Source of the DNA: Planctomycetaceae bacterium
Lineage (GTDB): Bacteria > Planctomycetota > Planctomycetia > Planctomycetales > Planctomycetaceae
DNA: 46,429 nt
Direction: 5' to 3'
NCBI GenBank assembly: GCA_024742875.1
Contig: JANSXP010000055.1
Span: 1-46,429, forward strand
Each line of letters starts with the position of its first letter. Within the stretch, counting starts at the first letter, position 1. The translations under genes were made by a program, and so were the position numbers. Below, in pieces: positions 1 through 46,429 of the stretch. A model generated the notes under the pieces. It saw only the letters and a program-made list of their open reading frames with translations, ran no database searches and had not been told where the DNA came from.

Positions 1-413
1 CAGGAGCTAATCCAGACATGAACAGTGGACGAGGTACCGCACGGACCTTCGCGACCGCAACTTCTCGCACTGACGTTCTTGATTTATTCGAAGCCTTTGC
101 TTTGTGATTTCGCCAGGTGATGCACCGCGCCGCCGACAGAAAATCATTAGCAAACATCAGGCTGGCTGCGCGCACCGATTCCCCTGTGACAGAGAATCGG
201 CTTTAGCAAGGCAATCGAGTATGGAGACTTGACCTGCTCACAGCACATTCTGTCGCGGTAGTGGCTGCTGGCTATTCCTGCCGCGTCTGGTGTTGTTCCG
301 TAGCGGGAATCGGCAAAGGTTCCACGGCACCAGATACTAACGCCAATTTCTGCCCCGGGCGTGGACGGTGCTGGCCTGCCTCGGCAGGGCTGCGTCTGAT
401 TGTTCGGCTGGCC
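1..413. other. Left edge, no gene recognised
   Basis: I see no convincing coding frame here on either strand. The only structure noted is a perfect 7-bp inverted repeat, CCGATTC at 175-181 and GAATCGG at 194-200, with a 12-nt loop. It lies past the end of the minus-strand DnaC-like gene and could be a weak terminator, but no T-run follows. Confidence 0.3.
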
Positions 414-1097
414 TCAGCGTTTCAAACAAGTGCATTTCCTCCGTTTCCGTCGTCTCGACTTACCCTCAAAACGCACCACCGTGCCGGCCGCCAGTCGGTC
501 CGCCACACGGTCGTCATACATTGCCGCCAGTTCGGACAGCGACTTGTTTGTTGTCATCACCAGCGGCTGCCCCTTGCGAATCTCCAGCAAGTCAAACAGA
601 GACTGGTACATGGGGTCCGTGGGCTGGCGTGTGGCGATGTCGTCCAGGAACACGGCAGAACGTGACCGTACCCGGCCCATGAATTGGTCATAGGGAACGG
701 ACTTTGTCACCGTCTCGCCGAACTCGTTAACGCACTCAATGGGCACAGCCTTGCCACCACGGCCCTGAGCGACGGCAGACAGGAAATCGTCCGCACGTGC
801 CCAGATCGGCCGCTGTGTGAACTGTCCGAACACCACAGCTGCAGCACACGTCTTGCCGGTGCCGTAGTCGCCCGACAGCAACAGAGGCCACGCACCGGCT
901 TTGCAGGCGGCCTTAATCTTCTTTCGCTGTGGTGCGGGAATCTCGGTTTTCACCGCGTCCTCATAACCGGGCGGTCGGTGTTCGTGATGCGGCACCCACG
1001 ACTCTGCTGGGTTTCTCACAGGCAGCCGTGCAATCTGGCCGCGTAGTTTTTCCATCTGCACGCCGATGGCCGCCACGTCTTCTTCTGCCTCAACCAT
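414..1097 (-). CDS. DnaC/IstB-like AAA+ helicase-loader ATPase
   Basis: Predicted 227-residue AAA+ ATPase of the DnaC/IstB/phage loader type, which loads the replicative helicase onto DNA. Visible motifs are Walker A GDYGTGKT (residues 76-83), Walker B VFLDDIA (149-155), sensor-1 MTTN (181-184) and an arginine-finger region DDRVADRL (about 195-202), followed by a basic tail. The frame stays open upstream to 1349, but I chose the ATG at 1097 because the residues before it look like an antisense reading of the preceding gene and because this start overlaps that gene's end (1090) by a few bases, as in a translationally coupled pair. The neighbour is a phage-type replication protein, so this is likely a phage or plasmid replication module rather than the chromosomal loader. 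Confidence 0.72.
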   Translation of the reverse strand: MVEAEEDVAAIGVQMEKLRGQIARLPVRNPAESWVPHHEHRPPGYEDAVKTEIPAPQRKKIKAACKAGAWPLLLSGDYGTGKTCAAAVVFGQFTQRPIWARADDFLSAVAQGRGGKAVPIECVNEFGETVTKSVPYDQFMGRVRSRSAVFLDDIATRQPTDPMYQSLFDLLEIRKGQPLVMTTNKSLSELAAMYDDRVADRLAAGTVVRFEGKSRRRKRRKCTCLKR

Positions 1098-1407
1098 CGT
1101 ATTCGCTCCAATCTGTGCCTCGGACGCGGGCTGGTTCCGATGCCGCCGCTGTTTGCTTGTCTCGCTGCTCCCACGTCCGCACGCAGGCTTTCCAGTCCTG
1201 CATCCTGTTCTTCCCGACCTTCCACCCCTTGGATGCGTAGAAGTCCACAAAAGACTGCGGGTCCACGGTATTGCGACGGCCTTCGCAGTAGTCCCGTACC
1301 TCATCCGCAGTTGGGGGCTTGAATCGCTTCGCCGCCTTTGCCTTCTCATCCTCGGGCAGCAGTTTCTTTAGTCTGCAGAGCAACTCGGTTTCTACGAGGC
1401 GTACCAT
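1090..1407 (-). CDS. Phage-type replication protein, C-terminal-domain-like
   Basis: A 105-residue protein whose middle (about 30-85) contains KPPTADEVRDYC, VDPQSFVDFYASKGW and VGKNRMQDWKACVRTWE. That pattern is familiar from the C-terminal part of phage replication-initiation/organiser proteins, where it usually follows a DNA-binding domain. Here the DNA-binding part is missing or is a separate gene, so the protein is short for the family. It overlaps the preceding ORF by 16 nt and the following DnaC-like gene by 8 nt, so the three form one coupled minus-strand unit. The pairing with a DnaC-like loader is the usual initiator-plus-loader arrangement of phages. Confidence 0.65.
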   Translation of the reverse strand: MVRLVETELLCRLKKLLPEDEKAKAAKRFKPPTADEVRDYCEGRRNTVDPQSFVDFYASKGWKVGKNRMQDWKACVRTWEQRDKQTAAASEPARVRGTDWSEYDG

Positions 1408-1802
1408 TTGCGACGCTCATCATCGGTCATAGGCAGACGGACAATCGCCGCGAAGGCTTGCCCAATCTGCGGGAAGTCAACGCCATTCTGATCCCAGCGA
1501 ACAATTGGTGGGTCGGTGATACTGTCCCCGCTCAGCGTGCTGGTTGATGTCTTGGGACGTGAGTCGGCGGAGGAAGCCGCAGAGCCTTTGCCACGTTCTT
1601 GAGCCTGAGCCTCCCCCACGACAGGTTCAGATCCCGCTTTCGCGGTCGACTGTCGTTCACGCTTCGTGGCACGTGCACTCGCAGTCGCTCCCGCACCTTC
1701 CTCATTGGGTGTGGCAATTGGTGTCGCGACCGGGGGGATGTCCACCCCGGTGAGATTGGCGGCCGCCGTAGATTCCCCGGCTGGATCATCAAACAACGGC
1801 AT
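1392..1802 (-). CDS. Hypothetical protein of the phage-type replication unit
   Basis: A 136-residue protein I do not recognise. The N-terminal two thirds are low-complexity (Ala, Ser, Thr, Lys, Glu) and probably disordered. The C-terminal part has a more ordered look (PPIVRWDQNGVDF..., then MTDDERRKWYAS at the end). Codon third positions look coding. Its end overlaps the next gene by 16 nt, supporting co-translation. No Shine-Dalgarno sequence is visible before the ATG at 1802, and the next frame upstream (to 1936) also looks coding. The true gene may begin upstream and be broken by a frameshift near 1800. Confidence 0.42.
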   Translation of the reverse strand: MPLFDDPAGESTAAANLTGVDIPPVATPIATPNEEGAGATASARATKRERQSTAKAGSEPVVGEAQAQERGKGSAASSADSRPKTSTSTLSGDSITDPPIVRWDQNGVDFPQIGQAFAAIVRLPMTDDERRKWYAS

Positions 1803-1936
1803 GTCCGGACCAAAGACTCACTGGCCTTCGTCACCACGACCGCTGCTCTCCTCATGGCCTGCGAGGCGGCCGCGGTGCGAGTGGCCCGCCCCTCCCCCCG
1901 GGCGGAAACAGCAGCGACGCTTTCTTCGTTGCTCAA
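1803..1936 (-). other. Possible out-of-frame 5' part of the 1392-1802 gene
   Basis: From a TTG at 1936 an open frame begins MSNEESVAAVSARGEGR and continues about 45 codons with coding-like third positions. It then runs on into the wrong frame over the gene at 1392-1802. An in-frame TGA just upstream of 1802 prevents that gene from extending backwards. The simplest reading is one gene split by a single frameshift around 1800, in a decaying element or from a sequencing error. A short separate ORF is the alternative. Confidence 0.2.
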
Positions 1937-1953
1937 CAGCGCATCTGCGATGG

Positions 1954-4230
1954 CTATGACGAGACAGCCTGAGTTGAAGGCCGTGGTGGTGTCCCGTCTG
2001 CTTCAGCAACTCGTGCCCACTGGCGCATCACCTGTTCCAGTTCGTGCGGTCGGAAGGGTTTCGACAGGTGGTCGTTCATTCCCGCCTCGAGACTTCTCTC
2101 TCGATCCCCAATCAGTGCGTTGGCGGTAAGTGCGATCACCGGGATGTCGCCTGCTGGGTGGGGGAGTTCTCGAATGCGACGCGTGGCTTCATAGCCATCC
2201 ATGACCGGCATGTGGCAGTCCATCAGGACAATGTCGAAACGCTGCCGCTGCAGAATTTCCAGTGCTGACTTGCCATTGTCGCATACCGTGACGCTGCAGT
2301 TCATGTTCTTCAGGCATTCCCGGACGACCATTTGATTCACAAGGTTGTCTTCCGCAACCAGCACCCGGTAGCTGTCTGCGTTGCCGTCCGACGGTGCATC
2401 CTCAGCGGTCGCCGGGACGTGCCGTCTGGACTGAGATATGGCGTCGCTGAGGGTTTGCAGCAGAAATTCATAACTGGCCGGTTTAACAACACACTCGGCA
2501 AATCCGATCTCCGTCAGACGCTTTCGTGACAGGTCGCGGCAACTGGAAGTCAGCATAACCAGGACCATGTCCGCCAACTCGGGCCTCTGGCGAATCTGCC
2601 GGCCGAGTTCTTCCCCATCAACATCGGGCATGCAGTAGTCGGTCAGGACAATGTCAAACGCTTCCGGTCTGTCCGTCAGGAGTTTCAGGGCTTCCGCTGC
2701 ACAGGACGCAGTGATGACGGAGTTCACGTACGGGCTGAGCTGACCGTTAAGGATTTCACGATTGATGGCAAGGTCGTCAACAACGAGCACACGGGCTGTC
2801 TGCAGTTGCTCAGGATTTTTGATGTCGCTAATGGTGACTTCAGCGTGGTCAAGTGTGATTGTGAAGGCGAAACGAGAACCCACGCCTGGTTCGCTTTCCA
2901 CGTCGATCTGACTGCCCATAAGTCGCACAAGTTCACTGCTGATTCCCAGCCCCAGCCCTGTTCCTCCAAACTTTCGCGTCGTCGATCCGTCCGCCTGAGT
3001 GAACTTGTCAAAAATCGTGTCGACACGATCCGCCGGGATGCCGATGCCCGTGTCTGCGATGCAGAACTGAATGGTGGATTCGCTTTCCCCGCTTGCGGTC
3101 AGACTGACACGGAGAATGACGTGGCCGCTCTCGGTGAACTTGAGAGCATTGTTGAGCAGATTGGTGAGGATCTGCCGCAGGCGCAGCGGGTCTCCGATCG
3201 CTCCGCGAGGCAGTTCGGGCGAGTAGTGCAGGACGACTTCCACCGGCCTGTTATTCACCTGGGCGGCGCCCAGCGATGCCACCTCTTCAACAAGATTGCG
3301 AAGATCGAACGGGGTAGATTCCAGTTCCAGTTGCCGAGCCTCAATTTTGGAATAGTCGAGGATATCGTTGATGATCTCCAGCAGGCTGCCAGCCGAACTG
3401 CGACTGACTTTGGCGTAGTTGGTCTGATTCTCGGTCAGTTCCGTCTGGAGCAGAAGATCCAGCATCCCCATCACGCCGTTCAGGGGCGTTCGCAGTTCAT
3501 GGCTCATGTTGGCAAGGAACTGACTTTTCAGTCGGTTGGTCTCTTCCGCTCTTTCTCTGGCGGCAACGACAAATCGGAAGTGCTTCTGAATCGTGCGGGC
3601 GGCGGGTTCAAAAACGAAAATTGCCTCCAGTCCGAGCACAATCAGGGTAACAGTCAGAAGCACCCTCTGGAGTCGCTTGAGGGACTCCACACGCTGTCCG
3701 GCGGCCTGATCAAGCAGGCCCACAATGGTGTTCATGCGGGGAAGGTATTCCGCCTCGTTCCTTCGGATGATGTCGGAGTTTTTCGCAAGGATGTCCGAAT
3801 CGCGCGGTGCGGCAATGATGGCGTGTCCTGCCTCACACATCAGTGAATAGTAAGGCTGCATGTCGGCAAACGCCGCCGTCACCGCGGCATTGGTCGCCGT
3901 CGCCGAGCCGAAATTCGCCATTAATTCCCCATGCGAACGCTGCCACAGGATGAGTGCATCGCAGAGTTCCTGAAGGGCGTCCTGATGTTCTGACGGCGTC
4001 TTCGCTGTGTTCAGCGCGAAAGTGGCTTTGGTCAGCTTCTGGCTCAGCATGCGCTGCCGACCCGCCTTGTTGATAACGGGGGCATCGTCTGCCTGCTGCC
4101 GGATCATTGACTCGACGTAAAGATGGCTGGCGATGGTCAAACCGGCCACGAGTGCCAGCCCGACAGCGTAGCGAACTCGCAGTTGCTTTTCCGGGGCTGT
4201 CGAAGGTTCCTGTGTGGAGGAAATGGGCAT
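1954..4230 (-). CDS. Membrane hybrid sensor histidine kinase with two receiver domains
   Basis: 758 residues. It has a transmembrane helix at about 21-40, then an extracytoplasmic segment with NKAGRQRMLSQKLTK (about 54-68). That sequence is typical of the PilJ/NarX-like type IV pili sensor domain. A second helix lies at about 189-206. The HisKA domain has the phospho-acceptor His in NMSHELRTPLNG (H244). The HATPase domain shows an N-box (NNALKF, about 360-365), DTGIGIP (393-399) and a G-box GGTGLGLGIS (about 422-430). Two receiver domains follow: the first with DD485-486, acceptor D531 and K583; the second with ED627-628, acceptor D671 and K724. No HPt domain is present, so a separate phosphotransfer protein is expected if this is a relay. 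No response regulator is adjacent, and the signal cannot be deduced. Confidence 0.93.
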   Translation of the reverse strand: MPISSTQEPSTAPEKQLRVRYAVGLALVAGLTIASHLYVESMIRQQADDAPVINKAGRQRMLSQKLTKATFALNTAKTPSEHQDALQELCDALILWQRSHGELMANFGSATATNAAVTAAFADMQPYYSLMCEAGHAIIAAPRDSDILAKNSDIIRRNEAEYLPRMNTIVGLLDQAAGQRVESLKRLQRVLLTVTLIVLGLEAIFVFEPAARTIQKHFRFVVAARERAEETNRLKSQFLANMSHELRTPLNGVMGMLDLLLQTELTENQTNYAKVSRSSAGSLLEIINDILDYSKIEARQLELESTPFDLRNLVEEVASLGAAQVNNRPVEVVLHYSPELPRGAIGDPLRLRQILTNLLNNALKFTESGHVILRVSLTASGESESTIQFCIADTGIGIPADRVDTIFDKFTQADGSTTRKFGGTGLGLGISSELVRLMGSQIDVESEPGVGSRFAFTITLDHAEVTISDIKNPEQLQTARVLVVDDLAINREILNGQLSPYVNSVITASCAAEALKLLTDRPEAFDIVLTDYCMPDVDGEELGRQIRQRPELADMVLVMLTSSCRDLSRKRLTEIGFAECVVKPASYEFLLQTLSDAISQSRRHVPATAEDAPSDGNADSYRVLVAEDNLVNQMVVRECLKNMNCSVTVCDNGKSALEILQRQRFDIVLMDCHMPVMDGYEATRRIRELPHPAGDIPVIALTANALIGDRERSLEAGMNDHLSKPFRPHELEQVMRQWARVAEADGTPPRPSTQAVSS

Positions 4231-4502
4231 GAATGACTCGCGTCAGCAGGGTAGACTGGTTTCCTGTGGTCATCGCATGGTTGTCTTTCCATTTGCGTGC
4301 TCCCCTGGGGGAGCCGACCAATATTCATCAATCTGCCACCGATTTGCTGGCGAACCCTCCTTCCAGACGACCAGGACAGGGCGTCTGCTGCCGCTCCTCT
4401 GAAGCTGGCGGCCGTGCACGAGTCAGCAGTTACGACTACAATCAACGCCTTTGCAAACGGCCCGTGTGGTTGTAAGGCACCACACCAACAGGAACCGAAG
4501 TG

Positions 4503-4769
4503 ATGGACTTGCAGACGCTTGCCCGGCGAGGCGCTAACAGTGCGATGAACAAGTGGCTGAACGAGAATCCGGCCGTTCTGGGATTACTGGCGATTGGGCT
4601 TGGAGTTGTGCTCGCCGGATCCGGCATCTACGAAATGCAAAGTGGCGTCACCCGTGACAAGTACGGCAATGAGATCAAAGGGGGACTTGGGAAATTTACC
4701 TCTGTGGTCCGCATCCTGTTTGGAGCGGCCGCGTGCGTGTTTGGGCTCTATAAGATCGTCGCCGGATAG
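4503..4769 (+). CDS. Small two-helix membrane protein, hypothetical
   Basis: An 88-residue protein with two likely transmembrane segments (about 23-43 and 68-86) joined by a polar loop containing TRDKYGNEIKGGLGKF. I chose the ATG at 4503; a GTG immediately before it (4500) is the alternative. The family is not recognised. It faces away from the histidine kinase and converges with the 4849-5118 gene. Confidence 0.55.
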   Translation: MDLQTLARRGANSAMNKWLNENPAVLGLLAIGLGVVLAGSGIYEMQSGVTRDKYGNEIKGGLGKFTSVVRILFGAAACVFGLYKIVAG

Positions 4770-4848
4770 GACGTTTCGGCGGGCACTCACGTCATACTAT
4801 GGCAGGCTAACCTGGCAGGTAACGAGCGGGCTTCGATTCCCTGAAGTC

Positions 4849-5118
4849 TCACCCTTTCTTCGCGGGGCGAATCTCCGAATCTTCTCCACAGGTATCCAGC
4901 GCCATTGCGGTGGGGTAATTGAGCGTCGGGCGAAACTCGGGCACACCTCGCACGATCTCCACCCCCTGCACATAAGCCACAGGCACCGGTCGTACTTCGC
5001 CGTCTGAGTCGTTGGTGAAGACCGGAAGGTGGCCACGACCGTCTTTGATGGCGCGTCCCAGAATCGCGTGCAACATTTCGACGGTCAGGGATTCTTCCCG
5101 CAGTTCTTCAAACGTCAT
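4849..5118 (-). CDS. Small hypothetical protein
   Basis: 89 residues beginning MTFEELREESLTVEMLHAIL, mixed alpha/beta in appearance, with no signal peptide or membrane segment. An AGGAG lies just upstream. The second of two adjacent ATGs (5118) has the better spacing of about 6 nt; the first would add one Met. The middle (GHLPVFTNDSDGEVRPVPVAYV) resembles small proteins that hold a compact beta-sheet domain, but I cannot name a family. Confidence 0.6.
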   Translation of the reverse strand: MTFEELREESLTVEMLHAILGRAIKDGRGHLPVFTNDSDGEVRPVPVAYVQGVEIVRGVPEFRPTLNYPTAMALDTCGEDSEIRPAKKG

Positions 5119-5484
5119 CATCTGCTCCTGTCACAGTCAGCCTGTCGCCCGCCCTCCCACCTTAGGCCCCCTACTCCAGGTGGTACAGCCCAAATCACGC
5201 GAAAAGAACCAATGCTGGATCACGAAAAATTGCAGCTGCGACCAGCGCATGCCGAGTTGACGTCGATCGGTGGTCTCTGCTACCGATTGAGCCAGACAAT
5301 TGAGGGAGTTGCGCCGGGGCGATCCAGGCGGACAGAAACTTTGCGCGATGGCGGCGATCCAGACTGCCTTACGACGAGTGACGGGCAGGAAGCACGCTCC
5401 CAAACGCTCGGTCAATTCCGCGCTGCATAGAGAGTGTGGGCGTGCCGTTTCAGAGCGCACTCATGTGGTGTTGTGTTGTCTGGG
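5119..5484. other. Intergenic region, no gene supported
   Basis: About 365 bases between the end of the DUF1501 gene and the start of the 4849-5118 gene. A 107-codon minus-strand frame covers part of it, but its composition does not look like the neighbouring genes and it has no ribosome-binding site. I see no clear terminator. Confidence 0.3.
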
Positions 5485-6744
5485 TCAGATCAGCAGTTCA
5501 TCGATCGGGCCGTAAGCGGGATCTGCAAGTGGCTGCTCTCGACCGCCAATGTTGAACGATGACGAAGAGTCCAGGCCCAGCGCTGAAAGATAGGTATGAA
5601 ACAGATGGCCGTGGTCGACTTCGCGATCGACGACTTCCGTTCCATTTGTGTTGGTCGCTCCAATCACAGCGCCTGGCTGAATGCCGGCACCTCCAAGGCA
5701 GATAGACCAGGCCTTACCCCAATGATCACGTCCGTAGCGCGCGTTGATGCGGGGCGTTCGCCCAAACTCTGACATCACAACCACCAGCGTGGACTCCAGC
5801 ATGCCCCTGTCGGACAGGTCCGTCAGCAGGCAGGAAAACGGGGCGTCGAATTCGGCAAGTTGCTCCAGGTGAAAACTAAAATTCTCATTATGGGTGTCGT
5901 AGTTGGTGTGCGAGACCTGAACATAAGGCACGTCGTGTTCCAGCATTCGTCTGGCGGTCAGGCAGTGCTGACCGAAGTCGTGGCTGCCGTATCGCGCGTG
6001 ATCCTTTGCGGACTCCTGAGAGATGTCGAAGGCATCTCGTTTTTCCATCAGCCCCTGTGCCTGCTCAAAGCTTTGCGTGTACGCATCGGTTTCCGCCGTG
6101 CGTCGCTGACTCAGGAAACGCTCATTCGCCCGACGCCTGAATGCATTGCGCCGCTCATCGATTTCAATTGTCAGGTTTCCCAAGCGCTGGGAATTGGCAG
6201 GCGGCTTGCCGTTGACGCCCGTGCTGGCGTAGCGTGGACCGAGATACGCCGCATTATTGCCTCGTCCGCCTCCGGGGATATGAATATGGCCTGGCAGAGG
6301 ATTGTCACTGCGTTCCAGTGACCTTGCACACACAGCGCCCAGATGAGGATTTTCCACGCCTGGCATCTGGTTGCGGCCGTACGTCATCTGGTACTTGCCT
6401 TTGCCATGGTCTCCGTTGTTGGTGTTGATGCCGCGAATCAGTGACAGCCTGTTCATGTGCTGTGCTGTTTTGGGCAGCAGTTCGGAAATATGCATTCCAG
6501 GGACGGCTGTGGGAATGGCGCTGAACGGGCCCCCCGTGTCCGTGCGGGGTTTGGGGTCCCATGATTCCAACTGGCTGACTCCACCGGAAAGAAAGATGAC
6601 GAGCATGCGACGGCGCTGCTGCTGCAGTCCCGCGAGCAGTGACGGTCCGGCCGCCAGGCTGGCGGCACCTGTCCCCAGCAGGCTCAGAAATCCTCGGCGC
6701 GCAATCTGGTGCGCGGTCGACTGACAGGCATAGCGAGCGTCCAT
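5485..6744 (-). CDS. DUF1501 family secreted protein
   Basis: 419 residues, DUF1501 (a sulfatase/alkaline-phosphatase-fold family, greatly expanded in planctomycetes, function unknown). A Tat-type signal is present (ARRGFLSLLGTGAASLAAG, about 15-33), implying folded export. Family-typical stretches include MLVIFLSGGVSQLESWDPKP (about 47-66), the NYDTHNENF region and RDHWGKAWSICLGG. Its length is normal. It is the last gene of a minus-strand unit with the DUF1549/DUF1553 protein (92 bp gap) and the WD40 protein, the standard planctomycete trio. The products are thought to act together at the cell surface, but no reaction is established. Confidence 0.93.
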   Translation of the reverse strand: MDARYACQSTAHQIARRGFLSLLGTGAASLAAGPSLLAGLQQQRRRMLVIFLSGGVSQLESWDPKPRTDTGGPFSAIPTAVPGMHISELLPKTAQHMNRLSLIRGINTNNGDHGKGKYQMTYGRNQMPGVENPHLGAVCARSLERSDNPLPGHIHIPGGGRGNNAAYLGPRYASTGVNGKPPANSQRLGNLTIEIDERRNAFRRRANERFLSQRRTAETDAYTQSFEQAQGLMEKRDAFDISQESAKDHARYGSHDFGQHCLTARRMLEHDVPYVQVSHTNYDTHNENFSFHLEQLAEFDAPFSCLLTDLSDRGMLESTLVVVMSEFGRTPRINARYGRDHWGKAWSICLGGAGIQPGAVIGATNTNGTEVVDREVDHGHLFHTYLSALGLDSSSSFNIGGREQPLADPAYGPIDELLI

Positions 6745-6835
6745 AGGAATTTCTCCAGCTGTTTCCGATGATTCAGGGGGATGAAGAACAGAGGGTACAG
6801 GTCATGCGAGCGGGCGTTTCGGGATGATGACTCGG

Positions 6836-9670
6836 CTAGTGTTGAAATCGAAATTCTGCAGATGTCAGCAGTCCCCACGCGAGTTCTCGCACGGCCTGCG
6901 CCGTATTCCTGCTCTGTTTCAGATACTCCACGACATCAGTCGTTTCCTCGTCCGTCGGGGGCCGCGAAAGGACGCTCAGATACAGTTCTTTGGCGGCGGC
7001 AACCGGATCACTGAGCCGGTTCACGCGATCCGTCAGGTTGCCGGCATTCGGCACCAGCCAGCCTCGTATGTCTGCGCCATTGGCCAGAAACAAAGACTGA
7101 TCCACGGTCGCAAAGAACTGGTCCTGCGGTTGACCGGCGCTGGCACCATACAAAGTCGCAAACCGGGCTACTGTGGACTCCAGAGCCTTGTGAGTGTTCA
7201 GATCAATCTGCCGCGTTCGCTCCTGAAGCACTCGGGGGTCCTGCTTCTGCTCTTCGCTTAGTGGCTGGTCCTTATCAAGTTTGGCTGCCACGCTGGCCCG
7301 CTGCCGTTCTGACTGGCCGGTGGCCGTCAGCAGACTCCAGGCCAGTTGCTCCGGGGTAAGGCCCGTAAGTCGCGCGGCCGCGAACCTGTTCAGCGGTGAT
7401 TTTGATGCTTCGTCTGCCAACTGCGCCAATTGCTGCCGAGTGCTGGCAATCTGCTCACGCAATTGTTGCTGTGACTGCCTGACGGGTCTCAATTGCCTTT
7501 CGAGCTTTTCTACCCGAAGTTCTGCCTGCTGCATTGCCATCAAAGCGGACGTGCTGGCATCGCGGACAGGTTCATATGCTTTTTGCCCTTCATTCAGCAT
7601 CCGCTGGTGTTTCTGCAGTTCGCGTTCAGCGGCAGCCATTGCGTTCTCCAGGTTGCTCAGGACCTGCCCCGCTTCTGTGAGATTCGGCAGAGCGGCTGAC
7701 AGTTGATGGACGCTGGAAACAGCGTCCGCGATGGCCTTCTGCTGAACAGCAAACGCCGTCACGAACGCCTCCTGTGCCTGCAGCCGCCCCCGCCATTTGG
7801 CGACGTCCGCCTTCCGCCGCTCATGTTCGGTTTTGGCATCGGCCAGATCGCCATTCATCATCTGAAGCTCACTCTGCAGAGTGCTCTGCGTAGCTTCATC
7901 AGCAGCCAGCTGTGCTGCGAGATGCTCTTCGGTTTTGCCCAGTTCCAGCATCCGTCCGGTGATGGCCAAGTGCGCCTGCCGCTTTGTCTCTGCCTCCGCG
8001 TCTGTTCTCAGCGTCTGTGCCTTGAGTCGCTGCTCATAAGCGGCTCGTCGCAGTTTTCTAATCTCGTTGTCAATGGGAACGGTGGCAAGAATGGCGGGCT
8101 GTGTGGCGGCGACCACAGCATCCAGTTTCGACTGGGCATCGCTTAGCTTCTTTTGCTCGGCGGACATAGCGGCCTGAAGTTTTGGGACGACGGCCTCCTG
8201 CTTTTTTACGACAGCCGCCAATTCGGTGACAAGTTCCGTCAGCGTGTGATCGCCGAGCAATTCGGCGCAGCTGGCAACGCTGGCGGAAGACTTCCGCAGT
8301 GTCGCGAGTGCCTGCTGAGCCTGATCTGTTTTGGACCTGGCCTTGTGAAATTGTGTCTGTGCCGCGTTGCGAGACTGGATGGCCGCCTCAACATTCTTGA
8401 CAGCCCTGGCTTCCGCGTCAAAAACCGTTTTGCCGCGCGCGACTGCGGTATCCACCTGGTCGAGAAGTTCAGCATAACGAGCGTCATGCTCATCGGCCTG
8501 CTGGAACAGGGCATTTGCATCTGCAGCCGTGTCAGTGTGATTAGACGGCAGAGGGGCCTGTGCCTGTGCAGGATGAGGCAACTGGAAACTTCGCTGCCAC
8601 GTCTGCGAGAGTGCTATTTCACGCAGCAGCCAGGCGATGTCGTGGTGATGATGACGAAGCTCCGAAGCCAGCAGTGTCAGCAGCTCCGGGTGTGAGGGGG
8701 GATTTGCAGAGTGATGCAGGTCGACCGGGTGCACGAGTCCCCGCCCAAACATATGAGCCCACAGGCGGTTGGCAATGTTGCGGTCAAATGGCACGGATGG
8801 CACCTCACGCAGTGTCTGCGCCAGTCTGGATAGTCGGCTGTCCACCGGAACGGCGCGGACATTTTTGGCCGGAAACACGCGGTATCGTCTGTGCGGCTGG
8901 AGGCTGGCTCCCGTCAGTTCGCTGCCACCGGGGATGCGTGGCCGCATGTTGCCTTCGCGATCCGTGAAGACCGACTTAAACGTCGCCTCGCCGGCCGCTT
9001 TCTCAGAGATCTGCGCGGGCTTTTTTTTATCCAGCTGAAACAGGGTGGCACGGACAAAGAATGCGTTCAGGCCATAGTAATCGTCCTGGCGGTAGTCATC
9101 GATCAGCGGATGGTCGTGGCACTGAGCGCACTGCAGGTCCATGCCGAAGAAAATCCGACCGGTATCGCGCGTCAGCAGATGAGGCTCGACGTTGCGCTGC
9201 AGCAGGAAACCCGCGGCTGCGGGGGGCGTGGCGGAGCCGTCGACGGACAGCACTTCGCAGGCAATGTCCAGCCACGATTTCCTGGCACGCAGGGCCGCTT
9301 CCAGGTATTGCCGAAAATCGGACGTCTTGACGTGTGTTCCGCTGCGTCGTTCCATCAGCATCAGCTCAAGGGTCACCGCCATGTGGCGAAAGAAGTCGTC
9401 TGACTGCAGCAGGTCATTCAGTTTGATCGTGCGTTTGTCCTGAGCTGGGTCATGCAGAAATTCCACCACTTCATCACGTGTCGGAATTCTTCCGGACAGA
9501 GCCAGCGTGGCCCGGCGGACGAAGGTCGCGTCATCGCACTGATGAGCGACCGGGCCGGGCTCGGCTGTGGTAATCAGCCGGTCAATCCGCTGGTGCAAAG
9601 GGACCTCATCCGTCACCGCCGTTGCAGTGAGTGTCAGGACCAGCGAAAGCAGGAACAAAGGTCGACTCAT
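6836..9670 (-). CDS. DUF1549/DUF1553 secreted protein with a large internal coiled coil
   Basis: 944 residues. A Sec signal peptide (about 1-20) is followed by DUF1549 (about 25-210), which holds one haem c motif CAQCH (181-185). The first half of DUF1553 follows (about 285-365, with RLWAHMFGRGLVHPVDLHHSANPPSHPELL). From about 385 to 755 the protein is a long Ala/Gln/Glu/Lys-rich coiled coil. The rest of DUF1553 then resumes (about 758-944, including NRLSDPVAAAKELYLSVLSRPPTDEE). The coiled coil therefore sits inside DUF1553. The ordinary family members lack such an insert, so this is an unusual architecture that could reach across the envelope or drive assembly. It is cotranscribed with WD40 and DUF1501 genes. 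Confidence 0.9.
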   Translation of the reverse strand: MSRPLFLLSLVLTLTATAVTDEVPLHQRIDRLITTAEPGPVAHQCDDATFVRRATLALSGRIPTRDEVVEFLHDPAQDKRTIKLNDLLQSDDFFRHMAVTLELMLMERRSGTHVKTSDFRQYLEAALRARKSWLDIACEVLSVDGSATPPAAAGFLLQRNVEPHLLTRDTGRIFFGMDLQCAQCHDHPLIDDYRQDDYYGLNAFFVRATLFQLDKKKPAQISEKAAGEATFKSVFTDREGNMRPRIPGGSELTGASLQPHRRYRVFPAKNVRAVPVDSRLSRLAQTLREVPSVPFDRNIANRLWAHMFGRGLVHPVDLHHSANPPSHPELLTLLASELRHHHHDIAWLLREIALSQTWQRSFQLPHPAQAQAPLPSNHTDTAADANALFQQADEHDARYAELLDQVDTAVARGKTVFDAEARAVKNVEAAIQSRNAAQTQFHKARSKTDQAQQALATLRKSSASVASCAELLGDHTLTELVTELAAVVKKQEAVVPKLQAAMSAEQKKLSDAQSKLDAVVAATQPAILATVPIDNEIRKLRRAAYEQRLKAQTLRTDAEAETKRQAHLAITGRMLELGKTEEHLAAQLAADEATQSTLQSELQMMNGDLADAKTEHERRKADVAKWRGRLQAQEAFVTAFAVQQKAIADAVSSVHQLSAALPNLTEAGQVLSNLENAMAAAERELQKHQRMLNEGQKAYEPVRDASTSALMAMQQAELRVEKLERQLRPVRQSQQQLREQIASTRQQLAQLADEASKSPLNRFAAARLTGLTPEQLAWSLLTATGQSERQRASVAAKLDKDQPLSEEQKQDPRVLQERTRQIDLNTHKALESTVARFATLYGASAGQPQDQFFATVDQSLFLANGADIRGWLVPNAGNLTDRVNRLSDPVAAAKELYLSVLSRPPTDEETTDVVEYLKQSRNTAQAVRELAWGLLTSAEFRFQH

Positions 9671-9881
9671 CGAAGCCTCGCAAAGGTGGGAACGGGGCTG
9701 CAGGTGGGAGGAGGAATGCTCTGCGACGCTGTTCAGTCAGGGGAAATGAACCGGGTGAGGATCCCGTATCTTTGTCGTGAGCTGACCTCCGGACGCCTTA
9801 GGTTAAGGGCTGTTCGTGAGGTCGTCAACAAAAAGTCGACCTGTCTGCGTCCGGGCCGCATTCCCGGCACGACTGGTCACG

Positions 9882-9901
9882 ACAGGTCACGAACGACCTG
9901 T
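9882..9901 (-). repeat. Hairpin after the WD40 gene
   Basis: ACAGGTC (9882-9888) and GACCTGT (9895-9901) form a perfect 7-bp inverted repeat with a 6-nt loop, 7 bp past the WD40 stop codon. No T-run follows on the minus strand, so it may attenuate transcription or stabilise the message rather than terminate it. The repeated GGTCACGA just to its left is part of the same local repetition. Confidence 0.4.
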
Positions 9902-9908
9902 GGACCGG

Positions 9909-10922
9909 TCAGGACGTCTTTTTATCCATGCGACAAATCTGCAGCTTGCCGTCAGAGCAGGCCACGGCCAATTGTAGTCCGTCGGGATGCAGATCCAGAT
10001 CTCTGCCGTTTTGCGGCAGCCGAAACTGATGGGCGGCCGTCGCTTCGCCGGCTTTCCAGAACATCAGATTCCCATTGCTGCCGCCGTGAGCGCCGATGAT
10101 CAGGTCGTCCGGATGCAGGGCCACGCCCCACGCGACGCCCTGAAGTTTCGGCTGCGAGAGGTATTCCACGAGTTGCTTATTGTCCTGCCGGGCAAACTCG
10201 ACCACCGACGGATTGCCGATGCCGGCAAATGCGTTGGTCACAGCCGTGATACCGGAGGCGAACAGTCGAGATCCGTCTGAGTTGAACTGCAGCGTGCGAA
10301 ACCCTCCGATTTGCGCGCGAAACCCTTTGTCGTATTTACTGAGCGAGTCCGCCGTCCATGCACGCACTGGCTGCCGGTCGGCAAGACGCCACTCAATCAG
10401 CTGGCCCATCAGGTCACCGGTCACCAGTGCTTTGCCGTCAGGGTGAAAGGCCACGTTGTACACGTGCGATCGATGAGCGATCGCCTTTTCGTCGTTGACA
10501 TGGCCCTTGAGCTCTGCAATCTGCGTGCCGTCAGCTGCATTCCACAATCGGACCATGTGATCATTGCCCACAGTGGCCAGAGTGCTGCCGTCCGGTGAAA
10601 TGGCCACACCACGGATCCATCCCTCGTGAGCTTTGTCGATCACATGGATCGGCTGGGGCGCCGTTGCAGTGGCTGGCCAGATGATCAGACGCCCATCGTA
10701 GCCTCCCGTGATGACTCGCTGTCCGTCCCGGGAAAAGCAAAATCCTCGCACCCAGGCATCGGTATTGAAGGCCGTTTTTTCATTGTTACTGATGTTCCAT
10801 CGCCAGAGCTGAAAGTCTTCTGCGGCGAAAAAGACGCAGTCCGGCTGAGGTCCGAATCGACAGCTGATCAGCGGCCGTGTGTGCTTATGCGTTTTCTCAA
10901 TATGAGTCTGCCTGAAGTCCAT
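9909..10922 (-). CDS. WD40 repeat beta-propeller protein
   Basis: 337 residues with at least five recognisable WD40 blades, for example GFCFSRDGQRVITGGYDGRLIIW, GVAISPDGSTLATVGNDHMVRLW and NVAFHPDGKALVTGDLMGQLIEW. No signal peptide is visible, so it is either cytoplasmic or starts further upstream. WD40 domains are protein-interaction scaffolds. It is the first gene of the minus-strand unit with the DUF1549/DUF1553 and DUF1501 genes, a combination often seen in planctomycetes. Confidence 0.9.
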   Translation of the reverse strand: MDFRQTHIEKTHKHTRPLISCRFGPQPDCVFFAAEDFQLWRWNISNNEKTAFNTDAWVRGFCFSRDGQRVITGGYDGRLIIWPATATAPQPIHVIDKAHEGWIRGVAISPDGSTLATVGNDHMVRLWNAADGTQIAELKGHVNDEKAIAHRSHVYNVAFHPDGKALVTGDLMGQLIEWRLADRQPVRAWTADSLSKYDKGFRAQIGGFRTLQFNSDGSRLFASGITAVTNAFAGIGNPSVVEFARQDNKQLVEYLSQPKLQGVAWGVALHPDDLIIGAHGGSNGNLMFWKAGEATAAHQFRLPQNGRDLDLHPDGLQLAVACSDGKLQICRMDKKTS

Positions 10923-11113
10923 CGATCTGCCCTTCGCCTGACGATTGCGAGCCCCCTGCGCTCACAAATCATGCGCGACAGACTCCGTCAACGCAAACTG
11001 GCACTCCCGTTCGACACCTTCGCACTGCCCGTGTCGGACATACAGCCAGGCCAGCGGCAGTGAATCACCCGGGAGTGTGGCGTTGAGCAAACGGGCTTTG
11101 TGCAACTGCTCGC

Positions 11114-12034
11114 TCAGGGCTGCGTCAATTGGCAAATCCGATTTGCTGCCAGACTCGCTGAATCGTTCAGGCAGCTGTCATCGGTGCCACAGCAGGAGCA
11201 GCCGGAGACCATGTTTCGGTTGAGTAGATGACCAATGACCATCAACAGGCCACCCAATGGTGTCCACCATGCAGCGTAAGTGGCAAAGAACCCCGCCTGG
11301 GCGACAGGTACCTCAGACGTCGGCGTTGCTGAGTCGGAGCCGGCTGCTGCGGCACAGTGGGCACACTCTTCATCGGTGCACACTGGTGATTTGTCTGTGG
11401 CATTCAGGGATGCGGCTGCCTCGGATGCGCCGTGGTCACAGCCTTTTTCACAGCCGGCGGGCATGCCGTCTTCTTTTGTCGCTGCAGTTACCGTTTCTTC
11501 TTCGCAATACTCACACTTCTCTTCGCAGCATGCCGGGCCGTCTGTCGCTGCCGCCGCCGTCTGCGATTCTGTTGCGCAGTGCGTGCAGTTCTCATCGCAG
11601 CATGCCTCACCGTCGGCCGCTGCGACCGCCCGTGAGCCCGCTGCTGCTTCACAGGTTGGGCAGCATTCTCCCGACAGTCCGAAAGCGGCAAACGTAATAA
11701 TGGTTAGTCCGGAAGCCGCGATGCCTGCCGGCAGCAGCCTGCCGTGGCGTTTCCAGCCGGGAACAAAGGCTGCCAGGCCAATTAGAAAACAGGCCCCCGC
11801 CATCCACTTGTGAAAGGCCTCGTCTGCCAGAAAGCTGAGTCCCATCGCCGGCAGGAACCCGATGACAAAAGGCATCGCCGCGCAGTGGATGGCACAGGCG
11901 ACGGATGCCGTCACACCCAGCATGTCCCCCCAGCCTGAGGCCGCAGACGGGCTCCTCGTCGCCGATTCCTCTGACGTCAGCAGAGGCAGCGCGCCAGAAA
12001 ATTCTGATGTGATTTGGGGTTCCGAGACGCTCAT
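11114..12034 (-). CDS. MerC-like membrane protein with tandem cysteine-repeat loop
   Basis: 306 residues from the ATG at 12034 (the frame extends to 12226, but those residues look non-coding). The N-terminal half matches MerC-type proteins: a first helix with CAIHC (47-51) and further helices to about 120. Before the last helix (about 245-272, ending GHLLNRN) lies an inserted loop of about 120 residues with four degenerate repeats roughly 24 residues apart: CCDENCTHC (145-153), CCEEKCEYC (169-177), GCEKGCDHG (194-202) and VCTDEECAHC (218-227). A CC/CxCC-rich tail follows (279-288). MerC proteins move Hg2+ or other soft metals; the loop looks like a metal sponge. It follows the NicO-type gene by 55 bp in the metal island. 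Confidence 0.75.
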   Translation of the reverse strand: MSVSEPQITSEFSGALPLLTSEESATRSPSAASGWGDMLGVTASVACAIHCAAMPFVIGFLPAMGLSFLADEAFHKWMAGACFLIGLAAFVPGWKRHGRLLPAGIAASGLTIITFAAFGLSGECCPTCEAAAGSRAVAAADGEACCDENCTHCATESQTAAAATDGPACCEEKCEYCEEETVTAATKEDGMPAGCEKGCDHGASEAAASLNATDKSPVCTDEECAHCAAAAGSDSATPTSEVPVAQAGFFATYAAWWTPLGGLLMVIGHLLNRNMVSGCSCCGTDDSCLNDSASLAANRICQLTQP

Positions 12035-12089
12035 CGTTGGTTCATCCAGGGGACGCAGTTTGGAGGCCGGTATTCTGGCTGGCTTGTCA

Positions 12090-12863
12090 TCAAATGACCA
12101 GCCGCAACCCCGTGGCAACGCCGACAAGCAGCACAATGGCCGCTCGCATGTGGGCCCATGGCAGGTGGCTGAAGCGGCCAGTGCCCGTTTTGAGCCGATT
12201 ACCGAATCGCTGCACCAACAGTCCAACCAGGGTCAGCGAAGTGGCGATTCCCACCGCAAACAGGCCAATGGAAAGATAGGCTTCCACGGCCGACCCGTGT
12301 GCCATTCCGGTCAGGTACGCGGCGACGGCGGACGGACAGGGCAGCAGGCCAAAGGCCGCTCCCAGCAGCATACTCACCGAGTAGCCTCCCGCCGTTTCCT
12401 TTTGAGGCTCACTGGCAGATGCTTCCGCAGGATGGTCGGCGTGATCATGGCTGTGGTGATGGTCGTCACTGTGATCGTGGTGGCTGTGTTCGTGTTTGTG
12501 CAGGCTGCAGTTGCAGCGGGCGGGCTCTTTCCTGAACTGAGCGCGGTACATCATCCACAGGCCAACTGCCATGACCAGCGTGGAACTGATCGCTCGCAGC
12601 CAGAATTTGACACTGTCAACGTTGCTCTCTCCATCGCCTGCCACGGCGTACTGCGCCGCATGGACAATGAACGCGATGCCCATCAGTGACAGCGAGTGGC
12701 TGACCGCGCTGGATAACCCCATCAGCAGCGGGTGAATAAAACTGCGTCGATGCTCGGTCAGGTAGACCAGCATGGCCGTCTTGCCATGGCCAGGCTCCAG
12801 CGCGTGGATGGCTCCGAGAAAAAAGGCGACCCCTAGAGTGATCTGGTGACTATGAGTGTGCAC
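12090..12863 (-). CDS. NicO/RcnA-type metal exporter with His-rich loop
   Basis: About 257 residues, NicO family (nickel/cobalt efflux, RcnA-like). The first helix contains AIHALEPGHGKT, the family signature. About six hydrophobic segments are visible. Between the two halves lies a cytoplasmic loop with HKHEHSHHDHSDDHHHSHDHADH-type sequence, typical of metal-binding loops in this family. The second half carries GLLPCPSAVAAYL. The start is uncertain: I used the GTG at 12863 just before HTHSHQITLG; an ATG at 13019 or a GTG at 13031 would add an Arg-rich extension. None has a clear Shine-Dalgarno sequence. It sits between a DUF2946-like gene and the MerC-like gene on the same strand. The substrate could be Ni, Co or Zn. 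Confidence 0.8.
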   Translation of the reverse strand: MHTHSHQITLGVAFFLGAIHALEPGHGKTAMLVYLTEHRRSFIHPLLMGLSSAVSHSLSLMGIAFIVHAAQYAVAGDGESNVDSVKFWLRAISSTLVMAVGLWMMYRAQFRKEPARCNCSLHKHEHSHHDHSDDHHHSHDHADHPAEASASEPQKETAGGYSVSMLLGAAFGLLPCPSAVAAYLTGMAHGSAVEAYLSIGLFAVGIATSLTLVGLLVQRFGNRLKTGTGRFSHLPWAHMRAAIVLLVGVATGLRLVI

Positions 12864-13091
12864 GGTAACTGCCCAGTGAGAGTGGATTCGATCAGACCAA
12901 AAACGGCAGCCGCCTGCGGCTCTGGTGTGGGTCTTCGCACGGCCCGGCAACAGGGACAAACGTGTGTCGCTGCCTGTTGTGGCTGGAAAACGCCACGTCG
13001 GTCGTGCGACAGGCGGCATCAAACAACGCACCGAAGCTCAGCCTGCCCGGGCAATCCCGGTAGAATCAATCCTGCAGCGAAGCGTGGTGCA

Positions 13092-13586
13092 TCAGACGGC
13101 CGGCGGGCCTCGTCCTGGACAGCGGTATGCGGCGGTCAGCGCGGGGGCTGATTCCGTGCGGCAACTGAGTGTGTCTGTGAAATCACAAACCGGCACACAG
13201 ACTTCGAAACCTTCAGCGGTGGCAAGTGCGAAGGCCGCCTGACAGATACGGCAGTTGTGAGAATCATGTGGCGCTGAATGGTCTGGATCAGACTCGTCGA
13301 GCGGTGAGTCGCCTGCAGTTCGGTCGTCGCTTTGACGGCCGTTCGTTGATGACGCTGTCGACTGACCGTGAGCCTGGCAGAACCGGCAGTGTGGGCACGC
13401 CACAGCCGAGGTTTTTTCAGCGGGATGTGTGTCTGTCGCCCCCTGCCCTTCCGTCACGACCGCAGAGCAGCCGCAGTGCTGGCCGCAACCCAGGTGCAAT
13501 ACGGAAGTTGCCGGCAGCAAAACAAGCTGCAGCAACACCACGCACGGGGCGGCAAGGCGAACGAGTTTGTGGAATGACTTTGACAT
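13092..13586 (-). CDS. DUF2946-like secreted Cys/His protein (copy A)
   Basis: 164 residues. A hydrophobic signal/anchor (about 12-32, VVLLQLVLLPATSVLHLG) is followed by a Cys/His-rich linker (CGQHCGCS, CPHCRFCQAHG). Next come the motif NCRICQAAFALAT and an end CPGRGPPAV. A small Cys/His secreted protein ending in an RGPP motif is what I associate with DUF2946, a family of unknown function often near copper or zinc genes. Two paralogs sit at 16166-16603 and 16844-17275. The start at 13586 was chosen because a block before it is shared with both paralogs; the frame stays open to 13751. It heads the unit with the NicO and MerC-like genes. Confidence 0.65.
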   Translation of the reverse strand: MSKSFHKLVRLAAPCVVLLQLVLLPATSVLHLGCGQHCGCSAVVTEGQGATDTHPAEKTSAVACPHCRFCQAHGQSTASSTNGRQSDDRTAGDSPLDESDPDHSAPHDSHNCRICQAAFALATAEGFEVCVPVCDFTDTLSCRTESAPALTAAYRCPGRGPPAV

Positions 13587-13614
13587 CAGAGTGCAGCAGA
13601 CTCCGAATCCGACC
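13587..13614 (-). promoter_or_regulatory. Conserved block before DUF2946-like copy A
   Basis: On the minus strand this reads GGTCGGATTCGGAGT and ends TCTG directly before the ATG. It shares the 15-base core with the block before copy B (16604-16634) and most positions with the block before copy C (16816-16843). It may be a control site for transcription or translation, or coding sequence if the genes start further upstream. Confidence 0.35.
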
Positions 13615-13754
13615 AGTTCCCCAAGTCTACGAGCGGAGTGTGAAAAAACGCAATGTATTCCGGCAGAAAATTGCGACCTGTGAACCTGCTGACGCTCGGG
13701 CAGCAGGGCTGCCGAGGGACTTCCGAACACCGCAGAGGCTGTGATGACCATGAT

Positions 13755-14336
13755 TTATGACGCACGGCAGCATTCCTGCAGGTCATTAATCAGGCTCCGC
13801 CACGCTGTCGCATACTCTCTGCCAGGGATCACGGCTGTCAGCCCTCCGTCCCATTTTCGCAACGTCTGTTCCCGATACGCAACACCCAGTTCTTCGCCAA
13901 CCTGGTATTCATAGTGGCCGATCCAGCTAAGCAGTTCGAATAGCAGGGCTTCGCACTGCGTTCGACGGTCTGCTGCGGGTTCTGTCCACTGTGACAGGCT
14001 GGCAATTCGCCAGGGAAGTGGAGTTGGTGGCCATGCGGCACAGAAAACGGGCGCGGGGTCAAACCGTGGCAGAAAGACGCCGCCACGGTCATCACTGCCC
14101 AGCAGCACCCCAAAGCCTCTCAGCAGGACCGTGCCTCCACCTGCGATCTTTCGCTGATAAATGCTGCCATGCTCCTTCAGGTCGGATTCTGCTGCGATGC
14201 GTTCAAATCCCAGATGCAGCAGCCAGTTGCCCTGTTTTCGAAGTACGTCCTGACCCCAGCACCAGCACTACTGATTCAGCAGCGTCAGCAGCCGGTGCTG
14301 GGTGAACGGTTCCCGAATTGCGTCAAGCAATGACAT
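13755..14336 (-). pseudogene. 'WCWGQD' protein interrupted by in-frame TAG
   Basis: From the ATG at 14336 one frame reads through to 13755 (193 residues) with a single stop, TAG at 14268-14270 (codon 23). Right after it comes CWCWGQD, matching LWCWGQD of the intact protein at 20236-20907. The alignment continues to the C-terminus without another stop: for example SWIGHYEYQVGEELGVAY here against [18 protein letters not shown] there. The stop aligns with a Gln, and the flanking codons are CAG TAG, so one C-to-T change explains it. Either the copy is recently inactivated, or the UAG is read through, or translation restarts downstream at an internal start (the ATG at 14108 leaves 117 residues). 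No function is recognised. Confidence 0.6.
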
Positions 14337-14461
14337 AGAACGCTCTGTCGTCAGGTCTTTTGCCGGTGCTGGGTTGTGATGTGCGGGCTGAAGGTGCGGG
14401 CGGCATCATCAGCCTACAGTTCAACTCATTTCGCAAAGCACGGCAAAAGGAAGAACACTCT

Positions 14462-15823
14462 TTAGTGGTGATGTTCCGGAGCGCCAACGGCCACGATACT
14501 GTCCGGCGAGCCTCCGACAGTGAATCTGGCCACCACTTTCATCTGCGGCATCGCCATGACGTTGAGAATGCCTGTGCCAGGTTCTGTGAAAATCGCGTGA
14601 CGTCCGTAGGCGTCGAACGCGATGGCGTGATGCCCGTGGTGTCCTTCCACCCGACTGGCGCCCACGGGAATGGTGGTCTTGACGCGGGCGTCGGAGAAAT
14701 CGCGATCCTTGTTGGGATCCAGCTCTACAATGGTCAGCTGCTCCTGCACGTCACTATCTGCCTGTGTGCGATCCTGAAACAGGAATGCGTATCGGCGGCC
14801 CATCGACATGACTGTCTTTGGTGTCATCAGCCTGAGTCCGTCCGCCAGGTCAATCGACAGGCGGATGACTGCCGGCGTCTGAGCGGCTGCGTTGATCATG
14901 CACAGAGCTGACTGCGCGCCGGACCCGGTTGAGCACAAGACCCAGTTTCGGCTGTTTTCAAACGCTCCGGTCCGCAGTGGCTTGTCTGTTTCCTCGTCCG
15001 TTCCGAGTGTCAGGTGATTGACCTTCACGGTATCGGCATTCAGGCTGACCGCACTGTCCACATCGACCCAGCAGATCCCGTCGGCCGGTGCAAAGAACGC
15101 TCGGCCGGAGTTGGACGTGGCCCCGTGAATCACGCCTGTGGGCAGCTTGAAGGAGTAGGCGATCTGATCCTTGTCGCGATCTGTCCGTACGACGTCCACC
15201 CGTCCGGCGTTTGGGCCTCCACCATCGATCCATGTGCTGTAGGCCACAGATTCGGTGGGAGCCGCCATCGTGATGTGGTTACCACCGCCCGGGAAGAAGG
15301 CGCTGGCGGCCGCATTTTTGTTTTTCAGGCTGACGGGGATGGCGCGGGTAAAGCCATTCTTTGTGTCATTGGCCAGGTAGAATCGACGGTTGTAAACGTA
15401 AACGTGCGCTGGGTTGCCCTGCTCGGCATCCAGTTTCGCCAGGCGAACGGCCGGTTTGCTGTTGTATCTCCAGTGGGTGTGGTTGCCGTGTGGCTCTTCG
15501 ATGACGCCGGTGTCGATCGCCACCCAGCCGCTTTGATGTTTGCCGCCGTCGTCATCCCGAATGCCGACCATCAGCATGCCGTCACAGTGCTTCATCTGCA
15601 CCAGATCCTGACGTTCTGCATCGAGTTCAGGGAAGCCGTTCACCCAGCCGCGTGAAAGCCCCCATTTGGAGGACATGGTCAGATCGGCGTACGAAAGTTT
15701 ATCGGTGTCACGATCCTGCCAGAAAATCCGCGTCGCGATTTTTCGATGCTGACCGCAGCTTTCGGAGGTCGCCGTCAGCATCGCTGACAGGCTCAGGACG
15801 AAAACAAGAGTGTATTTTTGCAT
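14462..15823 (-). CDS. Secreted beta-propeller, AztD-like zinc chaperone candidate
   Basis: 453 residues from the ATG at 15823, which opens a clean signal peptide (MQKYTLVFVLSLSAMLTATS). The upstream open frame to 16135 is not convincing. The body looks like repeated beta-strand blades of about 45-50 residues, not WD40. Potential metal sites are HGNHTH (112-117), MKHC (77-80), the segment VIHGATSNSGRAFFAPADG (about 231-249), EGHHGHHA (393-400) and a terminal HHH. The order (His-Gly segment, ADG segment, late His cluster, then a blade ending VGGSPDSIVAVG) recalls AztD, a periplasmic propeller that hands zinc to a solute-binding protein. This is my inference from memory of the family. No ABC transporter lies nearby. 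Confidence 0.6.
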   Translation of the reverse strand: MQKYTLVFVLSLSAMLTATSESCGQHRKIATRIFWQDRDTDKLSYADLTMSSKWGLSRGWVNGFPELDAERQDLVQMKHCDGMLMVGIRDDDGGKHQSGWVAIDTGVIEEPHGNHTHWRYNSKPAVRLAKLDAEQGNPAHVYVYNRRFYLANDTKNGFTRAIPVSLKNKNAAASAFFPGGGNHITMAAPTESVAYSTWIDGGGPNAGRVDVVRTDRDKDQIAYSFKLPTGVIHGATSNSGRAFFAPADGICWVDVDSAVSLNADTVKVNHLTLGTDEETDKPLRTGAFENSRNWVLCSTGSGAQSALCMINAAAQTPAVIRLSIDLADGLRLMTPKTVMSMGRRYAFLFQDRTQADSDVQEQLTIVELDPNKDRDFSDARVKTTIPVGASRVEGHHGHHAIAFDAYGRHAIFTEPGTGILNVMAMPQMKVVARFTVGGSPDSIVAVGAPEHHH

Positions 15824-16165
15824 CAGAAGACCTGTTGTGTGTAGTTGTTTGGGGCACGCTTTTTGGGGGCCCGTGAGTGGAAGTCTTTCCGCCTTGAGAG
15901 GCCGAGAATCCCGCAGGTCTCGTCCTTCTCTTCCTCGGCCGCTGCCGGGGGCGAAAACGCATAGAAGGCTGCGTGAGTTGACAGGGAGGGGGCAACCGAC
16001 GCTGACGATGAGGATCGCTGCGAAGAGCCGTCGCACGAAAGCACTGGCGACGATCGCTGGCAGGGATCGTCGGGCGATGCGTACAGCAGCGACCTGCCGA
16101 GCTGCTGGTGTCAAGCGTTCTTTCGGAAACGGCACGGTTGACCGCCGCTGTCTCGCATTCTGATG
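15824..16165. other. Intergenic region before the propeller gene
   Basis: About 340 bases between the DUF2946-like copy B and the propeller gene, both on the minus strand. Several frames are open through it but none has a convincing start, composition or family. It probably contains the propeller gene's leader; no clear promoter or terminator was found. Confidence 0.3.
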
Positions 16166-16603
16166 TCAGCAAGTGTGCGTGGGCGGTCCGCGTGCGGGGT
16201 GATCATGCGGCGGTGTTTGATCCGGAAAGTCCGACTCCACCGCTGGCGGGACTTGCACGCAGGCACGAATTACCGCCAACACCAGCGGGGGGATTCGCGT
16301 GGCCATAGAGAACGCCGCGCGACAGATCTGACACGAATTCGCGTCGGAGCGGGAGTCTGTTGGGGTGTCGTCAGGTTGCTGATGACGTGAGTGCAGCGGG
16401 CATTGACATCGCAGATCGGCGAAACCCTGTTTCGCCATCGGTTGCCCGTCGCTGTCTGACGGCTCTTTCTGCTGTTGCCCGCTGGGTGAGTGGCGGCAGT
16501 CACAATGGTCGTGCAGCACGTACGTCAACGGTGCCAGCGCCAATTGCAGGGCGGCGAAGAAAACGATCCGGAGTTTGCCCGGTTGCTGCGTGAACGTGAA
16601 CAT
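16166..16603 (-). CDS. DUF2946-like secreted Cys/His protein (copy B)
   Basis: 145 residues. A hydrophobic segment (about 14-32, VFFAALQLALAPLTYVLH) is followed by HDHCDCRH, a Gln/Ser/Asp-rich linker, a second Cys pair (CQCPLHSRH), the motif SCQICRAAFSMAT and an end HPARGPPTHTC. This is the same plan as copies A and C, though they are similar only in these parts. The start at 16603 was chosen because the shared upstream block ends there; the frame is open to 16645. It is the first gene of the left arm and is transcribed away from copy C across a 240-bp divergent region. Confidence 0.62.
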   Translation of the reverse strand: MFTFTQQPGKLRIVFFAALQLALAPLTYVLHDHCDCRHSPSGQQQKEPSDSDGQPMAKQGFADLRCQCPLHSRHQQPDDTPTDSRSDANSCQICRAAFSMATRIPPLVLAVIRACVQVPPAVESDFPDQTPPHDHPARGPPTHTC

Positions 16604-16634
16604 CAGAGCGTTTGCAGTCACTCCGAATCCGACC
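16604..16634 (-). promoter_or_regulatory. Conserved block before DUF2946-like copy B
   Basis: On the minus strand it begins GGTCGGATTCGGAGT, identical over 15 bases to the block before copy A, and ends CTCTG next to the ATG. The spacing to the start is 31 bases here against 28 for copies A and C. Its role is unknown. Confidence 0.35.
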
Positions 16635-16815
16635 GCGTCCAACATTAGCCGACCGACGCCAGAGCGTCAGCGCCCGCCTGACGTATTTGGCCGATTTTTC
16701 GTAAAGCAGAATGAACGTCCAGGCGGCAAAGAACGGGCGATCGCGGGTGACTTTCAAAGTGCCGCGTCAGGAATGGATTGCCACAGCAGCATTCCGCCGG
16801 TACAGTTCCCAGCCT

Positions 16816-16843
16816 GGTCGGACCCGGAATGCATTGTATTCTG
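16816..16843 (+). promoter_or_regulatory. Conserved block with palindrome before DUF2946-like copy C
   Basis: Begins GGTCGGA and ends TTCTG directly before the ATG at 16844, as in copies A and B. Inside it, GAATGCATTGTATTC (16827-16841) is a 7-1-7 inverted repeat with six of seven pairs matching, the layout used by Fur-family regulators such as Zur. A related half-site (GAATACATTG) is visible further upstream of copy A. No regulator gene is in the window. Confidence 0.35.
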
Positions 16844-17275
16844 ATGTCCTCGAATCTCCAAAAATTCACTCGTCCGCTTCAACGTCACGCGGTCACGATT
16901 CTTGTCGTGCTTGTGCAGCTGGCCGTGGTTCCTGCCACCTGCCTGCTGCACGTTTGCGGTGACGCAGCCAATGCAGGCGGCGTTTCGGGCGGAACGCACG
17001 CACGGTGCTGCTGCCATGGCCACGTGGAACGCTCTCAGCGGCCGGCACCGCTGTCAGATGCCACGGGTGAGTCTCCGACTCCGGAATCCGGTCATCCTCA
17101 GCAGGCCCCGCACTGCTGTCGAATCTGTGCAACGGCATTCGCTCTGATCACCATGGACGCAGCGCCGGACTGGATACCCACGGTGGAACTCCTCCACCAT
17201 GCCCCGTTGATTTCCGTGCAGGCTGCGGAAGCCCCAACGGTCTCCAGTTGCCCCGGTCGTGGCCCGCCGGCTTGA
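16844..17275 (+). CDS. DUF2946-like secreted Cys/His protein (copy C)
   Basis: 143 residues. A hydrophobic signal/anchor (about 15-36, AVTILVVLVQLAVVPATCLLH) is followed by VCGD, a Cys/His cluster (ARCCCHGH), a Pro/Ser-rich linker, the motif HCCRICATAFALIT and an end CPGRGPPA. It shares its plan and several motifs with copies A and B. The ATG at 16844 is preferred by the shared upstream block; the frame is open back to 16778. It is the first gene of the right arm, 297 bp before the first CobW GTPase. Confidence 0.65.
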   Translation: MSSNLQKFTRPLQRHAVTILVVLVQLAVVPATCLLHVCGDAANAGGVSGGTHARCCCHGHVERSQRPAPLSDATGESPTPESGHPQQAPHCCRICATAFALITMDAAPDWIPTVELLHHAPLISVQAAEAPTVSSCPGRGPPA

Positions 17276-17572
17276 TGCGGGATGTGGGAACAGATCGGAG
17301 ATCCTGTCCAATACTGCTGGGCAGGCGCAAAATGTCCGTATAACGCATCGTTTCGCTTGCGTCTGCCGTCCTGACTGACACGCTGCCCGTGCAGCTCGCG
17401 GCGATGCGACGTCCGTCTGATGTTCTGCCGTTCTGCTGTTCCCCAGGCATCCGCATCCGCTTTTGCTTCCGCCCTGTCCGCCGGGGTGGGGGACGAAACG
17501 GGCGGCCGGGCGCACGCCACGTTATTCGCCCCACGTTTTCTTTCTTACGAAACACCATCTGCGGAGATATTC

Positions 17573-18862
17573 ATGCAGACACAGGAACCACCATCCGGCC
17601 GACTGCCGGTCACCGTGCTCAGCGGTTTTCTGGGAGCCGGCAAGACCACGCTGCTGAACCATGTGCTGGCCAATCGAGAGCAGATGCGAGTGGCCGTCAT
17701 CGTGAATGACATGAGCGAAGTCAACATCGACGCCGCCCTGGTGCGTGACGGCGGTGCCGATCTGTCGCGCACCGATGAGCAGCTTGTGGAAATGAGTAAC
17801 GGCTGCATCTGCTGCACGCTGCGTGAAGACCTTTTGGTCGAAGTCTCCCGTCTCGCGCGTGAGGGACGGTTCGATTACCTGCTGATCGAGTCCACGGGAA
17901 TCAGTGAGCCGCTGCCGGTTGCCGAGACGTTCACTTTTGAAGATGAAGAAGGCACGAGCCTGTCCCACGTCGCGCAGCTGGACACAATGGTGACAGTGGT
18001 CGACGCGGGAAACTTCATGAAAGACTTTGGTTCGTGGGACGATCTGGTTGATCGGAAGATGGGGCTGAGCGATGAGGACGATCGCAACATCGTGGATCTG
18101 CTGGTGGATCAGGTCGAATTTGCCGACGTCATCATGATCAACAAGACGGATCTGGTAACAGCTTACGAACTGGAGCAGCTGGAACAGATCATTCGCCGAC
18201 TGAATCCCAATGCGGAACTGATCACGTCCACGGAAAGCCGTGTTCCCCTGTCGAAGATCATGGGCACGGGACGTTTCCAGCTGGAGCAGGCCGAAGAAAT
18301 GCCGGACTGGCTGGCCGTTCCACGCGGTCAGGAGGAAACAGAGACAGAGGAATACGGCATCTCCAGTTTTGTCTATCGCCGCGATCGTCCTTTCCATCCG
18401 CAGCGTCTGTCGGACGAGATGCACAAAGACTGGGAGACCGGTGTGTTTGCCGGCATCCTCCGCAGCAAAGGGGTGATGTGGATCGCCTCGCGGCACGACT
18501 ACGCCTACGACTGGTCACAGGCCGGGTGTTCCATTCGTATGGATCCCGCCGGACCGTGGTGGGTCTCAACGCCCGAGGACGAATGGCCCGAAGACGAACA
18601 GGAAGTGGCCGATATTCGCGCCCGCTTTTCCGGAGCGTACGGAGATCGTCAGCAGGAACTGGTGATCATCGGGCAGGAGCTGAATCGCGAGCGAATCGAG
18701 AGCATTCTGGATCAGTGTCTGCTGACCGACGACGAGTTCCAGCGTGGACCGGACGCCTGGGCACTACTGGACGATCCTTTGCCGCCGGTGGAACTGGAAA
18801 CTGAGGAACCGGAAACCGAAGAACCGAACGACGAATTCGAAGCCGGGGAGATGCCATCATGA
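17573..18862 (+). CDS. CobW/COG0523 family metallochaperone GTPase (copy 1)
   Basis: 429 residues. The G3E GTPase domain has a P-loop [10 protein letters not shown] (17-26), the metal-binding GCICC motif (77-81; CxCC), ESTG (106-109) and NKTD. A CobW C-terminal domain follows (about 290-400, with FHPQRL and a Trp-rich [16 protein letters not shown]), then an acidic tail. Proteins of this family use GTP to deliver metal, often Zn, to target enzymes. I chose the ATG at 17573, which has GGAG about 8 nt upstream; the frame is open to 17420. Its stop overlaps the flavoprotein start by 4 nt (ATGA). A paralog lies at 20916. Confidence 0.95.
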
Positions 18863-19986
18863 CGACTTCTGAAACCGCGGACTACGACGTCATTGTGGTG
18901 GGCGCAGGCGCCGCGGGCGTCGGTGTGGCCATCACGCTCAGGCACGCGGGCATCGAGAACTATCTGGTGCTGGATCGGCACACCGTGGGCGCCTCCTTTG
19001 CGGCGTGGCCGGCCGAGACTCGGTTCATCACGCCCTCCTTTCCAAGCAACTCCATCGGAATGCTCGATCTGAACTCCATCGCCATTGGCGTCTCTCCGGC
19101 GTACAGCCTGGAGGTGGAGCATCCCACGGGACAGGACTACGCGGCCCATTTGCGAGGCGTGGCAAAGTTTTTTGAGCTGCCGATTCGTGAAGGGGCTGCC
19201 GTTCAGCGGATCGTCAGGACCGACGATGTTTTCCAGGTGGAGCTCGACGGCGAAACACTGAGCGCCAAACACGTTATCTGGGCGGCCGGTGAGTTTCAGT
19301 ATCCACTGTTGGCCGGCTTTCCGGGCAGTGAGCTGTGCCGGCACACCGCGACCGTCGACAGCTATGAGCAGATGCCGGGAGACGACGTCATCATTATTGG
19401 AGGCTACGAAAGCGGAATTGATGCTGCCTACCATCTGGCGTATCACGATCGCAGCGTCCGCCTGTTTGATGCCGGCTGTCCGTGGGATCAGGAAAGTTCC
19501 GACCCCAGCGTCGCTTTATCCACCTACTCCATGGAACGCATCCGGGAAGAGTGGTTTGACGAATTTGTTGAGCTGTACCCGGATTCTCCGGTGACGTGTG
19601 TGGCCAAAACAGATGACGGGTATGAAGTCACGGTGGGTGGCGAGGAGACGTTTCACACCAGCGTGCCGCCGCTGCTGGCGGGTGGGTTCACGGGCAGTCA
19701 CCAGATGGTTGCCGATTTGTTTGAGCAGCGGGATGATGGATTTCCGCTGCTGAGCGAAAACGACGAGTCGACGAAGGTGCCTGGCATTTTTCTGTGCGGC
19801 CCCGCGGTGCGTCATCAGAATCACGTTTTCTGCTTTATTTATAAGTATCGACAGCGTTTCGCTGTGGTGGCCAAAGCCATTGCCACATCGCTGGGGCTGC
19901 CCGCCGAACAGCTGGAAAGCTATCGCCAGTGGGGCATGTATCTGGATGACCTGTCCTGTTGCGGAGAGGAATGCGCGACATGTTGA
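18859..19986 (+). CDS. FAD/NAD(P)-dependent oxidoreductase with Cys-rich tail
   Basis: 375 residues. An FAD-binding GAGAAG (15-20) and a second dinucleotide-binding [13 protein letters not shown] (middle) place it in the flavoprotein pyridine-nucleotide oxidoreductase group, resembling the YpdA/CzcO-like proteins. No CxxC active-site pair of the thioredoxin-reductase type is visible. The protein ends [10 protein letters not shown] (366-375), a probable metal- or thiol-exchange site matching the CCxExCxxC repeats of the MerC-like protein at 11114-12034. It overlaps the CobW gene by 4 nt and the next small gene by 7 nt, so it is translationally coupled within the operon. The substrate is unknown. 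Confidence 0.85.
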
Positions 19987-20234
19987 GAGGAAGCGAACGG
20001 TTGTCCCTTGAAGAATCCGCAAACGGTGAGTTGTCGCCTGTGCAGGGCCGTACCTCTGTGCTGAGCCGCGTGCTGCGTTTGGAATGGCTGGGGCAGATGG
20101 CGGCCAGCTTGTGCTGGATGGCCAGCGTGTTCTGCTATGGGCTCAATTCCGCGGGTGACTGGCTCCAGCTTGCCGCCGCCGGCGGGTGGCTGCTTGCCAA
20201 TCTGGCATCTGTGGCGACAGCAGGAGATGGGTGA
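19980..20234 (+). CDS. Small two-helix membrane protein in CobW operon
   Basis: 84 residues with two hydrophobic segments (about 37-54, GQMAASLCWMASVFCYGL, and 61-80, LQLAAAGGWLLANLASVA). The ATG at 19980 is preferred because a GGAGAGGA lies upstream with about 9 nt spacing; ATG 19971 and TTG 19959 are too close to it. The start overlaps the flavoprotein end by 7 nt, and the stop precedes the next start by 1 nt, so it is tightly coupled. No family is recognised. It may anchor or assist the flavoprotein or the WCWGQD protein. Confidence 0.6.
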   Translation: MLRGSERLSLEESANGELSPVQGRTSVLSRVLRLEWLGQMAASLCWMASVFCYGLNSAGDWLQLAAAGGWLLANLASVATAGDG

Positions 20235-20235
20235 A

Positions 20236-20907
20236 ATGATCACGGCGCGATCGTCCGGTCGGAAGGGGCCGGCCGGCAATCGGTCTGGTCAGGGCTGGTG
20301 CCTGCCCCGCACCGTGCAAAACTTTGGCTTGAAGCTGACCGCTCAGCAGTTGTGGTGCTGGGGACAGGATATTGAACGCCGGGATGGCAACCTGCTGATG
20401 CAGTACGGGATGACGCAGCAGCGCTACGCAGGCCGTGACGAACGGTCCACCTGCTATCGGCTGGACGACGGTCAGACCGTGGTCTGCCTGTGGGGATTCG
20501 GGCTGTTCTTCGGCCAGCAGGACGTGGGTGGCCTGTATTTGGGGCGGTTCGATTTCTGTCCGCAATGGACGGATACGGCCGCGCTTTCTCAGGCCGTCCA
20601 TCGATCGGCCGACCTGCCGACGCTGGGTCGACCGCGCGGTCGACAGCAGTGGGAGAGTGCCCATCGCCTCTGGCGCAACCTTCAACTCTGGATTGCGGAT
20701 TATGAACTTTGGGTGCGCGGCGAAGCGGGGGCGGTCTGGCGGCAGGCGTGTGTGAAATCCTGGATGCGTCCGTTTGTGCGCTGCGGCCAGATGGCCGCAG
20801 CGTGGCGGTTTCTGGCTCGACGCGGATGGCAACAGCGCGATCAGCGACTTTCACAAACTCTTGGCAGGTACATGCTGCCCGCTGCCGAACGTCGATCGGC
20901 CCATTGA
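20236..20907 (+). CDS. 'WCWGQD' protein, intact copy
   Basis: 223 residues, no signal peptide, Trp- and Arg-rich. Landmarks are [21 protein letters not shown] (about 40-60), [31 protein letters not shown] and [20 protein letters not shown] do not recognise a family. A paralog at 13755-14336 in the left arm carries an in-frame stop. I chose the ATG at 20236 because AGGAG lies about 9 nt before it; the ATG at 20227 is directly adjacent to that AGGAG. It lies 8 bp before the second CobW gene, so it is likely cotranscribed with it and may be its client or partner. Confidence 0.7.
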
Positions 20908-20915
20908 GTCCAACC

Positions 20916-22127
20916 ATGAAACGACTGCCTGTCACAGTGCTGTCCGGATTTCTCGGAGCTGGCAAGACCACACTGCTCAATCACGTGCTGACCAACCGCG
21001 AGGGGCTGCGTGTGGCGGTCATCGTCAATGATATGAGCGAAGTCAATATCGACGCTCAACTGGTGGCCGGCGGAGATGCAGCGCTGAGCCGGACTGAAGA
21101 GAAACTGGTGGAAATGACCAACGGGTGCATCTGCTGTACTCTGCGGGAAGATTTGCTGGCGGAAGTGGCCGCGCTGGCCACTGAAGGTCGCTTTGACTAT
21201 CTGCTGATCGAATCCACCGGCATCAGCGAGCCCGCGCCGGTCGCCGACACGTTCACGTTTGCGATCTCCGAAGGTCAGGAACTGTCTGATCTGGCAGATT
21301 TGGACACCATGGTCACTGTTGTGGATGCGGCCAATTTTCTGCACGATCTGCGTGTGGGCAAGGACCTGCATAGCGTCGGACAGGCGGCCGACGAAGATGA
21401 CGAGCGAACGGTTTCGGACCTGCTGACCGAACAGGTCGAGTTTGCCAACGTGATCATTCTCAACAAGACAGACCTCGTTGACGAGGAAACGCTGGCCACA
21501 ATCGAAGCCTACCTCGAACAACTCAACCCCTACGCACTGCGGCTGCGTTCGGCGTTTGGGAAGGTCTCGCCCGCGAAGATCATGGGCACCCAGCGATTCG
21601 ATTTTGAAGTGGCCAAACAGAGCAAGGGCTGGCAACTGACGCTGCGGGAGGACGGAGCCAGCGAAGCCGAAGAATACGGCGTGAGCAGTTTTGTGTTTCG
21701 GGCCCGCAAACCGTTTCACCCGCAACGGCTGCATCAGCGACTGTACAAAGAGTGGGACGGTGTACTGCGGAGCAAAGGCTTCTTCTGGCTCTCCACGCGG
21801 CTGGACAAGATTGGTGTCTGGTCACAGGCTGGCTGTGTGGCCCGGCTGGACTTCGGAGGATTCTGGTGGGCCGCCGTTCCTCGCGAGCACTGGCCGCCTG
21901 GCTTCGAAGGGGAGAGTGATAAGAACTGGGACCCGCTAGTGGGGGACTGCCGTCAGGAACTGGTCTTCATTGGCATCGGCATGGATGAACCAGCCATTCG
22001 TCGCTCGCTGGAGGAATGCCTGCTGACAGATGAGGAACTGGCGGCCGGCATCGACACGTGGCTGCGTCTGCCCGATCCTTTCCCCCAGTGGGACCTCAGC
22101 GTGGAAGATGCGCTCGCCGCTCGCTGA
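20916..22127 (+). CDS. CobW/COG0523 family metallochaperone GTPase (copy 2)
   Basis: 403 residues. P-loop [10 protein letters not shown] (10-19), the metal-binding GCICC (70-74), ESTG and NKTD are all present, with a CobW C-terminal domain containing FHPQRL. It is clearly paralogous to the protein at 17573-18862 along its whole length but lacks the acidic tail. The ATG at 20916 gives a P-loop close to the N-terminus, as is normal; the open frame to 20709 overlaps the previous gene. The family delivers Zn or another metal at the cost of GTP. Two copies in one operon suggest two clients or two metal states. Confidence 0.95.
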
Positions 22128-22155
22128 CGGTCATCTGAGCGTCTGGGCTCGCCCG

Positions 22156-22176
22156 ACTGCTGGCACGCCCAGCAGT
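22156..22176 (+). terminator. Hairpin after the CobW operon
   Basis: ACTGCTGG (22156-22163) pairs with CCAGCAGT (22169-22176), an 8-bp perfect stem with a 5-nt loop, 28 bp past the second CobW stop. Only a short mixed T/C stretch follows, so it is a weak intrinsic terminator at best. Confidence 0.45.
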
Positions 22177-22263
22177 TCCCTGGTTCTGCGCCGAAAATGT
22201 CCTCAAGCGACTGATTCGGCTGCTGATCGTTCCACAGTCCCTGCGGTGTGATTCTGAGCTGTC

Positions 22264-22286
22264 AGTTCGACAAATTGTCACGAACT
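22264..22286. promoter_or_regulatory. Inverted repeat upstream of ECF sigma gene
   Basis: AGTTCG (22264-22269) and CGAACT (22281-22286) flank a palindromic GACAAATTGTC core (22269-22279). It lies about 75-95 bp upstream of the sigma-factor start, where an operator or promoter element would be expected. The outer and inner repeats are offset by half a base step, so it may be two overlapping sites. Confidence 0.35.
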
Positions 22287-22358
22287 GGCCAGATATTTGT
22301 CCCCCGGCATCCACTTTCCGACAATCACATTTGGAGACCTGACGCGGCGAGAACCACC

Positions 22359-22886
22359 ATGGACGCACGATCCCTGTTTGAAATCCTGATTCGAGAGAAC
22401 ACGGACATGCTGGTGGCCTACCTGCGTGCCGGTGTGCGCGACGCTCATGCGGTGGATGATCTGTACCAGGAGACCGTCCTGACGGCCTGGCGGCGACTGG
22501 ACGACTACGATTGCGAGAAGCCAATCGGTCCGTGGCTGCGTGGAATCGCCGGAAAGCTGATGCTGGCCTTCTATCGGCGTTCGGCCCGTTCCGCTCGTCC
22601 ACTCACTGAAGAGTCGCTCGCGTGGCTGAACGATCGTTTTTCGGAAATCCACTCGCGCCGCGGCGACACATTTCAGGAAAAACTGGCCGCCCTGCGGGAG
22701 TGCGTCTCGGCACTGCCCGACACCTATCAGCGGCCCATTCATCTGCGGTTTTCTGAGCAGCGTTCTTTGTCCGAAATCGCCAGCATCCTGAACCTCGCAC
22801 GGGAGACACTGAAAAAGCGGATGTCGCGCGGCAAAGCAAGACTGGCCGCCTGTCTGGAAACCAAACTCAAGCAGGAACCAGCCTGA
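22359..22886 (+). CDS. ECF-type RNA polymerase sigma factor
   Basis: 175 residues. Region 2 (about 5-75; AHAVDDLYQETVLTAWRRLDDYD) and region 4 (about 115-165; LPDTYQRPIHLRFSEQRSLSEIASIL, then ETLKKRMSRGKARL) are present and nothing else, as in ECF sigma factors. The ATG at 22359 gives the usual length; the open frame continues to 22248 but has no family support. The stop overlaps the start of the next gene by one base, so the two are coupled, as is normal for a sigma factor and its membrane anti-sigma. The stimulus is unknown. Confidence 0.92.
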   Translation: MDARSLFEILIRENTDMLVAYLRAGVRDAHAVDDLYQETVLTAWRRLDDYDCEKPIGPWLRGIAGKLMLAFYRRSARSARPLTEESLAWLNDRFSEIHSRRGDTFQEKLAALRECVSALPDTYQRPIHLRFSEQRSLSEIASILNLARETLKKRMSRGKARLAACLETKLKQEPA

Positions 22887-23785
22887 TGAGTGTCAGTGAC
22901 GAACAGTCAGACGATGACGAACTGCGGCAGAGCTTTGTGGAATCACTTTTGATAAGCGTCAGTGACGTGCAGGATCACTCTGTGCGAATTCGCCGAGCGA
23001 TGAATGCCCTGCCGTTGAGCGTTGCGGCGACAGAATCGCCCACCGGCCGTTCATCGCGCGGCCTGCGATGGGCGGTGACCACGCTGTCCGTCTGTGTGGC
23101 ATTGGCACTGGGCCTGATGCTGCCGGCTGGCGGATCTTCTCCGGCGCTGGTCGCTGTGGAGCGTTCTCTCAAGGTGGCCGCAGAGAAGATGACGCGGCGC
23201 TATCAGCTGCAGGTCGACGCTCGCACACTGCTGGGCACCGCGCGGACGATTGATAACGATCTGTACGTGCAGGGGCATGACCGATTTGCGCTGCGACACC
23301 CTGGTTTGTTGCCTGGACGAGACACCTGGCTGGGACGTCGCGGTGACGAATTCTGGGTTGTGCCTGCTGCTGGCCCTGTGCTGCAGGGAGACCGCACGGT
23401 GCTCAGTCGCTGGCTGAGCGAACGTGGTGAACTTGATACGCCCTACCTGCATGTGTCGACAATCCTCAGTCGTATGCACTCCGGCGGATTTCAGCTGCAG
23501 CTTTTGCAGGATGAGTCGGTGCAACTGCCTGACGGCAGCACCGTGTTGTGTCAGCACATTCAGGCTCAGCAGACGTCGCCGATCAAAGGGGAACTTCCCG
23601 TGACGATCAAACTGTGGGCCTCACGCGCGACCGGCATGGCAATCAGGCTGACGGCTCGCTGGGATTTGGCGCCCGGCCAGCCCGGACGAAAGTCTGTGGT
23701 GCTCACTTACCTGTCAGATGAGCCGTCACTGTCTGCCGAATGGTTCACGCCCCAGGCACACCAGCCGTCGCGACTTCGAAAATAG
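22886..23785 (+). CDS. Membrane-anchored anti-sigma candidate with LolA/RseB-like domain
   Basis: 299 residues. A short acidic cytoplasmic part (1-58) is followed by one transmembrane helix (about 63-82), then a periplasmic domain. That domain (about 95-290) has the long beta-strand pattern I associate with LolA/RseB-type lipid-sensing folds (RYQLQVDAR... and the later GGFQLQLLQDE, PVTIKLWASRATGMAIRLTARW). Coupling to an ECF sigma gene by a 1-nt overlap makes an anti-sigma role likely. The cytoplasmic part is short and lacks a recognisable zinc anti-sigma motif (HxxxCxxC), so binding to the sigma factor is not proven from sequence. Confidence 0.6.
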   Translation: MSVSDEQSDDDELRQSFVESLLISVSDVQDHSVRIRRAMNALPLSVAATESPTGRSSRGLRWAVTTLSVCVALALGLMLPAGGSSPALVAVERSLKVAAEKMTRRYQLQVDARTLLGTARTIDNDLYVQGHDRFALRHPGLLPGRDTWLGRRGDEFWVVPAAGPVLQGDRTVLSRWLSERGELDTPYLHVSTILSRMHSGGFQLQLLQDESVQLPDGSTVLCQHIQAQQTSPIKGELPVTIKLWASRATGMAIRLTARWDLAPGQPGRKSVVLTYLSDEPSLSAEWFTPQAHQPSRLRK

Positions 23786-24025
23786 CCGGCTCGTTTCATC
23801 CGCGAACGCAGTACTCTCAGCCACAGCTGTGACGTTTTGTGCCCGCAGCAAACGGATTGGGCCCGGTCATCCGCAACGCCCGATCCTGTCCGCAATGCTC
23901 GATTCCGTCCACTGTTGTGCCAGCCCCGCTTTTTTTGTCCCCGATTGATCGGCCGGCGACAACAGCTGACAGCAGAAAGGGCGCCCTGCCCTTTCCTCAC
24001 TTACGACTTTGTGACGGAGCTCGCA

Positions 24026-25666
24026 ATGACGCACACACTGTTGCTGCTGGCAGCCATCCTGCCCTTCGCTGGTGAATCCCCTGAGGCCGGCGACGCGCCC
24101 ACCTTTGCTGATGACGTGGCGGCCATCATTCACAGGCGGTGTTCCAGCTGCCATCGGCCTGGGTCATCGGCCCCGTTTTCTCTGCTGACTTATCAGGATG
24201 TGAGCCGGCACGCCGATACCATCGTGGTCGTGCTGGAAGATGGCTATATGCCTCCCTGGAAGCCCGTGGACCATGGTATTGCATTTGCGAACTCTCGCCG
24301 TTTGCCGGATGCCGAACAGCGAATTCTCAGGGAGTGGGTCAACGCGGGCAGTCCGGAGGGTGATCCGACGAAGACCCCTTTGCCACCAGAGTTTTCCGGC
24401 AGCTGGAAGCTGGGGCCGCCGGACATGGTCGTGAAAATGAATGGTCGGTTTCAGGTGCCGGCGGACGGTCCGGACATCTACCGCTCTTTTGTTTTTCCAG
24501 TGCAGCTGCCGGAAGACAAATGGGTGAAGGCCGTGGAACTGCGTCCGCGGGCGACGTCGGCCGTGCACCATGCCATCTTCTTTGTGGACACCACCGGTAA
24601 CGCTCGCAAACTCGATGGAGCCGATGGGCGGGCGGGGCTCACGGGGATGGGGTTTCTGGCCGATTTTGGCGGGAATACCGAGACTTCCTCACCCGACGGC
24701 AGGCCTCGGCCACGCGGACTTTTGCAGGGCGGCAAACTGCTGCAGCGCTTGCGTGGCAATTCGGACCGCGACGCACAGGCTACGCAGGTCAGCTCTGCGC
24801 TGCGGGGGCTCGGAGGCTATGTTCCCGGTTCTACGCCCAATCGCCTGCCCGGTGACCTGGCCATGTCGCTGCCACAGGGCAGTGACATCGTGATGCAGAC
24901 GCACTTCCATCCTTCCGGGCGTGTGGAAACCGAGCAGGCTGAGCTGGCCCTGTATTTTGCCGACAGGCCGCCTTCCCGGGAAATCGTGCCCATTATGGTT
25001 CCACCGATGTTTGGCTTTGGTGCCGATCTCAAAGTCCCGGCCGGGGAGGCAAACTATCGCCTCACAGATTCCATCACGCTGCCTGTGGACACACTGGCCG
25101 TCGGGGTCACTGGCCACGCTCATTACATCTGTCGGGCGATGAAACTGACCGCCACGCTGCCCGACGGCCGCTCCGTTGTGCTGCTGCAAATTGATGACTG
25201 GGACCTCGACTGGCAGGATCAGTATCAGTTTTCTCAGCCGCTGAGTCTGCCGGCTGGAACTGTCCTGAGATCGGACATTGTCTATGACAACTCGGCCGAC
25301 AATCCGCGCAATCCCCATCATCCACCGCAGGAGATACGCTGGGGGCGGGGATCCGCCGACGAAATGGGCAGCATGACGCTCACCACGATCGCTCTTCGCA
25401 AAGAGGATGAACGTCGGCTGCAGGCCGGCATGAGGCAGCACATTGTCTCACGGCTGGTCGATCGCAGCAGTGACGATCTTGTCCGCATGCTGATGCAGCT
25501 CGATGACGACGGTGATGGCATTCTTCTCGGTGCCGAAATCCCGCCTCGCATGACGGGGCGGACCTTTCGGATGATTGATGCCAATAACGACGGGGGCCTG
25601 GAAAAAAGTGAGCTTTCCCGCGCGCTGCAACTGCGAGACCAATTCCGCCGCAATCGCCAGCGCTAA
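24026..25666 (+). CDS. Copper type II monooxygenase-like protein with haem c motif and EF-hands
   Basis: 546 residues. A signal peptide (about 1-15) and one haem c motif CSSCH (39-43) are followed by a domain like the ascorbate-dependent (PHM/DBM-type) copper monooxygenases. The likely copper ligands are HH (181-182), HFH (293-295), GHAH (363-366) and a Met in DEMGSM (about 446-450). Two EF-hand-like loops close the protein: DDDGDGIL (493-500) and DANNDGGLEKSEL (518-530). The ATG at 24026 is preceded by GGAG at about 7 nt; the frame is open to 23837. It lies 58 bp before a redoxin gene. The natural substrate is unknown; this fused form is seen in planctomycetes. Confidence 0.85.
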   Translation: MTHTLLLLAAILPFAGESPEAGDAPTFADDVAAIIHRRCSSCHRPGSSAPFSLLTYQDVSRHADTIVVVLEDGYMPPWKPVDHGIAFANSRRLPDAEQRILREWVNAGSPEGDPTKTPLPPEFSGSWKLGPPDMVVKMNGRFQVPADGPDIYRSFVFPVQLPEDKWVKAVELRPRATSAVHHAIFFVDTTGNARKLDGADGRAGLTGMGFLADFGGNTETSSPDGRPRPRGLLQGGKLLQRLRGNSDRDAQATQVSSALRGLGGYVPGSTPNRLPGDLAMSLPQGSDIVMQTHFHPSGRVETEQAELALYFADRPPSREIVPIMVPPMFGFGADLKVPAGEANYRLTDSITLPVDTLAVGVTGHAHYICRAMKLTATLPDGRSVVLLQIDDWDLDWQDQYQFSQPLSLPAGTVLRSDIVYDNSADNPRNPHHPPQEIRWGRGSADEMGSMTLTTIALRKEDERRLQAGMRQHIVSRLVDRSSDDLVRMLMQLDDDGDGILLGAEIPPRMTGRTFRMIDANNDGGLEKSELSRALQLRDQFRRNRQR

Positions 25667-25724
25667 AACCTCTGTACCAGCATGCGACCCGGCAAACCAT
25701 TCACTGCGCGAAAGGAAATTCACC

Positions 25725-26294
25725 ATGATGCGAACACTTCTTTGCGGCATTCTGCTGCTGTGTTTCCAGACGTCCGTGCTGGCAGACACCGACTGGCGGT
25801 TTGTCGATATCGAGGGCAGCGAACATCGTCCCTTTGAGGATGATCGAACGTCGGCTGTGGTTGTCGTCTTCATCAGTACCGACTGTCCGATCGCCAACAG
25901 CTATCTGCCGCTGCTGCAGCGCATGGCGAACGAGGGGAAGGAATCGGGAATTCGTTTTTTTCTCGTGCATCCGCGTACTGATGTGACAGCAGAGCAGGCA
26001 CACGAGCATGCCCGGCGGTTTGCTGTTGATGTGCCGGTGATCATTGACCGGGATCTTGTCATATCACGGCGGCTGTTGGCAAAGACGACTCCGGAAGCCT
26101 TCGTACTGACAGCGGGGCAGCAGACCCCCGCTTATCGGGGACGCATTGACAATCGGTACGCGGGGTATGGCAGAAAACGAAGTGTGGCAACCAGCAGCGA
26201 TCTTGCAGACGCCATCCACGCGGTCGCGCAGGGAGATCTTCCGCAGGTGCGGCGGACGAAGTCCGTGGGCTGTCTGATTTCTTATCCGAAGTGA
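25725..26294 (+). CDS. Secreted thioredoxin-fold redoxin lacking CxxC
   Basis: 189 residues. A signal peptide (about 1-20) is followed by an AhpC/TSA-like domain with VVVFISTDCPIANSYLPLL. The usual CxxC or peroxidatic pair is replaced by a single DCPI cysteine. Later landmarks are FFLVHPRTDVTAEQAHEHARRF, TPEAFVL and a GRIDNRYAGYG segment near the end, plus a final Cys in SVGC. Resolving cysteines are not obvious, so it may bind metal or act with a partner. AAAGGA precedes the start at 25725; a second ATG follows at 25728. It is probably cotranscribed with the copper monooxygenase-like gene. Confidence 0.8.
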   Translation: MMRTLLCGILLLCFQTSVLADTDWRFVDIEGSEHRPFEDDRTSAVVVVFISTDCPIANSYLPLLQRMANEGKESGIRFFLVHPRTDVTAEQAHEHARRFAVDVPVIIDRDLVISRRLLAKTTPEAFVLTAGQQTPAYRGRIDNRYAGYGRKRSVATSSDLADAIHAVAQGDLPQVRRTKSVGCLISYPK

Positions 26295-26318
26295 AACACC
26301 GTCTGCCGTTGCTGATGA

Positions 26319-27053
26319 TCAGTCGCCGCTGGGAGCGGTCGGTCCTGCTGGCTGCGGCTTGCGTGGTGATTCCGGGATAGGGCGAATGCGGATGTTCCGA
26401 AACGAAACGTGCCGGGGTTTCTCAGGCGATTTTTTTACACCGTGCACCTGCAGTGCGATGACGCCGCGCGGGTAGCGCTGGAAAGCGTCTGCGTCCGTCA
26501 CGTCGCCGATGGGCTGATCGTTGATCCACGTTCGGATCCGCGGTCCCTCGGCCTGAATTCGGACGCGATTCCATTCACCATTTTTCATCACCTTGTGGCT
26601 GATCAGCTGGTCTTTGGGGGTGATCCAGCCCTTGTTGCCCTGGCCGAAAACATGGCCCGAACGTCCTGGTGATTTGCCCAGATCCACCTGAGGTCCGTGA
26701 ATTGACGGGCGAGTCTGCCCCCGATCGTTGACGCGTGTCAGCTGAGTCCGAATCTGCACGCCGGAGTTCAGATCGGTGTCGTGCAGACGGACTTCCAGTT
26801 CCAGCTCAAAATCGTCCCAGGTCTTCGTGGTGTGCAGGAAGTGTGTCTGGCTGGTACTTGTGCCGACAATGACGCCTTCCCTCACGGCAAACTGCCCGTT
26901 GCCACGGGACGCCTTCCAGCCTGCGAGGTTCTCACCGCGGAATAGCCACGTCCAGTCATCTGAGGCTGGTTCCATTGATGCCTGCGCGGCGACAAGAAAG
27001 GTGAAAGCTCGAATCACGTGGGCAAACGGACAGATGGGGATGGCGAGGCTCAT
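26319..27053 (-). CDS. DUF1080 secreted glycosidase-like protein
   Basis: 244 residues. A signal peptide (about 1-25) is followed by DUF1080 (3-keto-disaccharide hydrolase/concanavalin-like fold): WTWLFRGENLAGWKAS, a run with GVIVGTS, FELELEVRLHDTDLNSGVQIRT, then GEWNRVRIQAEG and INDQPIGDVTD. The ATG at 27053 has AAAGGA 6 nt upstream; the frame is open to 27125. It lies 52 bp downstream of the Gfo/Idh/MocA oxidoreductase gene, a common planctomycete pairing in carbohydrate catabolism. It is the last gene of the minus-strand sulfatase unit and meets the redoxin gene tail to tail with a 24-bp gap. Confidence 0.88.
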   Translation of the reverse strand: MSLAIPICPFAHVIRAFTFLVAAQASMEPASDDWTWLFRGENLAGWKASRGNGQFAVREGVIVGTSTSQTHFLHTTKTWDDFELELEVRLHDTDLNSGVQIRTQLTRVNDRGQTRPSIHGPQVDLGKSPGRSGHVFGQGNKGWITPKDQLISHKVMKNGEWNRVRIQAEGPRIRTWINDQPIGDVTDADAFQRYPRGVIALQVHGVKKSPEKPRHVSFRNIRIRPIPESPRKPQPAGPTAPSGD

Positions 27054-27105
27054 GGGGGATCCTTTCACGTGTGTGATCAACGCTCGAGCGAACGCATACA
27101 GGCGG

Positions 27106-28374
27106 CTAAACCTGTGGCAGGGCAAATTCCGGACGGCGTTGTTTGTTCAGCAGGCGGCTGGCCTGGACATCGTTTACAATCTGCTCCTGCTCGGCATCCC
27201 AGTGGATGGTGCGGCCGGTAATACGGCAGACGTTAATCAGGTGAGCGACGCTGGTGACCAGATGACCGACCTCGACGGAAGCGTTGGGGGCTTCGCGACT
27301 GGCGATGCAGTCCAGCCAGTTGGCGACGTGCGATTCTGTTTCGGATCCGGTGAATGGCGCCAGCAGGTTGCGTGGATTGCTGGCGAATCGCCCTCGATTG
27401 ATTTCCATCTTTCCCCGTTCACCGATGAAAATGCCGCCAAACGCGGGCCCGGATGTGCTTTCCAGCCGGATCACGGTGCCATCCGGGTAGTGGATTCTGA
27501 CGCCGCGGTCGTGAACCTGCGCCGATTCTGTGGTGGGCTCAATCCGTACGGGGGCCACGCGATCCCAGCCCATGGCCAGATGCACCATGTCCAAAGCGTG
27601 CGCACCACGATCGCAGATGGACCCTCCGGTAAATGGGGCGTAGCGTCGCCAGCGCCGATGCAGGTCTTCGTGGTAGTCGAGCAGACGCGCCTGATCACAG
27701 AAACGATTCCAGTCCATGCCATCCGGCACCGCCTGTGGTGGCAGATCACTGACAGGCCGGGAAGACGTCATTTTTTTGACGAGGATCGTGTTGACCTTTC
27801 CCAGGCCCCCTTTGCGGACAAACTCACACGCGTATTGATTCACGGGTGTGCTTCGCTGCTGAGTGCCGACCTGCAGCACCCGCTGATACTTCTTGACGGC
27901 GTTGACCAGGGCGCGGCCTTCCGGGATGCTGAAGCTGAGCGGCTTTTCTGCGTAGACATCAAGGCCCCGTGCGCAGGCCATGATGGCAGCTCGCACCCGC
28001 ACGTGGTCGGGAGTGGCAATCATCAGCGCATCAATGTCTTCCTGCTGCAGCAGATCTTCGTAGTTCTGATAGCGGCGCCACGATTTCGCGGTCGGGCTGT
28101 TGGAGGGTTCTGCTGCGAGCACGTCAATTTGCGGCAGGAAACAGTCGCTCACCGCCACCAGTTGTGCGCGATGGGCTTCGCGTGCAAGCGCCCGTGTCAG
28201 CCATTTGGCGCGTGTCCCCGCGCCGATAAGGCCAACACGCGAAGGGGGGCGCGCGGCATCGCCGGCAGCAAAGATGCCGGCAGCCAGCGGACCGGCAGCG
28301 ATGGCGGCCCCCATTGCTTTTATGGTCATGCGGCGGGAGGTGTGTGGCGCCGCATGAGGTACGTTGTGTGTCAT
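27106..28374 (-). CDS. Gfo/Idh/MocA family oxidoreductase, probably exported
   Basis: 422 residues. A twin-arginine leader is likely ([20 protein letters not shown], about 14-33). The NAD(P)-binding Rossmann motif GLIGAGTRA follows, then the family's catalytic EKP ([10 protein letters not shown]) and the C-terminal domain with [11 protein letters not shown], which recalls the HDIAHH-like segment of the family. This family oxidises or reduces sugars and cyclitols. The start at 28374 lacks a clear Shine-Dalgarno sequence; an internal Met at residue 16 would cut into the leader. Neighbours are a sulfatase upstream and DUF1080 downstream on the same strand, so a role in breakdown of sulfated glycans is plausible. 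Confidence 0.9.
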
Positions 28375-28442
28375 CGCAGTGGGATCAGTCTGGTGAAAAT
28401 GTCGGGTGAAAGTGTCGGGGGCTTCAGAATCTGCGCCGTCGT

Positions 28443-29975
28443 CTATTTCCGGTTTTTGCGTTTGTCGGCTTTCTCTTGAGGGCGTTTCGGTTTTTGCGGA
28501 CGGCTGTTGAGTGCACCGCCCTGTCGGCTGGGCAGCGGTTCCACGACCTGCTCGCGTGTTGGCAGCAGGCTTGACAGGCGTGACTGCAGCTGCGCGAACT
28601 CAGGATTGCCGGACTGGTTGGCCCACTCGTGCGGGTCGGTCGTGCGATCGTACAGTTCGGTCGTTCCATCCCAGTAGCGAATGAATCGGGCAGACTCTGT
28701 GCGGACGGACATATGACCGTCGTAAACGGTAATCGCCGGATGAGACCAGGGTGCGGTCACGTCCCGCAGCAGTGGCAGCAGCGAATGACCGTCGAGATGG
28801 GCTGGCTGCTTCAGGTCCGCAAGATCCGCCAGTGTCGGATAAAGATCCAGCAGGGACACCGGCCGTGTGCAGACCTGCTCAGGCTGTGTGACGCCAGGTA
28901 CGCGGAACATCAACACACTGTCGGTGGCCTCCTCCCACAGCGTCGCTTTGGTCCAGTTTCGTTTTTCTCCCAGATGAAATCCGTGATCGCTGATCAGCAC
29001 CACGATGGTGGAATCTCGATGGGGACTGTTCTCCAGAGCCTTGAGCACACGTCCCATGTGGAAATCGGAAAACGAAACGCTCGCCAGATACCCCTGAATG
29101 GCCTGCTTCAGCAGTCCGTTGTCGCGGACTTTATCGTCCCAGCCGGTGTTCACCAGCTTCTGTCCAAACAGAGGGATGTCGTCGAGGTCGTTCGTGCGAA
29201 TCGGGGGCAGCTGGATTTCCTCAATGGGATAAAGGTCCAGATACTTCTGTGGGACATACCACGGATAGTGCGGATGAAACAAACCGCAGGAGATGAAGAA
29301 CGGCTTGTCGTGTTTCTGCTGGATCGCTTCGATTGCAGCGTCCGCCAGTCGTTTATCGCTCATCTGGTCTTCCGCCAGATGCGTGGCGCCCCAGTCCCGC
29401 TCCGTCACTCTGCCGCCGCCGCTTTGCGCGATGCCGTTCAGAGGAGCGCCCGGTGGCGGTGGTGTCCGCTTGTGATTCATCGTGGCGTCAAATTCCACGC
29501 CGGTGTCGTATCCGTGGGACACCTTGCCGAATTTGGTGATCCAGTAACCACTATCCTGAAACGTTTTAAACAGTGACGGCAGCCCGTGCAGCACTTTGCT
29601 CTCACTGACGCGCACCCCGTTGCGGGAAACACCGGATTTCCACGGCGCGACGCCGGACAAAAACGCGGTTCGCGACGGACAGCACACCGGGCTGGCCGTG
29701 TAGGCGTTGTGAAACAGAACTCCCTGCTGCGCCAGCCGTTGAATATTGGGGGCAACCACACGGCCCGAGTAACGCGTCGGATCTTCCAGCAGCCAGGTAT
29801 TCAGGTCGTCGACAATCAGCAGCAGCACATTCATCGGCCGCTCACCTGCCGTGGACGCTGCCACTGACCCTGACGGATTGAGCAGGCACAGGCTGGTTGC
29901 CGTGATGAGCAAACCACGTCTGAGCAGCCCTCTGACAGTTCCCAGGTGGCGAAACGTGTTTTCTGTGTGTTGCAT
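28443..29975 (-). CDS. Sulfatase, iduronate-2-sulfatase-like
   Basis: 510 residues. An N-terminal hydrophobic leader (about 20-40) is followed by a sulfatase domain with the metal-binding LLIVDDLN and the formylglycine site [11 protein letters not shown] (C98; C-x-P-S-R form). Later motifs are [11 protein letters not shown], the metal site SDHGFHLGE and [14 protein letters not shown]. The [14 protein letters not shown] region and overall order are like the iduronate/choline-sulfatase branch. It hydrolyses a sulfate ester, exact substrate unknown. No sulfatase-maturing enzyme lies in the window. Its start is 6 bp from the stop of the next upstream sulfatase gene, so they are cotranscribed. Confidence 0.92.
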
Positions 29976-29981
29976 ACCGTG

Positions 29982-31391
29982 TTACTTTCGGTTCCTGTTG
30001 CCCTGGGATGTTTGATCAACCGTCTCCGGCAGCCGCCCGATGGGACGTTTCGTCGCTTCCAGCTGAGTGACGGCCGCCTGCATTCTCTGTCGCAAATCCC
30101 GCACGATGTCCGGATGCCGAGCCGAGACATCCTGCGTCTCTCCCGGATCTGCCTGCAGGTCAAACAAAGAACCTGCCGCCGCAGCAGGACGCTGGCCTTC
30201 ACGTCCGCTTTTGCCTCCGGGTTTCAGTCGTTTTGTCAGCAGTTTCCAGCGACCCTGACGGATCACGGAGCCAGGGACGATGAACGAATCGTGGATGGGC
30301 TGTTGCAGCTGGATGCCCTTGAGATAGGGCACCAGGGAGCGGCCGTCGATCGTGCGATCGGTTGGTACCGCAGCGCCGGCCAGTTCACAAAACGTTGGCA
30401 GCAGGTCAATGATTCCCGTGATCTGACTATTGGTGGAGCCGGCGGCAATGACGTTTGGCCAGCGGATAATACAGGGAACGCGTATGCCCCCTTCAAAGTC
30501 TGTCCACTTGCCGTCACGAAACGGACCGGCGTCACCACCGTTGATTCCCAGGACGGGCCCATTGTCTGATGCAAAGACGAACAGCGTGTTGTCGGCGATC
30601 CCCTGCTGTTTGAGCGTTTCCAGCAACTCGCCCACCTGCCAGTCGATTTCGCGGATGACATCACCGTATATTCCTCGCGACGACGTGCCCTTGAAACGTT
30701 CGCCCGGCAACCAGGGCGTATGAGGCAGCGGAGAGGCGTAATACAGAAAGAAGGGTCCATCTTTGCTGGTCCTGACAAAGTCTTTCGCCGCGTCCAGCAG
30801 TCGGCTTGAGTACTGGCCATCCGTCTTGTGTTTGACGGACTCCACTCGTGTGCGATCGCGATAAAGTCCCGTGCCCTGTTCGAGGTCGGTCAGAAATCCG
30901 AAAAACTCATCAAACCCGTGGTGCACGGGATGGAAGGCCTCCCACTCGCCCAGGTGCCATTTGCCAATGATGGCCGTGCGATAGCCAGCGGAATGCAGCA
31001 GTTCTGCGGTTGTGATTTCATTGTCGTGAATACCAATGCGATCTTTGGCGTAGATGACTTTGGTGCTGCCAGCGCGGTGGGCATGGCAGCCCGTCATAAA
31101 TGCCAGTCGGGTGGGGGAGCAGCGCTGATGTACATAGAAGTCGGTGAACTTCATGCCTTCGCGACACAATTGATCGATATGCGGCGTCTGCAGAGACGTT
31201 GATCCGAAGCATCCCAGATCGCCGTACCCCTGATCGTCCGTCAGGAACACGACGATATTTGGCGCCGCCTGCTGCCGTTCCCCCGCGCAGATCGAACGCA
31301 GGCTGACGGGCATGGCCGCGACCAGAAGCAGGCAGACACAGGCCGCCCGTTTTGGCCACATCCGCATCGCCATGCCGTGCCCGCCGTTCAT
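29982..31391 (-). CDS. Sulfatase, arylsulfatase-type
   Basis: 469 residues from the ATG at 31391; upstream starts at 31427 or 31466 are possible because no Shine-Dalgarno sequence decides. An N-terminal hydrophobic leader (about 12-30) is followed by NIVVFLTDDQGYGDLGCFGS. The formylglycine site is CSPTRLAFMTG (C91 from this start, C-x-P-x-R). Then come IIGKWHLG and the metal-binding segment ASDNGP. The family hydrolyses sulfate esters of carbohydrates or aromatics. It is the first gene of the 31391-26319 minus-strand unit and diverges from the Spondin_N gene across about 300 bp. Confidence 0.9.
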   Translation of the reverse strand: MNGGHGMAMRMWPKRAACVCLLLVAAMPVSLRSICAGERQQAAPNIVVFLTDDQGYGDLGCFGSTSLQTPHIDQLCREGMKFTDFYVHQRCSPTRLAFMTGCHAHRAGSTKVIYAKDRIGIHDNEITTAELLHSAGYRTAIIGKWHLGEWEAFHPVHHGFDEFFGFLTDLEQGTGLYRDRTRVESVKHKTDGQYSSRLLDAAKDFVRTSKDGPFFLYYASPLPHTPWLPGERFKGTSSRGIYGDVIREIDWQVGELLETLKQQGIADNTLFVFASDNGPVLGINGGDAGPFRDGKWTDFEGGIRVPCIIRWPNVIAAGSTNSQITGIIDLLPTFCELAGAAVPTDRTIDGRSLVPYLKGIQLQQPIHDSFIVPGSVIRQGRWKLLTKRLKPGGKSGREGQRPAAAAGSLFDLQADPGETQDVSARHPDIVRDLRQRMQAAVTQLEATKRPIGRLPETVDQTSQGNRNRK

Positions 31392-31693
31392 ATCGGTTGG
31401 CTTTCTGTCAAACAGGTTTGGAAGCATCGTCGGTCGTTTGTGAATCACGCAGGGAATCCTGCACACGCATTGTGGGCTGGTCGCAGCTTCCGGGCTCGCT
31501 GCGTGAGACGCGTTACGGACACGAAGCAGAGTCGGCTTTTGCGAAATTTGTCAGGTAAGACGGGCGGGCAGTGAGCATTCAATGCGGCATCGTCCGTGAA
31601 GTCGGAGCGCTCTTTTATTATTCGCTCAATGCTTCGATCTTCACGCCAGCTTATTTGCCGCAAGGCATATTCATCATTTAAGGATTTGTAAAC

Positions 31694-32680
31694 GTGAAGA
31701 CAAACATCTTCAGAGGTTCGATCAAATTGGCTTTGATCTCCCTCGCCACAACAGGACTGCTCCGCGCTCAGGGACCTGGAGTCCCCGTGACAGTCACCAT
31801 TGAAAACATTGCGCCGTCTGACGGCGTGGCGCTCACTCCGGTCTGGGTGGGTTTTCACACGGGTAGCTTCGACAGCTACAACGGCGGACTGCGGTCCCTG
31901 CCGGCACTGGAACGACTGGCGGAAGACGGCAACAACGCGGTCATCAGTGCCCAGTTCAACGACTTTGACCCGGTCAATGGCGGCTACACGTTTGTCGACA
32001 ACAGTGGCAGTCAGCCTCGCAGCCGACTGGTCCGCACGGGCGATCTGAACGACGTCAACCGTCAGGATGCGACCCTGGGCGGTGCGCCGCTGCTGCCTGG
32101 AGATTCGGCCTCGCAGCAGTTCGTTCTGCTGACCGACGGCTCCAATGACTTCTTTTCGTATGCCTCGATGGTGCTGCCGACGAATGATTTTTTCGTGGCA
32201 AACGGCAATCCCACGGCTCACGATATTTCTGCGATCCTGGCCACCGGTGGGCAGATCACCTTTCTGATTGGCACCCCCAACGGTGGTGTCAATGACGCCG
32301 GCACCGAGCGTGAAGACTTTGGTACGTCCGCTGGCAATCCGCTGTTTCCTGGTCGCAATCTGCCTGCCGGACAGTCCGGCCCGGACGTCGGTCGTCGCAC
32401 GCGTCGTCCCATTACCAATGTGGTGGACGATGCATTCGCCGCGTTTGTGGATCGCGTCCTGCAGGTGCGCATTGCCGTTACAGAACTGAACCTCGAGATC
32501 CTCAATCGCATCGTGGATCGATTTCCTGTGCTCGAACGCGTGCTGGGACGAAGCATTTCCCGCCTGGAGGGGCGACTGGCCCGTCTGGAGTCTCAGGAGG
32601 TAAATACCGATGGGTTCAATTTCAATGAGTACGATGGCGGAATCGCACGCGTGACGATCACCGCTGATATCACGCCGTAG
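31694..32680 (+). CDS. Spondin_N domain secreted protein
   Basis: 328 residues. A signal peptide (about 1-25) is followed by a Spondin_N domain (about 30-230; VTVTIENIAPSDGVALTPVWVGFHTGSFDSYNGG, then LLTDGSNDFFSYASMVLPTNDFFVANGN). The rest includes a predicted helical/coiled segment (AAFVDRVLQVRIAVTELNLEILNRI) before a final beta region. Spondin_N domains bind matrix components in animals; in bacteria they are found in marine groups and their role is unclear. It starts with GTG at 31694 and has AAGGA at about 9 nt upstream. A strong terminator follows at 32729. It sits alone on the plus strand between two sulfatase genes. Confidence 0.85.
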   Translation: MKTNIFRGSIKLALISLATTGLLRAQGPGVPVTVTIENIAPSDGVALTPVWVGFHTGSFDSYNGGLRSLPALERLAEDGNNAVISAQFNDFDPVNGGYTFVDNSGSQPRSRLVRTGDLNDVNRQDATLGGAPLLPGDSASQQFVLLTDGSNDFFSYASMVLPTNDFFVANGNPTAHDISAILATGGQITFLIGTPNGGVNDAGTEREDFGTSAGNPLFPGRNLPAGQSGPDVGRRTRRPITNVVDDAFAAFVDRVLQVRIAVTELNLEILNRIVDRFPVLERVLGRSISRLEGRLARLESQEVNTDGFNFNEYDGGIARVTITADITP

Positions 32681-32728
32681 GCCGTCTGCCGCGGGATTCA
32701 CGTGCTGAACAGAGGAAAACGCCCCCGG

Positions 32729-32759
32729 GACCGTCGCAGATTTCTGCGGCGGTCTTTCG
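32729..32759 (+). terminator. Intrinsic terminator after the Spondin_N gene
   Basis: GACCGTCGCAG (32729-32739) pairs with CTGCGGCGGTC (32744-32754) over 11 positions (one G-T pair) around a 4-base loop, followed by TTTCG. It lies 49 bp past the stop and faces the end of a sulfatase gene on the other strand. Confidence 0.7.
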
Positions 32760-32801
32760 TATGGCACCTCGGTGGTGCCGCGATCTGTGCTGGCCTGATG
32801 T

Positions 32802-34250
32802 TTAGTCGTCATCGTTTGACCTGGCCACTCCTGCGGGACGCGTACTGCTACGCAGCTGTTTTTGAAAATCCGTCAACCGCCGTTTCAGTCGGGCGGCTGT
32901 GTCCGGGTGCTGGTCGATGATGTTGTTCAGTTCACCGGGATCGGCCTGCAGGTTGACCAGCGTCTCGCGTGCCTGACGAGTTCTGTCGTCCGCTTCCGAT
33001 GACTGTTTGCGTCGCGACAGTTTTTCTGTGGCCACGCGGTACTTCCAGTGCCCCTCACGAATGGCCTGAACGCCGCGCCCGCGCAGATAAAAAAGGGCAT
33101 CGTGCGGAGAACGCGCCAGCGGATTGCCGGAAAGCAGGGGCCAGATGTTCCGTCCGTCAATGACCCGGTCACCAGGAATGCCTGCGCCAGCAAGGTCAGC
33201 CAGAGTTGGCAGAAGATCCATCACCGTAACAGGTTCTGCGCAGGTCGCGTCGGCCGGAATGGTCCCCGGCCAGCGAGCGACAAATGGCACCCGCACGCCA
33301 CCTTCAAGAGTCGAGCCCTTGCCGCCGGAGAGATGTCCAGCGCTGCCGCCTTTGCCCGTGTTGGGACCGTTGTCGGATGTGAAGACGACGAGCGTATTGT
33401 CATCAATCTGCAGTTGCTTGAGGGCTTTGAGGATTTCGCCCGTGCTCCAGTCGAGTTCCTCAATGGTGTCGCCATACAGGCCACGTCCACTGCGTCCGGC
33501 GAATTCCGGCGAGGTGTGCAGCGGAATATGCGGCATGTTGTGGGCCAGATACAGGAAAAACGGGCGATCCCTGTTCTGCTTGATAAAGGCAACCGCTTCT
33601 TTTGTGTATCGCTGCGTGAACTGCGTCTGATCGGCCGGCACTTCAATCACCAGGTTGTTGCGAATCAGCGGGCAGGCGGCGGTCTTCTGTTTGACGATAC
33701 CCTCGCGCGTACAGCCTTCTCGAAAAACACAGTCTGCGGCGTACTGTTTGATGTTCGGATCGTAGAACTGACTGTTGGACGATGGTGTTCCGTACCAGTA
33801 ATCGAAGCCGTGGTTCAGCGGCTGGAAGATGTCCTGATTGCCCAGATGCCATTTGCCAATCAGAGCGGTGGCGTAGCCCTGTGTCTGCAGGATTTCCGGC
33901 AGTGTGATTTCATCCGGATTCAGTCCTGTGTTGTGACGTGGGAACAGCACTCCGCCAATGCCCACTCTTGTGGGGTGGCATCCGGTCAGCAGTGCTGCGC
34001 GAGTCGGACTGCAAACCGGCGAAACATAAAAGCTGTTCAGGCGAATGCCTTCTGCCGCCATACGGTCGATGGCGGGCGTCGCAATGTCGCTCGCGCCAAA
34101 GCACGCCACATCTCCGTATCCGAGATCATCCGCCAGAATAACGATGAAGCTGGGTTTGCGAGCGTCCGCAGCGCAGGACGGAGCGAGCAAAAGACTACAG
34201 GTCGCCAGAGCAAAAGACATTCGCGGGATAGGTGAAGGAAGGATCGTCAT
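32802..34250 (-). CDS. Sulfatase, arylsulfatase-type (second)
   Basis: 482 residues from the ATG at 34250; the ATG at 34220, which begins a signal peptide ending [11 protein letters not shown] (possibly a lipobox), is an equal candidate. It has [21 protein letters not shown], the formylglycine site [11 protein letters not shown] (about C80 from the first start), ALIGKWHLG and [12 protein letters not shown]. It hydrolyses sulfate esters. This is the most upstream of the three sulfatases and is separated from the others by the oppositely oriented Spondin_N gene, so it has its own promoter. Confidence 0.9.
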
Positions 34251-34502
34251 GGGGGGGCTTTGTCGTCTCGCGGTCGCCTGAAGAGCCAGCGGCCGGTATG
34301 CCGAATGGCCCACCCGTCCGTTAACAGGATTCCTCCAGATTCAGGCCGATTCGCCGGAAGTTACACGTCAGGGGCAACTGCGGGCACAAATATGTGCAGG
34401 CCCGGTCCCCCGAATTCTGTCCATTTGGGCAATCCAGCCGATGGAGCGGAGCATCCCGGCAGCGACTGCGTAGCAGTGTCAGACAATCCTGCGGAGATCC
34501 CC

Positions 34503-35213
34503 ATGAGCGACATCGCCTGTTCTGAATACTGCCAATGCCTGACCGATCTGGGTGCGAAGCTGCAGGTCGAAGGTCTGGCGCCGGACGACGAGCGTGCCTG
34601 CTCCAGGTGGCCGATGATCTGTACGTTGAGCTCGAGTTCGACTCGGACATCTGCTGATGTGCTGATTTCTGCAGAACTGGGACACATCACTCCCTCCCAT
34701 CTGCCCGACTGGCAGGAGAGCCTTCCGGCTGCGAAAACGATCGGGCATGTTCGCGAAATGGCAGGGGACGAATCAGCAGACCTGCGACAACCTGATGAAG
34801 AACGAGTGTCGCGCGGCGACGCTCGAACAGTCCACATTCGCAAACATGTTCGGCTGGGGCGATTACGGTTCCCGCGGCGGAGACGCAGACATTCAGACCT
34901 TCAGGCATTCAGTATGTACTGCGCAGAAAACGGCAAAGCCGATACCTGCGATGCTCTCAACGCCCTGCCCGGAAACGTGATGAAACCCGGCGTGAAGATT
35001 CACAGCGACTTTGACCGGTTCCCGCGTGGGGTGTCACACGGTCGATTGAAGGTTGATCAGCGAATGCAGGATGCCGTGACAGAATTTGAGGACGCAGAGA
35101 TGACGCCCGAGGCGTTCGCCCTGGAAGTGAAGGCCGGGGGGGAACAAACGGGCATTCAGCAGACGTTTGCCCAGTTCCAGCAGGGTGTGGATCACGCGCA
35201 GCGGACAGCGTAA
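34503..35213 (+). CDS. Hypothetical protein, possibly frameshifted
   Basis: A 236-residue frame starting MSDIACSEYCQCLTDLGAKL with GGAG 8 nt upstream, which is a good start signal. The first 30 codons look coding. After about codon 34 the neighbouring frame (LLQVADDLYVELEFDSDI) looks better than this one, then this frame reads plausibly again from ADVLISAELG. The last third (MKPGVKIHSDFDRFPRG to the end) also looks coding. This pattern suggests one or more frameshifts in a decaying gene or sequence errors. No family is recognised. It could also be partly a mirror of the opposite strand, where no better gene is apparent. Confidence 0.3.
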   Translation: MSDIACSEYCQCLTDLGAKLQVEGLAPDDERACSRWPMICTLSSSSTRTSADVLISAELGHITPSHLPDWQESLPAAKTIGHVREMAGDESADLRQPDEERVSRGDARTVHIRKHVRLGRLRFPRRRRRHSDLQAFSMYCAENGKADTCDALNALPGNVMKPGVKIHSDFDRFPRGVSHGRLKVDQRMQDAVTEFEDAEMTPEAFALEVKAGGEQTGIQQTFAQFQQGVDHAQRTA

Positions 35214-35283
35214 TGTGACGAATGTGGAAACACCTGGCAGCGGACAACCGTTCGCTGCCGCGTTATTGCGCGGTGCGTTCTCA

Positions 35284-36483
35284 TCAGCGGCCTTCATTCC
35301 ACAGTATGTGTGTGCCGCTTTTGCCGGGGACAATGACGTCCTTCCAGCCATTTCCATCCAGGTCATGGACGCGGATCTGCAGGCCGATTCCCGGCCCCTG
35401 CCCTGCCGGTGCTTTCGAGATGAAGTTCTTCTTCCAAGTACCGTTTCCGGGGTTCCAGTCGTAGAACTGAACCGTGATTTCGTCTTCCGCACCCACATCG
35501 CGACCGGAATGAGCGTGGTACCGTTTGCCGGTGATCAGTTCCGGCTGGCCGTCGTTATCGACATCGTCCCATGCCAGGGCGTGCCCCTGGGAGAATTTTT
35601 TGTCAATCAGGTGCTGCCGCCAGGTGGTGGTTCCGTCCGCCTGCGGTGTCAGTTGCTCGTGCCAGTACAGTCCGTAGCTGTGACCGTCAGCCCAGATGAT
35701 GTCGTTGCGGCCATCCGCATTCAGGTCAACGACAAGGATCGGACAACTGGCGTGAGGCAGATCGAAGTCGTGATGATACGGCCAGCGACTGGCAAATGGC
35801 TTGGATTCCGGCTGTTCGTACCAGCCGCCCTGAAACAGGATGTCCTCACGACCGTCGCCATTCACGTCCCCAAAACCCATACCGTGCCCGTTGCCGACTT
35901 CCGAGACCAGATGTTTGGAGGCCGACGGAGCACCGCTCGCGGATTTCGTCAGTCGGAGAATCTGCATCGGATTCTGTTTGTCCCAGGAGTTCTCAATAAA
36001 CTCCGGCGTGCCGTCTGCGTTGATGTCATGCAGAAACGTGGCTTCGTTACGGGTGGTGCCGGTGTCCAGCAACAGGTGAGTTTTCCAGAGGCCGTCGTCA
36101 AAATGGTCAGGGCCCGGGTTTTCATACCAGTTGACGATGGTGGTCGTGTACCCGCCTGAGATCACGTCCAGGTCCCCGTCGCCGTCCACATCATAAAGGT
36201 GCTCGGAGTTGTTCTGCGTATAGTCATCGCGAAACGGCTCCACGGCTCTGAGGCGACGCTGTTTAAAGTCCGGGGCGTGGTACCAGAAATCACCCGCGGT
36301 GATGTCGGCCAGACCATCTCCATCGATGTCTCCGACCGCGATGCCTTCATTAAAGTCCCGGTGCAGCAACTGCACCCGCCACGTTTGCCGGCCAGTCGGT
36401 TTCCTGGCGGGCGTGTCCTGCCCCGCGACACATTGGGGGATGACAGTCATCAATATCATGGGGAACAGGTGAGAGAGTTTCAT
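35284..36483 (-). CDS. FG-GAP/VCBS repeat secreted protein
   Basis: 399 residues. A signal peptide (about 1-21) is followed by at least five FG-GAP/VCBS-type calcium-binding repeats, for example VGDIDGDGLADITAGDFWY, YDVDGDGDLDVISGG, HDINADGTPEFIEN, GDVNGDGREDILFQGGWYEQP and VDLNADGRNDIIWADGHS. Such repeats build an integrin-alpha-like beta-propeller. Proteins of this kind are abundant and secreted in planctomycetes, often with sulfatase or DUF1501 genes. No catalytic domain is visible. Confidence 0.9.
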   Translation of the reverse strand: MKLSHLFPMILMTVIPQCVAGQDTPARKPTGRQTWRVQLLHRDFNEGIAVGDIDGDGLADITAGDFWYHAPDFKQRRLRAVEPFRDDYTQNNSEHLYDVDGDGDLDVISGGYTTTIVNWYENPGPDHFDDGLWKTHLLLDTGTTRNEATFLHDINADGTPEFIENSWDKQNPMQILRLTKSASGAPSASKHLVSEVGNGHGMGFGDVNGDGREDILFQGGWYEQPESKPFASRWPYHHDFDLPHASCPILVVDLNADGRNDIIWADGHSYGLYWHEQLTPQADGTTTWRQHLIDKKFSQGHALAWDDVDNDGQPELITGKRYHAHSGRDVGAEDEITVQFYDWNPGNGTWKKNFISKAPAGQGPGIGLQIRVHDLDGNGWKDVIVPGKSGTHILWNEGR

Positions 36484-36821
36484 CGTGGCTCTTGCACTTT
36501 GTTGACGGGCGGGCCACGCAGTTTACCCGAAGTTTTCCTCGGAAAACACTGTGGTCGTCATTCAGCGACGTCCGTGCAGAGGCGGCTGCCTGCCGGCGAC
36601 GTGTGGCCCGCCGCCTTTCCCGGGAATTGCCGATGCCCGTGCTGTTCGATAAAACTCACACGCCGATCGATGACGTCGCACGTGTCACGGCTGGTTTCGA
36701 TTCTGCCAATTGATGTGAACCCAGCGCGGTCCTTTGTCGTTATCCTGACGTAACCTGTCATCGTTCAGCGAATGGCAGTGGCAACCAAAACGTTTTCTTC
36801 AGTGTGCAGCCGGAACCGTTC
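36484..36821. other. Divergent intergenic region
   Basis: About 340 bases between the FG-GAP gene (minus) and the TAXI gene (plus), so both promoters should lie here. A 73-codon plus-strand frame (36492-36713) has weak coding character and no ribosome-binding site. No promoter motif, terminator or repeat was convincing. Confidence 0.3.
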
Positions 36822-38240
36822 ATGAGCGAAACGAACAGTGGGCAGGCCGGGGCAGAGACAGTGCCTGAGCCGGAGGGCATTCATCCGCTGCGAATTCTTG
36901 ACGAATTTCGCCAGCGGCGACGCGATTTCGTTCGCTATCTTGGTCCCGGCATGACGGTCACGGCGATTGCGTTTCTGATCGCCCTGTACTTTGTGGAGCC
37001 CTCGCCCCCGCGAGAACTGGTGATCGCGGCCGGTCAGAAAGACGGGCAGTATTTTGCCACCGCCCTGGCGTACGCGAAGGTGTTTGAACGCAATGGCATC
37101 ACGCTGACCGTCAGGGAGACAGTTGGCTCGCTGGAGAACTTTGAGCTGCTTGTGAGCGATGAAAACGTCGATCTGGCGCTCGTTCAGGGGGGCTCTGCTC
37201 CCGCGGAACTGCTGGCTGCCGGCACACTCGAATCGCTGGCCAGTGTTTATTTCGAGCCTCTGTGGGTCTTTCATCGCGCCGACCTGAACGTCAGTTCTCT
37301 GGCCGATCTGTCAGGGCAGCGGATTGTGATCGGGCAACAGGGCAGCGGATCATTTGCTCTTGCCAGCCTGCTGCTGAACGAGAATGGGGTCCATGACAAC
37401 AGCGATGGCACCACGTTCGTTCTGCAGAACGAAACCGCCGGCGTGGCGAGGTTGAAAAACGGGGACGTGGATGTCCTGATGTTTGTGTCCAGTCCTCAGT
37501 CTGCCATCGTGCGAGACCTGCTGGACAATTCGTCTGTCGGATTGATGGATTTTTCCAGGCAGATGGCTTACGAACGTCGACACTCCTTTCTTCGCGGAGT
37601 CACACTGGAGGAGGGCGTCATTGATCTGGAAAAGAATCTCCCCTCGCGAACCACTCGACTCGTGGCACCCGCGGCGGGTCTGGTGGCCACCACGTCGCTG
37701 CATCAGGCCTTTGTTCCTCTGCTGCTGGAAGCCGCCATGGACTGTCATCACGACGGCGGAGTTCTGGCCGATGAAGGAGAACTGCCGACCGTCGACTATG
37801 CCACCTTTGCGATCAACGATGCGGCCCGCAGCTACCTGCAGCATGGGCCGTCGTTTTTTCAGCGGCACCTGAGTTTCTGGGTGGCCTCCCTGCTGGACCG
37901 CACCAAAATCATGATCATTCCACTGATCACGTTTTTGATTCCGCTGGTCAAGATGGCTCCGCCGATTTACCGCTGGCGGATTCGCTCTCGCATTTATCGC
38001 TGGTACGACCTGCTGCGTCGTATCGATCAGAACATGCAAAGTCAGAACGACGCCGAACTGGAGAAGGACCGTTCAACGATTGAAGCGATGTCGCGTGAGC
38101 TGGATTCCGTGGAAGTGCCGCTGTCCTACATGGAAGAGTTCTACAATCTGCGGCTGCACATTCATCTGGTGGAGGAGGAACTGCAGCGCTATATGGCCAC
38201 CCGGTCCGCGTTGAACGTGCCCGATTCATCTCACTGTTGA
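36822..38240 (+). CDS. TAXI family TRAP transporter solute-binding-like membrane protein
   Basis: 472 residues. A cytoplasmic start (1-40), one transmembrane helix (about 45-62), an extracellular TAXI-type solute-binding domain (about 70-340; LVIAAGQKDGQYFATALAYAKVF, DLALVQGG, GQRIVIGQQGSGSFALA) and a second helix (about 363-387) are followed by a helical cytoplasmic tail. TAXI proteins bind organic acids or amino acids for TRAP transporters; here no TRAP membrane genes lie nearby. The two-helix form suggests a receptor-like role instead. The ATG at 36822 is preferred to a GTG at 36804. It is followed by an AAA+ ATPase and a TPR protein. Confidence 0.82.
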   Translation: MSETNSGQAGAETVPEPEGIHPLRILDEFRQRRRDFVRYLGPGMTVTAIAFLIALYFVEPSPPRELVIAAGQKDGQYFATALAYAKVFERNGITLTVRETVGSLENFELLVSDENVDLALVQGGSAPAELLAAGTLESLASVYFEPLWVFHRADLNVSSLADLSGQRIVIGQQGSGSFALASLLLNENGVHDNSDGTTFVLQNETAGVARLKNGDVDVLMFVSSPQSAIVRDLLDNSSVGLMDFSRQMAYERRHSFLRGVTLEEGVIDLEKNLPSRTTRLVAPAAGLVATTSLHQAFVPLLLEAAMDCHHDGGVLADEGELPTVDYATFAINDAARSYLQHGPSFFQRHLSFWVASLLDRTKIMIIPLITFLIPLVKMAPPIYRWRIRSRIYRWYDLLRRIDQNMQSQNDAELEKDRSTIEAMSRELDSVEVPLSYMEEFYNLRLHIHLVEEELQRYMATRSALNVPDSSHC

Positions 38241-38280
38241 CGTCTGTCGCACGGGCCGTGGGATTCTGCCGAACAGACGT
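38240..38280 (+). terminator. Stem-loop after the TAXI gene
   Basis: ACGTCTGT (38240-38247) and ACAGACGT (38273-38280) form an 8-bp perfect outer stem that encloses an inner hairpin CACGGGCCGTG (38250-38260). It starts at the last base of the TAXI stop codon. There is no long T-run, so it may terminate weakly or protect the message. Confidence 0.45.
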
Positions 38281-38441
38281 TCATTCCTGCACGTGGTCAC
38301 AGAGGGGACGGCATGTGGAAGATGGGCCTGGCAATTCCGTCAGGAATTTGGCAGCCGACCGTCTTCGCTGGTGGAAAGCGGTCACCCCGGCACGCCAGAA
38401 TAAGGGTGGCCCGGCTCTCTCCCCGAATGCAAAGTTCGCCC

Positions 38442-39788
38442 ATGTCCGACAATCACGATGCGATCGACGCTCTGCGCAAGTCACTTGAGTTTTCTCCCGA
38501 GAACGTGCCGCTGAGGCAGCATCTGGCCGAGTCGCTGTTGAAGCTGTCCCGAACTGATGAAGCGGAGACCGAGTATCGGGCGGCCATCAAACTGGCGCCG
38601 CGGAATGTGGACCTGCAGGTTGGTCTGGCGGGGACCTACTTTGTGGCCGGCAAAGATTCTCACGCCCTGGCCATTGTGGAAAGCCTGGTGCATTCGGCCA
38701 ATCCTCCCGCCGCAGCCCATCTGCTGCACGCGCGGCTGCTGTTTCGGCAGGGTGATGTGAGCTTTGCCGTCACTGAATATCGCACGGCCATTGATCAGGA
38801 TGAGGGGGTGCGTGACACCGATCTGGAAGAGCAACTGGGGATCGACGCCGATGAGGCGGCCGACGTGGTGGACGGACGCGTACGGGCCGGCTGGGGCGGG
38901 GAGCAGGACAACCGACCGGACGTGGTGATTGAGCGGCCCAGTATCAAATTTGACAGCGTCGGTGGCATGGAGGAACTGAAAGAAGAGATTCGGATGAAGA
39001 TCATTCATCCGATTCAGCATGCGGACATGTTCAAAGCTTACGGCAAAGCGATCGGTGGCGGCATTCTGATGTATGGCCCACCGGGCTGTGGAAAAACCCA
39101 TCTGGCCAGAGCCACGGCTGGAGAAATCAACGCCGGATTCATTTCGGTGGGCATCAGCGACGTGCTTGATATGTGGATTGGCAACAGCGAACGCAACCTG
39201 CATGAGCTTTTTCAACAGGCCCGCCAAAACACGCCGTGCGTTATGTTCTTCGATGAGGTGGACGCACTGGGTGCCAGTCGGACTGACATGAAGACCAGTG
39301 CGGGGCGACATCTGATCAATCAGTTTCTGTCCGAAATGGACGGCGTGGAACACTCCAACGATGGTGTGTTGATTCTGGCGGCCACCAACGCTCCGTGGCA
39401 TCTGGATTCGGCCTTTCGACGTCCGGGCCGATTTGACCGCATTCTGTTTGTGCCGCCGCCGGATTCGGAAGCTCGGGCGGAAGTGCTGCGAATTCTGCTC
39501 ACGGACAAGCCTGTGAAGCAGGTGGATCATGCCTATGTCGCGAAGAAAGCGAAAGAGCTGTCCGGCGCTGACCTCAAAGCGGTGGTGGATGTGGCCATCG
39601 AAGCCAAACTGACGGAAGCACTAAAGACCGGGGTGCCGGCTCCGATCACCACAAAGGACCTGACACGGGCCGCCAAAAGCGTGAAGCCTTCAACAAAGGA
39701 ATGGTTCGCGACAGCCCGCAACTACGCGCTGTACTCCAATCAGGGGGGCGCCTATGACGACATTCTCAAATACCTCGATCTGAAGTAA
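38442..39788 (+). CDS. TPR-linked AAA+ ATPase (Cdc48/FtsH-type)
   Basis: 448 residues. An N-terminal TPR-like region (about 5-120; LRQHLAESLLKLSRTDEAETEYRAAIKLAP) precedes a single AAA+ domain. Walker A is GPPGCGKT (212-219), Walker B VMFFDEVDALG (about 267-277) and the second region of homology NAPWHLDSAFRRPGRFDR (about 316-333) holds the arginine fingers. AAA proteins of this group remodel or unfold proteins with ATP. No protease domain is fused. The ATG at 38442 is preferred because upstream codons are unlike the rest. It is followed by another TPR gene, so the pair may share a complex. Confidence 0.88.
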   Translation: MSDNHDAIDALRKSLEFSPENVPLRQHLAESLLKLSRTDEAETEYRAAIKLAPRNVDLQVGLAGTYFVAGKDSHALAIVESLVHSANPPAAAHLLHARLLFRQGDVSFAVTEYRTAIDQDEGVRDTDLEEQLGIDADEAADVVDGRVRAGWGGEQDNRPDVVIERPSIKFDSVGGMEELKEEIRMKIIHPIQHADMFKAYGKAIGGGILMYGPPGCGKTHLARATAGEINAGFISVGISDVLDMWIGNSERNLHELFQQARQNTPCVMFFDEVDALGASRTDMKTSAGRHLINQFLSEMDGVEHSNDGVLILAATNAPWHLDSAFRRPGRFDRILFVPPPDSEARAEVLRILLTDKPVKQVDHAYVAKKAKELSGADLKAVVDVAIEAKLTEALKTGVPAPITTKDLTRAAKSVKPSTKEWFATARNYALYSNQGGAYDDILKYLDLK

Positions 39789-39877
39789 CGCCACCAGGCC
39801 CGACGCGGGGGCCCGGCAACACGACAGGCAGCCAGACGCACCCTTCTTAAAGATCAGTCACGAAACCGAAAACGGCC

Positions 39878-41131
39878 ATGCAACCTCAACTCCAGCGTGC
39901 CCAGATGTTGCTGTCTCAGGGACGCGCCGAACTGGCGGAAACGGAACTGCGACAGGTACTGGTGTCGGACCCCAGCGATGCCTTTGCTCATACGCTGCTG
40001 GCCGCCTGTTTGCTGGATCAGAAGCAATACGACGAGGCCACCGAGGAAGCCGGGCAGGCCATTCATCTGGCGCCCGACGAGCCATTCTCCCATTACATGA
40101 TGGGAGAGGTCATGTATCACCGCAATCGTTTCGACAGAGCGCGGGAGGCGGTCGACGCGGCGGTCGCACTGAACCCATACGACCCGGACTATTTTGCTTT
40201 AATCGCTGCCATCGAACTGGGCCGCAGTCGCTGGAAAGACGCACTGACGGCCGCTGAGCAGGGACTCTCGATTGAGCCGGATCATGTGCGGTGTGTCAAT
40301 CTCCGCGCCATGGCGCTGACGAAGCTGGGGCGAGCCGATGATGCGGCGCTCAGCATGGATGTGGCATTGCAAAACGCGCCGGAAGACGCATTTTCACATG
40401 CCAACCAGGGCTGGACCCAGTTGCATCAGGGCCGTGCAAAAGAGTCGCTCGTGCACTTTCGCGAAGCGCTGCGTCTGGAGCCCAATCTGGAATTCGCCCG
40501 CGCAGGTATTGTCGAGGCGATGAAGGCGCGCAATCCGATTTACCGCTGGCTGCTGGCCTTTTTTCTGTGGTTGTCCTCATTCAGCCCGCGCGTACAGATG
40601 CTGCTGGTGCTGGGCGTCGTGTTTGGTCAGCGGGTGCTCGCCAGCGTCGCTGAGAGTGTTCCCGCGCTGGAGCCATTGCTGCCGCTGATCATTTTTGGTT
40701 ATCTGGGGGTTGTCTGGATGACATGGTGTGGCCCAATGCTGTTCAACCTGATCCTGCGGTTCGACAGTTTCGGGCGGCTGGTGCTCACGGAAAAAGAACG
40801 ACTGCAGTCATCAATCGTCGGCGTCTATTTGCTGGTGACACTGGGCTGGGTGGTGGCCGCCATTGTGTCGGCGGAACCCGCGATGGCCATTATGGGATTC
40901 CCGTTTGCGCTGGCGCTGATTCCGCTCAATGGAACATTTGCCGCGTCAGACAGCGGTGGTCTGTTCTGGATTATGGTTGCCGTCACGGCCGCTTCCACAT
41001 GGTTTGCCATCCAGGCGTGCATTCCCGGTCCAGGTGCCGTCGACTCGTTCTGGAACAGCATCATGATCAGCCTGTATTCCACGTGGGCTTCACTGCTGCT
41101 GATCGGCTCCAGCGGCCCTAAGAAAATCTGA
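39878..41131 (+). CDS. TPR membrane protein
   Basis: 417 residues. The first 215 residues hold about five TPR-like repeats (AELAETELRQVLVSDPSDAFAHTLLAACLLDQKQYDEATEEAGQAIHLAP and similar). The rest has about six transmembrane segments (from 222 on). TPR units give a protein-docking surface facing the cytoplasm, so it may recruit the neighbouring TPR-AAA+ protein to the membrane. No catalytic motif is seen. It follows the AAA+ gene by 89 bp and ends 22 bp before the opposing RpiB gene. Confidence 0.8.
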   Translation: MQPQLQRAQMLLSQGRAELAETELRQVLVSDPSDAFAHTLLAACLLDQKQYDEATEEAGQAIHLAPDEPFSHYMMGEVMYHRNRFDRAREAVDAAVALNPYDPDYFALIAAIELGRSRWKDALTAAEQGLSIEPDHVRCVNLRAMALTKLGRADDAALSMDVALQNAPEDAFSHANQGWTQLHQGRAKESLVHFREALRLEPNLEFARAGIVEAMKARNPIYRWLLAFFLWLSSFSPRVQMLLVLGVVFGQRVLASVAESVPALEPLLPLIIFGYLGVVWMTWCGPMLFNLILRFDSFGRLVLTEKERLQSSIVGVYLLVTLGWVVAAIVSAEPAMAIMGFPFALALIPLNGTFAASDSGGLFWIMVAVTAASTWFAIQACIPGPGAVDSFWNSIMISLYSTWASLLLIGSSGPKKI

Positions 41132-41153
41132 GCAGCCACCTGTCAGACGCGCT

Positions 41154-41606
41154 TCAGTCACTCGATCGCTCGAGCGCCTTCACTTTTTCCAGTCGTCGCT
41201 GGTGCCGCTCTTCGCCGGAATATTTCGCGTTGACAAAGGCAGTGACCAGATCTTCCACAACGGCTGGTCCCACGACACGTGCTCCCAGGCAAAGGACGTT
41301 GATGTCGTCATGTTCAACGCCCTGGGCCGCACTGTAATGATCGTGGCACAGGCCCGCGCGAATGCCTTTCAGCTTGTTGGCGGCCACGCAGGCCCCCACT
41401 CCGCTGCCGCACAGCAGAATGCCCCGCTCTGCCCTTTCCTGCTGAATGGCTGTGCCAATCTCGGCGGCAAAATCCGGGTAGTCATCTGCGGGCTGCAGCT
41501 CAAAAGCTCCCAGCTCGATCACCTCGTGTCCGAGCGTCTGCACAAGTTGCACGATCTGCGCCTTCATCGGAAATCCACCGTGATCAGAGGCAACGGCGAC
41601 TTTCAT
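41154..41606 (-). CDS. rpiB: Ribose-5-phosphate isomerase B (RpiB/LacAB family)
   Basis: 150 residues. The RpiB/LacA/LacB fold is recognisable from MKVAVASDHGGF (1-12), ILLCGSGVGACVAANK (63-78, with the catalytic Cys at C66), AGLCHDHYSAAQGVEHDDINVLCLGARVVG and the basic helical end. It interconverts ribose 5-phosphate and ribulose 5-phosphate in the pentose phosphate pathway; an allose or galactose phosphate isomerase role is the alternative. The ATG at 41606 matches the normal N-terminus; the open frame to 41627 adds seven residues without support. Confidence 0.93.
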   Translation of the reverse strand: MKVAVASDHGGFPMKAQIVQLVQTLGHEVIELGAFELQPADDYPDFAAEIGTAIQQERAERGILLCGSGVGACVAANKLKGIRAGLCHDHYSAAQGVEHDDINVLCLGARVVGPAVVEDLVTAFVNAKYSGEERHQRRLEKVKALERSSD

Positions 41607-41787
41607 AAGAACACTTTCACAAAACAAAACAGAGGCGATCGCTGGCTGCGAAGTTGGGCGGAAGGTAACGACAGCGGGCGTGTGTTCAAGGACGGGTGCT
41701 GCGTTACTGCCGAGTTTCTGTATTGCGGCAAACGATCGTCAATTTCCCGTCTGGCGGTCAGGGGGAGATTCGCTACAACTTCGGCGC

Positions 41788-43158
41788 TCATGAACCGGCT
41801 TTCTGCGAAGATTGCTGCACGCCGTCTACAATGTCCGCGTTTCGGAAGCCTTTGCGGAACCTGGCGGTCACGGTGGCCGTCGCATCAGCCGGGCGGTCGT
41901 TAAGCAGGCGGGAGGGGGAATCCGCAAGGACGTTGTCCTGATCAAGGTACAGACGCAACTGAACCTTTCCAGGCACCAGCGTCTCAGTCACCGGGTTCAG
42001 CGCTGCGCGTTCCGGTGGCTGTGCCAGACGGAACAGCGTGCCATTGAGCAGGCGGCGCGGAGTCACGAGCGTCTGTGTGAAGGCGACAGGTGTGTCTTCC
42101 CACGCGGCCGCGTCTTCGTTCCAGCGGTGCACAAAGATCTGCACCGGCTGCATTTGGGGCCAGCTGTCGGGCAGGCCTTTCACCCTGATGACATGCTCGG
42201 TGGGATACCAGTTGTCTGCAGGCAGCTGTTCGCGGGACTGATATTCATTGGAGACCGATGCGGAGTAGTCCTGTATCCAGCTCAGAATGGCTTTCCACGA
42301 GTGATCATCTTTGTGCATCTTGATGCCGCCCATATGCGATACGGGCAACTGCGAAGACGGTTTTTCAAAATCTCCCGCCTCGTTTTTGGCCGGCAGACGG
42401 GCGGTCGGTTTTTGCAGCAGCAGGCTGTTGCGTGGCTCTTCAGGGTTTATCAAAGGAAGACGATTGGGAAGCCGCCGCCCGCTTCCCGCCACCAGCGCAC
42501 GCATGGTCTCCATGGGAGTTTTGCGAAAGATGTTCATTTTCTGTCCGTACTTTTCCACGAACTCCCGATGCCTTTGAATGGGTTTTTCGTGCAGCGGATT
42601 GTCGGGATTCAATTCACTTGGAGTGTGGCAGGGAAAGCACCGCATTCGCTGAGACCAGACGTTTCGCACGAACGAATCCAGAACGCGATCCGTGCGGGTA
42701 TGACGAATCACATCCAACGGAATCTGAGGACCCACGCCACTGACCGTTTCCGGCGGGTCGGCCGTCAGTAAGTCTGCATCCTGGCAGCACGCTTTGATCC
42801 AGTGAGCAAAAGCGTCGTACTCGCGCTGCCGATTCCTCGCGTGAATTCGCGCGGCCTTTGCGTCCGTATCGCTGTCGCCCATCGAAATCAGTTGCAGGAT
42901 TTTCGAATCCTCCGGGCTGTCGGTGTTGATCAGGCCCCGCTGTCGCAGCGAGAGAAAGGTGTCTCGGCTGGACGGCAGGATGTAGTCCTTCAGGTCAACA
43001 CCGGACAGGTGGCACTGCACACAGCTGGACGGGTTTTCCGACTGGAAGATCGGCATCAATCGCTGTGCAAATACTGCTGCCGGGTCGGCGTTGTCGTCAG
43101 CGGCGACGCTGGCAATCAAACAGATGAGACATGCTGGACGCAGGGGCATGCGAATCAT
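41788..43158 (-). CDS. Secreted protein with two CxxCH haem c motifs
   Basis: 456 residues from the ATG at 43158, which opens a signal peptide (about 1-20). Two haem-binding motifs are visible: CVQCH (46-50) and CFPCH (174-178). The layout, with YGQKMNIFRKTPMETMRALVAGSGRRL and a C-terminal beta-rich part (QPVQIFVHRWNEDAAAWEDTPVAF), recalls planctomycete-type cytochrome-like secreted proteins. The open frame to 43632 is rejected because it crosses the divergent gene's promoter. The function is electron transfer at best. It lies apart from other cytochrome genes and is not clearly linked to RpiB. Confidence 0.8.
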   Translation of the reverse strand: MIRMPLRPACLICLIASVAADDNADPAAVFAQRLMPIFQSENPSSCVQCHLSGVDLKDYILPSSRDTFLSLRQRGLINTDSPEDSKILQLISMGDSDTDAKAARIHARNRQREYDAFAHWIKACCQDADLLTADPPETVSGVGPQIPLDVIRHTRTDRVLDSFVRNVWSQRMRCFPCHTPSELNPDNPLHEKPIQRHREFVEKYGQKMNIFRKTPMETMRALVAGSGRRLPNRLPLINPEEPRNSLLLQKPTARLPAKNEAGDFEKPSSQLPVSHMGGIKMHKDDHSWKAILSWIQDYSASVSNEYQSREQLPADNWYPTEHVIRVKGLPDSWPQMQPVQIFVHRWNEDAAAWEDTPVAFTQTLVTPRRLLNGTLFRLAQPPERAALNPVTETLVPGKVQLRLYLDQDNVLADSPSRLLNDRPADATATVTARFRKGFRNADIVDGVQQSSQKAGS

Positions 43159-43413
43159 GGCAGGCACTTTCGTGACGGGGACAATTGACCACTTGTTTAT
43201 CGTAACGTGCGAGTGCGTCTCGTGCACTGACGAGCGTCGCCCGATGACGTCTGGTCGATCTGGGAATGGAGGGCTGCTGTACTGGCCGGACAGAAAACGT
43301 CCGGGCGACGTGTAACAAATCACACGGACTTCGCTTTGGTCAGTAGAGGCGGCCGAGGTCGTTTGGGCCGCAGTCTGACACCCCAACCCGTGCCTGCAAT
43401 CCGGAGACTGATT

Positions 43414-43848
43414 ATGAAAACATCGCTTGCTGCCATGACCACCGCTGTCTGTTTGTCGCTGATGCCGTCTTCTGCGAAAGCGCAGGATTCGATCCCAGAC
43501 ACCTATCACGTGGAGGTGCTCGTCCACTACATCGGCTATGTGTCCCCGGGTATCGCTGCGGACTACGAGGGCTCCGCCACCTGGCGAAGCGGTTATTCCT
43601 CCACCAGCCTCAGTGAGGCACAGTTCGTGCACGATTTGTTTGAGGAGGTTTTGCCAACCGGCGGGCTGGAGATGTTGCTCGGCTGGGATCCGGGCAACTG
43701 GTTGATTATTGATGTGCGACTGCGAACCCAGTACGCCGTCCGGGGGACTTTGATGACGCCGGAAGATCGGCCGACTTTGCTGCAGCAGTATGCCCGTCGA
43801 GCGTTTCGTCCCACGCCGCGATACCCGTCTCCCCGGACATCTGACTAA
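43414..43848 (+). CDS. Small secreted hypothetical protein
   Basis: 144 residues. A signal peptide (about 1-23) is followed by a mature part of about 120 residues with several Tyr and Trp (YHVEVLVHYIGYVSPGI, LLGWDPGNWLIIDVRLRTQYAV). No family is recognised. GGAG lies 8 nt upstream of the ATG at 43414. A clear terminator lies 77 bp past its stop, so it is a single-gene unit diverging from the haem-motif protein. Confidence 0.65.
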   Translation: MKTSLAAMTTAVCLSLMPSSAKAQDSIPDTYHVEVLVHYIGYVSPGIAADYEGSATWRSGYSSTSLSEAQFVHDLFEEVLPTGGLEMLLGWDPGNWLIIDVRLRTQYAVRGTLMTPEDRPTLLQQYARRAFRPTPRYPSPRTSD

Positions 43849-43924
43849 CGGTCATCCGTGACGCTCCCGGTAAGGTGTTTGCGCACGTTCGGCCGGTTCA
43901 TGCTGTCTTCACATTACGCTCACA

Positions 43925-43954
43925 GAAGTCGTCGTTTCGGCTTCTCTTTTTTTT
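43925..43954 (+). terminator. Intrinsic terminator
   Basis: GAAGTCG (43925-43931) pairs with CGGCTTC (43938-43944) through seven base pairs, one of them G-T, around a 6-base loop. It is followed by TCTTTTTTTT (43945-43954), a classical U-run. It ends the 43414-43848 transcript. Confidence 0.85.
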
Positions 43955-44294
43955 GCGCTGGTTCTGACGGAGTTGGACGACAGCGACGGTTCGCAGATCG
44001 TTCATAAATGGCGCAGGACTCTCGCAATGGCGTTTTTTCAAACATCGAGAAACAACCACCTCTGTGCAGTCGTCGATGTGCGTGCCGCTTAAGACACGGT
44101 GGGACCGTAGCGACTGTGCGGCTGACGCAGACTCCGGGAGCGCTGTATAGGCGACACAAACGCGGCGGCAAGGTAACTCCCTAAAACAAAAACCGCGGTC
44201 CTTGAAATGAGAAATCGAAGTCGACCAATGAACGCGCAACGCCTTCAACGGATCGACGCCTACCAAAGTTTTCTTCTCGAACGACACCGAGACT
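43955..44294. other. Leader region before the act genes
   Basis: About 340 bases with no convincing gene between the terminator and the ActA start. It should hold the promoter of the alternative complex III operon. I could not pick out a reliable -35/-10 pair. A 129-codon minus-strand frame here looks random. Confidence 0.3.
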
Positions 44295-44972
44295 ATGTTT
44301 CACTTTCCCCAATGGACCAACACCGCACTGCGCGTCCTCCTGGTTGCACTGCCTGCCTCGGCCGCCTACGGCGCGTGGGTGCTGATGGCCGCCACGGATC
44401 CAGCCACCACCCATGTGGGGTATGCGCCCGAGCAACCGGTGCCGTTTAGTCACAAGCTTCATGCGGGCGCTCTCAAAATGGACTGCCGCTACTGTCACAC
44501 CACCGTGGAAACGTCCGCGCACGCGGCCGTGCCACCCACGCAAACGTGCATCAACTGTCACAGTCCGGCGGATGGCAACGGAGCAGTGGAACTCACTGCT
44601 GTGCACGCTGGCAGCCGCAAACTGACGGAAGTTTATCGCAGCTGGGCGGAAGGCACGCCCATCAAATGGAATCGGGTGCATGACCTGCCGGATTTCGTGC
44701 AGTTTGATCACTCGGCCCACGTCGCCCGCGGTGTGTCGTGCGTCAGCTGCCACGGTCGCATCGACCGCATGGACGTTGTGTCACAGGATCACACGCTGAG
44801 TATGGCTTCCTGCCTGAGCTGCCATCGCAACCCTGAGCCGCATCTGCGACCGCTGGATCGGGTGACCGATATGGACTGGGTTTCTCCGGAACCGACGGAC
44901 AGCCTCGAAGAGCTCGTTCGTGATCATCAGAACATCAAAGCCAATCAGAACTGCTCCACATGTCATTACTAG
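44295..44972 (+). CDS. actA: Alternative complex III subunit ActA, pentahaem cytochrome c
   Basis: 225 residues. One N-terminal hydrophobic helix (about 11-33) is followed by five CxxCH motifs: CRYCH (64-68), CINCH (85-89), CVSCH (149-153), CLSCH (173-177) and CSTCH (220-224). ActA is the multihaem subunit of alternative complex III, a quinol:cytochrome c (or HiPIP) oxidoreductase that replaces bc1 in several phyla. The last CxxCH is followed by a single Tyr and the stop. The next gene, an ActB-type oxidoreductase, starts 13 nt inside this one, so the order agrees with act operons. Confidence 0.93.
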   Translation: MFHFPQWTNTALRVLLVALPASAAYGAWVLMAATDPATTHVGYAPEQPVPFSHKLHAGALKMDCRYCHTTVETSAHAAVPPTQTCINCHSPADGNGAVELTAVHAGSRKLTEVYRSWAEGTPIKWNRVHDLPDFVQFDHSAHVARGVSCVSCHGRIDRMDVVSQDHTLSMASCLSCHRNPEPHLRPLDRVTDMDWVSPEPTDSLEELVRDHQNIKANQNCSTCHY

Positions 44973-46429
44973 ACCCGCAAAACGATCAGAAGACATACTG
45001 GCGGAGCCTCGACGAGCTGGCCGACAAGCCCGCTTTTCAGGACTGGATGTCTCGGGAGTTTCCGACTGCCGCTTCGGAACTGCCGGAAGGGCTGTCACGA
45101 CGCCGCTGGCTGCAACTGATGGGCGCATCACTGGCGCTGGGAGGTCTGACTGGCTGCCGCTGGGAAACAGAGCAGTTCGCGCCGTTTGCCATGCGGCCGC
45201 AGAATCGGACACCCGGAGAGAAACAGTACTTCTCGACGATGTGGGAGCTGTCGTGTGTGGCGAGGCCCCTGACAGTCACGTGCATCGACGGACGCCCCAT
45301 TAAGGTAGAAGGCAACAAAGAGCATTCGGCGACTCGCGGGGCCAGTTCCGCTTTCGATCAGGCACTGATTCTGGATTTGTACGACCCTGATCGCTGCACG
45401 TCGCTGGTGGAACGCACGCCGCGACAGTCGTTTGATCGGTCGTGGGAGGAGTTCGAACAACAGCTGCGAGAACGCCTGCTGCGACATCGAAGACAGCGCG
45501 GCGCCGGGCTCGCGTTGCTGGTGGAACGTTCGTCTTCACCCGCGCGACAGCAGCTGTTGCAGCGATTCCTCAACAAATATCCTTCAGCGAAGCTGTTCAC
45601 ACCGACTGCAGCAGCAGCCACCTCGTCCGGATCCGGGCTTCTGCGTCATGATTTTGCTGCCGCCCGCACGATCGTCTGCTTCGACGCAGACCCATTCGGC
45701 GGGACGATTGATGAGCTGCGCGCGATTTGCGACTGGTCGGGACGACGCAGTCCTGACGGCGAGTGGATGAATCGCCTGTATTGTTTTGAGAGCCACCTGT
45801 CGCTCACTGGCTCCAATGCCGATCACCGCGTGCCGACACGGTCGTGCGACATTCCCGCGTTGATCTCGCAACTGGAAGATGCCCTGGCCAGCGCGGCCGG
45901 TACCGCTGACATCGCACAACCTGACAATCCCTCAGTACTGGGTGCACTGGTGCAGGAGCTGCTGCAGCACCCGGGCGAGTCTGTCATTCTCGTTGGTGAC
46001 CAGCAGCCACCCGCCGTACACATGGCCGTTCGACGCATCAACGAAAGATTGAAGAACGTGGGCACGACGGTCCACTGGATGCCGCAGACGTTCCCCGAAG
46101 CGGACGATGTCTCCGGCCTCGCCGCTGCGATTACTCGTGGCCAGGTGCAGTCGCTGATCATTCTGGATGGCAACCCGGCCTGGGGCACCGCTGCCTCGTC
46201 CGCGCTCGCGAAGGCGGTTCCCAATGTGGAGTTTTCTGTCTACGCCGGAACGCATCGCGACGAGACGGCAGGATTGTGCCGCTGGCACGTGCCGCTGGCC
46301 CATGCACTGGAGTCCTGGAGCGCCGGCCGGACAGCGGATGGTCAACTCACCGTTGGCCAGCCCATGATCGCCCCGCTGTTTGACGGTCGTTCGGTGTCTG
46401 AACTTCTGGCTCTGCTTGTCGGAGAACCG
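44960..46429 (+). CDS. actB: Alternative complex III subunit ActB, 5' part
   Basis: An open frame from the ATG at 44960 to the end of the window (490 codons, no stop). The N-terminus has YWRSLDELADKPAFQDWMSREFP (about 13-35), a stretch typical of the TAT-variant molybdopterin-oxidoreductase-like ActB. A twin-arginine leader (SRRRWLQLMGASLALGGLTGC, about 46-66) ends in a lipobox-like LTGC, so it is exported folded and perhaps lipidated. The following region is like the molybdopterin oxidoreductase fold but without the usual Fe-S cysteine cluster at its start. ActB passes electrons from the quinol through Fe-S clusters at its C-terminal half, which lies beyond this window. The overlap with actA is 13 nt. 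Confidence 0.9.
   Translation, partial: MSLLDPQNDQKTYWRSLDELADKPAFQDWMSREFPTAASELPEGLSRRRWLQLMGASLALGGLTGCRWETEQFAPFAMRPQNRTPGEKQYFSTMWELSCVARPLTVTCIDGRPIKVEGNKEHSATRGASSAFDQALILDLYDPDRCTSLVERTPRQSFDRSWEEFEQQLRERLLRHRRQRGAGLALLVERSSSPARQQLLQRFLNKYPSAKLFTPTAAAATSSGSGLLRHDFAAARTIVCFDADPFGGTIDELRAICDWSGRRSPDGEWMNRLYCFESHLSLTGSNADHRVPTRSCDIPALISQLEDALASAAGTADIAQPDNPSVLGALVQELLQHPGESVILVGDQQPPAVHMAVRRINERLKNVGTTVHWMPQTFPEADDVSGLAAAITRGQVQSLIILDGNPAWGTAASSALAKAVPNVEFSVYAGTHRDETAGLCRWHVPLAHALESWSAGRTADGQLTVGQPMIAPLFDGRSVSELLALLVGEP

Follow-up and report, generated by a model that had tools for sequence, protein, structure and literature searches.

Three candidate arrest-peptide leaders in a putative zinc-handling island of a planctomycete

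An island at positions 11114-22127 of a contig from Planctomycetaceae bacterium (GCA_024742875.1, contig JANSXP010000055.1) is probably devoted to zinc handling and is built of three co-directional units, each of which would be opened by a leader of the CruR arrest-peptide type. The whole stretch of DNA analysed, 46,429 nt, is referred to here as the window. A bolder reading, which we put forward only tentatively and regard as somewhat doubtful, is that the island holds a counterpart of CruR that responds to zinc: three sensors acting as nascent chains, each controlling one zinc unit through arrest at RGPP, would stand in for the TTGCAA-type operator found ahead of the same ZigA operon in relatives, and WCWGQD, whose fold family is unmatched among solved structures, would work with COG0523 GTPases across many phyla.

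Gene content and zinc-type effector genes

The two arms of the island run outward from 16604-16843, as the first-pass annotation had described, and all the genes that it named were located (Table 1). Gene starts were picked from the sequence, and that of NicO was inferred by comparison with a same-genus locus, L152, and a same-family locus, L026. The units are NicO-MerC, AztD and ZigA1-flavoprotein-WCWGQD-ZigA2, with one leader ahead of each. Two families, WCWGQD and the DUF2946-like proteins, do occur in both arms, and the left WCWGQD copy is broken, as had been stated, by an in-frame TAG.

Table 1. Features of the island, with positions in the window.
Feature	Position	Strand	Evidence or remark
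MerC-like membrane protein, Cys repeats (24 Cys)	11114..12034	-	PF03203 80.7 bits, cut-off 27.6
NicO-type transporter, His-rich loop	12090 to about 12863	-	PF03824 38.1 bits, cut-off 27.7; homologues in L026 and L152
Leader A, exported Cys/His protein: CRIC, 43 residues, RGPP, 2 further residues	13092..13586	-	precedes NicO-MerC, gap 228 nt
WCWGQD family, left copy, in-frame TAG at 14268-14270	13755 to about 14300	-	broken by TAG
AztD-like beta-propeller, site-1 and site-2 histidines	14462..15823	-	predicted fold and profile
Leader B: CQIC, 43 residues, RGPP, 4 further residues	16166..16603	-	precedes AztD, gap 342 nt
Intergenic region from which leaders B and C diverge	16604..16843	.	separates the two arms
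Leader C, 143 residues: CRIC 92-95, RGPP 139-142	16844..17275	+	precedes ZigA1 unit, gap 297 nt; DUF2946 16.2 bits, below cut-off
ZigA1, COG0523 zinc metallochaperone GTPase	17573..18862	+	NF038288 611.2 bits, cut-off 600
Flavoprotein, C-terminal tail [10 protein letters not shown]	18859..19986	+	PF13738 307.7 bits; PDB 3d1c E 4.9e-71
Small membrane protein	19980..20234	+	homologues between flavoprotein and WCWGQD in 11/80 loci
WCWGQD family, intact copy	20236..20907	+	family comparison and predicted model
ZigA2, second COG0523 GTPase, ZigA family	20916..22127	+	NF038288 582 bits, cut-off 600; separate clade

Judged by sequence, both GTPases are members of the ZigA family, ZigA1 scoring above the model cut-off and ZigA2 just under it. 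They fall in separate clades and are two old paralogues. The island GTPases resemble the ZigA/YciC subfamily of COG0523 in family score and, in some loci, in their znu-type and Fur-family neighbours; the combination of two old paralogues with a flavoprotein and WCWGQD, however, does not appear in the available parts of the ZigA/YciC literature (PMC2770081, PMC13339975).

The AztD model of NCBIfam gave the propeller 11.8 bits, far under its cut-off of 400, and a 5-row propeller profile matched nothing among PDB sequences at 0.01. A 15-row profile matched AztD alone, and the best fold matches of the predicted structure were nine AztD chains. Among the 15 rows, His 112 and His 115 of site 2 were kept in all, His 140, 183 and 233 of site 1 in 14, and the C-terminal His in 9. 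By predicted fold and profile, the propeller is a divergent AztD that retains the zinc-site histidines. It shares with the AztD zinc chaperone (PMC6689063) the fold, the profile match and the positions of site-1 and site-2 histidines, but differs in its 12-16% identity, its NCBIfam score below the cut-off and the lack of AztABC in the island. No ABC-3 gene for an aztABC transporter was found in the island; the same genome holds two ABC-3 clusters outside it. ZigA was missing from 7/13 genomes with AztD.

The flavoprotein is similar over its full length to PDB 3d1c, a flavin-containing putative monooxygenase of S. aureus, and the alignment takes in the tail with its SCC; the suggested link of the flavoprotein to zinc comes from gene context. 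The first-pass annotation had left the metal as zinc or copper. It is well supported that the effector genes point to zinc and not to copper, because of the ZigA family, the AztD fold with zinc histidines, and an AztC/ZnuA-like gene that is preceded, in another WCWGQD locus (L060), by a Zur box matching the canonical form perfectly.

The candidate Cys/His leaders and the metal they may sense

Leaders A, B and C each combine a hydrophobic N-terminus, a CXXC motif and an RGPP near the C-terminus, the two motifs being 43 residues apart in 3/3, and contain 8-13 Cys and 8-9 His. R[GA]PP was absent from all other called genes in the window; counts of this tetrapeptide in the called genes of the other loci are little informative, because the gene caller misses most leaders. 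When the loci were searched for ORFs with the pattern CXXC-(42..46)-R[GA]PP, 34 were found, with spacings of only 43, 44 or 45 residues (24, 8 and 2 ORFs, respectively), and the gene that follows lay on the same strand in 31/33. A scan with a wider pattern also returned 34 ORFs, compared with 1 and 1 for scrambled motifs. This set includes one from L093 and omits the one from L029, a locus shorter than 5 kb, while the set of spacing 43-45 includes L029 and omits L093; the L093 match, with a spacing of 49 and no hydrophobic segment, was dropped as spurious. A hydrophobic segment, judged by hydropathy only, was present in 34/34 ORFs of spacing 43-45, at a highly variable distance from CXXC. The CXXC-RGPP spacing is thus nearly constant while the remainder of the leader sequence varies. 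In this respect, the three leaders of the island can be taken as natural replicates, as their sequences differ and the 43-residue ruler is kept.

CruR (Bp2923, DUF2946) is copper-responsive and precedes a TonB-dependent transporter, and CXXC has been named a copper-binding motif (PMC9426467). RGPP and RAPP are proven translation-arrest motifs, and the arrest by CruR was shown in vitro (PMC12992588, in the text of which zinc, CobW and ZigA are unmentioned). Leader C is close to CruR in length (143 versus 145 residues) and in the positions of CXXC (92-95 versus 90-93) and R[A/G]PP (139-142 in both); both have an export signal, that of leader C being predicted from hydropathy. The distance between the motifs is 43 residues in leaders A-C and 45 in CruR (45 plus or minus 1-2 in its homologues), and both kinds of protein stand at the head of a unit with a long gap behind. 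Leaders A-C differ from CruR in that they carry RGPP rather than RAPP, are followed by zinc-type genes, occur three times within a single island and score weakly for DUF2946. With the PF11162 (DUF2946) cut-off at 23.7, copy C stayed below it and copies A and B gave no match at E 0.1, while among 10 relatives scanned 3 passed the cut-off and 9 gave some match at E 1. We do not claim formal DUF2946 membership, and suggest by analogy that leaders A-C would work like CruR. A further likeness is to CutF (DUF2946; PMC9973294) and the RAPP/RGPP class of small proteins (PMC12992588), exported Cys proteins that have a proline-type C-terminus and precede metal genes.

The three "DUF2946-like" Cys/His proteins, which the first-pass annotation had taken to capture metal outside the cell, therefore look like arrest-peptide leaders of the CruR type instead, as this role fits better with the fixed CXXC-43-RGPP layout, the hydrophobic N-terminus and the position in front of each unit. 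If they act as CruR does, the Cys/His region with CXXC would sample metal during synthesis and export; without metal, the ribosome would stall at RGPP, close to the end of the leader, and the unit behind it would be expressed, and with metal the stall would be relieved and the unit shut off. Judging from their families, the AztD-like propeller may hold extracytoplasmic zinc, while delivery of zinc to client proteins may fall to ZigA1 and ZigA2, assisted by the WCWGQD protein and the flavoprotein with its Cys tail, and NicO and MerC may move zinc or a related ion. Leaders are not obligatory, being present in only 7/80 WCWGQD loci and 5/17 ZigA loci.

It is also conceivable, although on the unlikely side, that the leaders are arrest peptides sensing copper, or nickel/cobalt, which would tie the expression of zinc chaperones and transporters to another metal. 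Copper is sensed by CruR (PMC9426467) and by CutF, and nickel/cobalt HupE/UreJ genes lie behind CutF-like proteins whose only motifs are His-rich (PMC9973294); moreover, one unit of the island begins with NicO, and CXXC itself is the copper-binding motif mentioned above. Against this, the units encode the zinc families ZigA and AztD, and leader-type ORFs adjoin ZnuA in five Poribacteria loci. Near precedents are CzcI, remarked on alongside the nickel/cobalt-linked proteins in PMC9973294, and the DUF2946 gene CC2720, which adjoins czrCBA in Caulobacter (PMC4176598).

In the literature covered, every metal-sensing arrest peptide for which a ligand has been shown senses copper, an observation that counts against zinc leaders of the CruR type. 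If the zinc leaders are real, ribosome-level reading of metal supply would be a more general scheme, occurring also in a phylum distant from those in which it has been studied.

Operators and RNA structure

It seems improbable to us that, in an island handling zinc, the Cys/His proteins bind metal after secretion, as capture or buffer proteins, and a Fur-family repressor exerts control. In favour of this, leaders A-C have many Cys and His residues and are predicted to be exported; in addition, TTGCAA-type boxes precede related ZigA operons, Zur boxes or Fur-type palindromes occur in some WCWGQD loci, and the island's own genome has one Fur-family gene. However, a capture protein needs neither a near-terminal RGPP nor a fixed distance of 43 residues from CXXC to it, and CutF-like proteins were undetected in whole cells and quickly degraded upon export (PMC9973294). 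TTGCAA-type boxes did not exceed chance either: scanning the window for TTGCAA-N5-TTGCAA, the one pattern used, gave 8 matches versus 20 expected, and we recognised no operator among the island genes.

The Zur-consensus scans of the 80 loci, in which observed matches were compared with a reversed control and palindromic sites were counted twice, gave 10 versus 25 for the short gamma form and 2 versus 6 for the Bacillus form, and thus no support for these, but 8 versus 2 for the cyanobacterial form and 28 versus 2 for the long gamma form. TTGCAA-N5-TTGCAA, which we take to resemble the Streptomyces Nur box, was found 24 times versus 6 in the control, and a three-repeat form 24 times versus 0. 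In the island's own genome, the TTGCAA-type pattern with one mismatch occurred 32 times, more rarely than the reversed control (81); a similar match near an ABC-3 cluster was dropped, as it sits within the coding sequence of a solute-binding protein.

The RNAs of the leader gaps did not fold more stably than shuffled sequences (z -0.52, 0.05 and 0.15), and C-over-G bubbles were prominent for leader B only, so that neither lends support to a metal-relieved arrest with Rho-dependent output. CutF differs in having CxxxC and a stem-loop covering the next start (PMC9973294), and no such fold is prominent in the gaps of the island. The promoter scan (3 versus 2.1 expected) and the terminator scan (15 versus 9.2 expected) were not used.

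The WCWGQD family and conserved gene neighbourhoods

WCWGQD is an unnamed family occurring in many phyla and a recurrent neighbour of COG0523 GTPases; a confident predicted model had no match in the PDB at E 0.001. A CobW GTPase was present in 58/80 WCWGQD loci, within 3 kb in 53 and on the same strand in 55/58, and 14/80 loci had none of the partners sought. Among 294 planctomycete genomes, 34 carry ZigA, 11 WCWGQD and 9 both, compared with about 1.3 expected (Fisher p 6e-8, with genomes counted as independent despite their relatedness), and in 9/9 of those with both, the two genes lie no more than 3 kb apart. The CobW-flavoprotein-WCWGQD neighbourhood is conserved and extends beyond planctomycetes.

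The mirrored layout, in contrast, is not conserved. In L026, leader, DUF1559, AztD, NicO, MerC, ZigA and WCWGQD follow one another on one strand, and the mirror is therefore a local arrangement of conserved modules; in L152, the leader-NicO-MerC set lies between unrelated genes. That the units detoxify excess metal and the ZigA genes are passengers is highly improbable: MerC and NicO do belong to resistance or efflux families, but in L026 they are co-directional with AztD, ZigA and WCWGQD, and relatives of ZigA and AztD are parts of systems serving zinc scarcity (PMC6689063, PMC13339975).

Among the papers listed by searches of an open-access library, we recognised none that describes the WCWGQD family, a zinc-responsive CruR, or a zinc importer of the FeoB-like kind together with ZigA. 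In other loci a transporter adjoins WCWGQD; FeoB was considered for it, but its score in L038 was 107.9 bits versus the TIGR00437 cut-off of 315.65, and a search of the island's own genome for the FeoB-like transporter, run without a positive control, gave no match. Additional candidates for a role in zinc handling are this FeoB-like transporter and the flavoprotein, whose Cys tail is fixed.

Composition of the island and conservation of its modules

The two arms that the first-pass annotation saw running outward from a common point were borne out by the ORF listing together with the sequence. The Pfam families in the island were MerC, NicO, CobW and Pyr_redox_3, and NCBIfam assigned both GTPases to ZigA, one above the cut-off and the other just below it. 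Of the three CobW matches in the genome (8.18 Mb, 98.1% complete; the window is its contig C12), two fall within the island; outside the island the genome has one Fur-family gene, two ABC-3 clusters and one ZIP, none of which occurs inside. These families and their context indicate that the island is very likely a zinc-handling one, in which NicO and MerC could transport metal, import and export alike being conceivable. The WCWGQD protein of the left arm, described earlier as broken, indeed has an in-frame TAG immediately ahead of its CWCWGQD motif, and a same-genus homologue (locus L152) is free of stops. By their translation, the two ORFs after ZigA2 resemble a sigma factor of the ECF type and its partner protein.

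Locations of the features discussed
Feature	Location	Content
Island	11114-22127	Minus arm: leader B, AztD-like propeller, left WCWGQD copy, leader A, NicO, MerC; plus arm: leader C, ZigA1, flavoprotein, small membrane protein, WCWGQD, ZigA2
Divergence of the arms	16604-16843	
ORFs after ZigA2	22248-23785	Two ORFs
Second propeller (L160)	G000:C163:99456-100853	AztD-like propeller

In a same-genus genome, one contig (L024 and L042) carries AztD, ZigA1, the flavoprotein, the small membrane protein, WCWGQD and ZigA2 on a single strand, and a different contig (L152) has leader-NicO-MerC amid unrelated genes, with a WCWGQD gene farther along. A same-family genome (L026) has leader, DUF1559, AztD, NicO, MerC (77.9 bits), ZigA and WCWGQD on a single strand; no flavoprotein was found in this locus. 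As the genes are arranged on one strand or apart in these genomes, the conservation is one of modules, and the mirrored layout is local. At 1e-90, ZigA was found in 15 of 58 relatives. Among 294 planctomycetes, in which scoring covered the best first-look candidates only, ZigA was present in 34, WCWGQD in 11 and AztD in 13. WCWGQD and ZigA occurred together in 9 planctomycete genomes, no more than 3 kb apart in all 9, and the WCWGQD genomes without ZigA were G164 (AztD about 4 kb off) and G343. ZigA was present in 6 of the 13 AztD genomes; the Fisher values for co-occurrence ignore relatedness. In the tree, ZigA1 and ZigA2 fell into separate, well-supported clades, indicating that the pair is old.

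Leader proteins and control of the units

Leaders A, B and C have a common layout: the hydrophobic N-terminus closes with a QL...P...LH stretch, and it is followed by a middle part rich in Cys and His, by CXXC, and by RGPP, which lies one to four residues short of the C-terminal end. In leader C, 143 residues long, CRIC occupies 92-95 and RGPP 139-142, as compared with CruR, an exported DUF2946 protein of 145 residues with CXXC at 90-93 and RAPP likewise at 139-142 (PMC9426467). CruR was shown to arrest in vitro, robust arrest is supported by both RAPP and RGPP, no other tetrapeptide is as strongly excluded as RGPP across many phyla, and small exported proteins with RAPP/RGPP lie upstream of metal genes (PMC12992588); zinc, CobW and ZigA are not mentioned in the text of that paper. 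Leaders A–C are likely arrest-peptide leaders. Judged by the downstream genes alone, zinc may be their ligand, and they may represent a zinc-sensing version of arrest leaders, of which we found no description in the open-access literature searched. If they act as CruR does, the ribosome would stall at RGPP under low metal, and each unit would then be expressed. The folding of the gap RNAs was similar to that of shuffles, and C-over-G bubbles exceeded the 95% background for leader B only.

A search of six-frame ORFs in all loci longer than 5 kb for CXXC, 38-52 residues, R[GA]PP and at most 14 more residues gave 34 unique matches; each of two scrambled motifs gave 1. With a spacing of 42-46 and shorter loci included, 34 ORFs were found (43 residues in 24, 44 in 8 and 45 in 2). 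All 34 had a hydrophobic segment, at widely varying distances from CXXC, and the next gene was on the same strand in 31/33. The origin of the loci bears on these counts: 3 of the 34 came from the window, 11 from 8 loci fetched for holding such a protein, 7 from 5/17 ZigA-anchored loci, 10 from 7/80 WCWGQD-anchored loci, and 3 from 3/16 further loci. There were no leader-type ORFs in 117 kb of unrelated stretches of the same genome, which has five leader-type proteins, three of them in the island. Within the window, R[GA]PP is absent from all other called genes. In Poribacteria, a leader-type ORF and ZnuA share one locus in L051, L054, L055, L061 and L084.

Elsewhere, leader-type ORFs lie near genes for a MoxR ATPase, a transglutaminase-type protein, a His-rich lipoprotein and an ArsP-type permease (L154, L155, L157, L163), possibly another metal cluster. 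A leader is followed by a DUF1559 pseudopilin-like protein in L153, L155, L161, L162, L163 and L150; several of these loci also encode a propeller of the PQQ type together with a small lipoprotein, and L155, L161, L162 and L163 have AztD.

Upstream of ZigA, 10 of the 12 loci inspected among L042-L121 have TTGCA repeated three times at spacings of 6 and 12 (at most 2 mismatches), and all 10 are leaderless. A stricter three-repeat form occurred once each in 4 of 6 whole genomes searched and was absent from the other 2, including that of the island; in the window, the two-repeat form was not in excess (8 vs 20 expected). That the repeats accompany leaderless ZigA loci and are not in excess here suggests, without proving, that leader control replaces a Fur-type operator in the island. 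Zur-type sites were seen in other loci: Poribacteria L060 has a perfect canonical Zur box 157 bp upstream of an AztC/ZnuA-like gene (AztC 209.9 bits, below the cut-off of 350), and Ktedonobacter L068 and L073 have a palindrome three mismatches off the canonical box just upstream of WCWGQD, with a second one upstream of a Fur-family gene in L073.

The WCWGQD family and its partners

Scanning one genome per species for WCWGQD gave 102 stretches, 88 of which were relatives, from Planctomycetota, Poribacteria, Chloroflexota, Acidobacteriota, Actinomycetota and others. In the best 80 of the 88, HMMs built from those loci detected CobW in 58, the flavoprotein in 21, ZnuA in 14, the Fur family in 14 and a FeoB-like protein in 11; at least one of CobW, ZnuA, ABC-3, Fur, FeoB-like, flavoprotein and AztD was present in 66/80, and none in 14/80. 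The nearest CobW was on the same strand as WCWGQD in 55/58 and within 3 kb in 53/58. In the tree, these CobW partners split into two groups, one ZigA-like and the other distant, the latter often with a WD40 neighbour; WD40 and znuABC neighbours are described for COG0523 subfamily 5 (PMC2770081). A protein of about 86 residues without a Pfam match recurs near the distant group and WCWGQD (L051-L112, 13 loci of cluster 3).

Trp40, Cys41, Trp42, Gly43, Asp45, Asn52, Leu54, Tyr74, Arg104, Tyr156 and Glu157 were invariant in 83 WCWGQD rows. The predicted structure was confident (pLDDT 89.9, pTM 0.87); Foldseek gave no PDB match at E 0.001 (best 0.89), and the sequence matched nothing in Pfam, NCBIfam, PHROGs or PDB sequences.

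The flavoprotein is similar to PDB 3d1c across its full length, the SCC tail included. Of 23 rows above 200 bits (two places counted twice), all have a C-terminus of SCC or TCC plus two further Cys except one (L046), which is truncated ahead of the tail. The FeoB-like protein, a candidate zinc importer, occurs with both the flavoprotein and WCWGQD in 10/80 loci; the eleventh, L092, has a weak FeoB match and is without the flavoprotein. The only one scanned by Pfam, that of L038, has GTPase and Gate domains, and scored 107.9 against the FeoB model, below the cut-off of 315.65. In the window, the small membrane protein occupies the place of the FeoB-like gene. This gene adjoins the flavoprotein and WCWGQD, often with ZigA too, in L038, L052, L057, L058, L082, L088, L106, L113, L114 and L117.

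The AztD-like propeller

The NCBIfam AztD model gave the propeller only 11.8 bits. The best fold matches of its predicted structure (pLDDT 89.1) were nine AztD chains (E 2.1e-14 to 2.5e-11; next protein 1.6e-8), and a 15-row profile searched against PDB at E up to 10 gave two matches, both AztD (1.5e-6 and 0.0092). The profile alignment placed HGNHTH of the propeller opposite HGDHRD of Paracoccus denitrificans AztD, in which site 2 consists of His99, His102, Asp104 and the C-terminal His, and site 1 of His124, His167 and His218 (PMC6689063). In the profile of the propeller, His112 and His115 were kept in 15/15 rows, 12 rows had His at position 117 and the other 3 had Asp, and the C-terminal residue was His in 9/15. 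His140, His183 and His233, kept in 14/15 rows, would be the counterparts of site 1, as suggested by profile alignment and spacing rather than superposition. The second AztD-like propeller (L160) of the island's own genome keeps the site-2 histidines and has Gly, Gly and Ser at the three site-1 positions.
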